This document shows positions 1 to 64,000 of a DNA stretch of 64,000 nt, one piece after another. The notes under the pieces were generated by a model. That model made no database searches. It saw only the letters and a program-made list of their open reading frames with translations, and was not told where the DNA came from. Origin of the DNA: Hydrocarboniphaga sp. (GTDB taxonomy: Bacteria; Pseudomonadota; Gammaproteobacteria; Nevskiales; Nevskiaceae); the NCBI RefSeq assembly GCF_028291725.1, contig NZ_JAQGNT010000042.1, positions 62,001-126,000 on the forward strand. Reading direction: 5' to 3'. Made by a program: the position numbers and the translations under genes. Positions within the stretch are counted from its first letter, which is position 1, and every line of letters starts with the position of its first letter.

Positions 1-309
1 CTGAGCTGCCTGCAGAGCAATCACGAGGGCGTTCTGGTCGACCGCCTGCATCAGGCGCGCACCGAGGGCGTCGGCTTCGTGCTGATCAATCCAGGCGCTT
101 TCACGCATACCAGCGTGGCCCTGCGCGATGCCCTGCTCGGCGTCGCGATCCCGTTTATCGAGATCCACCTCTCCAACGTGCATGCACGCGAGAGCTTCCG
201 GCATCACTCGTATTTTTCCGACATTGCGGTGGGCGTGATCCTGGGCTTGGGCGCTCAGGGTTATGGCCTGGCGCTGCAGGCCGCGCACGCGCGGCTCAAT
301 CCAGCATGA
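1..309 (+). CDS. aroQ: 3-dehydroquinate dehydratase, type II, C-terminal part
   Basis: The left edge cuts this gene: the frame is open from base 1 and ends at a TGA. The 102 visible residues carry the type II dehydroquinase signature [17 protein letters not shown] and the catalytic-histidine stretch [12 protein letters not shown], followed by the usual C-terminal [11 protein letters not shown]. The enzyme dehydrates 3-dehydroquinate to 3-dehydroshikimate in the shikimate pathway. The N-terminal third, with the active-site tyrosine and arginine, lies outside the window. The following accB and accC form the aroQ-accB-accC order common in Pseudomonas-like bacteria. Confidence 0.95.
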
Positions 310-361
310 ATCAGCCATACATCAGCCGGACACCGGCACTGACAGGGGAACTCAAATCACA

Positions 362-820
362 ATGGACTTGCGCAAAATCAAGACGCTGATCGAACTCGTC
401 GAACAGTCCGGCATCTCCGAACTGGAGGTCAAGGAAGGCGAAGAATCAGTCCGCATCAGCCGCCAGACGCAGCCGCTGCATTACGCGCTGCCGCCAGCGC
501 TGCCAGCACCGGTGGCCGCTCCGGCTCCGGCCGCTCCCGCCGCCGTCGCGGCGCCGGTTGCTCCCGCCGCGCCGCCCAAGCCCAGTGGTTACGTGGTGCG
601 CGCGCCGATGGTCGGCACGTTCTATCGCACGCCTTCACCCGGCGCCAAGGCCTTCGTCGAAGTCGGCCAGACGGTCAAGGTCGGGCAGACGCTGTGCATC
701 ATCGAGGCGATGAAGATGCTCAACCAGATCGAGTCCGACCGCGCCGGCGTGGTCGTCGACATTCTGGTCGAAAACGAACGCCCTGTGGAATTCGATCAGC
801 CCCTGTTCGTCATCGAGTGA
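362..820 (+). CDS. accB: biotin carboxyl carrier protein of acetyl-CoA carboxylase
   Basis: This 152-residue protein has the typical AccB layout: an N-terminal helical region starting [17 protein letters not shown], an Ala/Pro-rich mobile linker at about residues 42-73, and a C-terminal biotinyl domain with the motif EAMKMLNQ, in which Lys118 is the biotinylation site. It shuttles carboxybiotin between AccC and AccAD in the first step of fatty-acid synthesis. The ATG at 362 is chosen because MDLRKIK matches the family N-terminus; the frame is open further upstream but that part has no AccB similarity. The gene is 54 bp ahead of accC. Confidence 0.97.
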
Positions 821-874
821 AACGAAATGACGAAATCAAATAACGTTCTCGTGCTCGGATAGGGCTGCCCGAAC

Positions 875-2233
875 ATGGCGGAAATCAAGAAAGTTCTGAT
901 CGCCAACCGCGGCGAGATCGCACTGCGCATCCTGCGCGCCTGCCGCGAGATGGGTCTGAAGACCGTTGCCGTCTATTCGCAGGCGGATCGCGACCTGAAG
1001 CATGTGCTGCTGGCGGATGAGGCAGTCTGCATCGGCCCGGCGTCGGCGCAGAAAAGCTATCTGAACATGGCGGCGATCATCAGCGCCGCCGAGATCACCC
1101 AGGCCGACGCGATCCATCCCGGCTACGGCTTTTTGTCGGAGAACGCGGACTTCGCCGAAAGTGTCGAGCGCTCCGGTTTCATCTTCATCGGCCCGCGTCC
1201 CGAGACGATCCGGCTGATGGGCAGCAAGACCAACGCCAAGGCCGAGATGATCGCGGCCGGCGTACCCTGCGTGCCCGGCTCGGACGGTGCGTTGCCCGAA
1301 GACGAGGCCAAGTGCCTGGAGATTGCCGCAGCGGTTGGCTATCCGGTGCTGATCAAGGCCGCTTCCGGCGGCGGCGGGCGCGGCATGCAAGTCGTGCGCG
1401 CCGAGCCCGAGCTGCTGGAGAAGATCCAGATCGCGCGCACCGAGGCGCTGAACGCGTTCAAGGACGCGACCGTGTTTCTGGAGAAGTATCTGGAGACGCC
1501 GCGCCACGTCGAAGTGCAGGTGCTGGCCGACGGCCAGGGCAATGCGATCCACCTCGGCGAGCGCGATTGCTCGATGCAGCGGCGCAACCAGAAAGTCGTC
1601 GAGGAATGCACCGCACCGGGCGTCACCGACGAGCAGCGCGACGAGATCGGCGCGCTGTGCGTCGCGGCCTGCAAGCGCATCAACTATCGCGGCGCCGGCA
1701 CCTTCGAATTCCTGTACGAGCAGGGCCGCTTCTTCTTCATCGAGATGAACACGCGCATCCAGGTCGAGCACCCGGTCACCGAAATGGTCACCGGCGTCGA
1801 CCTGATCCGCGAGATGATCCGCATCGCCAGCGGCAAGGCGCTGACCAAGAAGCAGGGCAATATCCGCATGCGTGGCCACGCGATCGAATGCCGTATCAAT
1901 GCCGAGCATCCGCGCACCTTCATCCCCTCGCCCGGCACGATCACCAAGTATCACGCTCCGGGTGGCCCGGGCGTGCGCATGGACACGCATATCTACACCG
2001 GCTACCGCGTGCCTCCGCACTACGACTCGATGATCGGCAAGCTGATCTGCTGGGGCAACACGCGCAAGTCGGCGATCGAGCGCATGCAGCACGCGCTGTC
2101 GGAAATGATCATCGAGGGCATCGACACCAACATCAATCTGCAGAAGCGGATCATGTCGGACAAGACCTTCCAGCGCGGCGAGCACAACATCCACTACCTC
2201 GCGGACATGCTGGCCGAATGGCAGACCGAGTAG
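875..2233 (+). CDS. accC: biotin carboxylase subunit of acetyl-CoA carboxylase
   Basis: This 452-residue protein is of normal AccC length. It begins [20 protein letters not shown], has the ATP-grasp glycine loop ASGGGGRGM, and has the active-site region [19 protein letters not shown]. It uses ATP and bicarbonate to carboxylate the biotin on AccB. It follows accB in the same operon. The TAG stop is the second to fourth base of a GTAG-ended palindromic repeat (2230-2316), so a repeat insertion has set or replaced the end of the gene. A terminator-like hairpin follows. Confidence 0.98.
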
Positions 2234-2316
2234 GTCGGCAATCCTTTGCCGACGCGACGCTCCGCATATCGGAGTTCCACGTCGGCATGGGTGGGACGAG
2301 TCCGTATACGACCTAC
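2230..2316. repeat. GTAG...CTAC palindromic repeat, family A, diverged copy
   Basis: The left arm (2230-2254) matches the GTAGGTCGGCAATCCTTTGC arm seen at 6413, 8044, 23668 and 38769. The right arm keeps ACGTCGGCA and the terminal ACCTAC but has degenerated between them. It overlaps the accC stop codon. Confidence 0.75.
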
Positions 2317-2337
2317 GGTTCGCACACAAGCACTCAC

Positions 2338-2363
2338 GGGGAGCGATAATCGCTCCCCGTTTT
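2338..2363 (+). terminator. rho-independent terminator between accC and prmA
   Basis: GGGGAGCGA (2338-2346) pairs perfectly with TCGCTCCCC (2350-2358) around a TAA loop, with a further C-G pair at the base, followed by GTTTTAG. It likely ends the aroQ-accBC transcript, leaving prmA partly uncoupled although its ATG is only 18 bp further on. Confidence 0.7.
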
Positions 2364-2380
2364 AGTTCCGGCATTCCCAT

Positions 2381-3256
2381 ATGGCCTGGCTGCAACTGCG
2401 CGTCCACTCGCGCTATCCCGAATTCGTCGACGAAATCCTGCAGGCCGCCGGTGCCAGCGCGGTCAGCTTCATCGACGCCGAAGACGATCCGGTGCTGGAA
2501 CCGCTACCGGGCGAGACCCCGCTGTGGACCCACACCGTCACGCTCGGCCTGTTCCCCGAAATGCATGACTTCGCGCCGACCCTGTCAGCGCTGCGCGAGC
2601 AACTGCCCGACGGCGACGACATCAAGATCGAAACCGAACTGGTCGAGGACCAGGACTGGGTTCGCGTCTGGCTGAAGGACTGCCCGCCGTTGAAATTCGG
2701 CACGCGGCTGTGGGTCTGCCCGCACGAGAAGCGCGTCGACGAGCCCGGCACGGTCACCCTACTGCTCGATCCGGGCCTCGCCTTCGGCACCGGAACGCAC
2801 CCGAGCACCGCCCTGTGCCTGGAGTGGCTGGCGACTCACGAGGTCGACGGCTGGAGCGTGCTTGACTACGGCTGCGGCTCCGGCATCCTGGCGATCGCGG
2901 CGCTGAAGCTCGGCGCCGCCAGCGCGGTGGCTTACGACATCGATCCGCAGGCAATCCAGGCGACGCTCGCCAATGCCGCAGCCAACGGCGTCGCCGATCG
3001 ACTGACCACAGTCGCACCGGAACTTGCGGTGACACCGTTCCCAGCCGACCTGGTGCTGGCCAACATCCTCGCCCGGCCGCTGATCGATCTGGCGCCGCTG
3101 CTGGCGTCAACGATCAGACCCGGCGGCTGGATCGTGCTCGCCGGCCTGCTCGATCGCCAGGCCGACGATGTACGCGGCGCGTACGCGCCCTGGTTCGATT
3201 TCGCGCCCGAGGGCAAGCGCGAAGGCTGGACGCGGCTGGCCGCACGCCGTCGCTAG
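2381..3256 (+). CDS. prmA: ribosomal protein L11 methyltransferase
   Basis: This 291-residue class I SAM-dependent methyltransferase starts MAWLQLRVHSRYPEFVDEIL. It has the SAM loop VLDYGCGSGILAIAALKLGA at about residues 160-180 and the PrmA-type substrate motif LANILARPL. It trimethylates ribosomal protein L11. Its length matches PrmA (about 293 residues), and the accC-prmA-fis order is the common one in this group. Start at the ATG at 2381. Confidence 0.96.
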   Translation: MAWLQLRVHSRYPEFVDEILQAAGASAVSFIDAEDDPVLEPLPGETPLWTHTVTLGLFPEMHDFAPTLSALREQLPDGDDIKIETELVEDQDWVRVWLKDCPPLKFGTRLWVCPHEKRVDEPGTVTLLLDPGLAFGTGTHPSTALCLEWLATHEVDGWSVLDYGCGSGILAIAALKLGAASAVAYDIDPQAIQATLANAAANGVADRLTTVAPELAVTPFPADLVLANILARPLIDLAPLLASTIRPGGWIVLAGLLDRQADDVRGAYAPWFDFAPEGKREGWTRLAARRR

Positions 3257-3503
3257 GGCCTTGCGCTGAAGCCTTGCCTGACGAAATCAATAGTGCCTGC
3301 ATCCGCACTGCGAGCGCGCGCGCTAAAAAAAATTTTGTAACTGACAGAGGCCACTGCCGCCCCGATCACCGGTCCTGGTCCATCGCGCGCTTTTTTCGGG
3401 CCGGCGTTGGCGCTATGATTCGCGCCCCCTAAGAGAACAAGACCTCGGGCGATGCATGCCGCCAGGGCGAGGTCGTGACGCACCGAAGCAATTGAGGGCT
3501 TGT

Positions 3504-3773
3504 ATGTCTGCACATCGAACGGCTACCGACGCTAAGCCCTTGAGCCATTCAGTTTCGGAATGCCTGGACGACTACTTTCGCAGTCTCAATGGCCATTCTC
3601 CGGCCGAGCTCTACGACATGATTCTCGACCAGGTGGAGCCACCCTTGTTGCGCGCGACGCTGCGCTATTGCGACAACAACCAGTCACGCGCCGCCGAGAT
3701 GCTCGGGCTCAATCGCGCAACGCTGCGCAAGAAGCTGCGCCATCACCGCATCGCAGCGAAACCCGCGCCGTGA
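3504..3773 (+). CDS. fis: Fis-family nucleoid-associated DNA-binding protein
   Basis: This 89-residue protein is of Fis length. The C-terminal helix-turn-helix [20 protein letters not shown] is nearly canonical. Fis bends DNA, activates rRNA promoters and organises the nucleoid. The ATG at 3504 gives the expected length; an in-frame upstream extension is unlikely. The stop codon overlaps the purH start as GTGA. The usual partner dusB is absent here; prmA is 247 bp upstream with a non-coding leader that probably holds the fis promoter. Confidence 0.95.
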
Positions 3774-5353
3774 GCAGCCCCGTCGGCAGCACCCGCGTGG
3801 TGCGTCGCGCCTTGCTTTCGGTTTCGGATAAAACCGGTATCGTCGAGTTCGCAAGCGCGCTGCAGGCCCTGGGTGTTGAACTGCTGTCGACCGGCGGCAC
3901 GTATAGGCAATTGCTCGGCGCCGGCTTGACCGCGACGGAAGTCAGCCGCCACACCGGCTTTCCCGAAATCATGGACGGCCGCGTCAAGACCCTGCACCCG
4001 AAAATTCACGGCGGCATTCTCGGCCGCCGCGGTGTCGACGACGCGGTGATGGCGGAACACGCCATCGCACCGATCGACCTGGTCGTGCTCAACCTGTATC
4101 CGTTCGAACAGACCATCGCCCGCCCCGGTTTCACGCATATCGAGGCAGTCGAGAACATCGACATCGGCGGCCCGGCGATGCTGCGCGCAGCGGCGAAAAA
4201 TCACGCCGATGTCGCGGTCGTCGTCGACCCGGTCGACTACGCACCGGTGCTGGCTGCGCTCAAAAGCGGCGGCACCACTTTGGAGCAGCGCGAACAGTTC
4301 GCGACCAAGGCCTATTCGCTGACGGCACGCTACGACGCTGCGGTCGCCGCCTACTTCAGCAGCCGCGTCGCAGGCGCAGAAGCCGCACGCTTTCCCGGCA
4401 CGCTCGGCCTGCAGTTCCACAAGCAGCAGGATCTGCGCTATGGCGAAAACCCGCATCAGCAGGCGGCGTTCTACGCCGAGCGCGATGCCGCGCCGGGGAC
4501 GCTCGGCGCGGCGCGCCAGCTGCAAGGCAAGGAGCTGTCGTACAACAACATCGCCGATGCCGACGCGGCGCTGGAATGCGTGAAGTCCTTCGTCAAGCCG
4601 GCCTGCGTGATCGTCAAGCATGCCAATCCCTGCGGCGTCGCGGTCAGCCTCGACGGCATCGAGCGCGCGTATGAGCTGGCTTACCAGACCGATCCGACCT
4701 CCGCTTTCGGCGGCATCATCGCCTTCAACCGCGAGCTCGACGACGTCACGGCCGCGGCCATCGTCGGGCGCCAGTTCGTCGAGGTGATCATCGCGCCCTC
4801 GATCAGCGCCGCAGCGCGCAGCGTGCTTGCCACCAAGCCGAACCTGCGGGTGATGGAATCGGGCAACTGGCCTGCAATCGCCGGCCCCAGCCTCGACTAC
4901 AAGCGCATCGGCGGCGGCCTGCTGGTGCAGGATCAGGATCGCGGCATGATCACCGCCGACGGCCTGAAAGTCGTCACGCAGCGCGCACCCACCGAGGCCG
5001 AGATCCACGACCTGATCTTCGCGTGGAAAGTTGCCAAGTTCGTCAAGAGCAATGCGATCGTCTATGCCCGCGGCCGTCAGGCCATCGGCATCGGCGCCGG
5101 CCAGATGAGCCGCGTCTACAGCGCGCGCATCGCCGGGATCAAGGCCGCAGACGAGAAGCTCGAGGTGCGCGGATCGGTGATGGCTTCCGATGCGTTCTTT
5201 CCGTTCCGCGACGGTATCGACGCCGCCGCCACGGCCGGCATTTCGGCGGTGATCCAGCCGGGCGGCTCGATGCGCGATTCCGAAGTGATCAAGGCGGCGG
5301 ACGAGGCCGGCATGGCGATGGTCTTCACCGGCATGCGCCACTTCCGCCACTGA
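3770..5353 (+). CDS. purH: bifunctional AICAR formyltransferase / IMP cyclohydrolase
   Basis: This 527-residue protein (E. coli PurH has 529) starts at a GTG overlapping the fis stop. The N-terminal IMP cyclohydrolase domain begins [17 protein letters not shown] and contains [15 protein letters not shown]. The C-terminal AICAR transformylase domain has [15 protein letters not shown] and the catalytic KHANPCG. It carries out the last two steps of de novo IMP synthesis. The frame is open upstream across fis, but those codons have no PurH similarity. purD, often next, is replaced by a sensor kinase gene. Confidence 0.97.
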
Positions 5354-5363
5354 CACCGCGACG

Positions 5364-6416
5364 ATGAGCGACGGACAGCTGCTGGTCGTGAGCAAGACAC
5401 CGGCAGCGCAGTCCGACCTGGTACAGATCCTGAGTTCGGCGGGCTATTCAATCGATACCGCCGTCAATGCCGAAGCAGCGCTGCCCCTGATCGCAAACGG
5501 CCTCGACCTGATCCTGATCGATCACGAGCACGCCGACGCCGACGCCGACGGCTACGATCTTGCGAACCACCTGCGCGATCCGGGCGCGCACCGCGTCGTT
5601 CCCGTACTGCATATCGCCGCGACGTTCGCCGGCAAAGTCACCAATGGCGAACCTTCCGCTTCTTATCTGAACTCCGCTGCGGAACCCCCGGTTCTGCTGT
5701 CGATGGTCGCTGCACTGCTGAACGCGCGCAACGCCGAACGACAGAAGGACGAATTCCTGTCGACCGTTTCCCACGAGCTGCGTACACCGCTGAACTCGAT
5801 CATCGGCTGGTCCGATATCCTGATGCGCCGGCCGCGCGACACGGATTTCAGTCAGGGCCTGCATGCCATCGACCGCAACGCGCGGCTGCAGGCACAGATG
5901 ATCTCCGACCTGCTCGACGTGTCGCACATGGCCTCCGGCAAGCTCGAAATCGATGTGGCCGCGATCGAGCCGGGCTTCGTCATCGACGGCGCGATCAAGA
6001 GCGTCGCCGACGCCGCCCAGGCCCGACAGATCACGATCAGCCGCAGCATCGAAGCCGGCATGCCGCTGGTGCTCGCCGACTCCGAACGTCTGCAGCAGAT
6101 CCTGAGCAATCTGCTGTCGAATGCTGTCAAGTTTTCGATGAAGAACGGAAGCGTCACGCTCGCCCTGCATCGCGACGGCACGCAGGCGCGCATTACCGTC
6201 AGCGACAACGGGCGCGGTATCGCGCCCGAGTTGCTGCCCGATCTACTGAACCGCTTCCGCCTTGGCGGCCGCGGCAAATCGCGCGGCGGCGGGCTGGGTC
6301 TGGGGCTGACCATCGCTGCGCATCTGGCGACGCTGCACGGCGGTAGCCTGAGCGCTTACAGCGAGGGCGTGGGCAAAGGCGCCGTGTTCAGCCTGCTGCT
6401 GCCGCTGGCGCCGTAG
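5364..6416 (+). CDS. histidine kinase with N-terminal pseudo-receiver domain
   Basis: This 350-residue soluble protein has no membrane segments. Residues 1 to about 118 resemble a CheY-like receiver. A HisKA domain follows with the H-box [19 protein letters not shown], then a HATPase domain with LLSNAVKFS (N box), DNGRGIAPE (G1) and [11 protein letters not shown] (G2). The kinase part looks intact. The receiver part retains an aspartate in [10 protein letters not shown] but lacks the N-terminal acidic pair (SKTP instead) and the C-terminal lysine (ASYLNS). It starts 10 bp after purH. The stop codon TAG lies in the repeat at 6413. The signal sensed is unknown. Confidence 0.85.
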
Positions 6417-6485
6417 GTCGGCAATCCTTTGCCGACGTGCTCAAGTGATCAGAGAGCACACGTCGGCAAAGGATTGCCGACCTAC
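6413..6485. repeat. GTAG...CTAC palindromic repeat, family A
   Basis: A near-perfect inverted pair: GTAGGTCGGCAATCCTTTGC with GACGTG on the left, and its complement ending GCCGACCTAC on the right, around a short central loop. It separates two convergent kinase genes and provides the TAG stop of both (6414-6416 on plus, 6484-6482 on minus). It may also act as a bidirectional terminator-like hairpin. Confidence 0.9.
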
Positions 6486-7567
6486 GTGGGGGGTTCAAAG
6501 CCGACTCGCGGCAGTACGAACGAAAACACCGATCCACCACCCTCGCGATCCTCGTACCAGAGATGGCCGGACATGCGGGTGATTTCTTCCTTGGAGATCG
6601 CAAGGCCCAGGCCGCTGGCATGCTGCACGTCGGCGTTTGCCTGCAGCCGCACATAGCGCTTGAACAACTGCTGCTGCCGGTCGCGCGGCACGCCAGGCCC
6701 GCGATCCGCGACCGATACGCGCGCCATGCCGGAGCGGCCGGTTTCGCAGCGCACGCTGATGGTGCCGCCGGCCGGCGCGTAACGCAGCGAATTCGAGATC
6801 AGGTTCTCGATCACGTGGCGCACGGCGGTCGCGTTCGCCATCACTTCGGGATCATCGACAATATCCGCCGAGATCGTCATGCCGCGTTCATGTGCCAGCA
6901 GATTGAAACTGTCGATGGTGGCCCTGATCACCGGCGCGAGGTTCAGTGCAGTCATTTCGACCGTGCGCAGATCGGTGGACTTGGCCCAGCGGCCCAGATA
7001 GCTGTCGATGAACTTGAGGCAGTGCTGCGCGCTCTCGCGGATCTCGCCGACCATGCGCTCCGGCGTGTCCTGGCCGCGGTCCATCAGGTCCAGCGCAAAC
7101 AGGATGCTGGCCAGCGGATTCTTCAGATCATGCGCGACGATCTGCGTCAGGTCGGCGCGCTCCTGCGCGATCAGCGCCAGGTGATCGCGGGCGCGCTTGA
7201 GTTCGATATGGGTTTTGACCCGAGCCAGCAGTTCTTCGGCGACGAAGGGTTTGGTGACGTAATCCACCGCGCCGCGCTGGAAAGCCTGGATCACACCGTC
7301 GCGTTCACGCGCTGCGGTCAAAAAAATAATCGGCACATCGGCGGTACGCGAGTTCGCACGCAGATGTTCGCAGACCGCGAAACCGTCCATAACCGGCATG
7401 CGCATGTCGAGCAGCACCAGGCTCGGTGTGCGCTGCAGGCAGTGCTCCAGCACCTCTTCACCGGACAGCGAGGGCACGACTTCATAGTGGGCGCGCTCCA
7501 GCAGCGCCGTCACGACCTCGATGTTGGACGCCTGGTCGTCCACGACGAAGATCAGATCCTTATCCAT
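6482..7567 (-). CDS. response regulator receiver-histidine kinase fusion
   Basis: This 361-residue cytoplasmic protein has an N-terminal receiver with all key residues (FVVDD acidic pair, LVLLDMRMP phospho-aspartate, FLTAA, YVTKPF lysine), about residues 1-125. A kinase core follows, with H-box QIVAHDLKNPLASIL, N-box NLISNSLRYAP, G1 DRGPGVP and G2 ASGLGLAIS. Such proteins take phosphate from another kinase or modulate their own activity through the receiver. It converges on the kinase gene at 5364-6416. No promoter could be assigned with confidence. Confidence 0.88.
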   Translation of the reverse strand: MDKDLIFVVDDQASNIEVVTALLERAHYEVVPSLSGEEVLEHCLQRTPSLVLLDMRMPVMDGFAVCEHLRANSRTADVPIIFLTAARERDGVIQAFQRGAVDYVTKPFVAEELLARVKTHIELKRARDHLALIAQERADLTQIVAHDLKNPLASILFALDLMDRGQDTPERMVGEIRESAQHCLKFIDSYLGRWAKSTDLRTVEMTALNLAPVIRATIDSFNLLAHERGMTISADIVDDPEVMANATAVRHVIENLISNSLRYAPAGGTISVRCETGRSGMARVSVADRGPGVPRDRQQQLFKRYVRLQANADVQHASGLGLAISKEEITRMSGHLWYEDREGGGSVFSFVLPRVGFEPPT

Positions 7568-7671
7568 GAATTCCTGAAAACCCCCGGTACAACCGTCGGC
7601 CTGGACGGTAGGACGTCGAGGATAACCCAGCCGGTGGTGATCGCAGACCCCGGGGCCGGGGTAAAGTTTTT

Positions 7672-8016
7672 TTAATCTTCTACGCGCAACTCACGCTCGA
7701 CGGCTTGATTGCCGAGCAGCTCCCAGGCACGCATCTCGAGCACACCCTTGGTATTCAGCGACACCACCAGGTTGATCAGGCCTTCGCGCAGTTCGGCCGG
7801 CGTGGGCACCGCCGGCGACGTCGGCTTGCTCCACAGCCGCGCCCACAAATTCTCGTCGGCGCGATGCGTCCCCATGTCGGCAGCGGCGAGCCGGAACACT
7901 GCGGGCTTGCCACCGCGTTCGTAAACCCAGCCGTGCATCGAGGCAGGCTGGGCGATCTGCGCCTCATGCAGGATCTGGATGGCAAGACGGCGCGGGACCA
8001 GCAGGAGATCGTTCAT
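7672..8016 (-). CDS. JAMM/MPN-fold protein lacking the metalloprotease residues
   Basis: This 114-residue protein sits downstream of moeB, where many gammaproteobacteria carry a Mov34/MPN/PAD-1 (JAMM) protease. Seen: the start LLVPRRLAIQILHEAQIAQP and the end LVVSLNTKGVLEMRAWEL look like that fold. The catalytic segment reads W62-S63-K64, seven residues, T72, two residues, E75, with exactly the spacing of the JAMM motif H-S-H-x7-S-x2-D. The glutamate expected in P-x-E-x-x-G is Ser26. All catalytic positions are therefore substituted. Inference: an inactive JAMM homologue, perhaps a ubiquitin-like/ThiS-type protein binder. The ATG at 8016 is chosen; the frame extends upstream through the repeat. 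Confidence 0.6.
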   Translation of the reverse strand: MNDLLLVPRRLAIQILHEAQIAQPASMHGWVYERGGKPAVFRLAAADMGTHRADENLWARLWSKPTSPAVPTPAELREGLINLVVSLNTKGVLEMRAWELLGNQAVERELRVED

Positions 8017-8043
8017 GGGCTTTTTCGTGGGTGTCGGTTTGAA

Positions 8044-8122
8044 GTAGGTCGGCAATCCTTTGCCGACGTGCGAAGCCGATGCGCAACCGAGGCCGCACGT
8101 CGGCAAAGGATTGCCGACCTAC
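8044..8122. repeat. GTAG...CTAC palindromic repeat, family A
   Basis: Long inverted repeat with the same arms as at 6413 and a different loop. It lies between moeB and the JAMM-like gene and supplies the moeB TAG stop (8121-8119). Confidence 0.9.
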
Positions 8123-8868
8123 GGGTGCTGCGCCAAACCGCAGACCGGGCATTGCGGATCGCGGCGCAATTTTAGCGACCGCCATTGGCCGTCGAGCGCA
8201 TTCCACAGCCGTAGCGTACCGGCTTCCGAGGCCAGGCCGAGCAGCAGCTTGATCGCGGACAAGGCCTGCAGGCTACCGATGGTGCCGACGACCGGGCCGA
8301 GAATGCCGGCTTCTTCGCAGGTTTCAGCAGCCTCGGCCGAATCGAGGTCCGGATACAGGCAGGCGTAGCAAGGGCCGCCACGGCGCAAGTCGAACACGCC
8401 GAGCTGGCCTTCGAAGCGGATCGCGGCGCCCGACACCAGCGGCTTGCGCGCGGCGACGCAGGCGCGGTTGACGGCAAAGCGCGTCGGGAAGTTGTCGCTG
8501 CAATCCAGCACCAGGTCGGCGCCCCGCGCGGCTGCCAGCAGGCCGGCGTCGTCGAGCGGGCCCGGCAACAGCTCGATCTCGCAGTCCGGGTTCAGCGCGC
8601 GCAGCGAATCGCTGGCGGCGGCGAGCTTGTCGCGGCCGACGTCCGCCTGCCGATACAGCAGCTGGCGTTGCAGGTTGCTCAGATCGACGCGGTCGATGTC
8701 GGTCAGCACCAGGCGGCCGAGGCCGGCGCCGGCCAGGTAAGGCGCAGCAGCCGAACCCAGGCCCCCGACGCCGACGATCAGCACGCTGGAGTCGCGCAGC
8801 AATTGCTGGCCGTTGACACCGACTTCGCGCAGCACGATCTGCCGGCGGTAGCGTGCGAGCGCACTCAT
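8119..8868 (-). CDS. moeB: ThiF/MoeB-family adenylyltransferase
   Basis: This 249-residue E1-like protein has the nucleotide-binding loop VLIVGVGGLGSAAAPYLAGA, the motif DIDRVDLSNLQRQLLY, a candidate catalytic cysteine in ETCEEAGILGPV, and two CxxC pairs (CYAC and CPVC) that bind zinc. MoeB adenylates the C-terminal glycine of MoaD in molybdopterin synthesis; ThiF does the same for ThiS, and sequence alone does not fully separate the two. The start overlaps the prmC stop by 4 bp. The last codons lie in the palindromic repeat, so the tail AQHP and the stop are repeat-derived. Confidence 0.88.
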   Translation of the reverse strand: MSALARYRRQIVLREVGVNGQQLLRDSSVLIVGVGGLGSAAAPYLAGAGLGRLVLTDIDRVDLSNLQRQLLYRQADVGRDKLAAASDSLRALNPDCEIELLPGPLDDAGLLAAARGADLVLDCSDNFPTRFAVNRACVAARKPLVSGAAIRFEGQLGVFDLRRGGPCYACLYPDLDSAEAAETCEEAGILGPVVGTIGSLQALSAIKLLLGLASEAGTLRLWNALDGQWRSLKLRRDPQCPVCGLAQHP

Positions 8869-9689
8869 CCGCGGCGCCCGCCGCTGGCGCGCTCATTGCC
8901 GTCGAGATCGCGGCGCGTCGCAATCTCGACGAAGCCGGCCCGTTCGAACTGCGCCCGCACCGCCGCTCCCTGATCGTAGCCGTGCTCGACCAGCAGCCAG
9001 CTTCGCGGCAACAGGTATTCGCCGGCATCGGCGATGATTTCACGCAGGCAGGCCAGGCCGTCGGCCTGATCGCTCAGCGCCAACAGCGGCTCGTGTCTGA
9101 GCGCCGGCAGATGCGGATCGCCGGCGGCAATGTACGGCGGATTCGCCACGATCAGATCGAAGCGGCCGTGCAATGCCTCGAACCAGCTGCCGGCGGCGAA
9201 GCTCAGGTTGGCTATGCCGCAGCGCATCGCGTTGCTTTGGGCGACGCCCAGCGCGGCGGTGGAAATATCGGTCGCCAGCACTTGCGACTGCGGCCGCTCG
9301 CTTGCGAGCGCCAAGGCCAGCGCGCCGCTGCCGGTTCCGAGATCGGCGATGCGCCCGGCTCCGGGCGGAAAAACCTCCAGCGCCCATTCGACCAGCAGCT
9401 CGGTTTCGGGACGCGGCACCAGCACGTCCGGATTCACCAGCAGATCCAGCGTCCAGAAGCCCTGTGTGCCGAGCAGATAGGCCACCGGAACCTGGTCGGC
9501 GCGGCGATCCAGCTGGCTTTCAAATACGCGCCGACGGTCTTCGCTCAAGGCCTCGTCGCCACGCGCAAACAAAGCGCCGCGCGAGACCTCGAGTATCGAT
9601 GCCAGCAGCAGCTCGGCATCCAGGCGCGGCGATGCACTGCTCGGCGCGAGCCGTGCACTGGCCGTGATCAGCGCCTCGGCGACGGTCAC
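8865..9689 (-). CDS. prmC: release factor glutamine methyltransferase
   Basis: This 274-residue methyltransferase has the SAM loop [16 protein letters not shown] and the glutamine-methylating motif NPPY ([14 protein letters not shown]), with PrmC-type [14 protein letters not shown] before it. It methylates the glutamine of the GGQ motif in release factors. It starts at a GTG that overlaps the prfA stop as GTGA, so the two are translationally coupled with their enzyme-substrate relation. Confidence 0.95.
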
Positions 9690-10768
9690 TCGCCCAGCTC
9701 CGCGAGCAGCTCGGCCGTGTGCTCATTGAGCAGTGGCACGATCACGCCGTCGAGATCGCCCTGGATCACGCGTTCGAGCTGGTAAAGCGTCAGATTGATG
9801 CGGTGATCGGTGATGCGTCCCTGAGGGAAATTGTAGGTGCGGATGCGCTCGGAACGATCGCCGGAGCCGACCAGTTTCTTGCGCGTGGCGGCGACATCGC
9901 CCTGCTGCTTGCTGCGCTCGGCGTCGAGCAGCCGCGAAGCCAGTAGCGCCATCGCCTTGGCGCGGTTCTTGTGCTGGCTGCGTTCTTCCTGGCATTCGAC
10001 GACCAGGCCACTCGGTAGATGCGTGATGCGGATCGCCGACTCGGTCTTGTTGACGTGCTGGCCGCCGGCGCCGCTGGATCGATACGTGTCGATCTTCAGA
10101 TCCGCCGGATTGATCTCGATCGCCTGCGCCTCTTCAATCTCCGCCAGCACCGCGACCGTCGCCGCCGAGGTGTGGATGCGGCCCTGGGCCTCGGTCTCCG
10201 GCACGCGCTGCACCCGATGCGCGCCGGACTCGAACTTGAGCTGCGAATAAGCACCGAAACCGGCGATGCGGCTGATGATTTCCTTGTAGCCGCCGTGCTC
10301 GCCCTCGCTAGCCGACAGCACTTCGATCTGCCAGCCGCGGTTCTCGGCGTACTTGCTGTACATCCGGTGCAGGTCGCCGGCGAAGATCGCGGCCTCGTCG
10401 CCGCCGGTGCCGGCGCGGATTTCGAGGAACACGTTGTTGGCGTCCAGCGGGTCTTTCGGCACCAGGTAGCCTTGCAAAAAAGTCTCGACCTCGGCGAGCC
10501 TGGCTTCCGCGACCGGCAACTCCGCCTCGGCCATCTGGCGCATGTCGGTATCGCTGTCGTTACGCATCAGCTTCAGACCATCGATCTCGGCGGTGGTCGC
10601 CATGTAGGTGTTGTACGAATCCACCAGCGGACCGAGCTGCGAATATTCCTGCGACAGCCGGCGGAACTTGTCCGGATCGCCGAGCACCTGGGGCGACGAC
10701 AGTTCGCCGGCGATTTCCTCGCGGCGGTCGACCATCTGCTGCAGCTTGTTGAGAAGCGAGTCTTTCAT
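9686..10768 (-). CDS. prfA: peptide chain release factor 1
   Basis: This 360-residue protein matches RF1 length. It has the peptidyl-hydrolysis motif [20 protein letters not shown] and the RF1 stop-codon-reading P-x-T tripeptide in [14 protein letters not shown]. It ends translation at UAA and UAG. In related genomes prfA directly follows hemA; here about 6.2 kb of accessory DNA separates the two, so prfA must have its own promoter. Start at the ATG at 10768. Confidence 0.97.
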
Positions 10769-10825
10769 GCGCGCATTATCGCCTGCCGCCGGGCAGGCAC
10801 GCAGGGCACCGTGTCGTGGGCACCG

Positions 10826-13786
10826 TCAGAACAAAACATCTCCAGACCCGGGGGCCAGGCGCCGGCCCGCGCTCTCGATCAGCGTGGCAAGATCGGCGCT
10901 GCCGAAACCGGCCTCTGCGCGATGCGTGCCGGCATCGACCCACCGCAGGTTCAGCACCTCATACACCGGGCGCCAGGCCGGCGCATCGGCACCGCCGGAG
11001 CCGCGCAACTGCAGATCGGGATTCGGCAGGTAGTGGCCGTTCACGGTACGTAGCCACAGGCGGCGCGCGGGCTGGTAGGGACTCTGCACTTCGGCACGGG
11101 CAAGCACCTGGTTGAGATAGACGCGCTTGCGGCGCTCGGGCTTCCACAGGTGCTGCGGCAGCTGTTCCAGCACACCGTGCATGAAGTCGGCGAAAAAACC
11201 CTGCTCATATTTGTAGATGCGGTGCGGGCGCTCGACGCAGCGCGTACACAAGGTCTTCAGGCCGGCGAGCATCAGGCTCAGCACCCAGTACTCGCCCTGG
11301 TGGCGCTCCAGACGCACCAGGCGGCCGCTGCTCTGCACGTCGAGCGCCTGCGGCGCGATGCGCTCGAACAGCGGCGCGATGGCCTGGCCTAAGAAGTCGG
11401 CGTCGTCGATCGCGCGGTTCAGCGCGAACCACCAGGGCGTATGGCCGTATTCGTCGGTGGCCTGGGGGTCGGCGCCGCGCTCCAGCAGGGCCTCGACCAG
11501 CGCGACGTTGCCGGCATGCGCGGCCAGCATCAGCGGCGTTGCGCCGACCGGCGTGTGATGGTCGATGCCGTACTGCTCGCATTGGCGCAGCACATCCTTG
11601 AAGTTGCGGGCGGCATACGGCGCGAGATGTCGCTGGCGCAGCGAGGCCACCGCACGCCAGGCCTGCATCTGCTGGCTGCGCAGGCTCTCCGGCGCGTGGT
11701 TCCAATTGGCCGGTATGCCGAGTCTGCCGGCCGGCGCCAGACTGCGGGCGGCCTGGAATTGCGCAGACGTCGCCAGCCGCTCGATCCAGGCCTGCTGACC
11801 ATGCCAGAGCGCGTAGTCCATCAGCGCCTGCCGCGGCTTGTTCGACGGCTGTGTACGATCGAGCGCGCGCTCCAGCTGGTCGCCGATGCTGGTTTGCGAC
11901 CACGGCGACCAGGGCACCGGCGCGGATTGCAGGAAAGCCTGGCGGATCGCCTGCGCCTGCTCGGCCTTGCCCTGCAGTTCGAGCTTGCGCGCCTCCTGCG
12001 CCCATTCCTCGCGCGACGAGGCTTTTGCCGCCGCCATCGCCGGCGCATCGCCGGTTTTCAGGCCCAGCAGCCGCAGCAGCGGATGTTCGGTGTCGGATTC
12101 CACCAGCACTAGGCTTTCGACCGCGCGAGTCATCGCCACGTACAGCGCGTTGACGTAGAACTTGTAGATCTCGAGCGACTTGTCGCTCTTGTCGCGGGCG
12201 CGCCGGTATTCCAGCTCCTCGCCCTGCAGATCCGCTTGCGTCACGCCCTCGCAGACCTCTGCGTAGGCGCTGCGCTGACCCGAGATCAGTGCATAGAGAA
12301 TCACGTTCGGGTATTCCAAGCCCTTGGACTCGTGCACCGAGAACACCAGCGGCGTGCGGAAGTGCTCGCGAGCGGCGGCCTTGTCTTCGTCGCGCAGTAC
12401 CACCACGGCATGCTGCACCGAGCCGCGGCTGGCGGCATCGAGCTGGCGCACAGCGGCGTCGCGCAGGCTCAGCAAGCGCACCGCGCCCTCGTCTGCTGAG
12501 GCCGCGCGCACCAGGAAGTTGCTCTCGCGGTCGACCGATCCGAAGCGCGCCTGCTTGATCTTCAGCAGTGTGTTGGCGAGCGCCGTCACCGAGCGCGTGT
12601 TGCGAAAATTCGACTGCAGCACCGACAGCGTCTGCGGCGCCGCCGAAGTGCCCAGGCCGCGCCAGAACAGCGAGCGCACCGCGGCCCACGAGAAAAAGTT
12701 GGGATGCACGATCTGGTTGCTGTCGCCGCACAGCAGGAACTGCCCCGGCTGCTTCAGGCAGGCCAGCACCAGCGCCAGCTGCACGTTGGTCAGATCCTGC
12801 ACCTCGTCGACGACGACGAAGTCGTACACCGGCTCGGCCAGCGCACGCCATTCGTGAGCGACCAGATTCAGATCGAACAGCCCGGCCTCGGCCAGCCAGC
12901 GCCGGTAGCGCTGGAACAGATCGAACGCGGCCTCGCGCATCGCACCGTCCAGCAGCGACTGGCGCTGGCCCAGCGCCAGGTAGGCCGGCAGATCGAGCGC
13001 GCCCTGCTCGGAGGCGCCGAGGACGCCGCGGAATTCTTCGAACAGCGCATGCGCGTCGATGCCGTCGAGCGCACCGCGAGGCGGCCGGTTGCGTGCGAAC
13101 CAGGCACGAAAATCGGCGAAGCTAAGCTCGCGACCAACCGGCACGCGCAACGTCTCGACCAGCTCGCCATAGCTGAGGAATTCGGCCTCCTGCGACGGGT
13201 TGTCGTAACCGTGCGCGCCGTAGAGCGCGCGCGCCGACTGCGCCAGATAGGCCGAATGGGTCACGTACAACACTCGCCCTTGTGCTTCGCGCAGCTTGGC
13301 CAGCGTGACCGCGGTCTTGCCCGAGCCGGCGGAGCCGACCACGATCACCGGCGCCGGCAGCCGGCGCACCGTCTCCTGCGCGTCGTCGAACACGATGGGC
13401 TTGTCCAGCAGCTCGAATTCCGCGCGGACCGGGTCCAGCCAGCGCAGCGGCTGCGGATTCAACGCGGCTGCGTTGGCTGCCGGGTCCGGCGACGGCTCGC
13501 GCTCGATCCGGGCTTCGTCGATCGCCGCGCCGCGCAGGAAGCGCGACTTGTCGTAGGCATGATTCTCGATCACCTCCAGCGCCAGACACACGGTTTCGCC
13601 GCCGCTGCGCGCGAAGCGCAGCAGCAGGCGATTGCTGTAGTCGAGCCGGGCGCGCCAGTAATCGGTGGGCGAGAGCTTCTTGACGTCGGCGCTGCGAAAA
13701 TCACCGGCCTCGATCGCCTTGCGTACTTTGTCGAAGGCCGGGCGCACGCGGCGCAGATCAAGATCCCGATAAATCAGCATGCGCAT
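10826..13786 (-). CDS. RelE-like domain / UvrD-type helicase / ankyrin fusion protein
   Basis: This 986-residue protein has three parts. Residues 1 to about 85 resemble a RelE/ParE toxin fold: two helices, then VKKLSP, WRARLDYSNRLLLRF and LALEVIENHAYDKSRF. Residues of about 120-565 form an SF1 helicase: Walker A GSAGSGKT (151-158), Walker B FVVVDEVQD (323-331), GDSNQ (354-358), QSNFRNT (391-397), VHESKGLEY (484-492) and VAMTRA (550-555). Residues 745 to about 790 are ankyrin-like (GATPLMLAAHAGNVALVEAL). The C-terminal 190 residues are unassigned. It is isolated between prfA and a divergent secreted-protein gene. A phage-defence or nucleic-acid stress role is possible but is inference. Start at the ATG at 13786, with a second ATG two codons later. 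Confidence 0.8.
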   Translation of the reverse strand: MRMLIYRDLDLRRVRPAFDKVRKAIEAGDFRSADVKKLSPTDYWRARLDYSNRLLLRFARSGGETVCLALEVIENHAYDKSRFLRGAAIDEARIEREPSPDPAANAAALNPQPLRWLDPVRAEFELLDKPIVFDDAQETVRRLPAPVIVVGSAGSGKTAVTLAKLREAQGRVLYVTHSAYLAQSARALYGAHGYDNPSQEAEFLSYGELVETLRVPVGRELSFADFRAWFARNRPPRGALDGIDAHALFEEFRGVLGASEQGALDLPAYLALGQRQSLLDGAMREAAFDLFQRYRRWLAEAGLFDLNLVAHEWRALAEPVYDFVVVDEVQDLTNVQLALVLACLKQPGQFLLCGDSNQIVHPNFFSWAAVRSLFWRGLGTSAAPQTLSVLQSNFRNTRSVTALANTLLKIKQARFGSVDRESNFLVRAASADEGAVRLLSLRDAAVRQLDAASRGSVQHAVVVLRDEDKAAAREHFRTPLVFSVHESKGLEYPNVILYALISGQRSAYAEVCEGVTQADLQGEELEYRRARDKSDKSLEIYKFYVNALYVAMTRAVESLVLVESDTEHPLLRLLGLKTGDAPAMAAAKASSREEWAQEARKLELQGKAEQAQAIRQAFLQSAPVPWSPWSQTSIGDQLERALDRTQPSNKPRQALMDYALWHGQQAWIERLATSAQFQAARSLAPAGRLGIPANWNHAPESLRSQQMQAWRAVASLRQRHLAPYAARNFKDVLRQCEQYGIDHHTPVGATPLMLAAHAGNVALVEALLERGADPQATDEYGHTPWWFALNRAIDDADFLGQAIAPLFERIAPQALDVQSSGRLVRLERHQGEYWVLSLMLAGLKTLCTRCVERPHRIYKYEQGFFADFMHGVLEQLPQHLWKPERRKRVYLNQVLARAEVQSPYQPARRLWLRTVNGHYLPNPDLQLRGSGGADAPAWRPVYEVLNLRWVDAGTHRAEAGFGSADLATLIESAGRRLAPGSGDVLF

Positions 13787-13917
13787 GAGGGTAGGTGTTC
13801 CGGGCCGCGCTCACGCTCTATCGAGCGCGGGCTGGCCGAAAGATGCTGTCGCTGTAGTCGTGAGATCGTATTTTGCCGCAATTCTTCGAGGGGAACCTGC
13901 GGACGCTGATGCATCGC

Positions 13918-13955
13918 GGGTCTTTGTCTGACCCCTTGCAGGGTCTTTGCCTGAC
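13918..13955. repeat. 15-bp direct repeat in the 10826/14060 divergent region
   Basis: GGGTCTTTGTCTGAC (13918-13932) recurs with one mismatch as GGGTCTTTGCCTGAC (13941-13955), starts 23 bp apart. It lies in the 273-bp non-coding gap between the helicase fusion and the secreted-protein gene, where both promoters must be. It could be paired operator sites or chance duplication. Confidence 0.4.
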
Positions 13956-14059
13956 ATCGTCGGTTCTATCCATATGCTCTTATCGAACAGGGCCTGAAGA
14001 AAGTCCCGGGGCGCCGATCTCGGCTCCCACTTGTTGGCTTTGTGCGACCGGGGACGGCG

Positions 14060-15400
14060 ATGAATCAGCGCAGCATGTGGATCGCGGTGGCGGCCGTATT
14101 GGCGAGCGCCACCGCCTACGCCGACGTGATCAGCCCGGCACCCGCTATCGACCTGTCGGCAGCTGCTGTCAATCCCAATCTGTTCTCGATCACCGTGGGA
14201 TGCCCCTGGGTCCAAGGCATCGACGCCGATAACCGGAACACCGGCTTCCCGGACAAGGCGGCGACGTACTACACCACGACCATTCCCCTCAATCCCAAGC
14301 CCGGCACCGAGATCGAGATCCGCGGCGGCTATCCGAAGGTGCGGTATTTTTCGCTGCAGTCCTACGATGGCTTCCGACCCGGCAATCTCATCGACAGCCT
14401 GCCGGACGCCCTGATCCAGTCGGACCAGGGCAACGCGCCGCAGGCCAATGCTGCGGTCCTGCCCGATTCCGGCGACTACCAGTATCGCTACAACGCCAAG
14501 ATCAAGTACGAAGACAAGCCGGCCACTACGGCGGACCGCGAACCCAACACGCTTTATGTGGGACACGGCAGCACTCACGGCGCCTTCGTCAAGAACATCG
14601 TGTTTCGCGCCTACCTGCCCAACCCCGGTGTCGCCAGGCCCGGGCCGGAAGAACTGCCACACATGGTCCAGGTCGGGCCCGACGGCGAAATCGATTTCGA
14701 AAACACGCCCGATCAGGCGGCCTGCAAGCTCAACGACCGTTTGCAGCGCTCAGTCAGCGTGTTCCCGGCGCTGGGCGGCAGCGACTCCAGCCTGAGCTTC
14801 GACCCCGTCACCCAGGGCGACACGGCCGGCTTCTATCCCAATGGCGACGCCTACTATCTGCGTGCCCGACCCGGCCGCAACTACTCCGATATGGTGGTGG
14901 TGCGCCTGAAATCGCCGCAGGTACCGGCGGTGCCGCCCGAGGTCGTCGATGACCCGGAAGTGCGTTTCTGGTCGATCTGCCAGTACACCAACATCCACTC
15001 GTCCGTGGTCGACTGCATCGCCGACCGCAACGCGGCGCTGGATGCCGACGGCTACGCCAACATCGTCATATCGACGGAAGGAAAAAAGCCGGATCTGGCA
15101 AGTTCAGCTCAGGGCTACGACTGGCTGCCCTGGGGTGACTCGAGCACGGCCATGGTCGGCCTGCGTCAGTTGCTGGTACGCCCGGACTTTGCGGGCAGCT
15201 ACGGCCGGGCCGTGGCCGAGCCCGAAAAACCCATCGCCGAGACTCTGGGCGAGTGGGCGCCCGAGATCAGCTACTGCGACAGCGTCACGTTCGCCGCCAC
15301 CGCAGCCCAGGGCGGCGCGGCGCTGATGGCGGCCTGTAAAGCGGCCTTTGTGCCGTTGTGGAGCATGCTGGGAACCGTGCTGGGCGATTGGCTGAACTGA
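14060..15400 (+). CDS. secreted protein of unknown function
   Basis: A 446-residue protein beginning MNQRSMWIAVAAVLASATAYADV, a clear Sec signal peptide with probable cleavage after AYA. The mature part has few cysteines and motifs such as VRYFSLQSYDGFRPGNLIDS, EPNTLYVGHGSTHGAF and MVGLRQLLVRPDFAGSYGRA. The phrase YFSLQSYD is reminiscent of DUF1254/DUF1214-type proteins, but I do not recognise the family. The start at 14060 follows a GGGGA-like ribosome-binding site; an in-frame ATG at 14042 would add six residues ahead of the signal peptide. It stands alone in the accessory block. Confidence 0.75.
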   Translation: MNQRSMWIAVAAVLASATAYADVISPAPAIDLSAAAVNPNLFSITVGCPWVQGIDADNRNTGFPDKAATYYTTTIPLNPKPGTEIEIRGGYPKVRYFSLQSYDGFRPGNLIDSLPDALIQSDQGNAPQANAAVLPDSGDYQYRYNAKIKYEDKPATTADREPNTLYVGHGSTHGAFVKNIVFRAYLPNPGVARPGPEELPHMVQVGPDGEIDFENTPDQAACKLNDRLQRSVSVFPALGGSDSSLSFDPVTQGDTAGFYPNGDAYYLRARPGRNYSDMVVVRLKSPQVPAVPPEVVDDPEVRFWSICQYTNIHSSVVDCIADRNAALDADGYANIVISTEGKKPDLASSAQGYDWLPWGDSSTAMVGLRQLLVRPDFAGSYGRAVAEPEKPIAETLGEWAPEISYCDSVTFAATAAQGGAALMAACKAAFVPLWSMLGTVLGDWLN

Positions 15401-15491
15401 TCCCTCGATTTCCGGCTGCCGATGGCTCACGGCCTGAATATGGATTACGATATGACCATCTCCGGCATATTTTTTAGAGGTAATCGGCATC

Positions 15492-15695
15492 ATGAAAACC
15501 ACTGTCGATATTCCAGATCAGGCACTGAAGGATGCGATCCGCTTCACCAAGGCCCGCACCAAGCGGGAGGCCATCGTCATCGCCGTTGAAGACTTTAACC
15601 GGCGCAAGCGCATGGCAGAGCTGAGCCGGTTCGCCGGAACCGGCAACGACATGACGACGGCAGCGGAGTTGCAGGCGCAGCGCCGAAACGGCTAG
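15492..15695 (+). CDS. vapB: VapB-type antitoxin
   Basis: A 67-residue protein beginning MKTTVDIPDQALKDAIRFTK, with the VapB (type II antitoxin) pattern TKREAIVIAVEDFNRRKRM. The N-terminal half dimerises and binds operator DNA; the tail inhibits the toxin. AGAGGT lies just upstream of the ATG. It is 4 bp ahead of the PIN-domain toxin gene. The 91 bp upstream hold AT-rich sequence (GAATATGGATTACGATATG) likely to be the autoregulated promoter. Confidence 0.85.
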   Translation: MKTTVDIPDQALKDAIRFTKARTKREAIVIAVEDFNRRKRMAELSRFAGTGNDMTTAAELQAQRRNG

Positions 15696-15699
15696 CGGC

Positions 15700-16068
15700 A
15701 TGGTGCTCATCGACAGCTCGTCGTGGATTCATTGGCTGCGGAGCAACGGCGATGCCGCAGTACGCTCGCGAGTGAATGCCTGCCTGCAGGCCGGAACCGC
15801 TTGCTGGTCTTCGATGGTCCGCCTGGAGCTTTGGAATGGCGCTGGCGGCGATCAGGAGAAAAAGGTACTGCGCGAACTGGAACGACAGTTACCCGAACTC
15901 GCCGTCACTGCGGAGGTCTGGTCTGCCGCCTGCGAACTGGCCCGCAAGGCGCGTGCTGCCGGCGTCACCGTTCCCGCCAGCGATCTGCTCATCGCCGCCT
16001 GTGCGCGGTACCACGGCGCAGCGCTGGAGCATGCCGATTCGGACTTCGACCTGATCGGCGGAGCATGA
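15700..16068 (+). CDS. vapC: VapC-type PIN-domain RNase toxin
   Basis: A 122-residue PIN-domain protein. The acidic metal-binding residues are Asp5 (VLIDSSSWI), Glu43 (MVRLELWNG), Asp95 (VPASDLLIAACA) and Asp115 (HADSDFDLI). VapC toxins cleave tRNA or rRNA when the antitoxin is lost. It is directly downstream of the VapB gene and looks intact. A set of alternative hairpins follows the stop codon. Confidence 0.9.
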   Translation: MVLIDSSSWIHWLRSNGDAAVRSRVNACLQAGTACWSSMVRLELWNGAGGDQEKKVLRELERQLPELAVTAEVWSAACELARKARAAGVTVPASDLLIAACARYHGAALEHADSDFDLIGGA

Positions 16069-16077
16069 AGCGAGCAG

Positions 16078-16149
16078 GCTGGGTTGCTGCGCAGCGGAAA
16101 CCCAGCGCCGGGATCGAGCGAAGGCGCTGGGTTTCGTTCCTCAACCCAG
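16078..16149 (+). terminator. alternating hairpins downstream of vapC
   Basis: The motif GCTGGGTT and its complement alternate: GCTGGGTT (16078), AACCCAGC (16099), GCTGGGTT (16126), AACCCAG (16143). The strongest hairpin pairs GAAACCCAGCGCC (16097-16109) with GGCGCTGGGTTTC (16123-16135). It may terminate the vapBC message, though the T-tract is weak, or form mutually exclusive structures. Confidence 0.5.
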
Positions 16150-16235
16150 TCGACCTCTGCTGGCATAGTCGTGCCCTGGCTCGCCATTGGTCGGTGAGCG
16201 AGAGCCTCTTGAAGTCGGAGCTGCCGCAAGCTCAG

Positions 16236-16577
16236 CTATCGACCGAGCACCGCATCGATGCCACTTACGACCAGCTGCAGCTTGCGTTGAGCAAGCTTGC
16301 CGGTTCGCTCGGTCAGCAGCGTCGGATCAAGCGCGACCATCAGCGACACGTTCGCAACGGAGTCCCGCGGCAAACCGGTATCGCGGGAAGCGAGCAATGC
16401 ATTGCCCGGTGCGGCGGCCCATTTCAGATTGCTGGTCAGTGGCACACAAACCACGGTCGCGATCCGACTGCAATTGAGCGCGTTGCCTTGAACGACCAGC
16501 ACCGGTCTGCGCAGTCGGGGACCGGACCTTTACGGCTCCGGCAGATCAGCCCACCAGATTTCACCTTGGCCGGTCAC
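16236..16577 (-). pseudogene. mazF: MazF/PemK-type toxin with premature stop
   Basis: Read from the GTG at 16577, the product is a MazF-family endoribonuclease: VTGQGEIWWADLPEP, then an in-frame TAA at 16532-16530, then RSGPRLRRPVLVVQGNALN and onward through VCVPLTSNLKWAAAPGN, GLPRDSVANVSLMVALD and KLAQRKLQLVVSGIDAVLG. Normal family members read PEPxGSGPGYRRPVLVVQ through the stop position, so the TAA is an inactivating mutation. The GTG overlaps the antitoxin stop as GTGA, the usual coupled arrangement. An internal ATG at 16502 would give only the C-terminal two thirds. Confidence 0.8.
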
Positions 16578-16814
16578 CAATCGGTGCGCTTTAATACCTG
16601 ACGAGCCGACTCCGACGAAAAACCGTCAGGCGGCACGTCTCCAACATCCGCGACGACCTGATCCATCGCGGCAGTGATGTCATCGGGTTGGTGGCGTGCC
16701 AAATACTCCTGAAGGGCGCGGCTGTAGATCTCGCTGCGTGATCGCTTGGCGCGCTTCGCCAGCCGCTCGGCCTCGTCGAAAATTAACGTCCGGAATCGAT
16801 ACGGCGGTTTTCAT
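16574..16814 (-). pseudogene. MazE/RHH-type antitoxin with frameshift
   Basis: The ATG at 16814 opens MKTAVSIPDV. The reading then needs a shift of one base near 16783 (GTTAATTTTC, one extra base) to continue as IFDEAERLAKRAKRSRSE, IYSRALQEYLARHQPDDI, TAAMDQVVADVGDVPPD and GFSSESARQVLKRTDW, ending at 16574. Unshifted, the frame leaves the family after about 12 residues. The restored product is a typical ribbon-helix-helix antitoxin of MazEF loci. Together with the stop in the toxin this points to a decayed module rather than a single sequencing error. Confidence 0.75.
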
Positions 16815-16821
16815 ACCTGGG

Positions 16822-16850
16822 GTATAACCACGGGTTCCCAAGTCGTTCAA
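16822..16850 (-). promoter_or_regulatory. sigma-70-type promoter of the decayed MazEF locus
   Basis: On the minus strand TTGAAC (16850-16845) is followed after 17 bp by TTATAC (16827-16822). The ATG is only 7 bp beyond the -10 box, so the message would be nearly leaderless. Confidence 0.5.
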
Positions 16851-16995
16851 TCGTTCCGCGGCCTCACTGCTCAATGGCGGATCGCCTCAGCGCTCCAGCT
16901 CACCGAGATCGACAGATCCTTGCCGCCGACGATCAGATGCTCAACGCCAGCTCGTTCAAAAAACCGACAAACTCTTTACATTTCTCAGCCTGATG

Positions 16996-18258
16996 TTAAG
17001 CGTCCTCGTCGGGCAGATCGAACAGCTTGCGTGCCGACGTCACCAGCATCGCCTGCTCGACGCTGCTGGCCGCGCGCAGCTGGCTGCTCGGCGCATGCAG
17101 CAGCTTGTTGCTGAGCGTGTCGGCGACGAAGGCGATCACGTCTTCGGCCGACGCGCCGTTGGCCAGGCGGCGGCGCGCCTTGGCCAGTACGTCGTCGCGA
17201 TGGGTGCGCGCCGCGCTGCGGATCTGCGCGATCGTCGCGCCGGCGTCGCGGCCTTCGAGCCAGTGGGTGAATTCGAGCGCGTATTCGGCGATCAGCACCT
17301 CGGCCTGCTTGGCCGCCTCGGTGCGCGCCTTCATGTTGTCCTGCACGACGTCGCGCAGGTCGTCGAGCGTGTACAGGTACACGTCCTCGAGTTGGCCGAT
17401 ACGCGGATCGATATCGCGCGGCATCGCCAGGTCGATCATGAAGACCGGCTTGCGCCGGCGCTTCTTCATCGCCGCTTCCATCGCCGAGCGGTCCAGGATG
17501 TGACCGCGCGCGGCAGTCGATGACACCAGCAGGTCGATATCGGGCAGATACGAGCCCAGATCGGTCAGCGGGATCGCGTAGCCCTGCACTTCGCGCGCGA
17601 GCTTCTCGGCTTTCTCGAGGCTGCGGTTGGCGACGATCAGTTTCTGCACGCCCTGCCCGCGCAGATGGCGCGCCAGCAGCTGCACGGTTTCGCCGGCACC
17701 GATCAGCAGCGCCGTGGTTTCGCGAAAGTCGCTGAAGATGCGCTTCGCCATCTGCACCGCGGCGTAGGCCACCGACACCGGATGCGCACCGATCTGGGTG
17801 CTGCTGCGCGCCAGCTTGGCAACCTGGAACGCGTGCTGGAACAGCCGCGACAGCACCGGCCCGAGCACGCGCTGGCTTTGCGCGGTGGCATAGCTCTGTT
17901 TCATCTGGCCGAGTATCTGCGGCTCGCCGACGATCATCGAGTCCAGGCCCGAGGCGACGCGCAGGCTGTGCAGCACCGCGGCCTGGTCGCGATGGGTATA
18001 GACGAACTGGTGGATGTAGTCCTGCGGCGCGTTCAGCTCGCGGCGCCACCATTCCATCAGCCGGCCTTCGTCGTCGGCCGCGGTGATTGCCAGGATCTCG
18101 GTGCGGTTGCAGGTGGACAGGATCGCCGCCTCTTCCACACCCGGCAGCGCCCGCAACCGCGCCAGAGCCGCAGGCAGGTCCGCTTCGGTAAAGGCAAGCC
18201 GCTCGCGCGCCTCGACCGGCGCGCTGTGGTGGCTAAGCCCGAGTGTTATCAAGGCCAT
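16996..18258 (-). CDS. hemA: glutamyl-tRNA reductase
   Basis: This 420-residue protein begins MALITLGLSHHSAPVEARERL. It has the catalytic cysteine in ILSTCNRTEI, the tRNA/substrate region HSLRVASGLDSMIVGEPQIL, the NADPH loop LLIGAGETVQLLARHL and the motif VSSTAARGHIL. It reduces glutamyl-tRNA to glutamate-1-semialdehyde, the first committed step of haem synthesis. It is divergent from the TPR-lolB-ispE operon, as in Pseudomonas. The next gene downstream should be prfA; instead the accessory block begins. Confidence 0.97.
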   Translation of the reverse strand: MALITLGLSHHSAPVEARERLAFTEADLPAALARLRALPGVEEAAILSTCNRTEILAITAADDEGRLMEWWRRELNAPQDYIHQFVYTHRDQAAVLHSLRVASGLDSMIVGEPQILGQMKQSYATAQSQRVLGPVLSRLFQHAFQVAKLARSSTQIGAHPVSVAYAAVQMAKRIFSDFRETTALLIGAGETVQLLARHLRGQGVQKLIVANRSLEKAEKLAREVQGYAIPLTDLGSYLPDIDLLVSSTAARGHILDRSAMEAAMKKRRRKPVFMIDLAMPRDIDPRIGQLEDVYLYTLDDLRDVVQDNMKARTEAAKQAEVLIAEYALEFTHWLEGRDAGATIAQIRSAARTHRDDVLAKARRRLANGASAEDVIAFVADTLSNKLLHAPSSQLRAASSVEQAMLVTSARKLFDLPDEDA

Positions 18259-18469
18259 GAGCTACCTAATATTTGCCCGGTCATTGTCCAGTACCGGCCC
18301 CGACCGGACAAGAGCAAGGGCGATGCCAGCGGCGAGACCCGGCGCTGACAAGGAACCGCGCTACCATTACGCAGTCCCACAGTGACGCCGTCCTGCCGGT
18401 TTTCCGGCGGTGCGACGGCTACTCCGATCCGCGCTGCGTTCGTCCTGCCCTCGTCTCCGGCCAATAAAA

Positions 18470-20194
18470 GTGACCTTGAAATTCCGCAAGCTTGTCTTCC
18501 CGACCCTGATGCTGAGCCTGTTGTCCTGCGCAGCCGCCCTGGCCGAAGACGCGCCGGCACCCGCACCGGAAGCTCCGGACGAGTCAGATTCGGTCGGCGT
18601 CAGCGACCCCGAAGCCCAGTTCCACATCATGACCGGCGAGATGGCCGCCAACCGCGGCCAGCCCGGCCTCGCCGCCACCGAGTTCCTGGCCGCGCTGAAA
18701 ACCGTGCCGGACCCGGCCCTGGCCGCGCGCGCCACGGGCCTGGCGATCAACGCCGGCAACGGCGCCCTGCTCGAGCTGACCGCGCGCCGCTGGCTCGAGA
18801 TCGAGCCCAACAACATGGACCCGCGCGAAGTGATCCTGCAGCTCGGACTACAGCGCGGCGATGCCGAGGAAATCTATACGCAGGCCGACGCGATCATCAA
18901 CGGCCATGCCGGCGGCCGCGACGACGGCTTCCGCCATGTCGCCTTGCTGATGGCGCAGCAGCCAGGCAAGCCTGACACCTCGCTCGCGGTGCTCAAGCGC
19001 CTGGTCGACCAGTATCCGAAAGAGCCCGGCGCCTACTACGCCACCGCGCTGGTGACGCTGCGCTACGACCAGGCCGCCGCCGCTGAAGTCGCCGCACGCG
19101 AGTCCGTGCGGCTCGAGCCGGACTCCAGGGAAAACACGCTGCTGCTGATCGGCGTGCTGGTCAAGCAGCAGAAGATCGACGAGGCCGACAAGACCCTCGA
19201 CGCGCTGACCAAGCGCAACAAGAAGGAGAGCGGCGATCTGCGCCTGGCCTACGCCAAGCTGCTGCTCGAATCCAACCAGCGCGAGCGCGCCCGCGCCCAG
19301 CTCGAAAAAATCCTGAAAGAGAACCCGAAGAACGAGGACGCGCTGTATGCGCTCGGCGTATTCAACGTCAACGACGGCAAGCTCGACCTGGCCAAGAAGC
19401 AGTTCCAGTCGCTGACCAAGAACATCGAGCGCAGCAGCGACGCGCACTTCCAGCTCGGCCGCATCGCCGAGCGCCAGAAGAATTACGAAGACGCGCTGAA
19501 CGAATACAAGCAGGTCAATGCGGGCGCGCAGGCGCTCGACGCCGCGGTGCGCCGCGCCGCGGTACTGGCACAGCTCGGCCGCAGCGGCGAAGCGCGCGAA
19601 ATGCTCGCCGAAATGCGCGCGCAGTTCCCGCCGCTGGCCCAGCGCCTGCGCATGGCCGAAGGCGAAATCCTGCTGGAAGCCGGCAAGCCCGAAGAAGCAC
19701 TGGCCGCCTACAACGACGCGCTGCGCGAGGCACCCAACGACGCCGACCTGCTCTACGGCCGCTCTCTGGTCTACGACAAGACCGGCGACCAGGCCGCGTC
19801 CGAAGCCGACTTGCGCGCGATCATCGCCACCAAGCCCGACGACGCGCGCGCGCTCAACGCGCTCGGCTATCTGCTGACCATCAACGGCAAGGCCGAGCGC
19901 CTGCCGGAAGCGCAGGACCTGATCGGCAAGGCACTGAAGCTGGACCCGGACGACTCCGCGATCATCGACAGCATGGGCTGGGTCAAGTACAAACTCGGCC
20001 AGAACGAGGACGCGCGCGGTTATCTGCAGAAGGCCTACGACAAGACGCCCGATCCCGAAATCGCCGCGCATCTGGGCGAGGTGCTGTGGGTGCTCGGCCA
20101 GCGCGACGAAGCGCGCGCGGTGTGGACGCGCGCGCTGAGCGAGAGCCCGGGCCACAAGGCCGTCGTCGAGACCATGCAGCGCCTGACTCCATGA
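18470..20194 (+). CDS. exported tetratricopeptide-repeat protein
   Basis: A 574-residue protein. The GTG at 18470 gives MTLKFRKLVFPTLMLSLLSCAAALAED, a signal peptide that may alternatively be read as a lipoprotein signal (LLSC). The rest is a long TPR solenoid: LAARATGLAINAGNGALLEL, YAKLLLESNQRERARAQLEK, NEDALYALGVFNVNDGKLDL and DARALNALGYLLTINGKAER, ending with AHLGEVLWVLGQRDEARAVW. A TPR protein upstream of lolB is conserved in Pseudomonas and relatives; its role is not established, but its location suggests envelope work. Its stop overlaps the lolB start by 4 bp. Confidence 0.88.
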   Translation: MTLKFRKLVFPTLMLSLLSCAAALAEDAPAPAPEAPDESDSVGVSDPEAQFHIMTGEMAANRGQPGLAATEFLAALKTVPDPALAARATGLAINAGNGALLELTARRWLEIEPNNMDPREVILQLGLQRGDAEEIYTQADAIINGHAGGRDDGFRHVALLMAQQPGKPDTSLAVLKRLVDQYPKEPGAYYATALVTLRYDQAAAAEVAARESVRLEPDSRENTLLLIGVLVKQQKIDEADKTLDALTKRNKKESGDLRLAYAKLLLESNQRERARAQLEKILKENPKNEDALYALGVFNVNDGKLDLAKKQFQSLTKNIERSSDAHFQLGRIAERQKNYEDALNEYKQVNAGAQALDAAVRRAAVLAQLGRSGEAREMLAEMRAQFPPLAQRLRMAEGEILLEAGKPEEALAAYNDALREAPNDADLLYGRSLVYDKTGDQAASEADLRAIIATKPDDARALNALGYLLTINGKAERLPEAQDLIGKALKLDPDDSAIIDSMGWVKYKLGQNEDARGYLQKAYDKTPDPEIAAHLGEVLWVLGQRDEARAVWTRALSESPGHKAVVETMQRLTP

Positions 20195-20820
20195 GGGCAG
20201 CACTCGCGGCGCCGGTCGCCGCGGCGCTACTGGTTCTGGCCGGCTGCGTGACCGCGCCGCCTCAGGCGCAGCGCGCGGATACGCCCGCCGCTCGCGAAGC
20301 CCTCTGGCGTCTGCACCAGGCGTCGCTGGCCGCGGTCGATCGCTTCCTGATGTCCGGCCGCGTCACCAGCGCCGAACTCGCGCTGCGCGCCGACCTGCGC
20401 TGGAAAGAAAATGCCGACGGCCACTACGAACTGCGCCTCGCCGGCCCCTTCGGCGCCGGTGCGGTCGAGCTGCGCGGCGACGCGCAGGGCGTGGAAGTGC
20501 GCAACTCCGACGGCGTGCAATACACCAGCGATCCCGAGGGCTGGATACTCAAGCGCTACGGCTGGACGCTGCCGATCAGCGGCCTGCGCCACTGGGCGCT
20601 GGGCCTGCCGATCCCGGACTCGCCGTCGCAGCGGGTTGTCGACGATGCCGGCCGCCTGGCGAGCCTGACGCAAAACGGCTGGATGCTCCGCTATACCGAG
20701 TACCGCGTGCAGAACGGGTACGATCTGCCACGCCGCTTCGAAGCCGACAATGGCCGAGTGAAGCTTAAATTACTGATCGATCAATGGGACGAGCTGCCCG
20801 CTCCACTTCAGACACCCTGA
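20191..20820 (+). CDS. lolB: outer-membrane lipoprotein receptor LolB
   Basis: A 209-residue lipoprotein with signal MRAALAAPVAAALLVLAGC; the lipobox LAGC places the lipidated cysteine at residue 19. The mature part has the LolB pattern: ALWRLHQASLAAVDRFLMSG, LAGPFGAGAVELRGDAQGV, LPISGLRHWALGLPIPDSP and YDLPRRFEADNGRVKLKLLI. LolB accepts lipoproteins from LolA and inserts them in the outer membrane. Its ATGA start overlaps the TPR gene. The ispE frame is open from 20784, inside lolB. Confidence 0.95.
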   Translation: MRAALAAPVAAALLVLAGCVTAPPQAQRADTPAAREALWRLHQASLAAVDRFLMSGRVTSAELALRADLRWKENADGHYELRLAGPFGAGAVELRGDAQGVEVRNSDGVQYTSDPEGWILKRYGWTLPISGLRHWALGLPIPDSPSQRVVDDAGRLASLTQNGWMLRYTEYRVQNGYDLPRRFEADNGRVKLKLLIDQWDELPAPLQTP

Positions 20821-20834
20821 GCCACCCGTTTGCG

Positions 20835-21674
20835 GTGAACCACGCCTGGCCCGCTCCAGCCAAGCTGAACCTGTTTCTGCATGTGACCGGCCGCCGCAGT
20901 GACGGCTATCACGAGTTGCAGACCGTGTTCCAGTTTCTGGACTACGGCGACTCGCTGTATTTCACACCGCGCGGCGACGGCGTCTGCCTGCGCGTCGAAG
21001 GCCCTGCGGAAATCCCGGCGGACCGCGACCTGGTGGTTCGCGCCGCCCGCCTGCTCAGCGAAGTCAGCGGCGCCGGCCTGGGCGCCGACATCCGCGTGAT
21101 CAAGCGCATCCCGATCGGCGGCGGCCTCGGCGGCGGCTCCAGCAACGCGGCGACGACGCTGGTCGCCTTGAACCGGATCTGGAATCTGGGTCTGCCGTTC
21201 GACGAGATCGCCGATCTCGGTCTGCGTCTGGGCGCCGACGTGCCGGTGTTCGTGCGCGCCCATGCGGCCTGGGCCGAGGGCATCGGCGACCGGCTGTGGC
21301 CGATCGAGCTCGCCGAGCCCTGGTATCTGGTGGTGACCCCGCAAGTGTCGGTCTCGACCGCCGCAGTGTTCGGATCAAAGGAGCTGCGCCGCGACACGCC
21401 GCTGGTGGATCTGCAGCGCTTTCGCAGCGGCGCCGTCGGCAACGATTGCGAGCCAGTCACGCGCGCGCTGCATCCCGAGGTCGGCGCGGTGCTCGACTGG
21501 CTCGGCCAGCGCGGCATTGCGCGCATGTCCGGCACCGGCGCGTCCTGCTTCCTGGCGTTCGACACGCTCAAGCAGGCCGAGAGCCTGCGCCACGAAGTGC
21601 CGGCCCAATGGCGGGCTTTTGTCGCGCGCGGGCTGAATCGCTCGCCGCTCGCGGATATAATGCGCGGCCTCTGA
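20835..21674 (+). CDS. ispE: 4-diphosphocytidyl-2-C-methylerythritol kinase
   Basis: A 279-residue GHMP kinase of the MEP isoprenoid pathway. It has the substrate motif WPAPAKLNLFLHVTGRRSDG, the ATP loop PIGGGLGGGSSNAATTL and the C-terminal RMSGTGASCFLAF. The GTG at 20835 is chosen because MNHAWPAPAKLN lines up with the usual N-terminus (E. coli MRTQWPSPAKLN). An ATG at 20784 would add 17 residues and overlap lolB. It lies between lolB and tRNA-Gln, the standard order. Confidence 0.93.
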   Translation: MNHAWPAPAKLNLFLHVTGRRSDGYHELQTVFQFLDYGDSLYFTPRGDGVCLRVEGPAEIPADRDLVVRAARLLSEVSGAGLGADIRVIKRIPIGGGLGGGSSNAATTLVALNRIWNLGLPFDEIADLGLRLGADVPVFVRAHAAWAEGIGDRLWPIELAEPWYLVVTPQVSVSTAAVFGSKELRRDTPLVDLQRFRSGAVGNDCEPVTRALHPEVGAVLDWLGQRGIARMSGTGASCFLAFDTLKQAESLRHEVPAQWRAFVARGLNRSPLADIMRGL

Positions 21675-21701
21675 GCCCGGCTCGGACCGATTCATCTTTT
21701 T

Positions 21702-21776
21702 TGGGGCGTCGCCAAGTGGTAAGGCAGCGGGTTTTGATCCCGTCATTCGGTGGTTCGAATCCATCCGCCCCAGCCA
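21702..21776 (+). tRNA. tRNA-Gln (anticodon TTG)
   Basis: A complete 75-nt tRNA with encoded CCA. The acceptor stem TGGGGCG pairs with CGCCCCA, the anticodon arm is GCGGGTTTTGATCCCGT with anticodon TTG, and the T arm contains GGTTCGAATCC. Position between ispE and prs is typical of this group. Confidence 0.95.
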
Positions 21777-21782
21777 GTTTTT

Positions 21783-21850
21783 GAAGTGTGGCAGAAGCGG
21801 GTTTTGATCCCGGACCATTCCAATGGGTTCGAATCCATCCGCCCCAGCCA
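21783..21850 (+). pseudogene. decayed second tRNA-Gln copy
   Basis: Immediately after the intact tRNA, GAAGTGTGGCAGAAGCGGG and TTTTGATCCCG repeat its D-arm/anticodon part imperfectly. The variable region is altered (GACCATTCCAAT). Then 30 bp from the T arm through CCA and GTTTT (21826-21855) are identical to 21752-21781. The 5' acceptor strand is missing, so it cannot fold as a tRNA. Confidence 0.8.
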
Positions 21851-21897
21851 GTTTTCAGTTTGTTTCTTCCGCAGCGCCGTAGCCACGAGATGATTCC

Positions 21898-22851
21898 ATG
21901 TCCGACAGCCAGTTGATGCTTTTCACGGGCAATGCGAATCCGCAGCTCGCCCGCGAAATTGCCAACTACATGCGCATTCCGCTCGGCAAGGCCGCGCTGG
22001 GCCGATTCTCCGATGGCGAAGTGCAGATCGAGATCCTGGAGAACGTGCGCGGCAAGGACGTGTTCGTGATCCAGCCGACCTGCGCACCGACCAACGACAA
22101 TTTCATGGAGCTGGTGATGATGCTCGACGCGCTCAAGCGCGCCTCGGCGCAGCGCATCACCGCGGTCATGCCCTATTTTGGCTACGCCCGCCAGGATCGC
22201 CGCCCGCGCAGCGCGCGCGTGCCGATCAGCGCCAAGGTCTGCGCCGACATGATCGGCGAATGCGGCGCCAACCGCGTGCTGACGGTCGACCTGCATGCCG
22301 ACCAGATCCAGGGTTTCTTCGACATCCCGGTCGACAACGTCTACGCCTCGCCGGTGCTGCTTGGCGACATCTGGCGGCAGAAGTACGAGAACCTGATCGT
22401 CGTCAGCCCCGATGTCGGCGGCGTGGTCCGCGCCCGCGCGGTCGCCAAGCGGCTCGACGACGCCGACCTCGCGATCATCGACAAACGCCGTCCGCGCCCG
22501 AACGAGGCCAAGGTGATGAACATCATTGGTGACGTACGCGGCAAGACCTGCGTGCTGGTCGATGATCTCGTCGACACCGCCGGCACGCTCGGCCAGGCCG
22601 CCGGCGCGCTGAAAGACGCCGGCGCCGTTGCCGTCGTCGCCTACGTGACGCATCCGGTGCTGTCCGGCGCGGCGATCACCAACATCAACAACTCGCGACT
22701 CGACAAGCTGGTGGTCACCGACACGATCCCGCTCAGCGCCGAAGCCGCCGCCTGTCCGAAAATCCGCCAGCTGTCGATCGGCGGCCTGCTCGCCGAAACC
22801 ATACGCCGCGTCAGCGCGGAGGAATCCGTCAGCTCGCTGTATCTCGACTAA
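21898..22851 (+). CDS. prs: ribose-phosphate pyrophosphokinase
   Basis: A 317-residue PRPP synthase. It starts [20 protein letters not shown], has the divalent-metal motif [19 protein letters not shown], and the PRPP-binding loop [15 protein letters not shown]. It makes PRPP for purine, pyrimidine, histidine and NAD synthesis. Its position after tRNA-Gln and ispE is canonical, though rplY, pth and ychF are displaced by about 4.8 kb of inserted genes. Confidence 0.98.
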
Positions 22852-22866
22852 AGCGCTCGCACAACC

Positions 22867-22943
22867 GTAGGTGGCAACCCCTTGCCGGCATCAGGCCCCG
22901 ATTACACATCGAGTGACATGTCGGCAAAGGATTGCCGACCTGC
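22867..22943. repeat. GTAG-type palindromic repeat, family A, diverged copy
   Basis: The left arm GTAGGTGGCAACCCCTTGCC has several changes from the family; the right arm ATGTCGGCAAAGGATTGCC ends GACCTGC instead of GACCTAC. It sits between prs and the GNAT gene. Confidence 0.7.
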
Positions 22944-22960
22944 TGCGAGGGCCAGGCCGC

Positions 22961-23527
22961 ATGGATGCAGACTTTGAATTCAAGCCTCTGAAACTCGCGC
23001 AACTCGGCGACGCCGAGTCGGTGTTCGGGGATTGCGGCGATGGCCGCCACTGCTGGTGCTCTTACTGGTATCGCAGCCAGCACGACTACAAGGCCGGCTG
23101 GGGCGAAGGCAATCACCAATTCTTTCGCAAACTGCTGCACAGCGGCGCCACGCCAGGCCTCCTTGCCTATCGTGGCACCGCGCCTGCCGGCTGGTGCGGC
23201 CTTGCACCCCGCCACCATTTCGATCGACTGAACCGCTCGCGCTCCTTTGCGCCCGTCGACTCCACGCCAGTGTGGGCCCTGAATTGTTTCATCGTGAAGA
23301 AGGACTTCCGGCGTCAGGGCCTGCTCAAAAAGATGATCGCCGCCGCGGTGAAATTCGCCGGCGACCATGGCGCCGAATGTGTCGAAGCCTATCCGGTCGA
23401 TGCGCTGCGCAAACACAACTCGGCGGAGCTGTACGTCGGCACGCTGTCAGCATTTGAACAGACCGGTTTCGTCGAGGTGGCCCGGCGTCTGCCTTCGCGG
23501 CCCATCGTGCGTTTGCGGCTGAAATGA
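22961..23527 (+). CDS. GNAT-family N-acetyltransferase
   Basis: A 188-residue protein starting at the ATG at 22961 (MDADFEFKPLKLAQLGD). The N-terminal CWCSYWYRSQHDYKAGWG matches a GNAT subfamily with a conserved Cys-Trp-Cys stretch. The acetyl-CoA region is VWALNCFIVKKDFRRQGL followed by LKKMIAAAVKFA, where the R-R-Q-G-L loop holds the pyrophosphate. The substrate is unknown. It is flanked by palindromic repeats on both sides and looks like a single-gene accessory insertion. Confidence 0.82.
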   Translation: MDADFEFKPLKLAQLGDAESVFGDCGDGRHCWCSYWYRSQHDYKAGWGEGNHQFFRKLLHSGATPGLLAYRGTAPAGWCGLAPRHHFDRLNRSRSFAPVDSTPVWALNCFIVKKDFRRQGLLKKMIAAAVKFAGDHGAECVEAYPVDALRKHNSAELYVGTLSAFEQTGFVEVARRLPSRPIVRLRLK

Positions 23528-23534
23528 AGCGGTA

Positions 23535-23564
23535 GCCCGTGGAAGAGTGCCGGCCTCCACGGGC
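23535..23564 (+). terminator. hairpin after the GNAT gene
   Basis: GCCCGTGGA (23535-23543) pairs with TCCACGGGC (23556-23564) just after the GNAT stop. The following ATCGCCCTTG is not a real T-tract, so termination strength is doubtful. Confidence 0.4.
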
Positions 23565-23667
23565 ATCGCCCTTGTTCGTGGGGCAGCTCGTGGCCCCAAT
23601 GCCTCTACCTTAACGGACATGGCGCTTTTGCCATCCCCGATGATGAAACCAACGGGGCGCCCGAATC

Positions 23668-23746
23668 GTAGGTCGGCAATCCCTTGCCGACGTGAGGCCT
23701 CGATTGCGCATCGACCGTACACGTCGGCAAAGGATTGCCGACCTAC
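23668..23746. repeat. GTAG...CTAC palindromic repeat, family A
   Basis: Arms GTAGGTCGGCAATCCCTTGC and its near-complement ending GCCGACCTAC, with a 25-30 bp central region. It lies between the convergent GNAT and protease genes. Confidence 0.9.
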
Positions 23747-23780
23747 GCGCGGTTCACGTCAAGGTAGTGCGCCCCGCCCT

Positions 23781-25262
23781 TCAGCTCAGATCCACCGGTA
23801 CGAAGATCCGCGCTTCGCCGCGCTGGATCAGCAGCGCGATGTGGCGATCCGCCTTGGCGGTAATGTCGCGCAGCTGCTTGACGCTGTCGATGGGCTTGCC
23901 GTTGGCCGACAGCACGATATCGCCCGGGCGGATGCCGGCTTCGGCTGCCGCGGCGGCGACGTCCTGCACCAGCAGGCCGCCTTTGACCTCGACCTGCTTC
24001 TGCTCGTCGGGCGTCAGCGGACGCACCGCCATGCCGAGCTTGCCGGAGGCGGCGGCGCTGTCGCCTTCGTCGGCGCTGGCGACCTGTTTGTCCGTCATCT
24101 CGTCGAGCTTCGCGCTCAGCTCTTTCTCGCGGCCCTCACGCCATACCGTCAGCTTGATCTTGCTGCCCGGCTGCATTGCAGCGACTGCGGCCGGCAGTTC
24201 GGCGGTCTCGTCGATGGTCTTGCCGTCGAGCTTCACGATCACGTCGCCGGGCTCGATGCCGGCGCGCTCGGCCGGGCTGTCCTTCTCGACGTTCGACACC
24301 AGCGCGCCCTGCGGCTTGTCCAGGCCGAAGCTCTTCGCCAGATCCTGGGTCACCGCCTGGATGGTCACGCCGAGCTTGCCGCGCGATACGTGCCCGGTGG
24401 CCTGCAGCTGCTTGGTGACGTTCATCGCGACGTCGATCGGGATCGAGAAGCTGACGCCCTGGAAGCCGCCGCTGCGCGTATAGATCTGCGAGTTGATGCC
24501 GACCACTTCGCCGTCGAGATTGAACAACGGGCCACCGGAGTTACCCGGGTTGATCGCCACATCGGTCTGCAGGAACGGCACGTACGAGCCGTCCGGCAGA
24601 GTGCGGCCCTTGGCGCTGACGATGCCCTGGGTGACGCTGTTCTCGAAACCGAACGGGCTACCGATCGCAACCACCCATTCGCCGACTTCGAGCTGGCTCG
24701 GATCGCCGACCTTGACCGTCGGCAGATCGTGCGCGTCGATCTTCAGCACCGCGATGTCGCTCTTGGTGTCCTGACCGATCACCTTGGCGGTGAACTCGCG
24801 CTTGTCGGTCAGCTTGACGGTGACTTCCTTGGCATCGGCGACCACATGTGCATTGGTCAGGATGATGCCGTCGGCACCGAGGATGAAGCCCGAACCTTCA
24901 CCGCGCACGGCCGAATCCGGAATCTGCTGCTGCGGGAACTGGCGGAAAAACTGGCCGAAGGGGCTGTCGTCATCGTCGTCGCCGAAACCCGGCATGCCGC
25001 GCAGCTGGCCGCTGCGGGCCGAGGTCTTGACCAGGCCCTTGGTGGTGATATTGACCACCGCGGGGCCGTAGGCGCGAACCATCGCGCTGAAATCCGGCAG
25101 CGCGGCGCGGCCGATCACGCTGGTGGATTGCGGGATCGGCGCCGCGACCGGAACCACCGGTGCCGCCTCGTGACCCATCGCAAAGATCGTGGCGGGAACC
25201 CCGATGACGGCCGCGCCCAACAGCGCGGCGGCGAACGGATTGCGGACGAATTTCAGCGACAT
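23781..25262 (-). CDS. degP: DegP/MucD-type periplasmic serine endoprotease
   Basis: A 493-residue HtrA-family protease. The N-terminal hydrophobic segment AAALLGAAVIGVPATIFAMG is a signal peptide or anchor. The catalytic triad is His139 (ILTNAHVV), Asp169 (TKSDIAVLKID) and Ser242 (NPGNSGGPL). Two PDZ domains follow, about residues 290-385 and 400-493 (GALVSNVEKDSPAERAGIEP; GGLLVQDVAAAAAEAGIRPG). A DDDDD tract precedes the Q-rich LA-like loop at about 95-115. It degrades or refolds misfolded periplasmic proteins. It lies downstream of a two-component system with a PmrA-like box in between. Confidence 0.93.
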   Translation of the reverse strand: MSLKFVRNPFAAALLGAAVIGVPATIFAMGHEAAPVVPVAAPIPQSTSVIGRAALPDFSAMVRAYGPAVVNITTKGLVKTSARSGQLRGMPGFGDDDDDSPFGQFFRQFPQQQIPDSAVRGEGSGFILGADGIILTNAHVVADAKEVTVKLTDKREFTAKVIGQDTKSDIAVLKIDAHDLPTVKVGDPSQLEVGEWVVAIGSPFGFENSVTQGIVSAKGRTLPDGSYVPFLQTDVAINPGNSGGPLFNLDGEVVGINSQIYTRSGGFQGVSFSIPIDVAMNVTKQLQATGHVSRGKLGVTIQAVTQDLAKSFGLDKPQGALVSNVEKDSPAERAGIEPGDVIVKLDGKTIDETAELPAAVAAMQPGSKIKLTVWREGREKELSAKLDEMTDKQVASADEGDSAAASGKLGMAVRPLTPDEQKQVEVKGGLLVQDVAAAAAEAGIRPGDIVLSANGKPIDSVKQLRDITAKADRHIALLIQRGEARIFVPVDLS

Positions 25263-25328
25263 TGATCATCTCCAGTCGTGTTGCAGGGCGAAACCGCCTC
25301 TGTATGAACAGGAGATTGGAGTGCGCGA

Positions 25329-25345
25329 CTTAAGGAAGAGTTAAG
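25329..25345. promoter_or_regulatory. PmrA/QseB-like direct repeat upstream of degP
   Basis: CTTAAG, five bases, GTTAAG on the plus strand (CTTAAC, five bases, CTTAAG on the minus), 67 bp upstream of the degP ATG. This matches the known PmrA-type box YTTAAK-N5-YTTAAK except for one base. The OmpR-family regulator encoded at 26791-27477 is the obvious candidate to bind it. Confidence 0.5.
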
Positions 25346-25390
25346 ACGCGGCTGCCGCAATGAAACGAAACGTAACGCCGTAGGTTGGGG

Positions 25391-25487
25391 GTAGGTTGGG
25401 GTGAGCGCAGCGAACCCCAACGATCACCGCCAGATCAGGGCCAGCGCCGCGCCGATGTTGGGGTTCGCTGCGCTCACCCCAACCTAC
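25391..25487. repeat. GTAG...CTAC palindromic repeat, family B
   Basis: Perfect 31-bp inverted repeat: the arm beginning GTAGGTTGGGGTGAGCGCAG (25391-25421) and its exact complement (25457-25487), around 35 bp. An extra half-arm, GTAGGTTGGGG, precedes it at 25380. It supplies the TAG stop of the kinase gene at 25484. Confidence 0.92.
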
Positions 25488-26794
25488 ACTGCGAATCTGA
25501 CGGTCACGCTGAGCCCGTGTCCGTCGGGACCGTCGTCGAGGCTGACGCTGGCGCCATGCGCTTCCGCAATGCTGCGGACGATCGCCAGCCCCAGGCCGCT
25601 GCCGCCGGCGCTGCTGCCGGCAACCCGGTAGAAGCGGTCGAACACCCGGCCGCGCTCCTCCAGCGCGATGCCCGGGCCTTCGTCGGTGACACGTAACTGC
25701 AGAGCACCGGCCCGGCGCTCGACGATCACGTCGACGCGGCTATGTTCCGGCGCATAACGCAGCGCGTTGTCGACCAGGTTGCGCAGCAGCGCGCGCAAAC
25801 CTTCCTCGTCACCGCGAACCGCGCCAGTTTCATCCGCCGCCAGGCCCAGATCGATGCCGCGCGCATCGGCCGCCGGCAGCAGATCGGTGACGACCTCGCG
25901 CGCCAGGTCGGCCAGCACCACCGGGGCCATCGCCGGAGTCTGCGCCTCGGGCGCGTCCTGCCGCGCCAGCGCCAGCATCTGCTCGACCAGCCGCGCCGCG
26001 CGATCGATGCCGGCGTTCAGCGCGATCACCGAGTCGTGGCGCTCGCTGTCGGTCGCGCCGGCCAGGCCGCGCAATTGCAGACGCAGCGCGGTCAGCGGCG
26101 TGCGCAGTTCATGCGCGGCGTCGGCGATGAAGCGACGCTCACGGTCACGCAATGCGGACAGACGCGCCAGCAGATCATTCAGCGCCGCGACCAGTGGCCG
26201 CACTTCGGCCGGCAGTTTCCTCGCCGGCAAGGGGGCGCCCTCGCCCGCCGGCCGCGCGCCGACTTCGCTGGCGAGGCTGCGCAGCGGGCGCAGCGCGCGG
26301 CCGACCGTGATCCAGATGATCAGTCCGAGCACCGGCAGCATCAGCGCCAGCGGTGCCAGCAGGCTCGCCGCCAGCCGCGCCGCACGCGATTCGCGCATCC
26401 GCATCGGCTGCGCCACCTGGATCACGTTGAACAGCGTCTGCAAGCCGTAAACACGCCAGCGCGCATCGGGTGTATCCACGGTGGAGAAACCCAGCGTGGT
26501 CAGGCCCGGCATCGTCGCGTGGCGCTGCGAGGAGTACACGCGCACGCCGGTCAGGCTCCAGACCTGCACCACCAGATCGGCCGCGGCCTCGCGCTCGCCG
26601 TAGGCCGGCGAGGTCGGCAGAAAACTGCGGTCGCGCAGCGCCAGCGCGGTCTCCTGCAGCTGCTCGTCGAATACCCGGTCGGCCTCGGCCAGCGCGCGCT
26701 GGTACAGGCCGATGCCGCCGATCACGCCGACCAGCAGCAGCGCGGCCATCAGCCACAGCAGCAGCCGGGCGCGCAGCGACCAGGACCCCATCAT
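25484..26794 (-). CDS. membrane sensor histidine kinase (QseC/PmrB-like)
   Basis: A 436-residue sensor. TM1 is LLLWLMAALLLVGVIGGIGL, followed by a periplasmic domain of about 110 residues, then TM2 LLAPLALMLPVLGLIIWITV, a HAMP-like segment (GRALRPLRSLASEV), the H-box FIADAAHELRTPLTALRLQL, N-box LLRNLVDNALRYAP, G1 DEGPGIALEERG and G2 GSGLGLAIVRS. It phosphorylates the regulator encoded immediately upstream, with which it overlaps by 4 bp. The stop codon is inside the family B repeat. Confidence 0.9.
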   Translation of the reverse strand: MMGSWSLRARLLLWLMAALLLVGVIGGIGLYQRALAEADRVFDEQLQETALALRDRSFLPTSPAYGEREAAADLVVQVWSLTGVRVYSSQRHATMPGLTTLGFSTVDTPDARWRVYGLQTLFNVIQVAQPMRMRESRAARLAASLLAPLALMLPVLGLIIWITVGRALRPLRSLASEVGARPAGEGAPLPARKLPAEVRPLVAALNDLLARLSALRDRERRFIADAAHELRTPLTALRLQLRGLAGATDSERHDSVIALNAGIDRAARLVEQMLALARQDAPEAQTPAMAPVVLADLAREVVTDLLPAADARGIDLGLAADETGAVRGDEEGLRALLRNLVDNALRYAPEHSRVDVIVERRAGALQLRVTDEGPGIALEERGRVFDRFYRVAGSSAGGSGLGLAIVRSIAEAHGASVSLDDGPDGHGLSVTVRFAV

Positions 26795-27477
26795 GGCGCC
26801 AGCCTCCAGCCGATGCCGCGCACGTTCTGGATCGTGCCGGCCGCTAGCTTCTTGCGCAGCCCGCTCAAATGTACCTCGACCGCATTGCTCTCCACTTCCT
26901 CTCCCCAGCCGTAAAGCCGGTGTTCGAGCTGGCCGCGCGACAGCACCTGGCCGGGACGTTCCAGCAGAGCCTGCAGAATCGCGAACTCGCGCGGCGACAG
27001 GCTCAGCTCGACGCCGTCGCGGGCCACGCGGCGCGACGCCGGATCGAGCACCAGGTCGCGATGCTCGATCAGCGGCCCGGCGCTACCGGAACGGCGGCGC
27101 TGCAGAACGCGAATGCGCGCGGCCAGCTCGTCCGGGTCAAACGGCTTGACCAGGTAATCGTCGGCGCCGGCGTCCAGGCAGGCGACCTTGGTCATCACCG
27201 CGTCGCGGGCGGTCAGGATCAGCACCGGGGACTTCATGCCGCGCTCGCGCAGGCTGCGCAGCACGTCCAGGCCATCGCCGCCCGGCAGGCCAAGATCGAG
27301 CAGCAGCAGCTCGTAGTCCTGGCTGGTCGCGGCGGTGAGCGCGTCGGGCGCGGTGCGCACCCAGTCGCACACGTGCCCGCGCCGGCGCAGGTCCAGGCGC
27401 AGACCCTCGCCGATCATCGCGTCGTCTTCTATCAGCAGGATTCGCAAGTTCGGGAGCCGGGCTTCGGAAAGGCGCAT
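26791..27477 (-). CDS. OmpR-family response regulator (QseB/PmrA-like)
   Basis: Receiver domain with LRILLIEDDAMIGEGLRLDL, phospho-aspartate in LLLLDLGLPGGDG, LTARDA and the lysine in DYLVKPF, followed by a winged-helix domain (LSPREFAILQALLERPGQVL, NAVEVHLSGLRKKL, IQNVRGIGWRLAP). The start is uncertain: an ATG at 27477 is used, another at 27498 is in frame, and the TTG at 27447 lines up best with the usual MRILLIEDD start. It overlaps its kinase gene. Its DNA box may be the CTTAAG pair upstream of degP. Confidence 0.9.
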   Translation of the reverse strand: MRLSEARLPNLRILLIEDDAMIGEGLRLDLRRRGHVCDWVRTAPDALTAATSQDYELLLLDLGLPGGDGLDVLRSLRERGMKSPVLILTARDAVMTKVACLDAGADDYLVKPFDPDELAARIRVLQRRRSGSAGPLIEHRDLVLDPASRRVARDGVELSLSPREFAILQALLERPGQVLSRGQLEHRLYGWGEEVESNAVEVHLSGLRKKLAAGTIQNVRGIGWRLAP

Positions 27478-27651
27478 AGCCTGCCGGCTTGGCGCCAAAG
27501 GTCAAGCAAAGCCGAACCGGACGGGCCGCCACCCCGGATCTGGTCGCAATTTGACCGGGCCGCCGGTACAATGCGCGCCCCTCGCTGGCTGGTCGCGGCC
27601 GGCGAGTGTCGTCAATCGCTGCTTTTGCAGCCATCACTTAGAGAAAACCCA

Positions 27652-28362
27652 ATGAGACAGAAATTCACGATTGAAGCCGAGCCGCGCTCGCTGCAGGGAA
27701 CGGGTGCGAGCCGCCGTCTGCGCCGCGCGGGTCAGGTCCCAGCCATCGTCTACGGCGGCAAGTCCGAGCCGAAGATGATCAGCGTCAACCACAACGAGCT
27801 GTGGAAGAACCTCAAGCACGAGACCTTCTACTCCGCGATCGTCACGCTGAAGATCGGCGAAGAGAGCGAACAGGTCGTGCTCAAGGATCTGCATCGCCAC
27901 CCGGTTCGCGAGACCGTGATGCACATGGACCTGCAGCGCGTGCTGGCCGACGTGCTGCTGCGCGTGCGCGTGCCACTGCATTTCAAGGGTGCCGATGTGG
28001 CCCCGGGCGTCAAGGTCGGCGGCGGTATCGTCGAGCATCTGCTGAATGACGTCGAAGTCGAGTGCCTGCCGGCGAACATCCCGGAACCGTTTGAGATCGA
28101 CGTGTCCGCGCTGAACATCAACGAGTCGATCCATCTGTCGCAGATCAAGCTGCCGGAAGGCGTCGAGCTGGTTGATCTCAAGCACGACAACGACCTCGCG
28201 ATCGTCGCGATTCACGTGCTGCGTACGGCCGAGGAAGAGCCGGTTGTCGAAGGCGCCGCCGAAGTTCCGGCGATCGCCCAGAAAGCTCCGGATGCCAAGG
28301 GCGGCGCCAAGCCGGCCGCCGCCGCCGCAGCCAAGCCGGCGGGTCCCGCCAAGAAGAAGTAA
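27652..28362 (+). CDS. rplY: 50S ribosomal protein L25 / general stress protein Ctc
   Basis: A 236-residue long-form L25 (TL5/Ctc type). The N-terminal 5S rRNA-binding domain includes GTGASRRLRRAGQVPAIVYG and VVLKDLHRHPVRETVMHMDL; the Ctc domain includes PLHFKGADVAPGVKVGGGIV and EIDVSALNINESIHL. The tail is rich in Ala, Pro and Lys (residues about 205-236) and ends AGPAKKK. The ATG at 27652 is chosen by family alignment although the frame is open far upstream. A strong terminator follows, then pth. Confidence 0.96.
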   Translation: MRQKFTIEAEPRSLQGTGASRRLRRAGQVPAIVYGGKSEPKMISVNHNELWKNLKHETFYSAIVTLKIGEESEQVVLKDLHRHPVRETVMHMDLQRVLADVLLRVRVPLHFKGADVAPGVKVGGGIVEHLLNDVEVECLPANIPEPFEIDVSALNINESIHLSQIKLPEGVELVDLKHDNDLAIVAIHVLRTAEEEPVVEGAAEVPAIAQKAPDAKGGAKPAAAAAAKPAGPAKKK

Positions 28363-28386
28363 GCCGCCCGAATTGGTTCGGCTTAA

Positions 28387-28415
28387 AGCCCCGCCCTCAT
28401 CGGCGGGGCTTTTTT
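28387..28415 (+). terminator. rho-independent terminator after rplY
   Basis: AGCCCCGCC (28387-28395), loop CTCATC, GGCGGGGCT (28402-28410), then a run of six T. A textbook intrinsic terminator, only 14 bp ahead of the pth ATG. Confidence 0.92.
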
Positions 28416-28429
28416 GTTAGCGTTGCGCC

Positions 28430-29014
28430 ATGCCTGAAGATAAAAAAATCATCGCCATCGTCGGCCTGGGTAATCCGGGCGCGGAATATCAGCGCACGCG
28501 TCACAACGCCGGTTTCTGGTTCGCGGATCTGATCGCGGACCGGTTCCGTGCGGACTTTCGCAGCGAATCGAAGTTCTTCGGCGCGACCGCGCGGGTGAAG
28601 ATCGCCGGCACCGACGTGCTGCTGCTCAAACCGATGACCTTCATGAATCGCAGCGGCCAGGCGGCCGCCGCGCTGGCCAACTTCTACAAGCTGACGCCGG
28701 ACCAGCTACTGGTCGCGCACGACGAACTCGACCTGCCCGCCGGCGCGATGAGGCTCAAGCTCGGCGGCGGCCACGGCGGCCACAACGGCCTGCGCGACAT
28801 CCACAAATCGCAGGGCGAGGCTTACCGCCGGCTGCGCATCGGCATCGGCCACCCTGGCGACAAGAACCTGGTGCTGGACTACGTGCTGGGGCGCCCGTCC
28901 AAAGCGGACGAGGAAGCCATTTTCGACGGCCTGGCTCGCGCCGCCGACGCCGTCGAAACCTGGCTGGCGACGACCTGGGACAAGGGGCTGCAGCAGCTGC
29001 ATACCCCGACGTAG
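28430..29014 (+). CDS. pth: peptidyl-tRNA hydrolase
   Basis: A 194-residue Pth. It has IAIVGLGNPGAEYQRTRHNA with the catalytic histidine in TRHN, the motif LLLKPMTFMNRSGQAAAAL, VAHDELDLPAGAMRLKLGGG and GGHNGLRDI. It recycles peptidyl-tRNA released during translation. rplY-pth-ychF is the conserved order; here a palindromic repeat and a secreted-protein gene lie before ychF. Confidence 0.97.
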   Translation: MPEDKKIIAIVGLGNPGAEYQRTRHNAGFWFADLIADRFRADFRSESKFFGATARVKIAGTDVLLLKPMTFMNRSGQAAAALANFYKLTPDQLLVAHDELDLPAGAMRLKLGGGHGGHNGLRDIHKSQGEAYRRLRIGIGHPGDKNLVLDYVLGRPSKADEEAIFDGLARAADAVETWLATTWDKGLQQLHTPT

Positions 29015-29019
29015 CCACT

Positions 29020-29097
29020 GTAGGTTGGGGTGAGCCTTGCGAGCCCCAACATCGGCGCGAACGAATGTTGGGGTTCGCAAGGCTCACCCCAACCTAC
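29020..29097. repeat. GTAG...CTAC palindromic repeat, family B
   Basis: Arms GTAGGTTGGGGTGAGCCTTG and the complementary AAGGCTCACCCCAACCTAC, with one mismatch (GAGCCCC against GGGGTTC). Truncated extra half-arms (CAACTACCAACCTA) follow directly. It begins 6 bp after the pth stop. Confidence 0.9.
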
Positions 29098-29195
29098 CAA
29101 CTACCAACCTAAGTCGTCGCTATGGTGAGGAGGAGCAACGCCGCTGGGCGCCGAAAGACGCGCCGAATTATGGTGCGAATTTGCGGGACGGCACG

Positions 29196-29759
29196 CTAGC
29201 CGCCGGGGGCCGGCAACGGCGATGGCAGCGGCGCCGGCAGCGCCTGCGGACGCACCGGCTCTCCCATGTTCAAGGGCGTCTGCGTCGCACGCGGTGGCGC
29301 GGCAGCGGGCACGGTGGAGCCGCCGGCGCCAGCGCTGGCCAGATCGACATAGGCATTCACGTTCAGATCGCCGTAGACGGTCTTCATCTGGCTGGAATTG
29401 CTGGTGCCCAGATAGACCGGCATCGTGAACGAGCTGAGCTGCGCCTGGCTGCCATTGCGCGGCTGATAGATCTGCATATCCATCAGCGCCTGGCCGGCTA
29501 CACCCGGCAGGCCGATCGCGCGGACATAGACACGCAGCGCGCCGACCGGGCTCACGCTCAGCTCGGTTCGCTGGTCCGAGGGCAGGCTGGTGGGCGCGAC
29601 CTCGTAGGTCTTGCCCTGGTAATCGAGCGTCATCCGCAGGCTGTAGGCGCTCTGTGCGCGAACCGCGCCGGACGCCAGCATCGACAAAAGCAGCGCGATG
29701 CCGAAACGACGCACAAAAACGGGGATAATAGGGGCCGCTGTCGCGCTGGTTTGTCTCAT
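29196..29759 (-). CDS. small secreted protein of unknown function
   Basis: A 187-residue protein with signal peptide [19 protein letters not shown]. The mature part ([60 protein letters not shown]) looks like a beta-rich periplasmic domain, and the tail from about residue 145 is Pro/Ala-rich and low complexity. The ATG at 29759 has GGAG 8 bp upstream; a TTG at 29771 would add four residues. It is divergent from ychF. No family is recognised. Confidence 0.7.
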
Positions 29760-29893
29760 GGCGTTCTCCAACTATTCCAACGAATATCGCGGACGCCTGT
29801 TTAGCACCCGCCGCGCGGCGGTTACAAGCGCCCGGGTCAATGGGCGCCTTCAATGGGCGCGTTTCGCCTCAATGCTACGGACAGGAATCTCCC

Positions 29894-30988
29894 TTGGGCA
29901 TCAAATGCGGCATCGTCGGCCTGCCTAACGTCGGCAAGTCCACCCTCTTCAATGCGCTGACCAAGGCGCAGATCCCGGCGGAGAATTATCCGTTCTGTAC
30001 CATCGAGCCGAACGTCGGCATCGTCGGCGTACCCGACCTGCGTCTCGCGGCGCTGTCGGCGATCGTCAAGCCGCAGCGGGTTCTTCCTGCCGCGGTCGAG
30101 TTCGTCGACATCGCCGGCCTGGTCGCCGGCGCCAGCAAGGGCGAAGGCCTGGGCAACCAGTTCCTGCAGCACATCCGCGACACCGACGCGATCACCCACG
30201 TGACGCGCTGCTTCGCCAACGACGACATCATCCACGTCTCAGGCAGCGTCGATCCGCTGCGCGACATCGGCATCATCAACACCGAACTCGCGCTGGCCGA
30301 TCTCGACGCGGTGACCCGCGCCCACGACCGCGCGGCCAAGGTCGCCAAGACCGGCGACAAGGCCGCAATTGCGCGCGTCGAGGTGCTGAAGCTATGCATC
30401 GCGCAGCTCGACCAGGCGCTGCCGGTGCGCGCGCTGGCGCTGGACACCGACCAGAAGGCCGCGATCCGCGACCTCAACCTGATCACCGCCAAGCCGCTGC
30501 TGTACATCGCCAACGTCGACGAAGCCGGGCTGACGGTCGAGAACGAATACTTGAAAGCGGTGCGCGCGCTGGCCACCGAGGAGCACGCCGACGTGGTGCC
30601 GGTCTGCGCCGCGATCGAAGCCGAAATCGGCCAGCTCGACGAGGCCGACAAGGCCGAGTTCCTGAGGGATCTGGGCCTGGAAGAACCCGGCCTGAACCGC
30701 GTGATCCGCGCCGCCTACAAGCTGCTCGGCCTGCAGACCTATTTCACCGCCGGCGTGCAGGAAGTGCGCGCCTGGACGGTCAGGGTCGGTGCCACGGCAC
30801 CACAGGCAGCCGGCGTGATCCACACCGATTTCGAGAAGGGCTTCATCCGCGCCGAGACCATCAGCTACGCCGACTTCATCCAGTACAAGGGCGAAGCCGG
30901 CGCCAAGGAAGCGGGCCGCTGGCGGTTAGAGGGCAAGGACTACATCGTCAAGGAAGGCGACGTGCTGCACTTCCGGTTCAACGTCTGA
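29894..30988 (+). CDS. ychF: redox-regulated ATPase YchF (Obg-like)
   Basis: A 364-residue protein (E. coli YchF has 363). It has the G1 loop [40 protein letters not shown], and the C-terminal TGS-type domain ending [17 protein letters not shown]. The start is a TTG at 29894, giving [12 protein letters not shown] as in homologues; the ATG at 29840 would add 18 residues with no family support. YchF binds ribosomes and hydrolyses ATP. Confidence 0.96.
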
Positions 30989-31037
30989 AATATCAGCGAT
31001 CGTCAATGTCCGCTGACCTGCTCCTGGAGATAAAACG

Positions 31038-32267
31038 ATGATCAAAATCACGGGCACCGCTTTGCTCTGTGCCGGTCTGTGTGTCGGCTCCATACTTCCT
31101 GCCACAGCTGGTGACGCGACGTCCGGAGCGGCATCCGACTCCTCGACGGCAAGCCAGTACGACCAGGCTCTGCTTTCGGCTAAGGGCACTTACTTGGGCA
31201 TTGTCTCTCACGACAACGGGGCCAAGATTCTCAGCGTAGTCAACCTGAAGACTATGAAGCCCACGCGATCACTCAAATTCACCTCGGACCATTCGATCGA
31301 AGGAGTCTGGTGGGCATCAGACGACAAGCTGGTTGTCAGCAAAACCGGCGATTTCGACGACTCGCAGAGCGGCGAGCTTTACGCCTTTGACGCGGAAGGC
31401 TCGGGAACCACCTACCTCTATGGTCGCAACGGCGACGCCCACACAGGCACTCATCTGGGCGGCGCCAAGCAAGAGGGTGGCATAGCTTTAATGGTCGATC
31501 CACTGCCGCTGGACCCAAACCATATATTGGTCGTCATCCTTCGAAGCGAACCCGCTTTTCAACTCGCCGAAATCGATCTGGCGACCGCCACGCGCCGTAC
31601 GGTAGGTTCTGCGAATTACAGCTGGTTCCGAACTCACAGGACTACCGGTGGTTTAAGGACCCCCGCGGGGCAAATCGCGACTGACGATGCTGGCCGCCCG
31701 CGCTACGCGATTGCGGTCAGACCCATCGTGTTGAAACCCAGTGACGAGTTTGTCGAATTAATCCCTAACGGAGACCGTTGGGAACCGGTCGAAAATTCCG
31801 GCACGGACGAGCATACCGAGCTGCTTGGAGTCAGCGCCAATGGCGCGACCGCGTACCTGATCCGTAGCCCTGATGGCTGCCTGATCGCACGCGACTTGAC
31901 CAACGCGACTGTGCGCGTAGTCGCTTGCGACGAGCCGCTCACGCGGGGCAACATTGTATTCGCGCGCGCTGGGGGGGCGCCGATCGTAGTCGGATACAAA
32001 GGCAATCATCCGCCGGTGTTCCTTGAACCCGACAGCTTCGAAGCCAAAGCCTACCGCTCGCTGCAAAAGAGCTTCGGCAATCAGAATTTGCGCGTGATGA
32101 GTTCTACACCGGATAGTCACAAACTGATCGTGGAAGTTAGCGGCAAGGACAAACCCGGCGAGCTGTATTTGATCGACCTTGATGCGAAGAAGGCCGAGTT
32201 TTTACTTTCAAAGCAGCCAGGCAACGATGCGCCGGCTGAGCCAGCGAAACCGTCCGCGGCGAATTGA
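31038..32267 (+). CDS. S9-peptidase-like propeller protein without hydrolase domain
   Basis: A 409-residue exported protein with signal MIKITGTALLCAGLCVGSIL and cleavage near ATAGD; GGAG lies 9 bp before the ATG. The body reads like the beta-propeller of S9 prolyl-oligopeptidases: HSIEGVWWASDDKLVVSKTG, GELYAFDAEGSGTTYLYGRN and HKLIVEVSGKDKPGELYLID. It stops where the alpha/beta-hydrolase domain (GxSxGG serine) should begin. Either a truncated peptidase or a stand-alone propeller. Base composition is noticeably less GC-rich than in neighbouring genes, suggesting acquired DNA. Confidence 0.6.
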   Translation: MIKITGTALLCAGLCVGSILPATAGDATSGAASDSSTASQYDQALLSAKGTYLGIVSHDNGAKILSVVNLKTMKPTRSLKFTSDHSIEGVWWASDDKLVVSKTGDFDDSQSGELYAFDAEGSGTTYLYGRNGDAHTGTHLGGAKQEGGIALMVDPLPLDPNHILVVILRSEPAFQLAEIDLATATRRTVGSANYSWFRTHRTTGGLRTPAGQIATDDAGRPRYAIAVRPIVLKPSDEFVELIPNGDRWEPVENSGTDEHTELLGVSANGATAYLIRSPDGCLIARDLTNATVRVVACDEPLTRGNIVFARAGGAPIVVGYKGNHPPVFLEPDSFEAKAYRSLQKSFGNQNLRVMSSTPDSHKLIVEVSGKDKPGELYLIDLDAKKAEFLLSKQPGNDAPAEPAKPSAAN

Positions 32268-32330
32268 AAGCTTTTGGTCGCAACGGCTGTAATAAGTGTG
32301 CCAGGACTGGCTGGCGTCGGTGGATTCGCT

Positions 32331-32362
32331 GACGCAAGCTTGACGCCGTGCAGGCTTGCGTC
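32331..32362. terminator. hairpin between 31038-32267 and the methyltransferase remnant
   Basis: GACGCAAGC (32331-32339) pairs with GCTTGCGTC (32354-32362) across a 14-base loop. It may be a weak terminator; the following T-tract is poor. Confidence 0.35.
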
Positions 32363-32410
32363 GATCTACTTTCGCCTTCAATCAGCTGAACCGCTTCGAG
32401 CCGCGGCGAC

Positions 32411-32782
32411 TTGAGCGTACTGCAGCCAATTCACAAGAAGTTCTGGCAGGGCCGCGAAGGCGCCCTGCTCTATCTGAACCTCGGCGAGCGCTTCCACAAG
32501 CAGTTCCTGCCATACCACGCCGATGTCGTCAGCCGGCTTACCGCGACGGCCCGTGAGCGCAGCATCACCCGGCTGGTCGAGTCCGGCTGCGGTCGCAGCG
32601 AAGTGCTCCGTCATGTCATCAAAGAGGCGGCGTTCACGTCGGCCACCGGCGTCGACCTCAGCGACGACCTGCTGGCGATTGCGCGCGCTGACACCGCCGA
32701 CGAGCGCATTCGCTACGAGCACAGCGACGCGTTCGACTTGGCAGCTGTAGCAGGCATTGATCGTTGGAGAATGCTGGATTAA
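32411..32782 (+). pseudogene. N-terminal remnant of a SAM-dependent methyltransferase
   Basis: Open frame of 123 codons from a TTG. It has a Rossmann-type motif I (RLVESGCGRSEVLRHV) and the next acidic turn (ATGVDLSDDLLAIAR), then YEHSDAFDLA, and stops about where motif III would be, less than half the normal domain. No good start or ribosome site is seen. It ends 5 bp before the flhB stop on the other strand. Most likely a gene fragment left by rearrangement at the end of the flagellar cluster. Confidence 0.5.
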
Positions 32783-32787
32783 AAAGT

Positions 32788-33912
32788 TTATCGGGCGTCC
32801 ATATCGGGCTCGCCGCCGGGTACCGGCGCGGTGAAATCCGGCGAGCTGCGCAGCGTGCCTGCGCGCAGCTGATACAGATACGTCAGCACCGCAGCGACCG
32901 ACTGATACAGCTGACTCGGGATCTCCTTGTCCAGCTCGACGCTGCGATACAGCGCGCGCGCCAGCGGTGGTGCCGATACCAGCGGAACCTTGTTCTGCGC
33001 CGCCAGTTCGCGGATCGCGGCGGCGATCACGCCGGCGCCCTTGGCGACGACGATCGGCGCGCGCATCTTGCCGGCGCTGTAGCGGATGGCGACCGCGTAG
33101 TGCGTCGGGTTGGTGATGACGACGTCGGCGCTCGGTACCTTCTCCATCATCCGCGCGCGCGACATCTGCTGCTGCAGCTGGCGGATCTTGGCCTTGACTT
33201 CGGGCCGGCCGTCGGACTCTTTCATCTCGTCGCGCACTTCCTTTTTGGTCATGCGCATCTCTTTGTTGTGCTTCCACCACTGGTAGGGCGCGTCGACCAT
33301 CGCGACCACCATCAGCGCCCCCGTCATCCACACCACGCACCACAGTGCCAAAGACAAGGATTGCGCGATCGCGGCGCCCAGATCGAGCATCGCCAGCTTC
33401 ATCAGCTGTTCGCGATGGCCCCAGATATACAGCCAGCCGACCGCACCGAGCACGCCGAATTTCAGCAGGCTCTTGCTGAGTTCGACCAGCGCATTCGCCG
33501 ACACCATTCTGGCCAGACCGGACAGCGGATTGATCCGCGAAAACTTCGGCTGAAAAGCCTGGGCGCTGAAGTTCCAGCCGCCGATCAGCGCGGGCGAGAT
33601 CAGCGCCGCCAGCAGGCTCGCGCCGAGCAGCGGCGCGATCGCGATCAGCGCATCGGACAGGCGCAGGAACAGCATACCGATCACGCGTGTCGGATCTTCC
33701 AGCAACCGCGGATCGAAGCTTAGGCTCTCGCGCATCAGGCTCAGGCCCTGCCCCGCCAGCTTGTGCCCGAGCGCCAGCAGCCCGATCATCGACACGCCCA
33801 CCACCAGCGCGGTCGACAACTCGCGCGATCGCGCCACCTGGCCTTTTTTGCGCGCCTCGCGTTCGCGCTTGGGTGTGGCTTTTTCGGTCTTGTCCTGGGT
33901 GCTGGCGCTCAT
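32788..33912 (-). CDS. flhB: flagellar export switch protein FlhB
   Basis: A 374-residue protein. It begins MSASTQDKTEKATPKREREA, as in FlhB homologues, has four membrane segments between about residues 30 and 210, and the autocleavage motif NPTH (DVVITNPTHYAVAIRY). FlhB controls the switch from rod/hook to filament substrate export, together with FliK. The ATG at 33912 overlaps the fliR end by 4 bp. flhA, usually next, is absent; the fragment at 32411 follows instead. Confidence 0.96.
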   Translation of the reverse strand: MSASTQDKTEKATPKREREARKKGQVARSRELSTALVVGVSMIGLLALGHKLAGQGLSLMRESLSFDPRLLEDPTRVIGMLFLRLSDALIAIAPLLGASLLAALISPALIGGWNFSAQAFQPKFSRINPLSGLARMVSANALVELSKSLLKFGVLGAVGWLYIWGHREQLMKLAMLDLGAAIAQSLSLALWCVVWMTGALMVVAMVDAPYQWWKHNKEMRMTKKEVRDEMKESDGRPEVKAKIRQLQQQMSRARMMEKVPSADVVITNPTHYAVAIRYSAGKMRAPIVVAKGAGVIAAAIRELAAQNKVPLVSAPPLARALYRSVELDKEIPSQLYQSVAAVLTYLYQLRAGTLRSSPDFTAPVPGGEPDMDAR

Positions 33913-34694
33913 GGCGCCACGCCGACGCCGATCATCGCGGACAGGAAAGTCCAGGCCTGATCGAGCTGGTTGGTGAACACGTGGCGCAGGCTCGGCAGAT
34001 CGACCCGCAGCAGCACCATGCCGGCGATCAGCGACAAGGGAAAGCCTACCGAAAGGCCGTTTAAAGTCGGCGCGGATCGGCTCATCACGCCGAACGCGAG
34101 ATTGACCAGCAGCAGTGCCGACATCGTCGGCAGCGCCAGCGAGACGGCGCCCGCGAACATACTCACGCCGCTGTTGGCCAGCGCTTCGAAACTGCGGGCG
34201 CCGAGCACTGCGCTGGCATCGGGTGCGACATTGAAGCTGGTTGCCAGCAACTCGATCAGGCGCAGATGGCCGTCGAGCGTCAGGAACAACAGCATCGCAA
34301 TCAGATGCAGGAACTGGCCGATCACCGGAGCGTCGGTGCCGCGGATCGGGTCGGCCATGCGCGCAAAGCCGAGGCCCATGCTGTTGCCGATCAGTTCGCC
34401 GCCGAGCACCACGGCCTCGAAGACCAGTTTCAGCACGAAGCCGAGCATGATGCCGAGCAGGGTTTCCTGCGCCATGCGCAGCCACCAGACCGCGGTGAAC
34501 GCGGCCAGTGGCGGCGTATGCGGCAGCAGCGGCGCGAGGATCAGCGTCAGCGCCAGGGCCAGCATCAGGCGAACGCGGCCGGGAGAAGACTTGTCGCCGA
34601 GCACCGGCGCGCTGATCAGCAGGCCGCCGATGCGCGCCAGCGGAAACAGCGCGGCCTGAATCCAGCCCTGCAGTTGCGCGTCGGTGATGTCCAC
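33909..34694 (-). CDS. fliR: flagellar export apparatus protein FliR
   Basis: A 261-residue multi-spanning protein, exactly the usual length. FliR features: FPLARIGGLLISAPVLGDKS, GFVLKLVFEAVVLGGELIGN and SMGLGFARMADP. It forms the export gate core with FliP and FliQ. The start is a GTG at 34694 (VDITDAQLQGW), 11 bp after the fliQ stop; no ATG fits. Confidence 0.95.
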   Translation of the reverse strand: MDITDAQLQGWIQAALFPLARIGGLLISAPVLGDKSSPGRVRLMLALALTLILAPLLPHTPPLAAFTAVWWLRMAQETLLGIMLGFVLKLVFEAVVLGGELIGNSMGLGFARMADPIRGTDAPVIGQFLHLIAMLLFLTLDGHLRLIELLATSFNVAPDASAVLGARSFEALANSGVSMFAGAVSLALPTMSALLLVNLAFGVMSRSAPTLNGLSVGFPLSLIAGMVLLRVDLPSLRHVFTNQLDQAWTFLSAMIGVGVAP

Positions 34695-34705
34695 GCTGCG
34701 CTTTT

Positions 34706-34975
34706 TTAGTGAACCAGCGCCGGGATGCTTTCGATCAGCCGCCGCGTGAACTCGGTCAGCAGCCGCAACATCCACGGGCCCATGAACACCAGCACCGCCG
34801 ACATCGCGATGACTTTCGGGATGAACGACAGCGTCGCCTCGTTGATCTGGGTCGCGGCCTGGAACATGCCGACCAGCAGGCCTATCGCCAGCGCCACCAG
34901 CAGCATCGGCGCACCGATCATCAGCGCCAGCTGCAGCGCCTGCTGGCCCTGGGTCATGACTTCTTCCGGCGTCAT
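34706..34975 (-). CDS. fliQ: flagellar export apparatus protein FliQ
   Basis: An 89-residue protein with two membrane helices (ALMIGAPMLLVALAIGLLVG and IPKVIAMSAVLVFMGPWML) and the FliQ loop QAATQINEATLSF. It is part of the export gate. It overlaps fliP by 4 bp. Confidence 0.96.
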   Translation of the reverse strand: MTPEEVMTQGQQALQLALMIGAPMLLVALAIGLLVGMFQAATQINEATLSFIPKVIAMSAVLVFMGPWMLRLLTEFTRRLIESIPALVH

Positions 34976-35784
34976 TTGATGAAGCTCCCGGCCAGCGAGC
35001 CCATCACCAGGCTCCAGCCGTCGACGAGTACGAACAGCATCAGCTTGAACGGCAGACTGATCAGCATCGGCGACAGCATCATCATGCCCATGCTCATCAG
35101 CACGCTCGAGACGATCAGGTCGATGATGATGAACGGGATGAACAGCAGAAATCCGATCTCGAACGCCGTGGTCAGCTCGCTGGTCATGAAGGCCGGCGCA
35201 AGCACGCGGAACGGCACATCCTCCGGCGTCTCGAAGCCCGGCAGGCCGGCGATGCGCGTGAAGGTCATCAGGTCGTTGTCGCGGGTCTGCGTCAGCATGA
35301 ACTCGCGCAGCGGCTTCACGCCGGTCTGCAGTGCGGGCTCGAACTCCATCTGGCCGTCGAGGTAGGGCTTGGCTGCGCTGGTGTAGATCGCGTCCAAGGT
35401 CGGGCTCATGATGAACAGCGTCAGAAACAGCGCCAGCCCGACCAGGATCTGGTTGGACGGCGTATTGCCGGTACCCAGCGCCTGGCGCAGCAGGCCGAGC
35501 ACGACGATGATGCGCGTAAACGAACTCATCATCAGCAAGGCTGCCGGCAGCAGCGTGATGCTGGTCATCAGAATCAGTGTCTGGATGCTCAGCGAGTACG
35601 TCTGGCCGCCGCCGGCGGCGGGGACGACGTTGACTGCCGGCAAGCCGGCCGCATCGGCGAACGGCGCGAACAAGATCAGCAGCATCGCAGCCCAGCGTAG
35701 GGCGGGTCGTGACCCGCCGCTTTGTACGCCCATCGAGGAGAGCGGCGGGTCCAGACCCGCCCTACCGGAGACGAGGACATTCAT
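34972..35784 (-). CDS. fliP: flagellar export apparatus protein FliP
   Basis: A 270-residue protein. The C-terminal 230 residues are typical FliP: LILMTSITLLPAALLMMSSF, TRIIVVLGLLRQALGTGNTP, FEIGFLLFIPFIIIDLIVSS and MGMMMLSPMLISLPFKLMLF. The signal peptide region is odd: residues 7-30 (GRAGLDPPLSSMGVQSGGSR onward) are encoded by a 69-bp palindromic repeat sitting in frame between the start MNVLVS and the hydrophobic WAAMLLILFAPFADA. An ATG at 35733 inside the repeat or at 35685 after it could be the working start. It overlaps fliO by 4 bp. Confidence 0.93.
   Translation of the reverse strand: MNVLVSGRAGLDPPLSSMGVQSGGSRPALRWAAMLLILFAPFADAAGLPAVNVVPAAGGGQTYSLSIQTLILMTSITLLPAALLMMSSFTRIIVVLGLLRQALGTGNTPSNQILVGLALFLTLFIMSPTLDAIYTSAAKPYLDGQMEFEPALQTGVKPLREFMLTQTRDNDLMTFTRIAGLPGFETPEDVPFRVLAPAFMTSELTTAFEIGFLLFIPFIIIDLIVSSVLMSMGMMMLSPMLISLPFKLMLFVLVDGWSLVMGSLAGSFIK
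35697..35765. repeat. GTAG...CTAC palindromic repeat, family C, inside fliP
   Basis: GTAGGGCGGGTCGTGACCCG at one end and GGGTCCAGACCCGCCCTAC at the other form an inverted repeat of 69 bp, a multiple of three with no stop in the fliP frame. Confidence 0.88.
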
Positions 35785-36122
35785 TGCGCTTCCCTGCCCA
35801 GCGCCTTCTTCAGCAGCTCGCCGAAGTTCGGCGCAGCCGGACCCGATGCCGGCGCGATATCCGCCGACTCTGGCGCCGAATCGAACACATGCAGCGTATT
35901 GATTCGGCCCGGCGCAACCCCGATCAGCAGATGCTGGCCCCCGGCCTCGATCCACAAAACGCGCTCGCGATTGCCGACCGACAGGCCGCTGTGCACACGC
36001 AGCGCCCCGGTCCCCTTGGGCCGCAGGTTCTGCACCCGGCGCAGGATCCACGCGAGCAGAAAGATCGCGCCGATCACCAGCATCAGGCTCAACAGCGACT
36101 GCATCAGACTCGATGTTTCCAC
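35781..36122 (-). CDS. fliO: flagellar protein FliO
   Basis: A 113-residue protein with one membrane helix (LLSLMLVIGAIFLLAWIL) and a cytoplasmic domain with LRVHSGLSVGNRERVLWIEA and GGQHLLIGVAPGRINTLHVF, the FliO core. It assists FliP-ring assembly. It lies between fliN (14 bp) and fliP (4-bp overlap). Confidence 0.92.
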   Translation of the reverse strand: METSSLMQSLLSLMLVIGAIFLLAWILRRVQNLRPKGTGALRVHSGLSVGNRERVLWIEAGGQHLLIGVAPGRINTLHVFDSAPESADIAPASGPAAPNFGELLKKALGREAQ

Positions 36123-36136
36123 GCGGCGGTGCTCGT

Positions 36137-36499
36137 CTAACGCAGCTTGCGGATGCGATCGGTCGGGCTGACCACGTCGGTCAGGCGCACGCCGAAGCGA
36201 TCGTTGATCACCACCACTTCACCATGCGCGATCAGCGTGCCGTTGACGTAGACGTCGAGCGGCTCACCGGCGGCGCGTTCGAGCTCGACCACCGAGCCCG
36301 GGTTCAGCTGCAGCAGGTTGCGGATCGGGATGCGCGCGCGGCCGACTTCCATCGACAGCGTCACCGACACGTCGAGAATCACGTCGAGGCTTTGTTCGCC
36401 GTCGTTGATTGCGCCGGGATCGTTTTGCAGGTTCTGAAAGCTGGCGCGCGGCAATTCCTGCGCAGAGGCGGTCAGTGGATTGGTCAGAGGATTGTTCAC
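36137..36499 (-). CDS. fliN: flagellar motor switch protein FliN
   Basis: A 120-residue protein with the SpoA domain: LDVILDVSVTLSMEVGRARI, IRNLLQLNPGSVVELERAAG, and EPLDVYVNGTLIAHGEVVVI followed by NDRFGVRLTDVVSP. It forms the C-ring base with FliM and FliG. It overlaps the fliM end by 4 bp. Confidence 0.97.
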   Translation of the reverse strand: MNNPLTNPLTASAQELPRASFQNLQNDPGAINDGEQSLDVILDVSVTLSMEVGRARIPIRNLLQLNPGSVVELERAAGEPLDVYVNGTLIAHGEVVVINDRFGVRLTDVVSPTDRIRKLR

Positions 36500-37503
36500 T
36501 GGCGAGGTCCGATAGCGAGTTTGAGGGGAGCGGTTCTGCGGATGACGTCGGTGACGCGCACCGCGTTGCGGCCGTTGGCTACGCCGAAAGTGCCGCGGAA
36601 GACCGGCATGTCTTCCACGTAGAGATCGACGGTCTTGGGCATGTTGATCGGCACGACATCGCCGGCTTTAAGATTCATCAGCTGGCGCAGGCTGATGGTC
36701 GCGGTCGCGAGCTGGCTCTCGACCGCGACTTCGGTGTCCTTGATCTGCATTTCCAGCGCCTGCGTCCAGCGCTCGTCGCGCTCGGCGCGATCCGACTGCA
36801 GGCCGGCGTCGAGCTGGTCGCGGATCGGCTCGATCATCGAGTACGGAATCGTCACGTGCAGATGGCCGGAGCCGCCTTCAAGATCGATCTTGAAGCGCGA
36901 CACCACCACGATCTCGGACGGGCTGACGATGTTGGCGAAGTGCGGATTGACTTCGGACTGCTGGTACTCGAATTCCAGATCCATCACTGGCGACCAGGCT
37001 TCGCGCAGATCGGCGAATACCTGGCGCAGCAGCAGCTGGATCACGCGATTCTCGGTCGGCGTGAATTCACGGCCTTCGATCTTGATCGCGTTGCGGCCAT
37101 CGCCGCCAAAAAAATTGTCGACGACGGTGAACACCAGCTTGGGCTCGAAGATGAACAGCGCGCTGCCACGCAGCGGCTTGATCTTGCACACGTTGAGGCT
37201 GGTGGGCACATACAGGCTGTGCGTGTACTCGGCGAACTTCTGCATCTCGATGCCGATCACGGTCAGCTCGGGCGTGCGCCGCAGCATGTTGAACAGCGAG
37301 ATGCGGAACAGGCGCGCGAAGCGCTCGTTGATCATCTCCAAGGTCGGCAGGCGACCGCGGACGATGCGGTCTTGGGTTGCGAAGTCGTAGTTGCGCGCCT
37401 CGTTCGGTGCAGCCGGTGCCGGCGTGGTGTCGACCACACCGGAATCGACGCCGTGCAGCAGCGCGTCGATCTCGTCCTGCGATAGCAACTCGCGAGAGCT
37501 CAT
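36496..37503 (-). CDS. fliM: flagellar motor switch protein FliM
   Basis: A 335-residue protein. The N-terminal LLSQDEIDALLHGV is the CheY-P-binding segment; the middle contains the CheC-like domain (PTLEMINERFARLFRISLFN); the C-terminal SpoA domain has VESQLATATISLRQLMNLKA and GDVVPINMPKTVDLYVEDMP. It couples chemotaxis signals to motor rotation. It overlaps fliL and fliN by 4 bp each. Confidence 0.97.
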   Translation of the reverse strand: MSSRELLSQDEIDALLHGVDSGVVDTTPAPAAPNEARNYDFATQDRIVRGRLPTLEMINERFARLFRISLFNMLRRTPELTVIGIEMQKFAEYTHSLYVPTSLNVCKIKPLRGSALFIFEPKLVFTVVDNFFGGDGRNAIKIEGREFTPTENRVIQLLLRQVFADLREAWSPVMDLEFEYQQSEVNPHFANIVSPSEIVVVSRFKIDLEGGSGHLHVTIPYSMIEPIRDQLDAGLQSDRAERDERWTQALEMQIKDTEVAVESQLATATISLRQLMNLKAGDVVPINMPKTVDLYVEDMPVFRGTFGVANGRNAVRVTDVIRRTAPLKLAIGPRQ

Positions 37504-38066
37504 TGCATCACGAAATTGGTGAAGAACAGACCCTGTACCTGCGGCTCGCCGGTCTCTTCCTTCAGCACTGCCTGCACCGCGGCGAGCGACTGCTTCTGCA
37601 GCGACTCCTTGCCTTCGCGATCGACAATATCGTCGTACTTCTGCTGGGTAAACAGCATCATCAGCGTATTGCGGATGCGCGGCATATGCAGCTTGGCGGC
37701 CTCGATGCCGGCGCCCTCGCGCGACATCAGCTCCATGTCGACCGACAGATAGCGCATCGTCACGTTGTCGTTGAGGTTGACCACGATCGCCGGCGCGATC
37801 GGCAGGTATTGGGCAGCGCCGGGTTTACCGCCCTCGTGCTCGCCGCCATGCTCATCGCCGTGCGCCGAGGCCGGGGCTTCATGCCCGCCTTCTGCCGCCG
37901 CGCTGTGTTCACCGCCGCCATGCGAGGCCGGCTTGGTCATGAAGAAAACACCACCGCCGGCGGCCGCGGCACCCACCACGGTGCACAGCAGCAGCGGAAT
38001 CAGGCCGCTCTTTTTCTTGGGTGCGGCGGCGGCGGGTGCTTCGTCGGGTGTGGCGGCGCGGGCCAT
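37500..38066 (-). CDS. fliL: flagellar basal-body protein FliL
   Basis: A 188-residue protein. One membrane helix (GLIPLLLCTVVGAAAAGGGV), a periplasmic linker very rich in His, Gly and Glu (about residues 50-80), then the FliL domain (YLPIAPAIVVNLNDNVTMRY, RIRNTLMMLFTQQKYDDIVD). It stabilises stator units. The ATG at 38066 is chosen; 24 in-frame upstream codons run through the promoter region. It heads the fliL-M-N-O-P-Q-R-flhB unit. Confidence 0.94.
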   Translation of the reverse strand: MARAATPDEAPAAAAPKKKSGLIPLLLCTVVGAAAAGGGVFFMTKPASHGGGEHSAAAEGGHEAPASAHGDEHGGEHEGGKPGAAQYLPIAPAIVVNLNDNVTMRYLSVDMELMSREGAGIEAAKLHMPRIRNTLMMLFTQQKYDDIVDREGKESLQKQSLAAVQAVLKEETGEPQVQGLFFTNFVMQ

Positions 38067-38096
38067 GCGGGAACTCCGGTAGTGATGCCCCCCTGG

Positions 38097-38112
38097 TACA
38101 AGCGCTGTGCCA
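38097..38112 (-). promoter_or_regulatory. sigma-54-type promoter of the fliL operon
   Basis: On the minus strand TGGCACAGCGCTTGTA gives GGCAC, five bases, TTGT, close to the sigma-54 consensus TGGCAC-N5-TTGC. The central AGCGC is identical to the element upstream of fliE. It lies 31 bp before the fliL ATG. Confidence 0.6.
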
Positions 38113-38365
38113 GCAATTCCGGCGGCCGATGCGCTCATCGCCGCTGCCCGCTGCCGGGAAATTGACGGCGCGTTCGGCCACGATGATCCCGACTGCCTGC
38201 CGGAAATGCGTCGCCGCCGCTGTCGAATCGACGTCTAGAGCCGGTCCCCGCCGATCCAGTCAGGATCGCCGCCGGTCCTCCCGGCTGAACTGTCCTGGCG
38301 CTTCTTTTGCAAGACTTCACGCAGGCCGGCTAGCCCGGTGCACCAGGCGCACGGGAGGACAAGCA

Positions 38366-38764
38366 ATGCGGATCAGACTGGGCATGACGCTGTTCCTCGC
38401 CTGCCTCGCGCCCAGTCCGTCCGTCTATGCCGGCAGCGGCAACAACTACGACAGCGACGGCATCGACAGCATCGGCCTGAGCCTGAGCCTGCCCTTCGGC
38501 GGCGATCGTGCCGGCGAACACTGGCTGGACCGGGCGGAGTCTTCCCTGAACCTGGGCATGACGCACTACGAGGCCAGCAACGGGTATCCCTGCGAAGATA
38601 GCTGCCAGCAGCGTCTGTTCACGCCACGCGCCTACAGCCTGAGCCTCACCGGCCTGGTCGAAGCGGCCGGCATGCTGGTCGGGCCGCCGCAGGACCTGCG
38701 CCTGCAGCTGGGCCGCTGGCACGATCTGCTGATCGACAGCGATCCGCAGATCATCCAGCGCTGA
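38366..38764 (+). CDS. small secreted protein of unknown function
   Basis: A 132-residue protein with signal MRIRLGMTLFLACLAPSPSV and cleavage near VYAG. GGGAGG sits 7 bp ahead of the ATG at 38366. The mature part has IDSIGLSLSLPFGGDRAGEH, a cysteine pair (PCEDSCQQ) and GLVEAAGMLVGPPQDLRLQL. It lies between the two flagellar units but on the opposite strand, and is followed by a palindromic repeat. No family is recognised. About 300 bp of non-coding DNA separates it from fliL. Confidence 0.65.
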   Translation: MRIRLGMTLFLACLAPSPSVYAGSGNNYDSDGIDSIGLSLSLPFGGDRAGEHWLDRAESSLNLGMTHYEASNGYPCEDSCQQRLFTPRAYSLSLTGLVEAAGMLVGPPQDLRLQLGRWHDLLIDSDPQIIQR

Positions 38765-38768
38765 GCCT

Positions 38769-38841
38769 GTAGGTCGGCAATCCCTTGCCGACGTGCTCAA
38801 GCGATCGGGGCGGACACGTCGGCAAGGGATTGCCGACCTAC
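38769..38841. repeat. GTAG...CTAC palindromic repeat, family A
   Basis: Arms GTAGGTCGGCAATCCCTTGC and complement ending GCCGACCTAC, nearly perfect. It lies 4 bp after the 38366-38764 gene and 16 bp from the fliK stop, between convergent genes. Confidence 0.92.
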
Positions 38842-38857
38842 AAAAAATGTCTCGCCG

Positions 38858-39910
38858 CTACGCGAAATGATCCAGCAGGCCGATCCGGGTGCGCAGCGCC
38901 GGACGCGCGTCGGCCTGAGTGTCCGAAGCTTCCGCTGATCCCTGGTTGCCCGCGGTTGCCCACGAGCTCGGTGTGTGCCGGGGCTGTTGCTGCGAAAGGC
39001 CGCCGCTGAGCTCGAAACTCGTCGTCGTCGATGCATTGGCCCCATTCGGCGACAGCAAGTCGCGCAACAGCGGCAGCGAAGCCTCGATCGCCTGTCTGGC
39101 CTGCGGCGTCTGCACATCGAATGAAATCTTGGTGCTGCCGTCGGCAGCGAGTTCGATGCGGATCTGCAGGCTGCCGAGTTCGGCCGGATGCAGGCTGATC
39201 CGCGCTTCCTGCGTGGCCTGGCCGCCCTGGGCGCGCGCGGTATCGGTCATCCAGATGATGCGCTCGGCCAGGGGCTCGGCGAGTTCGCCGTGCGTGGGCG
39301 GCTGCGCCGACGTAGCCGGCGCGGCGACCGCAGCCGCACGATCGGTGCCGGTCACAGCCGAGGCCGGCACGTTCAGCAGCGCCAGCAAGGCATCGGGAAC
39401 GGTGTCATGCGCGGTGGCGCCGTCCGCAACGACGAGCTGGGCTGTCGAGGTATCAAGGGTTTTGCCGAGATCGGTTTTCAATGCTGCCAACGCGGCATCC
39501 GAAGATGCCGCGGCCGCGGCGGAAACCGAGCCCGCCTCGACGACATCGGGCGGCGCATCGGCTGCGCCGCGATCACTGCGCGGCGGCATCGCCAGGATCG
39601 TCTGCAGCAGCATCGCGACCAGGCCGAAGCCCTGCGGTTCGCCGGCGCTGTCGACTTCATCGGCCTTGTCGTCGGCCGATTGATCGTCGGCCGTTTTTTC
39701 TTCCCTGACGGCTTCGGGCTTCGATCCGGCATCAGCCGCCTCCATACGCTCGGCGGTACGGGCCTTCAGACAATCGCTGAACGCGGGCGTATCGCTCGAC
39801 GGCTCATGTCTGCCGGTTTCGCGCGAGTTGCCCGGCTTCTGCGATGCCGGCGATGCGATTCGCTGCGCAGCGCCGCCACCGAGACCGGAGCCCTCGGAGC
39901 CTGGGGTCAC
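38858..39910 (-). CDS. fliK: flagellar hook-length control protein FliK
   Basis: A 350-residue protein with the usual poorly conserved Ala/Ser/Asp-rich N-terminus and a recognisable C-terminal FliK domain (ARISLHPAELGSLQIRIELA; KISFDVQTPQARQAIEASLP; LLRDLLSPNG). It measures hook length and triggers the FlhB switch. The start is a GTG at 39910 overlapping the fliJ stop as GTGA. Confidence 0.9.
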   Translation of the reverse strand: MTPGSEGSGLGGGAAQRIASPASQKPGNSRETGRHEPSSDTPAFSDCLKARTAERMEAADAGSKPEAVREEKTADDQSADDKADEVDSAGEPQGFGLVAMLLQTILAMPPRSDRGAADAPPDVVEAGSVSAAAAASSDAALAALKTDLGKTLDTSTAQLVVADGATAHDTVPDALLALLNVPASAVTGTDRAAAVAAPATSAQPPTHGELAEPLAERIIWMTDTARAQGGQATQEARISLHPAELGSLQIRIELAADGSTKISFDVQTPQARQAIEASLPLLRDLLSPNGANASTTTSFELSGGLSQQQPRHTPSSWATAGNQGSAEASDTQADARPALRTRIGLLDHFA

Positions 39911-40329
39911 GAGTGACTCCGCGCCTGGGTCATGCGCAGCGCGATTTCATCCAGATCGCGCTGATCGCGCCGATCCTGCTGCGTCTGCTCGTGGGTGCGT
40001 GCGCGGTCGATCAGCTTGTCGTACAGCTGGGTCTGGTGGTGCGAGCCGATCCAGCGCTGGCGCTGGGTCTCGACATTGCGCCGCGCCAGTTCCACCGCGC
40101 GCCGCTGCTGGCAGATCGCCTCGCTCAGGCGCAGCCGAAAGGCCTCGCGATTGCGCAGCATTTCGGCGCTGACGGCGGTTGCCGGCGGCTCCCGATAGTT
40201 CTCCAGTTCGCGCAGTTGGGTCTCGCGCAGCGTCAGGGCTTTGCGCGCCTCGTTGAGATCGCGCGCGGCATCGTCCTCGCGCTTTTCGGCGAGTTCCTGA
40301 ATCGGTACCAGACGCTGTTCTTCAAGCAT
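39907..40329 (-). CDS. fliJ: flagellar export chaperone FliJ
   Basis: A 140-residue, almost entirely helical, charged protein (LEEQRLVPIQELAEKREDDA, QQRRAVELARRNVETQRQRW) predicted to form a coiled coil, as FliJ does in the centre of the FliI hexamer. Position between fliI and fliK supports the call. Confidence 0.9.
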   Translation of the reverse strand: MLEEQRLVPIQELAEKREDDAARDLNEARKALTLRETQLRELENYREPPATAVSAEMLRNREAFRLRLSEAICQQRRAVELARRNVETQRQRWIGSHHQTQLYDKLIDRARTHEQTQQDRRDQRDLDEIALRMTQARSHS

Positions 40330-40357
40330 GGTGGGTCCTGGGTTGTGTCGGTGTCAT

Positions 40358-41707
40358 TTAGGAATTGAAGATGCCAGCGAGCGCCTTGCGGCTGGCCTGC
40401 GTGTCGGCGCCCTCATTGACGTCCTGGCGCAGAAAAGCCTCGATGCGCGGCCACAGCGCGAGCGCTTCGTCGACTCGCGGGTCGGCTCCGCGCTGATAGG
40501 CGCCGATCGCGATCAGGTCGCGATTGCGCTGGTACGTGGATACCAGCGCGCGGAAGCGGCGCGCCAGCTGCTGGTGCTCGGGTGCGACGATGCTCTGCAT
40601 CACACGCGAGATCGAGGCCTCGACGTCGATCGCCGGAAACACACCGGATTCGGCGATCGAGCGCGACAGCAGAATGTGGCCGTCGAGCACGCCGCGCGCG
40701 GTGTCGGCGATCGGATCGTTGGGATCGTCTCCTTCGGTCAGCACCGTGTAGAACGCGGTGATCGAGCCGCCGCCGCCGGTGCCGTTGCCGGCGCGCTCGA
40801 CCATTTTCGGAATCAGCGCAAACACGCTCGGCGGATAGCCACGCGTGGTCGGCGGCTCGCCGATCGCCAGGCCGATCTCGCGCTGCGCCTGGGCCACGCG
40901 CGTCAGGGAATCCATCAGCAAAAGCACATTCTTGCCGCGGTCGCGAAAGCTCTCGGCGATCGAGGTGGCCAGCCAGGCGCCGCGCAGACGCTGCATCGGC
41001 GAGCGATCCGCCGGCGTTGCGACGACGACCGCGCGACGGCGGCCCTCGACACCCAGGCTATGGTCGAGAAAGTCACGCACTTCACGGCCACGCTCGCCGA
41101 CCAGGCCGACGACGATCACGTCGGCATTGGTATAGCGCGTCATCATGCCGAGCAGCGTCGACTTGCCGACGCCGGTGCCGGCAAACAGGCCGAGACGCTG
41201 GCCGCGTCCGACCGTCAGCAGCGCATTGATCGCGCGCACGCCGGTGTCGAGCACATCCGTGATCGGTTCGCGCCGCAGCGGATTGATCGGCGTATTGCCT
41301 ACGCTCGCGCGGTCACAGACCAGGCGGCCGATGTCGTCCAGCGGCCGGCCTTCGCCATCGAGCACGCGGCCGAGCAGGCCGTCACCGACTGGCACCGTCA
41401 CGGTCTTGGCCAGCGGCACGACGCGCGCATTCGCCTGCACGCCGCGCAGATCGCCGATCGGCATCAGGTAGGTGCGATCGCCGTTGAAACCCACCACCTC
41501 GGCCTCGACCGCGCCGCCGTCGGCGTTCAATACGCTGACGCGGCTGCCGAGCCGAACCTGGCAACCGACCGCTTCCAGCGTCAGGCCGGTGACGCGCTTC
41601 AGCAGGCCTTCGACGACGACGGTATGGGCATCGGCGACACGGCTGCGCGCATTGCGCAGCGCGGAGACGAGCTTGAGGTCGCGATTGGCGCGTGGGGATG
41701 CCTTCAT
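40358..41707 (-). CDS. fliI: flagellum-specific ATPase FliI
   Basis: A 449-residue ATPase. Walker A GLFAGTGVGKSTLLGMM, Walker B NVLLLMDSLTRVAQAQREI, and the F1-beta-like motif REIGLAIGEPPTTRGYPPSV. It powers substrate unloading at the export gate. The ATG at 41707 gives the normal length; the open frame continues upstream 41 codons through a repeat element that separates fliI from fliH, and those codons are not considered coding. Confidence 0.97.
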   Translation of the reverse strand: MKASPRANRDLKLVSALRNARSRVADAHTVVVEGLLKRVTGLTLEAVGCQVRLGSRVSVLNADGGAVEAEVVGFNGDRTYLMPIGDLRGVQANARVVPLAKTVTVPVGDGLLGRVLDGEGRPLDDIGRLVCDRASVGNTPINPLRREPITDVLDTGVRAINALLTVGRGQRLGLFAGTGVGKSTLLGMMTRYTNADVIVVGLVGERGREVRDFLDHSLGVEGRRRAVVVATPADRSPMQRLRGAWLATSIAESFRDRGKNVLLLMDSLTRVAQAQREIGLAIGEPPTTRGYPPSVFALIPKMVERAGNGTGGGGSITAFYTVLTEGDDPNDPIADTARGVLDGHILLSRSIAESGVFPAIDVEASISRVMQSIVAPEHQQLARRFRALVSTYQRNRDLIAIGAYQRGADPRVDEALALWPRIEAFLRQDVNEGADTQASRKALAGIFNS

Positions 41708-41714
41708 TGCCTGT

Positions 41715-41821
41715 CTCCTTCCCCCGCAAGCGGGGGAAGGCCGGGATGGGGGCGAAGCGGCGAGAACTGCTCCGCGACGTCTCGCCCCCACCCCAACCCT
41801 CCCCCGCTCGCGGGGGAGGGA
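41715..41821. repeat. hairpin repeat (family D) between fliH and fliI
   Basis: Two short hairpins, TCCTTCCCCCGCAAGCGGGG(GAAGG) at 41715-41740 and CCCTCCCCCGCTCGCGGGGG(AGGG) at about 41797-41821, enclose a C/G-rich centre in which GATGGGGGCGA pairs with TCGCCCCCAC. Similar elements are common between genes of environmental proteobacteria. Confidence 0.8.
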
Positions 41822-41837
41822 GACCAACACTTACTGA

Positions 41838-42467
41838 TCACTCCTGGTCTCCGAGCAGCGCCCGCGCGACACCCGCCTGCCTCGTATCCAGCAGCGCATC
41901 GACCATCGCGTTCTCGGTCACCAGTCGCACGTCGCCACGGCGCAGCGACTTGTCGGGCACCACACGCCAGCTGACGACGTCGGGCGGCGTCGGCAGATCC
42001 TTCAACAGGCTCGCGTCATCGGGGTGCAGGTGCACGCGCACATCGCGCGGCGGCGGCGACAGCGACGCCACCGCGTCGCGAACCGCCGCCGCGGTAATGC
42101 CGGGGTCGAGCTGCAGCTGCTCGTCGACCAGGCGACGCGCGACTTCGATCGTCAGCGCGATCAGCGTGCGCTCGACTTCACTGTCGAGTTCGGCCAGCGG
42201 CTGCGACAGATGCTTGACCAGCTCGGCCAGGCGCTGCGCCTCTTCGCGCACTGCCTGCCCACCGAGGCGGCGCCCTTCGGCGAGACCTTCGACAAGCCCG
42301 CGCTGATAGCCTTCGGCGTGCGCGGCCGCTTCGATTTCTTCCAGCGCCTCGGCGGTCAGAGGCGGTGTCGGCGGCTCATTATGGTTGACGAAGTTCAGCA
42401 CCGGCATTTCCCAGCGCCGCGCCGATGCGGCGCTGTCGCCCATCAGGATCGCATCCGGAGCGTTCAT
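41838..42467 (-). CDS. fliH: flagellar assembly protein FliH
   Basis: A 209-residue protein. The N-terminal half is charged with a GxxxG-like helical segment (AHAEGYQRGLVEGLAEGRRL) typical of FliH; the C-terminal domain is FliH/HrpE-like (LIALTIEVARRLVDEQLQLD, VRVHLHPDDASLLKDLPTPP, DVRLVTENAMVDALLDTR). It binds FliI and regulates its ATPase. An ATG at 42467 is preferred; a TTG at 42479 overlapping fliG is possible. Confidence 0.92.
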   Translation of the reverse strand: MNAPDAILMGDSAASARRWEMPVLNFVNHNEPPTPPLTAEALEEIEAAAHAEGYQRGLVEGLAEGRRLGGQAVREEAQRLAELVKHLSQPLAELDSEVERTLIALTIEVARRLVDEQLQLDPGITAAAVRDAVASLSPPPRDVRVHLHPDDASLLKDLPTPPDVVSWRVVPDKSLRRGDVRLVTENAMVDALLDTRQAGVARALLGDQE

Positions 42468-42471
42468 CGCC

Positions 42472-43488
42472 TCAGACAAAGTCGTCGCCCTTGCCGCCCA
42501 GCTGCAGCTCGCCGGCCTCGGACAGACGACGCGCCACTAACAGGATTTCCTTCTGCGCGGCCTCGACGTCGGCGAGGCGCACCGGGCCTTTCGCGGCCAT
42601 GTCCTCGACCAGCATGTCGGCGGCACGCTTGGACATATTCTTCAGCACCTTGTCCTTGACGCGGCTGTCGGCGCCTTTCAATGCGACGGTCAGCAGATCG
42701 CCGTTGACCTCGCGCAGCAGCGCCTGGATGCCGCGGTCTTCAACTTCGCCCAGATCGTCGAATACGAACATCAGATCCTGGATGCGCTGCGACAGATCCG
42801 AATCCATCTCGTTGATCTTGTCGATGATCAAGGACTCCATGCTCGAGTCCATCAGATTGAGGATATTGGCCGCGACCTTGACGCCGCCGACGCTGGAGGA
42901 TTTCAGGTTGGTGCCGCCGGAGAACTGCTTCTCCATGATTTCATCGAGCTCGCGCAACGCGGCCGGCTGGATGCCGTCGAGGCGCGCGATACGCATCAGC
43001 ACGTCGCTCTTCATGCGCTCGGGCAGCAGGCTCAGCACTTCGGCGGCCTGGTCGGAATCCAGATAGGCCAGCACGATCGCGACGATCTGCGGATGCTCGC
43101 TGCGCACCATATCGGCAACCGCGCGTGTCTCCATCCACTTCAGCGCCTCGAGGCCCTTGCTATTGCGGCCAAGCAGAATGCGGTCGATCAGACTGCTGGC
43201 CTTGTCTTCACCCAGCGCACCGACCAGCACGCGACGCACATAGTCGTCGGCGCCGACACCGATCGAGGTTTGGGTTTCGAGTTCGGTGACGAAGCGCGTG
43301 ACCACGGTCTCGGCGCGGTCGCGCGACACGTTCGACAGCGAGGCCATCGCCTGGCCGATGCGCTGCACGTCCTTGGCACCCATGTGCTTGAGCACCTGCG
43401 AGGCTTCGTTCTCACCGAGCGACATCAGCAGGATCGCAGCCCGTTCCGGGCCGGGTACCTTGCCGCCTTCCACTTTGGCTTCAACCAT
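42472..43488 (-). CDS. fliG: flagellar motor switch protein FliG
   Basis: A 338-residue protein. It has the N-terminal FliF-binding region (GPERAAILLMSLGENEASQV), the middle domain with the EHPQ motif (VRSEHPQIVAIVLAYLDSDQ), and the C-terminal torque domain (LMFVFDDLGEVEDRGIQALL, LKNMSKRAADMLVEDMAAKG). It forms the rotor side of the motor. It overlaps the fliF end by 8 bp. Confidence 0.98.
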   Translation of the reverse strand: MVEAKVEGGKVPGPERAAILLMSLGENEASQVLKHMGAKDVQRIGQAMASLSNVSRDRAETVVTRFVTELETQTSIGVGADDYVRRVLVGALGEDKASSLIDRILLGRNSKGLEALKWMETRAVADMVRSEHPQIVAIVLAYLDSDQAAEVLSLLPERMKSDVLMRIARLDGIQPAALRELDEIMEKQFSGGTNLKSSSVGGVKVAANILNLMDSSMESLIIDKINEMDSDLSQRIQDLMFVFDDLGEVEDRGIQALLREVNGDLLTVALKGADSRVKDKVLKNMSKRAADMLVEDMAAKGPVRLADVEAAQKEILLVARRLSEAGELQLGGKGDDFV

Positions 43489-45199
43489 CTTCGTTCAACC
43501 AGGTTTTCATGACTTGTGCGACACGCTTCGGGTCCTGAGTGACGGCGGCGCGCGCCGATGTGATGTGCGACTCGTAAGCCGACGGCGGCAGCGCAGCGTG
43601 TTGCTGCGCCTGCAAGGCATCGTTCTGGCTCGATATCGACAGCTGATCGGCGGCGAGATGCTCACCGCTGAGGGCCGCCTGGCCTTGGTATTCAGCAGAA
43701 GTTCCGCGTGGCTGATCCTCGCTCGGACGGCCGCTGATCAGAGTACGCAACAGCGGACGGACCACAAACAGGATCAGCGCCAGTACCGCGATTGCGCCGG
43801 CGCCCTGGCGCGCATAGTCGCGCACGTCGCCGCGCTGCCAGATCGGCAGCTCCGGCTGCGGCTCGATCGCCTCGGCAACGAAGGGCGCGTTCTGCACGGT
43901 GACGGTATCGCCGCGTGCGGAATCGAAGCCCACCGCCTGCTTCGCGAGCGCCTCGACCTTGGCAAGCTCTTCCGCGGTCAGCGCGATGCTCGCCGGCTTG
44001 CCGTCGGTGCCGATGCGCGTGAGGTTGTCCACCAGCACCGCGATCGACAGACGCTTGAGCCGGCCCTGCGACTGCCGGGTATGGCTGAGCGTGCGGTCGA
44101 GTTCGTAGTTGCGCGTCTCAGAGCGCGTGCTCTGGCTCGGCGGCGGTGTCGCGGTCGCGGTCGTCGCCGTGGTCGCGGCAGCCGCGACGGTTTTCGGATC
44201 GGCCGGCGGCGTCTGCGACACGGCAGCCGGTGGCTGGTTGCTGGTCGAGCCCGGAATGCCGGCGGCCTCGCTGCTGCTGCCGTCGCGGCGCTGGCTCTCG
44301 TTGGTCTGCTCGCTGCGCACCACCGAGTTCTGCGGGTTGTAGGTTTCGCGGGCTTCTTCGGTGACCGAGAAATCGAAATCCGCGGCAACCTGGGCACTGA
44401 GCCGGTTGGCGCCGACCATCGGCGCGAGCAGCGACTCGATGCGGCGCACGTAGTCGGCCTCGGCACGGCGCGTGAACTGGTATTGCTCGGTGCTTTCGGC
44501 GAATTCGTCGTTGCGCTTGTCGCTGCCGAGCAGGCGGCCGAACTGGTCGATCACGGTGACCGCGGTCGGCGCCATGTTCGGCACGCTGGACGCGACGATG
44601 TGCTGGATCGATTCGACCTGGTTGGCTTCCAGCGTGCGCCCGGCCTTGAGCTCGATGACCACCGAGGCCGAGGCCGCGCCGCGATTGCCGCCAGTGAAGG
44701 CGCTGGGCTTGGGCACCGCCAGATGCACTCGCGCGCTGCTGACCGGCTGCAGGCTGGAAACGGTACGTGCCAGCTCGGTTTCCAGAGCCAGCTGATAGCG
44801 CGCGTTCTCGATGAACTGCGACACACCGAAGCCCTGCTCGCCCTGGATCATCTCGAAACCCTGGGCGCCGCCTTTCGGCAGCCCCTGGGATGCCGCGCGC
44901 AGCCGCGCCGCGTGCACCTGATCGGGCGGCACCGTGACGTTGCCGGAGCCGGGATCGAGCCGGTATTCGATGTTGGCCGCGCGCAGCGCGTCGGCGAGCT
45001 CCGAGGAATCCTTGTCCGACAGGCCGGCGTAGAGCGCCACGTACTCGGGCTTCTGCGACCAGTTGAACATCGTCAGGCCGAGCGCGACCGCGATCGCGAC
45101 GCCGCCGAACAGCGCCAGCTGGCGCAGCAGCGGAATGTCCTTGAGCCCCTGCATCTGCCGCAAGCTCGCCATCGCTCCGGACCCGGTTAGCTCAGCCAT
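43481..45199 (-). CDS. fliF: flagellar MS-ring protein FliF
   Basis: A 572-residue protein with two membrane helices (LALFGGVAIAVALGLTMFNW near residue 40; AIAVLALILFVVRPLLRTLI near residue 475) flanking a periplasmic ring-building region with YVALYAGLSDKDSSELADAL and SARVHLAVPKPSAFTGG. A low-complexity Thr/Ala/Pro stretch lies at about 330-365. The C-terminal tail binds FliG. First large gene after fliE. Confidence 0.97.
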   Translation of the reverse strand: MAELTGSGAMASLRQMQGLKDIPLLRQLALFGGVAIAVALGLTMFNWSQKPEYVALYAGLSDKDSSELADALRAANIEYRLDPGSGNVTVPPDQVHAARLRAASQGLPKGGAQGFEMIQGEQGFGVSQFIENARYQLALETELARTVSSLQPVSSARVHLAVPKPSAFTGGNRGAASASVVIELKAGRTLEANQVESIQHIVASSVPNMAPTAVTVIDQFGRLLGSDKRNDEFAESTEQYQFTRRAEADYVRRIESLLAPMVGANRLSAQVAADFDFSVTEEARETYNPQNSVVRSEQTNESQRRDGSSSEAAGIPGSTSNQPPAAVSQTPPADPKTVAAAATTATTATATPPPSQSTRSETRNYELDRTLSHTRQSQGRLKRLSIAVLVDNLTRIGTDGKPASIALTAEELAKVEALAKQAVGFDSARGDTVTVQNAPFVAEAIEPQPELPIWQRGDVRDYARQGAGAIAVLALILFVVRPLLRTLISGRPSEDQPRGTSAEYQGQAALSGEHLAADQLSISSQNDALQAQQHAALPPSAYESHITSARAAVTQDPKRVAQVMKTWLNEDG

Positions 45200-45272
45200 G
45201 CTTGCGTGCTCGCTTGTGTGCGTTCATTCGATTGATCGGATGTGTTCGTGTTCGGCAGTCGTGGGCAGGCCG

Positions 45273-45620
45273 CTACAGCGGCATGTTCATGACGTCCTGG
45301 TAGGCGCTGACGACGCGGTTGCGCACCTCGACCATCGCGCGGAACGAGACCTGCGCCTTAGCCGATGCGACCATCACCGTCGCCAGGTCGGTGTTCAGGT
45401 CGCCGAGTTCGAAGGCCTGCTGCAGCTTGCCGGCCGCGTTCTGGCTATCGGCGACGCCGTCGATGCCCTGCCTGACCATCGCGCCGAAGCCCTGCGACGG
45501 CGTCGCCTGGGTAGCCGCAAGGTCGGTCGCCAGCGGCGGGATGCCGGCCGGCCGCAGACCCGCCTGCTGGCTGAGCGAGCGGATCTGCGAAAGCACGCTG
45601 TTGACGTCGATGCTGCTCAT
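45273..45620 (-). CDS. fliE: flagellar hook-basal body protein FliE
   Basis: A 115-residue protein. Signature region: FGAMVRQGIDGVADSQNAAG, DLNTDLATVMVASAKAQVSF and RAMVEVRNRVVSAYQDVMNM. It joins the MS ring to the rod. The ATG at 45620 gives normal length. It heads the fliE-F-G-H-I-J-K unit; a sigma-54-type promoter is 39 bp upstream. Confidence 0.96.
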   Translation of the reverse strand: MSSIDVNSVLSQIRSLSQQAGLRPAGIPPLATDLAATQATPSQGFGAMVRQGIDGVADSQNAAGKLQQAFELGDLNTDLATVMVASAKAQVSFRAMVEVRNRVVSAYQDVMNMPL

Positions 45621-45658
45621 CTGCGTGAGGCCCGGATACGATGTGGACGAGCCCTTAA

Positions 45659-45674
45659 GGCAAGCGCTGTGCCC
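45659..45674 (-). promoter_or_regulatory. sigma-54-type promoter of the fliE operon
   Basis: On the minus strand GGGCACAGCGCTTGCC fits GGCAC, five bases, TTGC, the sigma-54 -24/-12 pattern. It is placed correctly upstream of fliE. Polar-flagellated gammaproteobacteria drive these operons with sigma-54 and FleQ/FlrC-type activators. Confidence 0.7.
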
Positions 45675-45738
45675 GTGCCCGCGGCAGAGCCCGGCGCCGA
45701 CAGCCGCCGTGTTTCCGTCGCGGGCCGAACCGGTTCTG

Positions 45739-45776
45739 CGCGGCACCGGTGACGGAACCCCGTCACCGGTGCCGCG
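45739..45776. other. perfect 17-bp-arm hairpin upstream of the HugZ-like gene
   Basis: CGCGGCACCGGTGACGG (45739-45755) and its exact complement CCGTCACCGGTGCCGCG (45760-45776) enclose AACC. It lies in the fliE/HugZ-like divergent gap, 41 bp before the latter's ATG. There is no T-tract on either strand, so it is more likely a regulatory or transcript-shielding structure than a terminator. Confidence 0.7.
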
Positions 45777-45816
45777 GGCCGCGCTATTCTCGGCATCCAC
45801 CCGCAACGGCAGCGCC

Positions 45817-46545
45817 ATGGCCAACTCCGACACCACCGCCCAGCAGGCCCGCGGACTTCTGGCACGCCGCCATCAGGGCATCCTGTCGACGATGTCACAG
45901 ACCATGACTGGTTATCCGTTCGGCTCTGTGGTCACGTTCGCAGCGGACCGCGACAACCGCCCGCTGATCCTGATCAGCACGATCGCCGAACACACGCGCA
46001 ACATCAAGGCCGACCAGCGCGTGTCACTGACCCTGACCGAAGGCGGCGACGACAGCCAGGCCGAAGCGCGGCTGACCATCGTCGGCATTGCGAACGCCGT
46101 GCCCGAGGCCGAGAGCGAGGACGCCGCGGCCCGCTACTACCGCCGCTTCCCCCACGCCGCCGGCTACCACCGCGCACACGACTTCTCGTTCTACCGGATC
46201 GAGCCGCTGCGCGGCCGCTACATCGGCGGCTTCGGCAGCATCCACTGGATCGAGACCGAAGCGCTGAGCCTGAGCAATCCGTTCAGCGAAACAGACGAAG
46301 CCGGCATGATCGACCACATGAACCGCGATCATGCCGACGCAATGCTCGCCTACTGCAAACTATTCGGAATCGAAATCGGCAAGGAGCCACCGCGGATGTC
46401 GGCAATCGACAGCGAAGGCTTCGACCTGATGCTCGGCCACCGTCTGGCGCGTATCGCATTCGACGCGCCGGCGCAGACGCCGGTCGAGGTGCGCAAGGCG
46501 ATGGTCGCGCTGGTGCAGCGCGCGCGAGTTGGTGGCTTGGTGTAG
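45817..46545 (+). CDS. HugZ-like FMN-binding split-barrel protein with DUF2470
   Basis: A 242-residue protein. The N-terminal pyridoxamine-5'-phosphate-oxidase-like barrel (HQGILSTMSQTMTGYPFGSV, LILISTIAEHTRNIKADQRV, ARYYRRFPHAAGYHRAHDFS) is followed by a DUF2470 helical domain (AGMIDHMNRDHADAMLAYCK). This two-domain layout is that of HugZ-type haem oxygenases and related proteins. Haem oxidation is inferred from the family, not shown. The ATG at 45817 is chosen by the family start. Confidence 0.8.
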   Translation: MANSDTTAQQARGLLARRHQGILSTMSQTMTGYPFGSVVTFAADRDNRPLILISTIAEHTRNIKADQRVSLTLTEGGDDSQAEARLTIVGIANAVPEAESEDAAARYYRRFPHAAGYHRAHDFSFYRIEPLRGRYIGGFGSIHWIETEALSLSNPFSETDEAGMIDHMNRDHADAMLAYCKLFGIEIGKEPPRMSAIDSEGFDLMLGHRLARIAFDAPAQTPVEVRKAMVALVQRARVGGLV

Positions 46546-46719
46546 CTAACCAGCAGCAGCCCCCGAAGGTGGGGACTCGCTCTTGTTTTGTCGCTTTACT
46601 TCTGGTGAGTTGGTGAACTCGTTCACATCACCCCTTTCAAGCTCCGTTGTACTGTAAGCCCAGGGACAAACCTCGTCTGCCGATCCGCAGACGAGCCAGG
46701 GGCAGTCAGGGAGAGAGTC

Positions 46720-49700
46720 ATGAAAGGGATGTCGTCGGCTGTGAAATATTCGGTACTTCTGCGTGAACTTAAGAGCAGCGTGAATCGCCTTGTAAGATTC
46801 TTCCTGCAAGCGCTAGTCATCATTTCGGCAGCCGGCTTAAGCCTCTATACGCCAGCCATTCTCGCCGAGCAGGGCGACGACATCTGTTTCGCTCTCTATC
46901 GGGACACCGGTGCAATTCCCGGCGAAGGTCTCGATTGCAAGCTGACAGCCAGTTTGGCCAGCATCGATCTATCCAGCTATTACTGCACCGCCGGAACGAG
47001 CATCATCGAGCGATACTGCGGCTCTTCCATCGATAAAAATGCAGGCGACAACTGCGAAAATGGAGGGCCAGGCGTTAGTAACCCGATCAATCCGGGCACT
47101 GGCAACAAATATCAGATAGAGCGCGATTTTTCCGTGGCTGGTGTTCATCCGTGGACATTTACGCGCACTTACAACGGCGACAATGGCGTACTTCAAAGAG
47201 GTGTATTCGGGCAAAACTGGTCGAGCAGCTTTTCACAGAAGGCCCAACGTCTGACCGATAGCCGCATGCTGGTCTCTCGCCCCGATGGCAAGGCCTATGC
47301 TTTCAAGCTGAGCGGCGGGCAATGGACTTCTCCGGACGACGTTGCCGATCGGCTGACTCAAGTGAATAACTCATCCGGCATTTTGACGGGCTGGCGATAC
47401 ACCGTTGCCAGCGACGATTCGGTCGAAACCTATAACGCAACCGGACTGCTGACATCGATACGGTATCGCGATGGCTGGCTTTTGACGTTTGCCTATTCAT
47501 CGGCAACTACGCCTGCGAACATCGCACCCGTGCCCGGCTTGCTGATCACGGTGAGCGATACTGCCGGACGCAGTGTCAAGCTCAAATACGATACATCCAG
47601 CCGCGTAGTGCAGATTGCTGTACCCGGAAACGGCAGCTACCAGTATCAGTACGATGGATCCAGCAGCAACTGCAGCGCCTGCAAAAACCTGACTTCGGTG
47701 ATCTATCCGGACGGCCTCGAGCGCACCTATTTCTACAACGAGGCTGCTTATACCGCCGGCGCCAACCTGCCGAATGCCTTGACCGGTATTGCCGATGAAA
47801 GCGGCGCGCGTTTCGCCACCTACCAATACGACAGCTTCGGACGAGCCGTCTCCAGCGAGCATGCGGGCGGTGTCGCCAAATACACGATCGCGTATGACAG
47901 CCTCGCAGCGAGCAGCACCGTCACCGATCCGCATTCCACCATACGAACCTCGGGATTCCAAAGTGTGCTGGGCGTCGTCAAGCAGACTGCACAGGCACAG
48001 CCCAAGAGTAGCGGCCGGGGGACAGATGCCCGAAGCTGGGCATTCGATGACGCTGGCTATCCGTCGAGCAGGGCCGACTATAACGGCAACCTCACGAACT
48101 TCAGCTATGACGGCATCAGGGGTTTGCAGACGCTCCGGACCGAAGCCTCCGGCACTCTACAAGCGCGCACCGTTGCCACCATCTGGCTAAGCAACTATGA
48201 CCTTCCGAAGCAGATCGACGAATACGCGGGTGAAACTGCATCAGGCCTGCCGGAACGTTCGACGACGTTCACTTACGACGGAACGGGAAACCTGCTAACT
48301 CGCACCACCAAGGACCCTTTAACAGGCCTTGCGCGCACCTGGTCCTACTCCAACTACACCAGCTACGGACAACCGCAGACCATCGATGGCCCGCGGAGCG
48401 ACGTTGCCGACATCACGACCGTCAGCTACTACCCGATCGTTCCAGGCAACGCCACTTCGGGGCAGCTATACCAGATCAAGAACGCTCTGAACCACATAAC
48501 CACCTTGAACAGCTATGACGCCAACGGGCGCCCCACCCAGATCACCGATCCCAACGGTACGGCCACCAAGATCAGCTATTTCCCGCGCGGCTGGCTCAAG
48601 ACTGTACAGATCGCGTCAGAGATCACCAGCTTCGACTACTGGCCGACCGGCCAGATCAAGCAGGTGAGTTTTCCGGCAGGGATGAGTCTGAGCTACCACT
48701 ATGACGATGCCCAGCGTCTGACCGATATCTACGACCAACTGGGTGATCGCATTCATTACACCTTGGATGCGATGGGCAACGTAACGCAGACAGACACATT
48801 CGACCCCGAAAATACGCTGGTTCAGACCCACAAGCGGATATATGACGCGCTCGACCGCTTATCGAAGGATGTTGGCGCAAAGACCGCCGAAACCGTGAAG
48901 TATGCATATGACGCCAACGGGAATCTGAGCACGATCATCGACCCGCTGAATCATCAGACTGCTCACGCCTACGACGCCCTCAACCGGCGCTACCAGAGCA
49001 CCGACGCGGACCAGAACGACATCCACTACGTGCTCAACGTACTCGACCAGATTACCGCCATCACGGATCCGCGTGGTTTGACGACCGCATACACCATCGA
49101 CGCTCTGGACAATATCGGAATGATTGAAAGCCCGGATGCCGGCATCATTCAGCACCCGCAGCTTGACCAGGCAGGCAATCTCATCCAGCAGATCGATGCC
49201 AAGCAACAACTTACTTCGTACGAGTATGACGCGATCAATCGGCTCCGAAAAATCACTCACGCCGATGGCTCGGTCATCAACTTCCAGTACGACGAAGGAG
49301 CCAACGGTATCGGACGCCTGACCACCATGACCGATCCTTCCGGCTCTACACACTGGAGCTACGACGCCAACGGCCATGTCGTCGGCAAGAGCCTCAGCAT
49401 CAACGGCAAGAGCTTGTCCACCAGTTATCAGTACGACGCTGTCAGCGGGCAGATCAGCAGCATGACCCTGCCCTCCGGCAAACGAGTGGGTTATTCCTGG
49501 AGCAACGGCCAGATCATAGCCCTGACGCTCAACGATAATGCGCTGGTTTCATCCATCACCTATCAGCCTTTCTCCGGGCCCAGCAGTTGGACCCTGGCCA
49601 ACGGCGAAGCCGTCGGCCGTAGCTACGATCTTGACGGCCGCATCGTCTCGGACCCGGTCAGCGCCAAGATCGAATACGACAACGCTTCGCGCATCACGGT

Positions 49701-50976
49701 GTGGAGGCCGGGAAACCGGAGCGTGATGAGCGGCACCCGCCGCTACGGCTATGACCGGATGGGCCGCTTGACCAGTTACAGCGGTGGCCTTGGCAACTCC
49801 TTCCGCTACCAGTACGACGCCAATGGCAACCGCGAGCAGCAGGTCGCCGGGCTGACGCGGACGACTTACATCATCGATCCCAGCAGCAATCGCATCACGC
49901 AAAGCAAGCGTGGGCTGGGCAAGGACCAAGTCACCGACTACGGCCACGACGACAACGGAAGCCGGACCAGCACCGGCACGGCCACCCTGAGCTACGACAC
50001 CGCCCGCCGGCTCTCGGGCTATCAATCGGCCACACATTCCGCCCAGTATCTCAACGACGGCCTGGGTCAGCGAGCGCGCAAGGCAGTCGACGGTATCTCC
50101 ACGCTATTCGTCTATGACGAAGCGGGACACCTGCTCGGCGAATACGATGCAAACGCGGCACCAATCCAGGAAACCGTCTATCTCGGTGACATGCCCGTCG
50201 CGCTGCTCGCCCGTGGCGCCGTGCACTACATCCATGCCGACTACCGCAACATGCCAAGACAGATAGACGACCAGAACCAGAATGCCCTCTGGGCCTGGGA
50301 TCCGACACCGTTCGGTGACAATCTCCCTGATGAAAGCCCTTCCGGCGTGTCGGTCAGCTTCGTCTACAACCTGCGCTATCCCGGCCAATACTTCGATGCA
50401 GAGTCAGGGCTGTTCTATAACTATCAGCGGGATTACGATCCAGCGTTGGGACGGTATCTGCAATCCGATCCGATTGGACTGGCGGGAGGGCTGAATACTT
50501 ACAGCTATGTCGGGGGGAATCCGGTTTCGCTCACCGATTCGCTCGGTCTGTATTCACTTACAGGAACCCTCGTCTTCGGCCCCTATGGTGGGCAAGTAAC
50601 AATCTACGGCTTGGGCTCCATCCCGAGCCTGAACTTGAATAGCCTTACCGCGATCGATGTGAGACTTGCAGGCGGATTCGCGGCCGGATACAAGTTCGAT
50701 CCAGATGGCGCGAGACCACGATCCAATCTGAGGGCCAGTCTCTTCTGCCAAGCTACGGCCGCATATGGGCCAGCGAAAATAGGGGACAGCTATGCCCTTG
50801 GCATCGACATCAATCCGATTCAAGGCAGAGATTTACCGGAAACGCTGCAGAACCTTAGCAATATGATTACTCCTTTCCATGGACCAACCGACCCGACCTT
50901 CTCCCCCAATGCCAGCCTACAGGGAGGAATCTCGGCGAATGGAGGCATCGACTTTTACCTGCCACTGGGCGAATAA
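46720..50976 (+). CDS. RHS/YD-repeat protein with variable C-terminal tip
   Basis: A 1418-residue exported RHS protein. A hydrophobic segment at about residues 26-50 (ALVIISAAGLSLYTPAILAE) acts as signal or anchor. A DUF6531-type entry follows (GTGNKYQIERDFSVAGVHPW), then some thirty YD repeats (for example YEYDAINRLRKITHADGSVI). The RHS core motif is GLFYNYQRDYDPALGRYLQS with DPIGLAGGLNTYSYVGGNPV, ending at DSLGL. The last 131 residues are unlike the core and should be the effector tip; no known toxin domain is recognised. The composition is less GC-rich than the flanks. A small membrane protein gene follows at 2 bp. GGGAGAGAG precedes the ATG. Confidence 0.9.
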   Translation: MKGMSSAVKYSVLLRELKSSVNRLVRFFLQALVIISAAGLSLYTPAILAEQGDDICFALYRDTGAIPGEGLDCKLTASLASIDLSSYYCTAGTSIIERYCGSSIDKNAGDNCENGGPGVSNPINPGTGNKYQIERDFSVAGVHPWTFTRTYNGDNGVLQRGVFGQNWSSSFSQKAQRLTDSRMLVSRPDGKAYAFKLSGGQWTSPDDVADRLTQVNNSSGILTGWRYTVASDDSVETYNATGLLTSIRYRDGWLLTFAYSSATTPANIAPVPGLLITVSDTAGRSVKLKYDTSSRVVQIAVPGNGSYQYQYDGSSSNCSACKNLTSVIYPDGLERTYFYNEAAYTAGANLPNALTGIADESGARFATYQYDSFGRAVSSEHAGGVAKYTIAYDSLAASSTVTDPHSTIRTSGFQSVLGVVKQTAQAQPKSSGRGTDARSWAFDDAGYPSSRADYNGNLTNFSYDGIRGLQTLRTEASGTLQARTVATIWLSNYDLPKQIDEYAGETASGLPERSTTFTYDGTGNLLTRTTKDPLTGLARTWSYSNYTSYGQPQTIDGPRSDVADITTVSYYPIVPGNATSGQLYQIKNALNHITTLNSYDANGRPTQITDPNGTATKISYFPRGWLKTVQIASEITSFDYWPTGQIKQVSFPAGMSLSYHYDDAQRLTDIYDQLGDRIHYTLDAMGNVTQTDTFDPENTLVQTHKRIYDALDRLSKDVGAKTAETVKYAYDANGNLSTIIDPLNHQTAHAYDALNRRYQSTDADQNDIHYVLNVLDQITAITDPRGLTTAYTIDALDNIGMIESPDAGIIQHPQLDQAGNLIQQIDAKQQLTSYEYDAINRLRKITHADGSVINFQYDEGANGIGRLTTMTDPSGSTHWSYDANGHVVGKSLSINGKSLSTSYQYDAVSGQISSMTLPSGKRVGYSWSNGQIIALTLNDNALVSSITYQPFSGPSSWTLANGEAVGRSYDLDGRIVSDPVSAKIEYDNASRITVWRPGNRSVMSGTRRYGYDRMGRLTSYSGGLGNSFRYQYDANGNREQQVAGLTRTTYIIDPSSNRITQSKRGLGKDQVTDYGHDDNGSRTSTGTATLSYDTARRLSGYQSATHSAQYLNDGLGQRARKAVDGISTLFVYDEAGHLLGEYDANAAPIQETVYLGDMPVALLARGAVHYIHADYRNMPRQIDDQNQNALWAWDPTPFGDNLPDESPSGVSVSFVYNLRYPGQYFDAESGLFYNYQRDYDPALGRYLQSDPIGLAGGLNTYSYVGGNPVSLTDSLGLYSLTGTLVFGPYGGQVTIYGLGSIPSLNLNSLTAIDVRLAGGFAAGYKFDPDGARPRSNLRASLFCQATAAYGPAKIGDSYALGIDINPIQGRDLPETLQNLSNMITPFHGPTDPTFSPNASLQGGISANGGIDFYLPLGE

Positions 50977-50978
50977 GC

Positions 50979-51452
50979 ATGATGAAAAAACCTTGGCTGA
51001 GCCTTCGGATTCTGTTTGTACTAGCGGCCTCATTCTGGTTTTCCTTCTCTGGCGGACTCCCTGCCACGGAGAAGAACCTTGACGGCTCTGCCGTAGGCAC
51101 GATGGTTTTCTTGGCTACCTTTTCCCTACTGGCAGTCGTATTTTTTTCCGCGATGTCTGCCGTCGGGGCGCGTTTTCTGAAGATAAGGTGGAGATATCCG
51201 GATTGGTGTGTTAATCCACTGTGGCCAATCGACCCTTTGCAACTACTGCACATCGCAGGGTTTTCTCTTGTCGGTGTCGGGGTCTTGATCTTTCTTCGTC
51301 ATCGCTTTTCCGGATTGAACGGAAGCTCCGGATTGTATTTATGTAGTATCGGAGTTGGAGCCCTTTCGGGGAATTACATTTCAGCCGCTCTATTTTTGTC
51401 ACGAGTCTGGACAGGAAATAATGAGGCAAGACCTCAACACGGCAAACTATAG
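50979..51452 (+). CDS. four-helix membrane protein, candidate RHS immunity protein
   Basis: A 157-residue protein starting 2 bp after the RHS stop. Four likely membrane helices: ILFVLAASFWFSFSGGL, MVFLATFSLLAVVFFSAMSA, LLHIAGFSLVGVGVLIFL and LYLCSIGVGALSGNYISAAL. No family is recognised. RHS tips are usually paired with an immunity gene immediately downstream; the tight coupling and low GC content fit that, and a membrane immunity protein would suit a tip acting at the membrane or periplasm. Function is inferred from position only. Confidence 0.6.
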   Translation: MMKKPWLSLRILFVLAASFWFSFSGGLPATEKNLDGSAVGTMVFLATFSLLAVVFFSAMSAVGARFLKIRWRYPDWCVNPLWPIDPLQLLHIAGFSLVGVGVLIFLRHRFSGLNGSSGLYLCSIGVGALSGNYISAALFLSRVWTGNNEARPQHGKL

Positions 51453-51472
51453 GGTTGTGCGACGCTTCCTAG

Positions 51473-52195
51473 TTAGAGCTTCACCGCAGCCAGATTAATC
51501 AACGTCTCCTCGCGCGTCGCGCGGGGGCGCAGGCCGAACCAGCGCTCCATTACGCCGAGGTCGCTGCGACTCCACCATAGGTAGGGATAGGAAACTGACT
51601 TCGGGTCGATCGTGAAGCCGGCGGCGCGTAGCATTGCCAGGTATTCGTCGGCGGTGCGCTGCACGTCCATCGGGTGGCGGAACAGCAGGCGGATGATCCA
51701 GGAGTGGATGTATTTGCGCGTCGATTCGGCGAACAGCAGCACCCCGCCCGGCTTCAATACGCGGATGAATTCGCGCAGCGCGGCGTCCTGTTCGACCAGG
51801 TGGTGGAAGGTCTGATGGCACAGCAGCAGGTCGACCGAAGCGTCGGCCAGCGGCAGTTGCGAGCAGCTGCCCTGATGCAGTTCGACGTTCAGACCCTGCT
51901 GCTGCACGGTCTCGGCCGACTTGGCCAGCATCTCCGGGTCCAGATCGATGCCGATCATGCGTTGCGGCGCGAAGTTCTCCTTCAGCAGCGCGAACGAACG
52001 CCCCCAGCCGCAGCCGATGTCGGCGACGACCTCATAGGACACCCGGCACTGTGGAATCAGCGGCAGCAGATCGGCGATCGCACGCCGCAGTACGTGCGTG
52101 GACCAGACGTCGGTGCTCAGGAACCAGACACCGAAACGCGATTCGGGCACATGCAGTGCGGACACCGGGCCGGCGTTGAGAGTGTTTACGTCCAT
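51473..52195 (-). CDS. SAM-dependent methyltransferase of the pigment cluster
   Basis: A 240-residue class I methyltransferase: SAM loop EVVADIGCGWGRSFALLKEN, MIGIDLDPEMLAKSAETV, and FIRVLKPGGVLLFAESTRKY. Aryl-polyene and xanthomonadin-type clusters commonly carry a methyltransferase that modifies the aryl head group; its place as last gene of the minus-strand operon fits that role. The ATG at 52195 is chosen; upstream codons run into the family B repeat. Confidence 0.8.
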   Translation of the reverse strand: MDVNTLNAGPVSALHVPESRFGVWFLSTDVWSTHVLRRAIADLLPLIPQCRVSYEVVADIGCGWGRSFALLKENFAPQRMIGIDLDPEMLAKSAETVQQQGLNVELHQGSCSQLPLADASVDLLLCHQTFHHLVEQDAALREFIRVLKPGGVLLFAESTRKYIHSWIIRLLFRHPMDVQRTADEYLAMLRAAGFTIDPKSVSYPYLWWSRSDLGVMERWFGLRPRATREETLINLAAVKL

Positions 52196-52271
52196 GCGAA
52201 GTCCGGAAGAGAAAATACCGATGGGGGAAAGTCTACGCGCTGGTTGGCGGCGTGTGGACGACGGGGCGAAC

Positions 52272-52348
52272 GTAGGTTGGGGTGAGCTTGCGAACCCCAA
52301 CAGTCGTCCCGCGCCAATGTTGGGGTTCGCAAGCTCACCCCAACCTAC
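52272..52348. repeat. GTAG...CTAC palindromic repeat, family B
   Basis: GTAGGTTGGGGTGAGCTTGC at one end and its exact complement at the other form arms of about 30 bp around a 17-bp centre. It lies inside the pigment operon and supplies the TAG stop of the dehydratase gene (52347-52345). Confidence 0.92.
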
Positions 52349-52761
52349 GCAGCGGGCATCACGCTGAGGCGACCACTAGCAAGCTGGCGGCCGGCGGCGC
52401 TGACTTCGAAGTCGTAGATCGAGCCAGCGGCACTGGCGATGCGCCGGTGCGCGGTGATTTCGAGTGGGGCGTCGATGTCGTCGATGCGGCCGACCTGCAG
52501 CTGCAGGTCGCGCACCGAGGCAAGTACACCGGGGCTGGGCGCTCGCACCAGCAGGCCACCATGCACGGCCGCCGCCTGCGCCGCGTATTCGATCAGGTGG
52601 ATAGCCGACAACTGGCCGTCCGCGCGCAGCGGATGATCGTCCGCGCGATGCGAGTCGCTGCTGCACAGCACGCGATCGGCATCCCATCCGACGACGCGGT
52701 CCAGCAGGCACATGCGACCCGCGTGCGGAATCAGTCCGAGTATGGTTTCGCGGTCGATCAC
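52345..52761 (-). CDS. hotdog-fold dehydratase, ApeP-like
   Basis: A 138-residue hotdog protein: LGLIPHAGRMCLLDRVVGWD carries the usual PHAG-M-LLD motif, followed by LRADGQLSAIHLIEYAAQAA with a conserved glutamate and HGGLL. This is the pattern of the ApeP-type 3-hydroxyacyl-ACP dehydratase of aryl-polyene clusters. The start is a GTG at 52761 overlapping the chain-length-factor stop as GTGA. The C-terminal stop comes from the repeat. Confidence 0.85.
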   Translation of the reverse strand: MIDRETILGLIPHAGRMCLLDRVVGWDADRVLCSSDSHRADDHPLRADGQLSAIHLIEYAAQAAAVHGGLLVRAPSPGVLASVRDLQLQVGRIDDIDAPLEITAHRRIASAAGSIYDFEVSAAGRQLASGRLSVMPAA

Positions 52762-53558
52762 GGCGTGGCTAGCCTGACGCGGAGCACGCGATCGCCGACC
52801 GTCGGCAGCAGGACTTCGCCGGCAATGCCACGCGCCAGCGCCTGCAACAGCGGCAGGGCGCGAGCCGCCGGATTGCCGACGCGCAGCGCCTCCAGTCCGG
52901 CCTCCGCGATGGTATCGGCGCTTCCGTCGCCGATCGACATCGCGATGCGTGCAATGCAGCCGGGCGTCGCACGCGCGCTCAGCACCAGTGCGGTCGCGAA
53001 CGGCCCGGCAATCGGTCGGCGCTCCAACAACGGTGCGGGCAGCGCAATGTCGTAGGCCACCAGCAGCACCTCGGCTCCGTCGGCGGCCCAAGTGAAGGCC
53101 TCAAGCAAGCCGGCCGCGAAACTCCAGTCCCAGGCCGACAGGCTGGTCGATGGCTTGGCGCAGGCAGTGGCGATGCTCCAGTAACCGGCGGCGGCGTTGT
53201 GCACCGAGTTGTGGAAGTCGGTAGGCGAGACCATGCGCGCGGGCTCGGCCAGTGCCGAACAGATGCGGTGAATCACCGGCGTATCGGCGTCGGACGAGGC
53301 GAACACTGTCGCCAGATCCTTCGGCGCGAAAACGCCGTTCTGCATCGCGTCTTCGGCAGCGCGGAACGCGAGGCGCACCGCGCCGCCGGCACGGCGGCGC
53401 TCGTTGGCCGGCAACAACTGCGGCTGATACGGAGGTAATTCTCCGGCGACATAGGCGCGCTCGCCGCGCAGCAGCGCTCGCGCTTCGGCCCAGTTCGGCA
53501 GGCCCGGGGCCGCGAGGCCGATCGCCTGCACGTAGATCGCGGTTCCGGGAGCGCTCAT
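52758..53558 (-). CDS. beta-ketoacyl synthase chain-length factor
   Basis: A 266-residue protein of the ketosynthase-like family used as chain-length factor in aryl-polyene synthesis: YVQAIGLAAPGLPNWAEARA, DLATVFASSDADTPVIHRIC and VSPTDFHNSVHNAAAGYWSI. The canonical catalytic cysteine context is replaced (SIATACAKPSTSLSAWDWSF), as expected for the non-condensing partner. It should pair with the ketosynthase encoded just upstream (4-bp overlap) to set polyene length. Confidence 0.87.
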   Translation of the reverse strand: MSAPGTAIYVQAIGLAAPGLPNWAEARALLRGERAYVAGELPPYQPQLLPANERRRAGGAVRLAFRAAEDAMQNGVFAPKDLATVFASSDADTPVIHRICSALAEPARMVSPTDFHNSVHNAAAGYWSIATACAKPSTSLSAWDWSFAAGLLEAFTWAADGAEVLLVAYDIALPAPLLERRPIAGPFATALVLSARATPGCIARIAMSIGDGSADTIAEAGLEALRVGNPAARALPLLQALARGIAGEVLLPTVGDRVLRVRLATP

Positions 53559-54739
53559 GTGGCGGCTCCGAACAACAGGCTGCAGTTGCTGCCACCAAAG
53601 CCGAAGGAATTGCTCAGCACGCGGTGCAGCGGACGATGGCTGGAGCGCATCTGGATCGCGCATCGCAGCTGCGGATCGAGCTCGCGCGTGTTCAGGCTGC
53701 GCGGCACGAAACCCTGCTGCAGGCAGATCAGCGAAATCGCCGCTTCGACGATGCCGGCCGCGCCCAGCGTATGCCCGGTCCAGCCCTTGGTGGAACTGCA
53801 GCGGGTATCGGCACCGAAGACCGCATGGACGCCGCGATCCTCGGACAGATCGTTGACCGGCGTGCCGGTGCCATGCAGGTTGACGTAGTCGACGGCGTCC
53901 GCGGCAAGGCCCGCACGATCCAGCGCGGCCTGCATTGCGGCGGCAGCGCCGAGGCCGTCCGGATGCGGCGTCGACATGTGATAAGCGTCACTGCTCTCGC
54001 CATAGCCGAGCAGGACGGGATCGGTAGCGCAGTCGGTCCGAACTTCGAGCAAGGCGAAACCCGCCGCCTCGCCGATCGAGATGCCGACGCGGGCCGCATC
54101 GGCCGGGCGGCACAGGTCTACCGAAATCAACTGCAGCGCATTGAAGCCATACAGTGTCGTCAGACACAGGCTGTCGACGCCGCCGACGATAGCGGCATCG
54201 CAGATGCCGCCATGAATCGCGCGCGAAGCGGACGCAAAAACTTTGGCGCTCGACGAACAGGCCGTGGAGATCGCGATCGCCGGTCCCGACAAGCCCAGCT
54301 CCAGACGCATGAAATCGGCGATTGAGTAAGTATTGTGCGTACGGCGATAGTCGAAGTCCGGGGATAGCGGCGACGACGCGCCGTCGCGCGATGCGTACGC
54401 GCGCTCGGTCTGACGGATGCCGGCGGTGCTGGTACCGATGAATACGCCGACGCGGTCGGCGCCATAACGTGCGCGCGCTGCACTGGCCGCCTCGCGGAAG
54501 CCGTCCTGATTCAGGCCGATGCGAGCGAGCCGGTTGTTGCGGCAATCCCAGCCGGAAAGCGCGCCTTCCAGCGCTTGATCGAGTCCGCCGACCTCGCCGA
54601 TCCAGCACGACAGCGCGCTGTCTTCGAATAGCCGCGACGATAGACCGCTGCGTTCCTCGCGCAAGGCCTGCCAATGCGCATCGACGCCGCGGCCGAGTGC
54701 CGAGGTCACCGTGTATCGGCTAATTCGCAGCGGCGTCAT
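53555..54739 (-). CDS. beta-ketoacyl-ACP synthase (FabB/FabF family)
   Basis: A 394-residue condensing enzyme with the full triad: Cys161 in AIAISTACSSSAKVF, His in YVNLHGTGTPVND, and His in KGWTGHTLGAAGIVEA; the C-terminal HRVLSNSFGFGGSNCSLLF is typical. It elongates the aryl-polyene chain with malonyl-ACP units. It overlaps both the acyltransferase and chain-length-factor genes by 4 bp. Confidence 0.92.
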   Translation of the reverse strand: MTPLRISRYTVTSALGRGVDAHWQALREERSGLSSRLFEDSALSCWIGEVGGLDQALEGALSGWDCRNNRLARIGLNQDGFREAASAARARYGADRVGVFIGTSTAGIRQTERAYASRDGASSPLSPDFDYRRTHNTYSIADFMRLELGLSGPAIAISTACSSSAKVFASASRAIHGGICDAAIVGGVDSLCLTTLYGFNALQLISVDLCRPADAARVGISIGEAAGFALLEVRTDCATDPVLLGYGESSDAYHMSTPHPDGLGAAAAMQAALDRAGLAADAVDYVNLHGTGTPVNDLSEDRGVHAVFGADTRCSSTKGWTGHTLGAAGIVEAAISLICLQQGFVPRSLNTRELDPQLRCAIQMRSSHRPLHRVLSNSFGFGGSNCSLLFGAAT

Positions 54740-55656
54740 GGCAACCAGAAATCATAGAAGTTGAACCAGTTGTACGGCGCCGACTTCGCGTAATGCGCAA
54801 GCCGGTCGGCATAACGCTGCGCGCAAGCCTGCACTGCTCCGGCGCGATCGCTGCGCGGCAGCCGGATATGCCGGTCGAAGACTTCGTAGTGGCAATCGTA
54901 GCGGCGGCCACCGCGATACAGCCCGAAGCCGAGCAGCACCGGCACACCGAGCACGCCCGCGAGAATCCAGGGACTGGCCGGCAGGCGCACGCGGCCGCCG
55001 AGAAAATCGACTTCGGTTGCAGGTTCGTCCTCGCGCAGACGGTCGCCCATGATGCCGATCACATGGCCGGCAGCCAGCGCCTGCTTCAATGCCAGCACCA
55101 GCTCCGGGCCGCGCGCGGACGCATCGATCACGTTGGCGGCGAGGTCCGGATTCAGCGCCTCGAGCATCTGCGTGACCATCGGGTTGTGCGCGCGATCCAT
55201 CAGTACGCGCACCGACAGACGATGGTCCTGCGTGCCATTGATGCGCAGGGCCTCGAAGCTGCCGATATGCGACACCAGAAGAATGCAGCCACCCTCGCGC
55301 GCGATCTCCAAAATCGGGCCGTGGCGATGCTCCTCCACTGCCAGCTGGTCGCGGCCGCCGCTGAGCAGGAACACCCGATCCAGGGCGCAGGAGGCGAAGC
55401 TGAAGAAATGCCGCGCCTGATCGCGCCAGTTCGGCTCGTGGCCGAACACACGTCGCAGATAGCCGATCGAAGCGCGACGCAGCGATCCGCCAGTCAGCAG
55501 AAAATAGCCGACGATGGGATACAGCAACAGGCGCACCGGCGCGCGGCCGAACCGCCGCGCCAGAGCGATCAGCAAGGCCAGCATCAGCGGCGTGCTGCGT
55601 TCGCGCTGCGCTTTCCATTGCGGGTCGCCGCCGCGAATCTGCTGCTGCCGGCTCAT
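54736..55656 (-). CDS. LpxL/HtrB-type acyltransferase of the pigment cluster
   Basis: A 306-residue protein of the lauroyl/lysophospholipid acyltransferase group: a hydrophobic N-terminal region, FFSFASCALDRVFLLSG, ILLVSHIGSFEALR (serving as the H-x4-D/E site), and HVIGIMGDRLREDEPATEVD. It probably transfers an acyl chain to the polyene carrier lipid or moves the polyene onto a lipid. The ATG at 55656 overlaps the dehydratase stop by 4 bp. Confidence 0.83.
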   Translation of the reverse strand: MSRQQQIRGGDPQWKAQRERSTPLMLALLIALARRFGRAPVRLLLYPIVGYFLLTGGSLRRASIGYLRRVFGHEPNWRDQARHFFSFASCALDRVFLLSGGRDQLAVEEHRHGPILEIAREGGCILLVSHIGSFEALRINGTQDHRLSVRVLMDRAHNPMVTQMLEALNPDLAANVIDASARGPELVLALKQALAAGHVIGIMGDRLREDEPATEVDFLGGRVRLPASPWILAGVLGVPVLLGFGLYRGGRRYDCHYEVFDRHIRLPRSDRAGAVQACAQRYADRLAHYAKSAPYNWFNFYDFWLP

Positions 55657-55952
55657 GCGAGGCTGATGCTGCCTTGCGCCAGCACGCCCCCGCGAGATTC
55701 GCAGCGGAATTTCCACAGCGTTGCGCTCACTTGCTCCAGCACGATCTCGAAAGCCTGCGCCGGCAGCAGAACCTGTAGAAATTTTACCGTCGGCACTCCG
55801 CTGATGCGCGCGGCACCGGAGGTCGCGCAGACCGCGGCGGCGACGCACTCGAGCATCACCACGCCAGGGACGATCGGCCGGCCCGGGAAATGTCCGATCA
55901 GGCTCGGATGCTCGGCCGGAACCAGCGCGCGGATGCGTAATTCAGCGCTCAA
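55653..55952 (-). CDS. hotdog-fold dehydratase, ApeI/FabZ-like
   Basis: A 99-residue FabA/FabZ-like domain with the active-site segment LIGHFPGRPIVPGVVMLECV. It dehydrates 3-hydroxyacyl-ACP in polyene elongation, as ApeI does. The apparent start is a TTG at 55952 overlapping the AMP-ligase end by 11 bp; there is no suitable ATG. Confidence 0.82.
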   Translation of the reverse strand: MSAELRIRALVPAEHPSLIGHFPGRPIVPGVVMLECVAAAVCATSGAARISGVPTVKFLQVLLPAQAFEIVLEQVSATLWKFRCESRGGVLAQGSISLA

Positions 55953-57261
55953 TGTGCGACCCCAGCGCCGCGAGCAACGTTGCGCGCGACAGCTTGCCGA
56001 GTTCGTTGCGCGGCAGACGTTCGAGCCGGATTAGCGGCCGAGGCAGCAGCACCGGATCGAGGCTCTGCGCGAGACGCGCCAGGATAGCCGCGCGACTCAG
56101 CCGAGGCGCGACCACCAGCGCTGCGGGCCGTTGCTCGGCATCGCCGTCGACCGGCGGCAGAAACACTATGGCGTCCTCGACGCCCGGCACGGCGAGCAGT
56201 CGCGCGGTCAGCTCGGACAGCGAGGCGCGCTTGCCGCCGACCTTGACCAGATCGTCGCCACGGCCGAGCAGCCGGAAGCGCTGCTCATCGATCGCCTCAA
56301 CGCGGTCCTGCAGCGGCAGCGGCTCCGGCAGATGCGCGGCGTGGATCACGGATCCGTCGGCGTCGGCACGCAGCCGTGTGCCTTCATGCAGCTGCCAGAT
56401 GTCGCCGAGGACGCTACGCCGTGTCGCCAGGCTACCCGCTTCGGTGCAGCCGTAGATTTCGTATACCGGCGCGTCGAATCGCGCTTCGGCCTCGGCCGCG
56501 CGCTGCGCGCTCAGCGGCGCGGTCGCGGACACGATCGCCGCCACTCTCGGAAATTTCACCGAGGCCGCGACGCAGGCGCGCAGATGCAGGGGCGTGGTCA
56601 CCAGCAGGCGCGGCTCCGGCACCGCCGCAAGCGCGTCGGCGATGTCCTGCGCAAAGAACGGGCGCGCCGAGGAACTGCGGCAACCGGCGGCCAGTGCGAG
56701 GCTCATCGTCAACTCGAGCCCGTACATATGCTGGGACGGCACGGTGCCGACGACGTTGATGCCCACTGCGGAATCGAACAAGCGCGCCGCGGCGAGCCGC
56801 GCGGTCGCGACCAGCGTGCCCCAGGTCTTGGCGTGTGCTTGCGGCGCGCCGGTGCTGCCCGAGGTATAGGCGATGGCGACGGTCGCGCCCGCCGCGATCC
56901 GCGGAGATTCGCGCGCAGGAAAGGCCTTGGTCGACTCCGGCAACACGAGCACTGGACACGGTGCCTCGGCGTGCGTGCGATCGCCGACCAGATAGCAGCC
57001 GGGATGCGCAGCAGCTATCCGCCCGATCATTTCCGGAGCCGCGCTCGGCGGGAGCAAGTTGATCTGTCCACGCAAGGCAATCGCGACGAAGGCGAGCATG
57101 AATAGATAACGGTCCTCGCAGAGATTCAGTGCGGCCGCCGCATCCGGCAGGCTGGCCGCCAGTGCCGCAGCTTCGCCGAGAAACTGCGCGGCGCTGACCG
57201 GCACCGAGCCGCGCCAGGCGAGCACGTCGTCCATCCGGCTGGCGTCGATGATCGTCAGCAT
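55942..57261 (-). CDS. AMP-dependent acyl-ACP ligase
   Basis: A 439-residue ANL-family enzyme. AMP-binding P-loop AIAYTSGSTGAPQAHAKTWG, VYEIYGCTEAGSLATRR (A5 region) and the hinge/C-terminal LLGRGDDLVKVGGKRASL. In aryl-polyene clusters this ligase loads the aryl starter (such as 4-hydroxybenzoate) onto the carrier protein. It is shorter than typical acyl-CoA ligases, as is usual in these clusters. Confidence 0.87.
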   Translation of the reverse strand: MLTIIDASRMDDVLAWRGSVPVSAAQFLGEAAALAASLPDAAAALNLCEDRYLFMLAFVAIALRGQINLLPPSAAPEMIGRIAAAHPGCYLVGDRTHAEAPCPVLVLPESTKAFPARESPRIAAGATVAIAYTSGSTGAPQAHAKTWGTLVATARLAAARLFDSAVGINVVGTVPSQHMYGLELTMSLALAAGCRSSSARPFFAQDIADALAAVPEPRLLVTTPLHLRACVAASVKFPRVAAIVSATAPLSAQRAAEAEARFDAPVYEIYGCTEAGSLATRRSVLGDIWQLHEGTRLRADADGSVIHAAHLPEPLPLQDRVEAIDEQRFRLLGRGDDLVKVGGKRASLSELTARLLAVPGVEDAIVFLPPVDGDAEQRPAALVVAPRLSRAAILARLAQSLDPVLLPRPLIRLERLPRNELGKLSRATLLAALGSHIER

Positions 57262-57265
57262 CGTC

Positions 57266-57928
57266 TCAGGCCGCGTGATAGCGGGTGCGAATCAGCGTCA
57301 GCAAATGATCGACGAAGCTCTGATGCGGCTGGCCGCGAAAGCGAATGCGCCGGTACCCGTATTCTCCGACGAACAGCAGGCCTGTCAGCAGATAGTTGAT
57401 GAAGTTGGTAACAAGCGACCACAGCCACAGCGGGCCGGTCAGCGCGAGTACGAACGCCGCGGCGACCTGCAGCGCGAGCACGAACACCCAAAGCCAGGTC
57501 ACGTGACGTGTGTAGTCGAGACGCGCTTCATCGAGCGGTCCCGAAGAGGCTTGCGCGATGCGGGTCACGAGCGGCATCCGGCCGCGGCGCAGCGATCCGG
57601 CAAATACCAGCAACAGCATGCCCGGCAGCGCGATCGGCGGTACGAACAGCGCGTAGATCGCGCCGCCGAGCAAGCTCAGCCCATAGAACGCGGCGCTCGC
57701 CGCGACCAGCAGCAGCCAGGCATTGACGCGAGCGGCACGCAGCGAGGCGTACAGCGGAATCGCGGCCAGCAGCACCAGTGCCAGACATTCGAGCGCCGGC
57801 TGCTGGCGCAGCACGGCCAGGTGCACGACGATCAGATAGCAGATGCCGAGTACGATTTGCACGAGCGGGGAGCCGGCCGGCTTGCGTCGCTGCGCGGATT
57901 CAGCGGCGGCGCGATTGCACGTGCGCAC
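57266..57928 (-). CDS. COG4648-type membrane protein of the pigment cluster
   Basis: A 220-residue protein with about six membrane segments (VQIVLGICYLIVVHLAVL, LECLALVLLAAIPLYASL, AWLLLVAASAAFYGLSLLGG, WLWVFVLALQVAAAFVLAL). This polytopic protein is a regular member of aryl-polyene clusters, between the carrier protein and AMP-ligase; its function is unknown. The start is uncertain: a GTG at 57928 inside the ACP gene is used, another GTG near 57864 would remove the first 21 residues. Confidence 0.75.
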   Translation of the reverse strand: MRTCNRAAAESAQRRKPAGSPLVQIVLGICYLIVVHLAVLRQQPALECLALVLLAAIPLYASLRAARVNAWLLLVAASAAFYGLSLLGGAIYALFVPPIALPGMLLLVFAGSLRRGRMPLVTRIAQASSGPLDEARLDYTRHVTWLWVFVLALQVAAAFVLALTGPLWLWSLVTNFINYLLTGLLFVGEYGYRRIRFRGQPHQSFVDHLLTLIRTRYHAA

Positions 57929-58190
57929 AGAGTTCGCGTAGCGAGCTGAAGATCGTCTTGGTGTCGGCGTCGTCGGAGCGCAGCTCGACGCCGTATTTTT
58001 GCTGGATTGCCAACGCAATCTCCAGCGCGTCGATCGAATCCAGACCGAGTCCGGACTGATCGTGGCCGAACAGTGGAGCGACCGGATCGATCGCCGCCGC
58101 GTCCCTGTCTTCAAGGTTCAGAGCCTGGACCAGCAGGGCCGCCAACTCGAGTTCCACTGCCGTTTTTTCGATCACCACACCCGACGCCAT
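57900..58190 (-). CDS. acyl carrier protein 1 of the pigment cluster
   Basis: A 96-residue carrier protein. Ser52 in LGLDSIDALEIAL is the phosphopantetheine site. First gene of the minus-strand pigment operon. The second carrier protein is on the plus strand at 59222; two ACPs are usual for aryl-polyene systems, as with ApeE and ApeF. Confidence 0.9.
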   Translation of the reverse strand: MASGVVIEKTAVELELAALLVQALNLEDRDAAAIDPVAPLFGHDQSGLGLDSIDALEIALAIQQKYGVELRSDDADTKTIFSSLRELCAHVQSRRR

Positions 58191-58198
58191 ATCACTGC

Positions 58199-58224
58199 CT
58201 GATTGTTTGAGCTGATTGTTTGAG
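58199..58224. repeat. 13-bp tandem duplication upstream of the first ACP gene
   Basis: CTGATTGTTTGAG occurs twice head to tail (58199-58211, 58212-58224), only 8 bp upstream of the ATG of the minus-strand ACP gene, in its likely leader. The 211-bp gap to the plus-strand operon contains no gene. Confidence 0.7.
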
Positions 58225-58362
58225 TACTAATCCGGGATCGCCCTGAGGGCTTTCCCCGGCGGTTTGCTCGGCCGCTGCGCGATCATCATCGCATGCCGTC
58301 TGCGCCACTTGTAGGCAGGCCGTGCGCGCATGCAAACTGGTTTTATCTGACAGCGTCGACCC

Positions 58363-58395
58363 AGCCTCAGTCGAGCCTCAATCAAGCCTCAATAG
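58363..58395 (+). repeat. three tandem 11-bp repeats ahead of the plus-strand pigment operon
   Basis: AGCCTCAGTCG, AGCCTCAATCA and AGCCTCAATAG follow one another without gaps, ending 6 bp before the ATG at 58402. Spacing of one DNA turn suggests operator-like sites or a slippage-prone leader; no ribosome-binding site is evident there. Confidence 0.65.
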
Positions 58396-58401
58396 CGGCC
58401 C

Positions 58402-59190
58402 ATGAACCTGCTTCGCCGTCGCATCGATCTTGCCTGGCGCCTTTTCGGCACCGCCTTCAGCTTCGCCTGCTTCGGCGTCGGCGCGATCGTCATCAGTATT
58501 ACCGTATTCCCCGCGATCCGCCTGATCTCGCCTGATCGCGATCTGCGGCGCCGCCGCATCCAGCGCGCGATGCGCCAGGTGATGAGCCTGTTCGTGTGGC
58601 TGATGAAGACGCTGGGCGTCATCACCTGCGCCGTGCACGGCGCAGAAAAACTGCGCAGACCGGGGCAGCTGGTAATCGCCAATCATCCGAGCCTGATCGA
58701 CGTGGTGATGCTGATCGCGCTGATGCCGCAAGTGGATTGCATCGTCAAGCAGGCGCTGTGGCGCAACCCATTCCTGCGCTGGCCGGTGACCTGGGCTGGC
58801 TATATCCCGAATCGGGACCCCGAAAATCTGGTCGAGGAATGCGCAGCCGCGTTGCGCGCCGGGCGCTCGCTGATCGTGTTCCCCGAGGGTACGCGCACGG
58901 TTCCGGGCGCTCCGATGCATTTCAAGCGCGGTGCCGCGCAGATCGCGCTGGCCGCCGGCTGCGAAGTGCGGCCGGTCCGGATCGAGGTCGCGCCGCCGAT
59001 GCTGGGCAAGCACCACCACTGGCATTGGGTGCCGCCGCAGCCCGGACATTGGCAGATCGAGGTCGGCGAAATCATCGCGCCGTCCGAGATCGCGGCCTTC
59101 GGCGGCGCGCAGGGCCTGGCGGCGCGGCGCCTGACCCGACACTTCCTGGACCGATTGTCCGGCGACCTCCCAGCGCCAGCACCCGTATAA
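58402..59190 (+). CDS. PlsC-family 1-acyl-glycerol-3-phosphate acyltransferase-like protein
   Basis: A 262-residue protein with an N-terminal membrane helix (TAFSFACFGVGAIVISITVF), acyltransferase motif NHPSLID (the N-H-x4-D site) and the glycerophosphate-binding FPEGTR. Aryl-polyene clusters encode such an enzyme, thought to help build the lipid anchor of the polyene. It starts the plus-strand operon, 211 bp from the divergent ACP gene. Confidence 0.86.
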   Translation: MNLLRRRIDLAWRLFGTAFSFACFGVGAIVISITVFPAIRLISPDRDLRRRRIQRAMRQVMSLFVWLMKTLGVITCAVHGAEKLRRPGQLVIANHPSLIDVVMLIALMPQVDCIVKQALWRNPFLRWPVTWAGYIPNRDPENLVEECAAALRAGRSLIVFPEGTRTVPGAPMHFKRGAAQIALAAGCEVRPVRIEVAPPMLGKHHHWHWVPPQPGHWQIEVGEIIAPSEIAAFGGAQGLAARRLTRHFLDRLSGDLPAPAPV

Positions 59191-59221
59191 TCCGGGTTTT
59201 AGGGCAGAACACCTCGCGCAC

Positions 59222-59470
59222 ATGCGTAGTCGAGCAGAAATCTTCGAGCACCTCAAGGCCAAGCTGGTCGAGCTGTTCGAGACCGACCCGGCGAAAATCA
59301 CGCCCGAGGCCCATCTGTACGCCGATCTGGACATCGACAGCATCGATGCGATCGATCTGGTGCTAGCGCTGAAGGAATACACCGGCAAAAAGATCCAGCC
59401 GGAGGAATTCAAGAGCGTGCGCACGGTCGGCGACGTGGTCAACGCGATCGAAGCGATCCTGGCCAAGTAG
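59222..59470 (+). CDS. acyl carrier protein 2 of the pigment cluster
   Basis: An 82-residue carrier protein with Ser40 in DLDIDSIDAIDL as phosphopantetheine site. It is 31 bp after the acyltransferase gene. It differs in sequence from the other ACP, so the two may serve starter loading and elongation. Confidence 0.92.
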   Translation: MRSRAEIFEHLKAKLVELFETDPAKITPEAHLYADLDIDSIDAIDLVLALKEYTGKKIQPEEFKSVRTVGDVVNAIEAILAK

Positions 59471-59501
59471 TCGGCTCACGCCGAGCGAGCGCCGCAGCCG
59501 A

Positions 59502-59894
59502 ATGAGCCTCCAATCGCCACCGGTGCTGCGCGCAAATCGTCTGGATTCGCGCCTGGATTCAAGCCTGGATTCGCGCGTCGAACTCGAGTTGCAGCTGAGC
59601 CCGGATCGGGATCGGGCAGACGGCCCCTTCGAGGGGCACTTCCCCGAGCATGCGGTGCTGCCCGGCCTGATCCAGCTGCACTGGGTGGTCGAGCTGGCGC
59701 AGCGTCATCTGCAGGTCGGCGCGAGGTTCCGCGATCTGGTCGGCGTCAAGTTCCAGAAAGTAATCCAGCCCGGTCAGCGGCTGAATCTGGAACTGGAGTG
59801 GAACGACGCGCTCGGCGAACTGCGCTTCCGCTACCACGCATCTGGTGATACGTACTCGTCCGGCAAGCTGCGCGTCGCCGATCGGGCAGCGTAG
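59502..59894 (+). CDS. hotdog-fold dehydratase-like protein
   Basis: A 130-residue FabA/FabZ-like protein with FEGHFPEHAVLPGLIQLHWV at the active-site position and VGVKFQKVIQPGQRLNLELE. The histidine of GHFP is present, so activity is possible. The N-terminus contains a short imperfect repeat (SRLDSSLDSRVEL). It is one of three hotdog proteins in the cluster. The TAG stop overlaps the next start as TAGTG. Confidence 0.8.
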   Translation: MSLQSPPVLRANRLDSRLDSSLDSRVELELQLSPDRDRADGPFEGHFPEHAVLPGLIQLHWVVELAQRHLQVGARFRDLVGVKFQKVIQPGQRLNLELEWNDALGELRFRYHASGDTYSSGKLRVADRAA

Positions 59895-60646
59895 TGCCTG
59901 AGTCGTTCAAACCCTGCATCGTGGTGCCGTTCTACGATCACCAACTCGCCATCGGCCGCACCGTCGACCGGCTGCGCGGCTGCGGCTTGCCGTGCTGGCT
60001 GGTCGACGACGGCAGCAGCGCCGAGGCGCAAACCGTGCTGTACGACATCGCCGCTGCGGAATCGGGCTGGCTGCAGCTGCTGCATCTGTCGCCGAACCAG
60101 GGCAAGGGCGTCGCGGTGATGGCGGGCGCCGCCGCGGCGATCGCGGCCGGCTACACCCACGCGGTGCAGGTCGACGCCGACGGCCAGCACGATATCGACG
60201 ACATCCCTCACCTGCTGCAACTCGCGCGCGACCAGCCGGCGGCGCTGGTCACCGGTGTGCCGATCTACGACGAGTCGGTGCCGCGCTCGCGTCTGTACGG
60301 CCGCTACCTCACCCATTTCTGGGTATGGATCCACACGCTGTCTTTTTCGATCCGCGATTCGATGTGCGGTTTTCGCGTGTACCCGCTCGCGGCTACGCTG
60401 GCGGTGTGGGACGCGGGCGGCGTCGGCCGGCGCATGGATTTCGACACCGCGATCATGGTGCGGCTGTATTGGCGCGGCGCCAGGGTTGTACAAATGCCGA
60501 CGCGTGTGAGCTACCCGCTCGACGGCGTCTCGCACTTCGACCTGCTGCGCGACAACCTGCGCATATCGTGGATGCATACACGGCTGTTCTTCGGCATGCT
60601 GCCGCGCCTGCCCGGCCTGCTGCTGAAACGGCTCGGAGCCAGCTGA
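59894..60646 (+). CDS. family 2 glycosyltransferase of the pigment cluster
   Basis: A 250-residue GT-A fold enzyme: IVVPFYDHQLAIGRTVDRLR, LVDDGSSAEAQTVLYDI, VQVDADGQHDIDDIPHLL (D-x-D) and MCGFRVYPLAATLAVWDAGG. Such a dolichyl-phosphate-mannose-synthase-like transferase is typical of aryl-polyene clusters, presumably adding a sugar to the polyene lipid. GTG start. Confidence 0.87.
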   Translation: MPESFKPCIVVPFYDHQLAIGRTVDRLRGCGLPCWLVDDGSSAEAQTVLYDIAAAESGWLQLLHLSPNQGKGVAVMAGAAAAIAAGYTHAVQVDADGQHDIDDIPHLLQLARDQPAALVTGVPIYDESVPRSRLYGRYLTHFWVWIHTLSFSIRDSMCGFRVYPLAATLAVWDAGGVGRRMDFDTAIMVRLYWRGARVVQMPTRVSYPLDGVSHFDLLRDNLRISWMHTRLFFGMLPRLPGLLLKRLGAS

Positions 60647-61065
60647 TGGAAGCGGCAGAACGAAGCGTCGAAATCCAGATCAAGGTGCCGTTTCACGACG
60701 TCGATTCGGCGGGCATGGTATGGCACGGCCATTACGCCAAGTACTTCGAAGTGGCGCGTTGCGAGCTGCTGGAAAGCTTCGGGTATTCGTATATGGCGAT
60801 GATCGAATCCGGCTACACCTGGCCGGTGATCGACATGCATCTGCGCTATGTGCGGCCTGCCACGTTCGGTCAGCAGATCGCGGTTCGCGCAACGCTGAAG
60901 GAATGGGAACACCGGTTGCGCATCGGATATCTGATCCGCGATGCCAACACCGGCGAGCGCATGACCAAGGGCGACACCGTGCAGGTCGCGGTCGATCTGA
61001 AGAACATGGAAATGCAGCTGGCATCGCCGCGCGTCCTGCTGGAACGGCTCGGCATCGCAAAATGA
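60646..61065 (+). CDS. 4-hydroxybenzoyl-CoA-thioesterase-like hotdog protein
   Basis: A 139-residue 4HBT/YbgC-type thioesterase with the active-site segment VPFHDVDSAGMVWHGHYAKY and FEVARCELLESFGYSY. It may release the polyene acid from the carrier or edit stalled chains. It overlaps the glycosyltransferase by one base and the next gene by 4 bp. Confidence 0.88.
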   Translation: MEAAERSVEIQIKVPFHDVDSAGMVWHGHYAKYFEVARCELLESFGYSYMAMIESGYTWPVIDMHLRYVRPATFGQQIAVRATLKEWEHRLRIGYLIRDANTGERMTKGDTVQVAVDLKNMEMQLASPRVLLERLGIAK

Positions 61066-61739
61066 ATCGTAAAATGAAAAGCTCGCTCCCGATGCTCGCG
61101 ATCGGCCTCGCCGCCTGGATCAACTGCATCGGCGGGACAGCGACGGCCGCCGATGCGGTGTTCGCGCATCGCGCCGACCCGGCGACGGTGCAGAAACTGC
61201 TTTCGGCGCCGGCGCGCGAACTGAGCCGTAGTCCGGTGCTGCGCGGGCATTTTTCGCAGCGCAAATTCCTGCGCGAGCTGCCGACGCCGTTGACCTCGAG
61301 CGGCGATTTCCTGTTCGCCCGCGATCTCGGCATCAGCTGGCATACACGAGTGCCCTTCGACTCCGAATTCGTGCTCAGCCGTACCGGCATGATGCAGAAG
61401 GACTCCGGCAGTGTCGCAATGAGCCTGTCGTCCGATCAGCAACCGGCATTGCAGATCGCGCTGCGCCTGTTCGTCGGCCTGTTCTCGCTGGACCTCGATG
61501 CGCTGGCTGCGGATTTCGATCTTTACGGAATCAAGACCGGCGAGCACTGGCAGCTGGGCTTGAAACCGAAAAGCGCCGCGATGTCCGCGGTGTTCAACGA
61601 GGCGCTGGTCGATGGCGCCACCACCGTCGAGAGCGTGGAGATGCATGACGCCAGTGGCGACCGCACGCTGATTACGATCCTGGACATGCAGACCGCTCCT
61701 GCACCGACGCCCGAAGATCGCCGGCACTTCGCGCGCTGA
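61062..61739 (+). CDS. LolA-like outer-membrane lipid carrier of the pigment cluster
   Basis: A 225-residue exported protein with signal SSLPMLAIGLAAWINCIGGT and cleavage near TAADA. The mature part is LolA-like: LSRSPVLRGHFSQRKFLREL, LTSSGDFLFARDLGISWHTR and LKPKSAAMSAVFNEALVDGA. In aryl-polyene clusters it is believed to ferry the hydrophobic product across the periplasm, acting with the MMPL exporter encoded next. Confidence 0.87.
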   Translation: MNRKMKSSLPMLAIGLAAWINCIGGTATAADAVFAHRADPATVQKLLSAPARELSRSPVLRGHFSQRKFLRELPTPLTSSGDFLFARDLGISWHTRVPFDSEFVLSRTGMMQKDSGSVAMSLSSDQQPALQIALRLFVGLFSLDLDALAADFDLYGIKTGEHWQLGLKPKSAAMSAVFNEALVDGATTVESVEMHDASGDRTLITILDMQTAPAPTPEDRRHFAR

Positions 61740-61746
61740 GCACGCG

Positions 61747-64000
61747 ATGCTGAAACTCCGCTTCTGGATCTGGACCGTCGCGATGCTCGCAGTGGCGGCG
61801 TTGTTTCTCGCCGATGTGCGGCCCAAGCTGCGTGTCGAAACCGATCTGCTCGCCTTGCTGCCAGCGTCCGAACACGACGCGATGGCCAGCGAGGCACTGC
61901 GTGTGTATTCCGACGGCGTCGCGCGCAAGGCGCTGTTCCTGGTGGGCGCGCCCGACGCGGCGCAGGCACGCGCGGCCGCGGCTGTCTTCGCCAAACGCTT
62001 GAGCGATTCCAGGGTTTTTGATCAGGTTCGCCTGCAGATCGACGCCGCCGGCACCGACGTCGCCGGCGTCTACGCGCCGCATCGTGACGGCCTGCTGTCG
62101 GCACGCGCTCGGCAGCAACTCGAAACCGGGCAAGGCGATCAGCTGCTGGCCGATGCGCTACGTGCGATCTACGGTCCGGCGGCTGCGCTGCGGCCGCTGC
62201 CAGTCGTTCAGGACCCGCTGAATCTGCTCGGCGATTTTCTGAGCCAGGCGCTGGTACCGATCGGCGCCGCAGTTCTGCGGGACGGCGTGCTCATGGTGTC
62301 CAATGAAAAGGCCCGCTATGTGCTCGTCAGTACCGAACTCAGCGGCAGTCCGTTCGCCAGCGACACTCAGGATCGGGTGATGCCGGTGCTCGACGCGGCG
62401 CTGGCGGAAGCACGCGCGACGCCCGGTGTTGCCGTGCTCTGCTCCGGCCTGCTGCTGCACGCCGCGCAGGCGACACGCTCGGCGCAGCGCGAAATCGGCA
62501 CCGTCGGCACGCTGTCGATGATCGGCGTCGTGCTGATGGTGCTGCTGACTTTTCGATCGATCCGGCCGCTATGGCTCGCGGTGCTGGTACTCGGCAGCGG
62601 CGCACTCGCCGCGATCACTGCCTGCCACTACCTATTCGGCAAGATTCACCTGATCACCCTGGTGTTCGGTACCGGCCTGATCGGCGTCGGCATCGATTAC
62701 TCGAATCACTTTCTGGCCGACCAGTTCCACCATCCGCAGCACTGGACGCCGCAGCGCGCGATGCGCCACATCGGCCCCGGCATCGCGATGGGCATGAGCT
62801 GCGCCGTGCTCGGCTATGCCGCGCTCGCGCTCGCGCCGCTGCCGGGCTTGCGGCAGATGGCGATCTTCTCGGCGGTCGGCTTGCTGGCATCCTGCCTTTC
62901 GGTGCTGTGCTGGTATCCGCTGCTGGCGCGCGCCGGCCGTCGCCTCGACCCTCCCCTGCTGTTGCGTGTGTCGCTGCGCATCGACACGCTCGTCGGCCGC
63001 ATCGCGGCCGCGCGCGCGTCGCGCTGGCTGCTGTTGGCGACGGTGCTGATCGGCGTATTCGGTCTGTGGCGCCTGCACTTCGCCGACGACGTGCGATTGC
63101 TGCAGTCGTCGACGCCGGATCTGCTGCGCCAGGAGCGCGAAGTCCGCGAGCTGCTGCGCGACGTGCCGGACAGCCGTGTGTTCCTGGTGCGCGGCGCCAG
63201 TCCAGGCGCGGTACTCGCCGCGGAAGAACAGCTGCGCGTATCACTCGACGCGCTGGTTGCGCGTGGCGCGCTCGCATCGTATCTCGCGCTGAGCCGCGAG
63301 CTGCCATCGGCCCAGCGCCAGATCCACGATCGCGAACTCGTGGCCGCGCAGCTGTACTCGGTGAACGGCATCGCGCCGCGGCTGCTGGCACAGCTGGGCT
63401 TCGCGCCGGACGTGATCGCGGCGCAGCAGCGGCGCTTCGGCGCTACCGGCAACGACGCTCCGCTGCTGCTCGAAGACTGGCTGCAGACGCCGATCGCACA
63501 GCCTTTCCGCAGCCTGTGGCTGGGACGCATCGGCGATGGTTATGCGTCGGTGGTCGCGCCGGTCGGCGTCCGCGACGCGGCCGCGGTCGCGAGTGTCACC
63601 GCGCCCGGCGCACGCTACATCGACAAGGTCGCGGACATCTCCGCCGCGCTCGGACGCTACCGGGAACGCGCCGCGCTGCTGATCGCTGGCGCCTATGCGC
63701 TGATCGGCCTGCTCCTGGTCTGGCGCTACGGCGCGAAAACCGCGCTGCGGCTGCTCGCAGTACCGGTCGGCGCGGCGCTGCTGACGCTGTCGCTGTTCGG
63801 TCTGGCCGGCGCCAGCGCCAGCCTGTTCAACGTGCTGGCGCTGTTCCTGGTGCTCGGCCTGGGCGTGGATTACGCGGTGTTTCTGCGCGAAGCCGGCGAA
63901 GCCCGCGGCGCGACCTTGCTGGCGCTGAGTCTGTCGACGCTGGGAACGGTGTTGTCCTACGGCCTGCTGGCTTTCAGCGCCACGCCCTTCATCCGCTCGC
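61747..64000 (+). CDS. MMPL/RND-type exporter of the pigment cluster, partial
   Basis: The frame starts at the ATG at 61747 and runs open to the right edge (751 codons visible). It has an N-terminal helix (WIWTVAMLAVAALFLADV), a periplasmic domain, a five- to six-helix MMPL block (IGTVGTLSMIGVVLMVLLTF, LITLVFGTGLIGVGIDYSNH), a second periplasmic domain and the start of the second helix block (LLTLSLFGLAGASASLFNVL, LALFLVLGLGVDYAVFLREA). The G-[IV]-D-Y motif occurs in both halves, typical of MMPL transporters. It probably exports the aryl-polyene lipid. Confidence 0.92.
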   Translation, partial: MLKLRFWIWTVAMLAVAALFLADVRPKLRVETDLLALLPASEHDAMASEALRVYSDGVARKALFLVGAPDAAQARAAAAVFAKRLSDSRVFDQVRLQIDAAGTDVAGVYAPHRDGLLSARARQQLETGQGDQLLADALRAIYGPAAALRPLPVVQDPLNLLGDFLSQALVPIGAAVLRDGVLMVSNEKARYVLVSTELSGSPFASDTQDRVMPVLDAALAEARATPGVAVLCSGLLLHAAQATRSAQREIGTVGTLSMIGVVLMVLLTFRSIRPLWLAVLVLGSGALAAITACHYLFGKIHLITLVFGTGLIGVGIDYSNHFLADQFHHPQHWTPQRAMRHIGPGIAMGMSCAVLGYAALALAPLPGLRQMAIFSAVGLLASCLSVLCWYPLLARAGRRLDPPLLLRVSLRIDTLVGRIAAARASRWLLLATVLIGVFGLWRLHFADDVRLLQSSTPDLLRQEREVRELLRDVPDSRVFLVRGASPGAVLAAEEQLRVSLDALVARGALASYLALSRELPSAQRQIHDRELVAAQLYSVNGIAPRLLAQLGFAPDVIAAQQRRFGATGNDAPLLLEDWLQTPIAQPFRSLWLGRIGDGYASVVAPVGVRDAAAVASVTAPGARYIDKVADISAALGRYRERAALLIAGAYALIGLLLVWRYGAKTALRLLAVPVGAALLTLSLFGLAGASASLFNVLALFLVLGLGVDYAVFLREAGEARGATLLALSLSTLGTVLSYGLLAFSATPFIRS

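What the first reader, a model, noticed from the sequence alone, without database searches (positions are those of the whole stretch)
10826..13786. RelE-like toxin fold fused to an SF1 helicase and an ankyrin-like segment
The first ~85 residues read like a RelE/ParE toxin (two helices, then beta strands with WRARLDYSNRLLLRF and LEVIENHAY), followed in the same chain by a complete UvrD-type helicase motif set and an ankyrin-like segment. A toxin fold without a partner antitoxin, covalently tied to an ATP-driven nucleic-acid motor and a protein-interaction module, suggests a self-contained sensing and killing device or an RNA/DNA-targeting defence protein. It lies in an accessory block that interrupts a conserved operon. 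I know of no described system with exactly this order, but could not search.
Basis: partly seen in the sequence, partly recalled or inferred. Interest (0 to 1): 0.72.

Follow-up and report, generated by a model that had tools for sequence, protein, structure and literature searches.

The report
Solo RelE-toxin–helicase–ankyrin fusion gene
A single mobile bacterial gene joins a toxin-type RNA-cutting fold, a helicase motor and ankyrin repeats in one protein; a shorter cousin of this design belongs to a known anti-phage system, but this stand-alone version appears undescribed and untested.

Summary
The gene lies on the minus strand (13786..10826, 986 aa). Residues 1-90 have no significant Pfam match, but their predicted structure (pLDDT 91) has the RelE/YoeB/HigB/ParE fold, and a profile of the family plus distant relatives aligns with YoeB better than 100 of 100 column-shuffled decoys. 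Residues 123-582 are a UvrD-type helicase, 733-799 ankyrin repeats; the C-terminus matches nothing. The architecture is conserved in 71 full-length relatives. The N-terminal domain is under purifying selection like the helicase's, and no intact copy of it stood alone in 369 genomes. The gene is patchy, sits in varied contexts and on plasmids, and no partner antitoxin was found. Here it is part of a 6.2-kb block between hemA and prfA, which lie 60-125 bases apart in 10 of 11 relatives examined. But ArmD is 704 aa, lacks ankyrins, aligns only in the helicase (22% identity) and needs three partner genes, none found beside this family. Verdict: a stand-alone, ankyrin-bearing variant of a recently described kind. 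An anti-phage RNase-helicase role is likeliest but inferred; no defence-gene enrichment was seen around it.

The parts
10826..13786 (-). whole gene, 986 aa RelE-UvrD-ankyrin fusion protein
   Evidence: full-length relatives
13517..13786 (-). residues 1-90: RelE/YoeB-fold domain (K36 K37 R45 R53 H76 Y78 conserved)
13421..13516 (-). residues 91-122: variable linker, partly low-confidence
12041..13420 (-). residues 123-582: UvrD/Rep-type SF1 helicase core
   Evidence: Pfam; VIA-align Z 24.2, rmsd 4.2 to Rep 1uaa_B over 400 residues
13313..13336 (-). Walker A GSAGSGKT (residues 151-158)
   Evidence: sequence; invariant in 13 aligned relatives
12794..12808 (-). Walker B DEVQD (residues 327-331)
   Evidence: sequence; invariant in 13 aligned relatives
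11645..12040 (-). residues 583-714: mostly helical region
11357..11644 (-). residues 715-810: ankyrin-repeat segment (Pfam 733-799)
10829..11356 (-). residues 811-986: C-terminal region without usable Pfam match; moderately conserved to about residue 950
10769..16995 (.). accessory block of 6.2 kb between hemA (16996-18258) and prfA (9686-10768)

Best explanation
The gene encodes a stand-alone, horizontally mobile defence protein in which a RelE/YoeB-type endoribonuclease domain is held and aimed by an SF1 UvrD-type motor, with ankyrin repeats and a C-terminal domain acting as sensor or autoinhibitory clamp. Proposed working: at rest the RelE domain is silenced within its own chain instead of by a separate antitoxin. 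When the motor engages foreign or stalled nucleic acid, or the ankyrins bind a phage product, ATP-driven movement exposes the RelE domain, which cuts mRNA, probably at the ribosome. Shown here: the domain order, its conservation, purifying selection on the RelE domain, no partner found, and mobility. Inferred: RNase activity, target, trigger and the anti-phage role, the last mainly from ArmD of ARMADA II.
For: Fold of residues 1-90. Profile with four distant relatives added against YoeB: score 29.9, probability 70%, P 4.2e-5; best of 100 column-shuffled decoys 21.8; no alignment with a ParE profile. K37, R45, R53, H76 and Y78 each identical in 72 of 72 (window plus 71 relatives). dN/dS of the RelE domain about 0.09-0.19 in 6 pairs; helicase 0.06-0.20. 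In 369 genomes of the class 16 carry the N-terminal domain in 19 places; each place is in a frame of 897 residues or more, in a frame cut by a contig edge, or a fragment or decayed copy. Patchy, own genome counted: 3 of 85 in the order, 17 of 369 in the class, some partial or distant, 10 of 299 in the phylum. Plasmids: 145 records, 125 with at least 80% of the query in one place. ArmD has the same RelE-UvrD order; [quoted passage not shown]
Against: No experiment. No defence enrichment: PADLOC at 1e-15 finds 20 families among the 150 nearest neighbours (Cas12-type models that look like IS605 TnpB, Csx1 in 2, mad3 in 2, mad2, RT_UG29, RTasDnaG-like, PDC-M28B, PDC-S01) and likewise 20 families among 150 genes at least 5 kb away in the same loci. 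Such matches can be false: the window's prmC matches mad2 at 8.7e-20 and its ThiF-family gene E1-E2 models; no other of the 10 window genes scanned matches. The YoeB general base Glu46 (recalled) has no conserved counterpart: the residue I align with it by eye (34) is mostly D or Q. YoeB's His-Tyr end falls one column away from H76 in the alignment. R45 is not invariant in the more diverse alignment A1. ArmD's RelE domain is not detectably related by sequence (score 14.4, decoys up to 18.1).
Confidence: 0.42

Rival explanations
1. The RelE-fold domain is a non-cleaving ribosome- or RNA-docking module. It brings an SF1 motor to stalled ribosomes or transcription complexes, so that the protein is a rescue or conflict-resolution factor and not a toxin.
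For: RelE-fold proteins bind the ribosomal A site (recalled; also PMC11980606 passage); the helicase also resembles HelD, the RNA polymerase recycling motor (Z 21.1 to 8q3i_H); neighbours are mixed and show no defence enrichment over distal genes.
Against: A rescue factor would be expected in most members of a lineage, but it is found in 17 of 369 genomes of the class and on plasmids. Polar residues typical of a catalytic site are invariant.
Confidence: 0.22
2. It is a self-contained addiction or plasmid-maintenance device: a single-gene toxin-antitoxin unit in which the rest of the chain is the antitoxin.
For: No partner gene recurs; it occurs on plasmids, 103 of the 145 matching records being Shigella; fused toxin-antitoxin genes are known (PMC11980606, passages).
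Against: Post-segregational killing needs a labile antitoxin, whereas here it would be part of the same chain. A 460-residue conserved ATPase is not needed for addiction. Copies on very long chromosomal contigs exist (for example L058, L095, L098).
Confidence: 0.12
3. It is a DNA-repair or recombination SF1 helicase whose N-terminal domain kept the fold but serves only for protein interaction, as ParE-type folds do on gyrase.
For: Best helicase matches are Rep, UvrD and PcrA; ParE toxins share the fold but lack the catalytic residues (PMC11980606, passages).
Against: The profile aligns with YoeB, not ParE; basic residues plus His and Tyr are invariant; the distribution is accessory.
Confidence: 0.19

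Closest known systems
ArmD of ARMADA Type II (E. coli NCTC 12900, ATCC 8739; PMC12458937)
   Same: N-terminal RelE-like domain followed by a UvrD-family helicase in one chain
   Different: the ATCC 8739 ArmD is 704 aa with no ankyrin match, 22% identity to this protein in the helicase only, RelE domain not above decoys, and it acts in a four-gene operon whose other genes were not found around this family
YoeB/RelE/HigB ribosome-dependent mRNases
   Same: fold, YoeB profile similarity, several conserved basic, His and Tyr positions
   Different: those are small proteins with an adjacent antitoxin (recalled; PMC11980606 abstract); here the domain is fused and no partner was found
Schlafen proteins (SLFN11, SLFN14)
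   Same: analogy from recall: an RNase domain N-terminal to an SF1 helicase in one antiviral chain; the helicase region matches at Z 19.1 and 18.1
   Different: the Schlafen RNase domain is of another fold and these are animal proteins (both recalled)
Gabija GajB
   Same: UvrD-like helicase, best PADLOC match 2.9e-10
   Different: GajB acts with GajA and lacks a RelE domain (recalled); no GajA model among the families listed for 150 neighbours
Cami1 (CRISPR type III effector)
   Same: RelE-fold domain as part of a larger chain, solved on the 70S ribosome (8phj, Z 7.6)
   Different: bound and regulated by cA4 (title of 8phj; rest recalled), no helicase

Membership tests
RelE/ParE (BECR) fold superfamily | characteristic fold | tested here: met
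   predicted model; 49 of 50 entries listed by VIA-align are superfamily proteins, best Z 8.7, rmsd 2.5, 75 residues; Foldseek best E 1.2e-3
RelE/ParE (BECR) fold superfamily | sequence-profile similarity to a superfamily family | tested here: inconclusive
   no Pfam match for the window protein; family plus distant relatives vs YoeB P 4.2e-5, above 100 decoys, probability 70%; close family alone probability 25%
RelE/YoeB mRNase | catalytic residues | tested here: inconclusive
   R53, H76, Y78 invariant; by eye these match YoeB Arg65, His83, Tyr84 (YoeB numbers recalled); the MAFFT alignment supports the Arg but places YoeB His-Tyr one column off; no conserved Glu46 counterpart
RelE/YoeB mRNase | ribosome-dependent mRNA cleavage | not testable with these tools
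   needs biochemistry
type II toxin-antitoxin module | adjacent antitoxin gene | tested here: not met
   over 81 loci the widest neighbour cluster apart from an antisense artefact spans 8 loci at scattered places; no Pfam family in more than 4 of 150 nearest neighbours
UvrD-type SF1 helicase | motif set and core fold | tested here: met
   Z 24.2 to Rep
ARMADA Type II ArmD | RelE domain N-terminal to UvrD helicase | tested here: met
   ArmD per PMC12458937
ARMADA Type II ArmD | operon with ArmA, ArmB, ArmC | tested here: not met
   tblastn of ATCC 8739 ArmA, ArmB, ArmC against 83 loci and the window: no match at 1e-5; many loci end within 10 kb at contig edges
ARMADA Type II ArmD | specific sequence kinship of both domains | tested here: inconclusive
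   22% identity, E 2e-7, helicase only; RelE part within decoys
Gabija GajB | partner GajA | tested here: inconclusive
   not among the 20 PADLOC families for 150 of 766 neighbours nor for 10 window genes
Schlafen | Schlafen-type RNase domain | tested here: inconclusive
   the N-terminal domain matches the RelE fold; Schlafen matches concern the helicase region
anti-phage defence system | phage protection | not testable with these tools
   no experiment possible

The most novel reading that the evidence does not exclude
A one-gene bacterial immune effector of Schlafen-like design: a ribosome-targeting RelE/YoeB-type RNase switched by an SF1 motor and ankyrin sensor in the same chain, needing no antitoxin and no partner, spread by mobile elements.
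Probability: 0.28. Interest if true: 0.78.

Novelty: new variant of a known kind. Interest (0 to 1): 0.55.

Why it matters
It would show how a toxin domain can be kept safe without an antitoxin gene, by a motor and sensor in its own chain, and would extend RelE-helicase immunity from the four-gene ARMADA II to a solo gene that is easy to clone and test. It also gives a candidate function to a gene that plasmid records annotate only as UvrD-helicase, AAA ATPase or ankyrin protein.

Tried and rejected
Pfam, phmmer and profile search of the PDB for residues 1-90 gave nothing significant; only fold comparison and profile-profile alignment worked. A ParE profile gave no alignment. The YoeB comparison with the close family alone was weak (probability 25%, score 23.5; best of 100 decoys 20.4) and became firmer only with four distant relatives added. 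ArmD's RelE domain did not rise above decoys. The C-terminal 187 residues gave no usable Pfam match. A tRNA at the block edge: none, the only one in the window is at 21702. Direct repeats at the block edges: a 26-base pair (81%; 10737 and 17096) flanks the block but lies inside prfA and hemA and is probably chance. Promoter and terminator scans gave counts near or below shuffles. Defence-island enrichment: looked for with a distal control (150 genes from 60 loci, at least 5 kb away) and not found, 20 PADLOC families in each set. Ten paper searches listed no solo RelE-UvrD-ankyrin protein; of the papers listed I opened six (PMC5512222, PMC3506569, PMC3710099, PMC7251935: passages only; PMC11980606: abstract, outline and passages; PMC12458937: abstract, outline, sections 6 and 11 and passages). 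PMC11980606 says that many multidomain proteins were left out of its analysis, some because no antitoxin could be identified.

Rows dropped: L052 (partial) and L109 were left out of the gap analysis (79 of 81 loci). The conservation counts use 71 of 74 loci with a BLAST hit (L041, L052, L074 not full length from residue 1) plus the window. A2 and A3 use 44 of 47 non-redundant relatives; I left out L031, L039 and L084 for brevity. 150 of 766 predicted neighbour genes were scanned, nearest first, up to 900 aa. In one search the simple gene caller missed the main gene in 7 of 81 loci because an antisense frame was longer; these frames formed a 7-locus cluster that I discounted. My notebook entry calls plasmid copies intact; only coverage was measured.

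Full report
WHAT IS THERE. The reported stretch is one open reading frame on the minus strand, 13786..10826, 986 codons, present once in a 6.5-Mb genome. Pfam finds UvrD-helicase, UvrD_C_2 and ankyrin matches above cut-off. The N-terminal 98 residues give no Pfam family and no PDB match by phmmer.

THE N-TERMINAL DOMAIN. A model of residues 1-100 made from 45 aligned sequences reaches pLDDT 91. Foldseek ranks YoeB and RelE toxins first, best E 1.2e-3 with none at or below 0.001. VIA-align gives Z 8.7, rmsd 2.5 over 75 residues to Staphylococcus YoeB, and 49 of 50 entries listed are superfamily proteins; the other is Txp40. A Z near 8 alone can be a common arrangement, as the tool warns, but the uniformity of the list and an independent profile test support kinship. 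A profile of the family plus four distant relatives against YoeB scores 29.9 (P 4.2e-5, probability 70%), with the best of 100 column-shuffled decoys at 21.8; ParE gives nothing. With the close family alone the result was weaker: score 23.5, probability 25%, best decoy 20.4.

CONSERVATION. In the window and 71 full-length relatives K37, R45, R53, H76 and Y78 are identical in 72 of 72; K36, S81 and R82 in 71, F83 in 72. In the more diverse 13-member alignment R45 is not invariant, the others are. In the cross-family alignment R53 is also seen in ArmD, in four distant relatives (L019, L150, L151, L152) and in YoeB; H76 and Y78 are shared with ArmD and the distant relatives, while YoeB's His-Tyr end falls one column away. 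R45 is not kept outside the close family. Purifying selection on the RelE domain (dN/dS about 0.09-0.19 in six pairs) resembles that on the helicase, 0.06-0.20.

HELICASE, ANKYRINS AND C-TERMINUS. The full-length model (pLDDT 86) matches Rep at Z 24.2 and UvrD and PcrA at Z 22-23; HelD (21) and SLFN11 (19) also match. The stretch between motifs IV and V is about 85 residues by eye, so the large 2B domain of UvrD (recalled) is probably missing. Ankyrins lie at 733-799. Residues 811-986 match no Pfam family usefully and are moderately conserved to about 950.

DISTRIBUTION. Own genome counted, matches occur in 3 of 85 genomes of the order, 17 of 369 of the class at E <= 1e-20, some partial or distant, and 10 of 299 of the phylum. 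Plasmids: 145 records, of which 125 have at least 80% of the query in one place; by organism 103 Shigella, 13 Escherichia, 10 Piscirickettsia, also Deinococcus, Thermus and Methylosinus. Phage records: none. With the N-terminal domain alone as query, 16 of 369 class genomes match in 19 places; none is an intact stand-alone gene.

CONTEXT. HemA and prfA alignments lie about 60-125 bases apart in 10 of 11 relatives examined (12 of 26 family genomes gave loci, own genome included); the eleventh, G009, has an acyltransferase-like ORF in 1.27 kb there. In the window 6.2 kb lie between them: this gene, a 452-aa ORF and a VapBC-like pair. The site therefore accepts different cargo. Across 81 loci no neighbour recurs at a fixed place: leaving out an antisense artefact, the widest cluster spans 8 loci at positions from -5 to +7, and no Pfam family exceeds 4 of 150 nearest neighbours. 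PADLOC lists 20 families for the 150 nearest neighbours and 20 for 150 distal genes of the same loci, so no enrichment is seen; some such matches are plainly false, as prmC and a ThiF-family gene of the window show.

RELATION TO ARMADA. The preprint PMC12458937 (abstract, sections 6 and 11, passages; [quoted passage not shown] All four ARMADA genes are needed, the ArmD Walker A mutation abolishes protection, the Walker B mutation only partly does, and infected cells stayed intact. I read ArmD from E. coli ATCC 8739. It is 704 aa, without ankyrin match, 22% identical in the helicase only, and its RelE part does not rise above decoys against this family. ArmA, ArmB, ArmC, DruE, DruH, ZorA and ZorE have no match in 83 loci or the window. 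So the kind is known, but this family is not shown to be ArmD and lacks its operon.

DISTANT RELATIVES. One class genome (G124) has three proteins in open frames of 1143, 1549 and 1664 residues (read, the longest cut at 1590 by my stretch), with a RelE-like start, an SF1 domain and, in two of three, many ankyrins. A profile of their N-termini with that of L019 aligns with this family at 97% probability. The design is thus more variable than the close family.

MECHANISM AND VERDICT. The best-supported reading is a solo RNase-helicase immune protein with in-chain control of the toxin domain. The architecture is shown; activity, trigger and benefit are inferred. Ordinary alternatives (ribosome rescue factor, repair helicase with a docking domain, addiction unit) are not excluded. 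Interest is moderate to fairly high because the gene is widespread, self-contained and directly testable; novelty is limited by ArmD.

Noticed in passing
window 15492-16068: VapB-like antitoxin ORF (15492-15695, named by eye) followed by a PIN-domain VapC (15700-16068, Pfam PIN 4.8e-13) in the same inserted block.
   Followed up: partly
window 16680-16874 (minus): A second short antitoxin-like start that looks truncated or frameshifted, facing the VapBC pair; possibly a remnant.
   Followed up: no
window 14042-15400: 452-aa ORF with a signal-peptide-like start and no Pfam or PADLOC match, divergent from the helicase gene.
   Followed up: partly
L154 1889-2980: A relative of the same genus carries an acyltransferase-like gene (by eye) at the same hemA-prfA site, so the site takes different cargo.
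   Followed up: partly
L150, L151, L152: Three large paralogues in one genome: RelE-like start, divergent SF1 domain, and long ankyrin arrays in two of the three.
   Followed up: partly
plasmid records: Relatives on 103 Shigella plasmid records among 145 matching ones; most listed rows are annotated UvrD-helicase domain-containing or hypothetical protein. Intactness not checked, records not fetched.
   Followed up: no
L074 10001-12856: This copy is split into two frames, so it is probably inactivated.
   Followed up: no
window 46000-52000: GC falls to about 57-59% against 64-68% around it; another likely accessory region.
   Followed up: no
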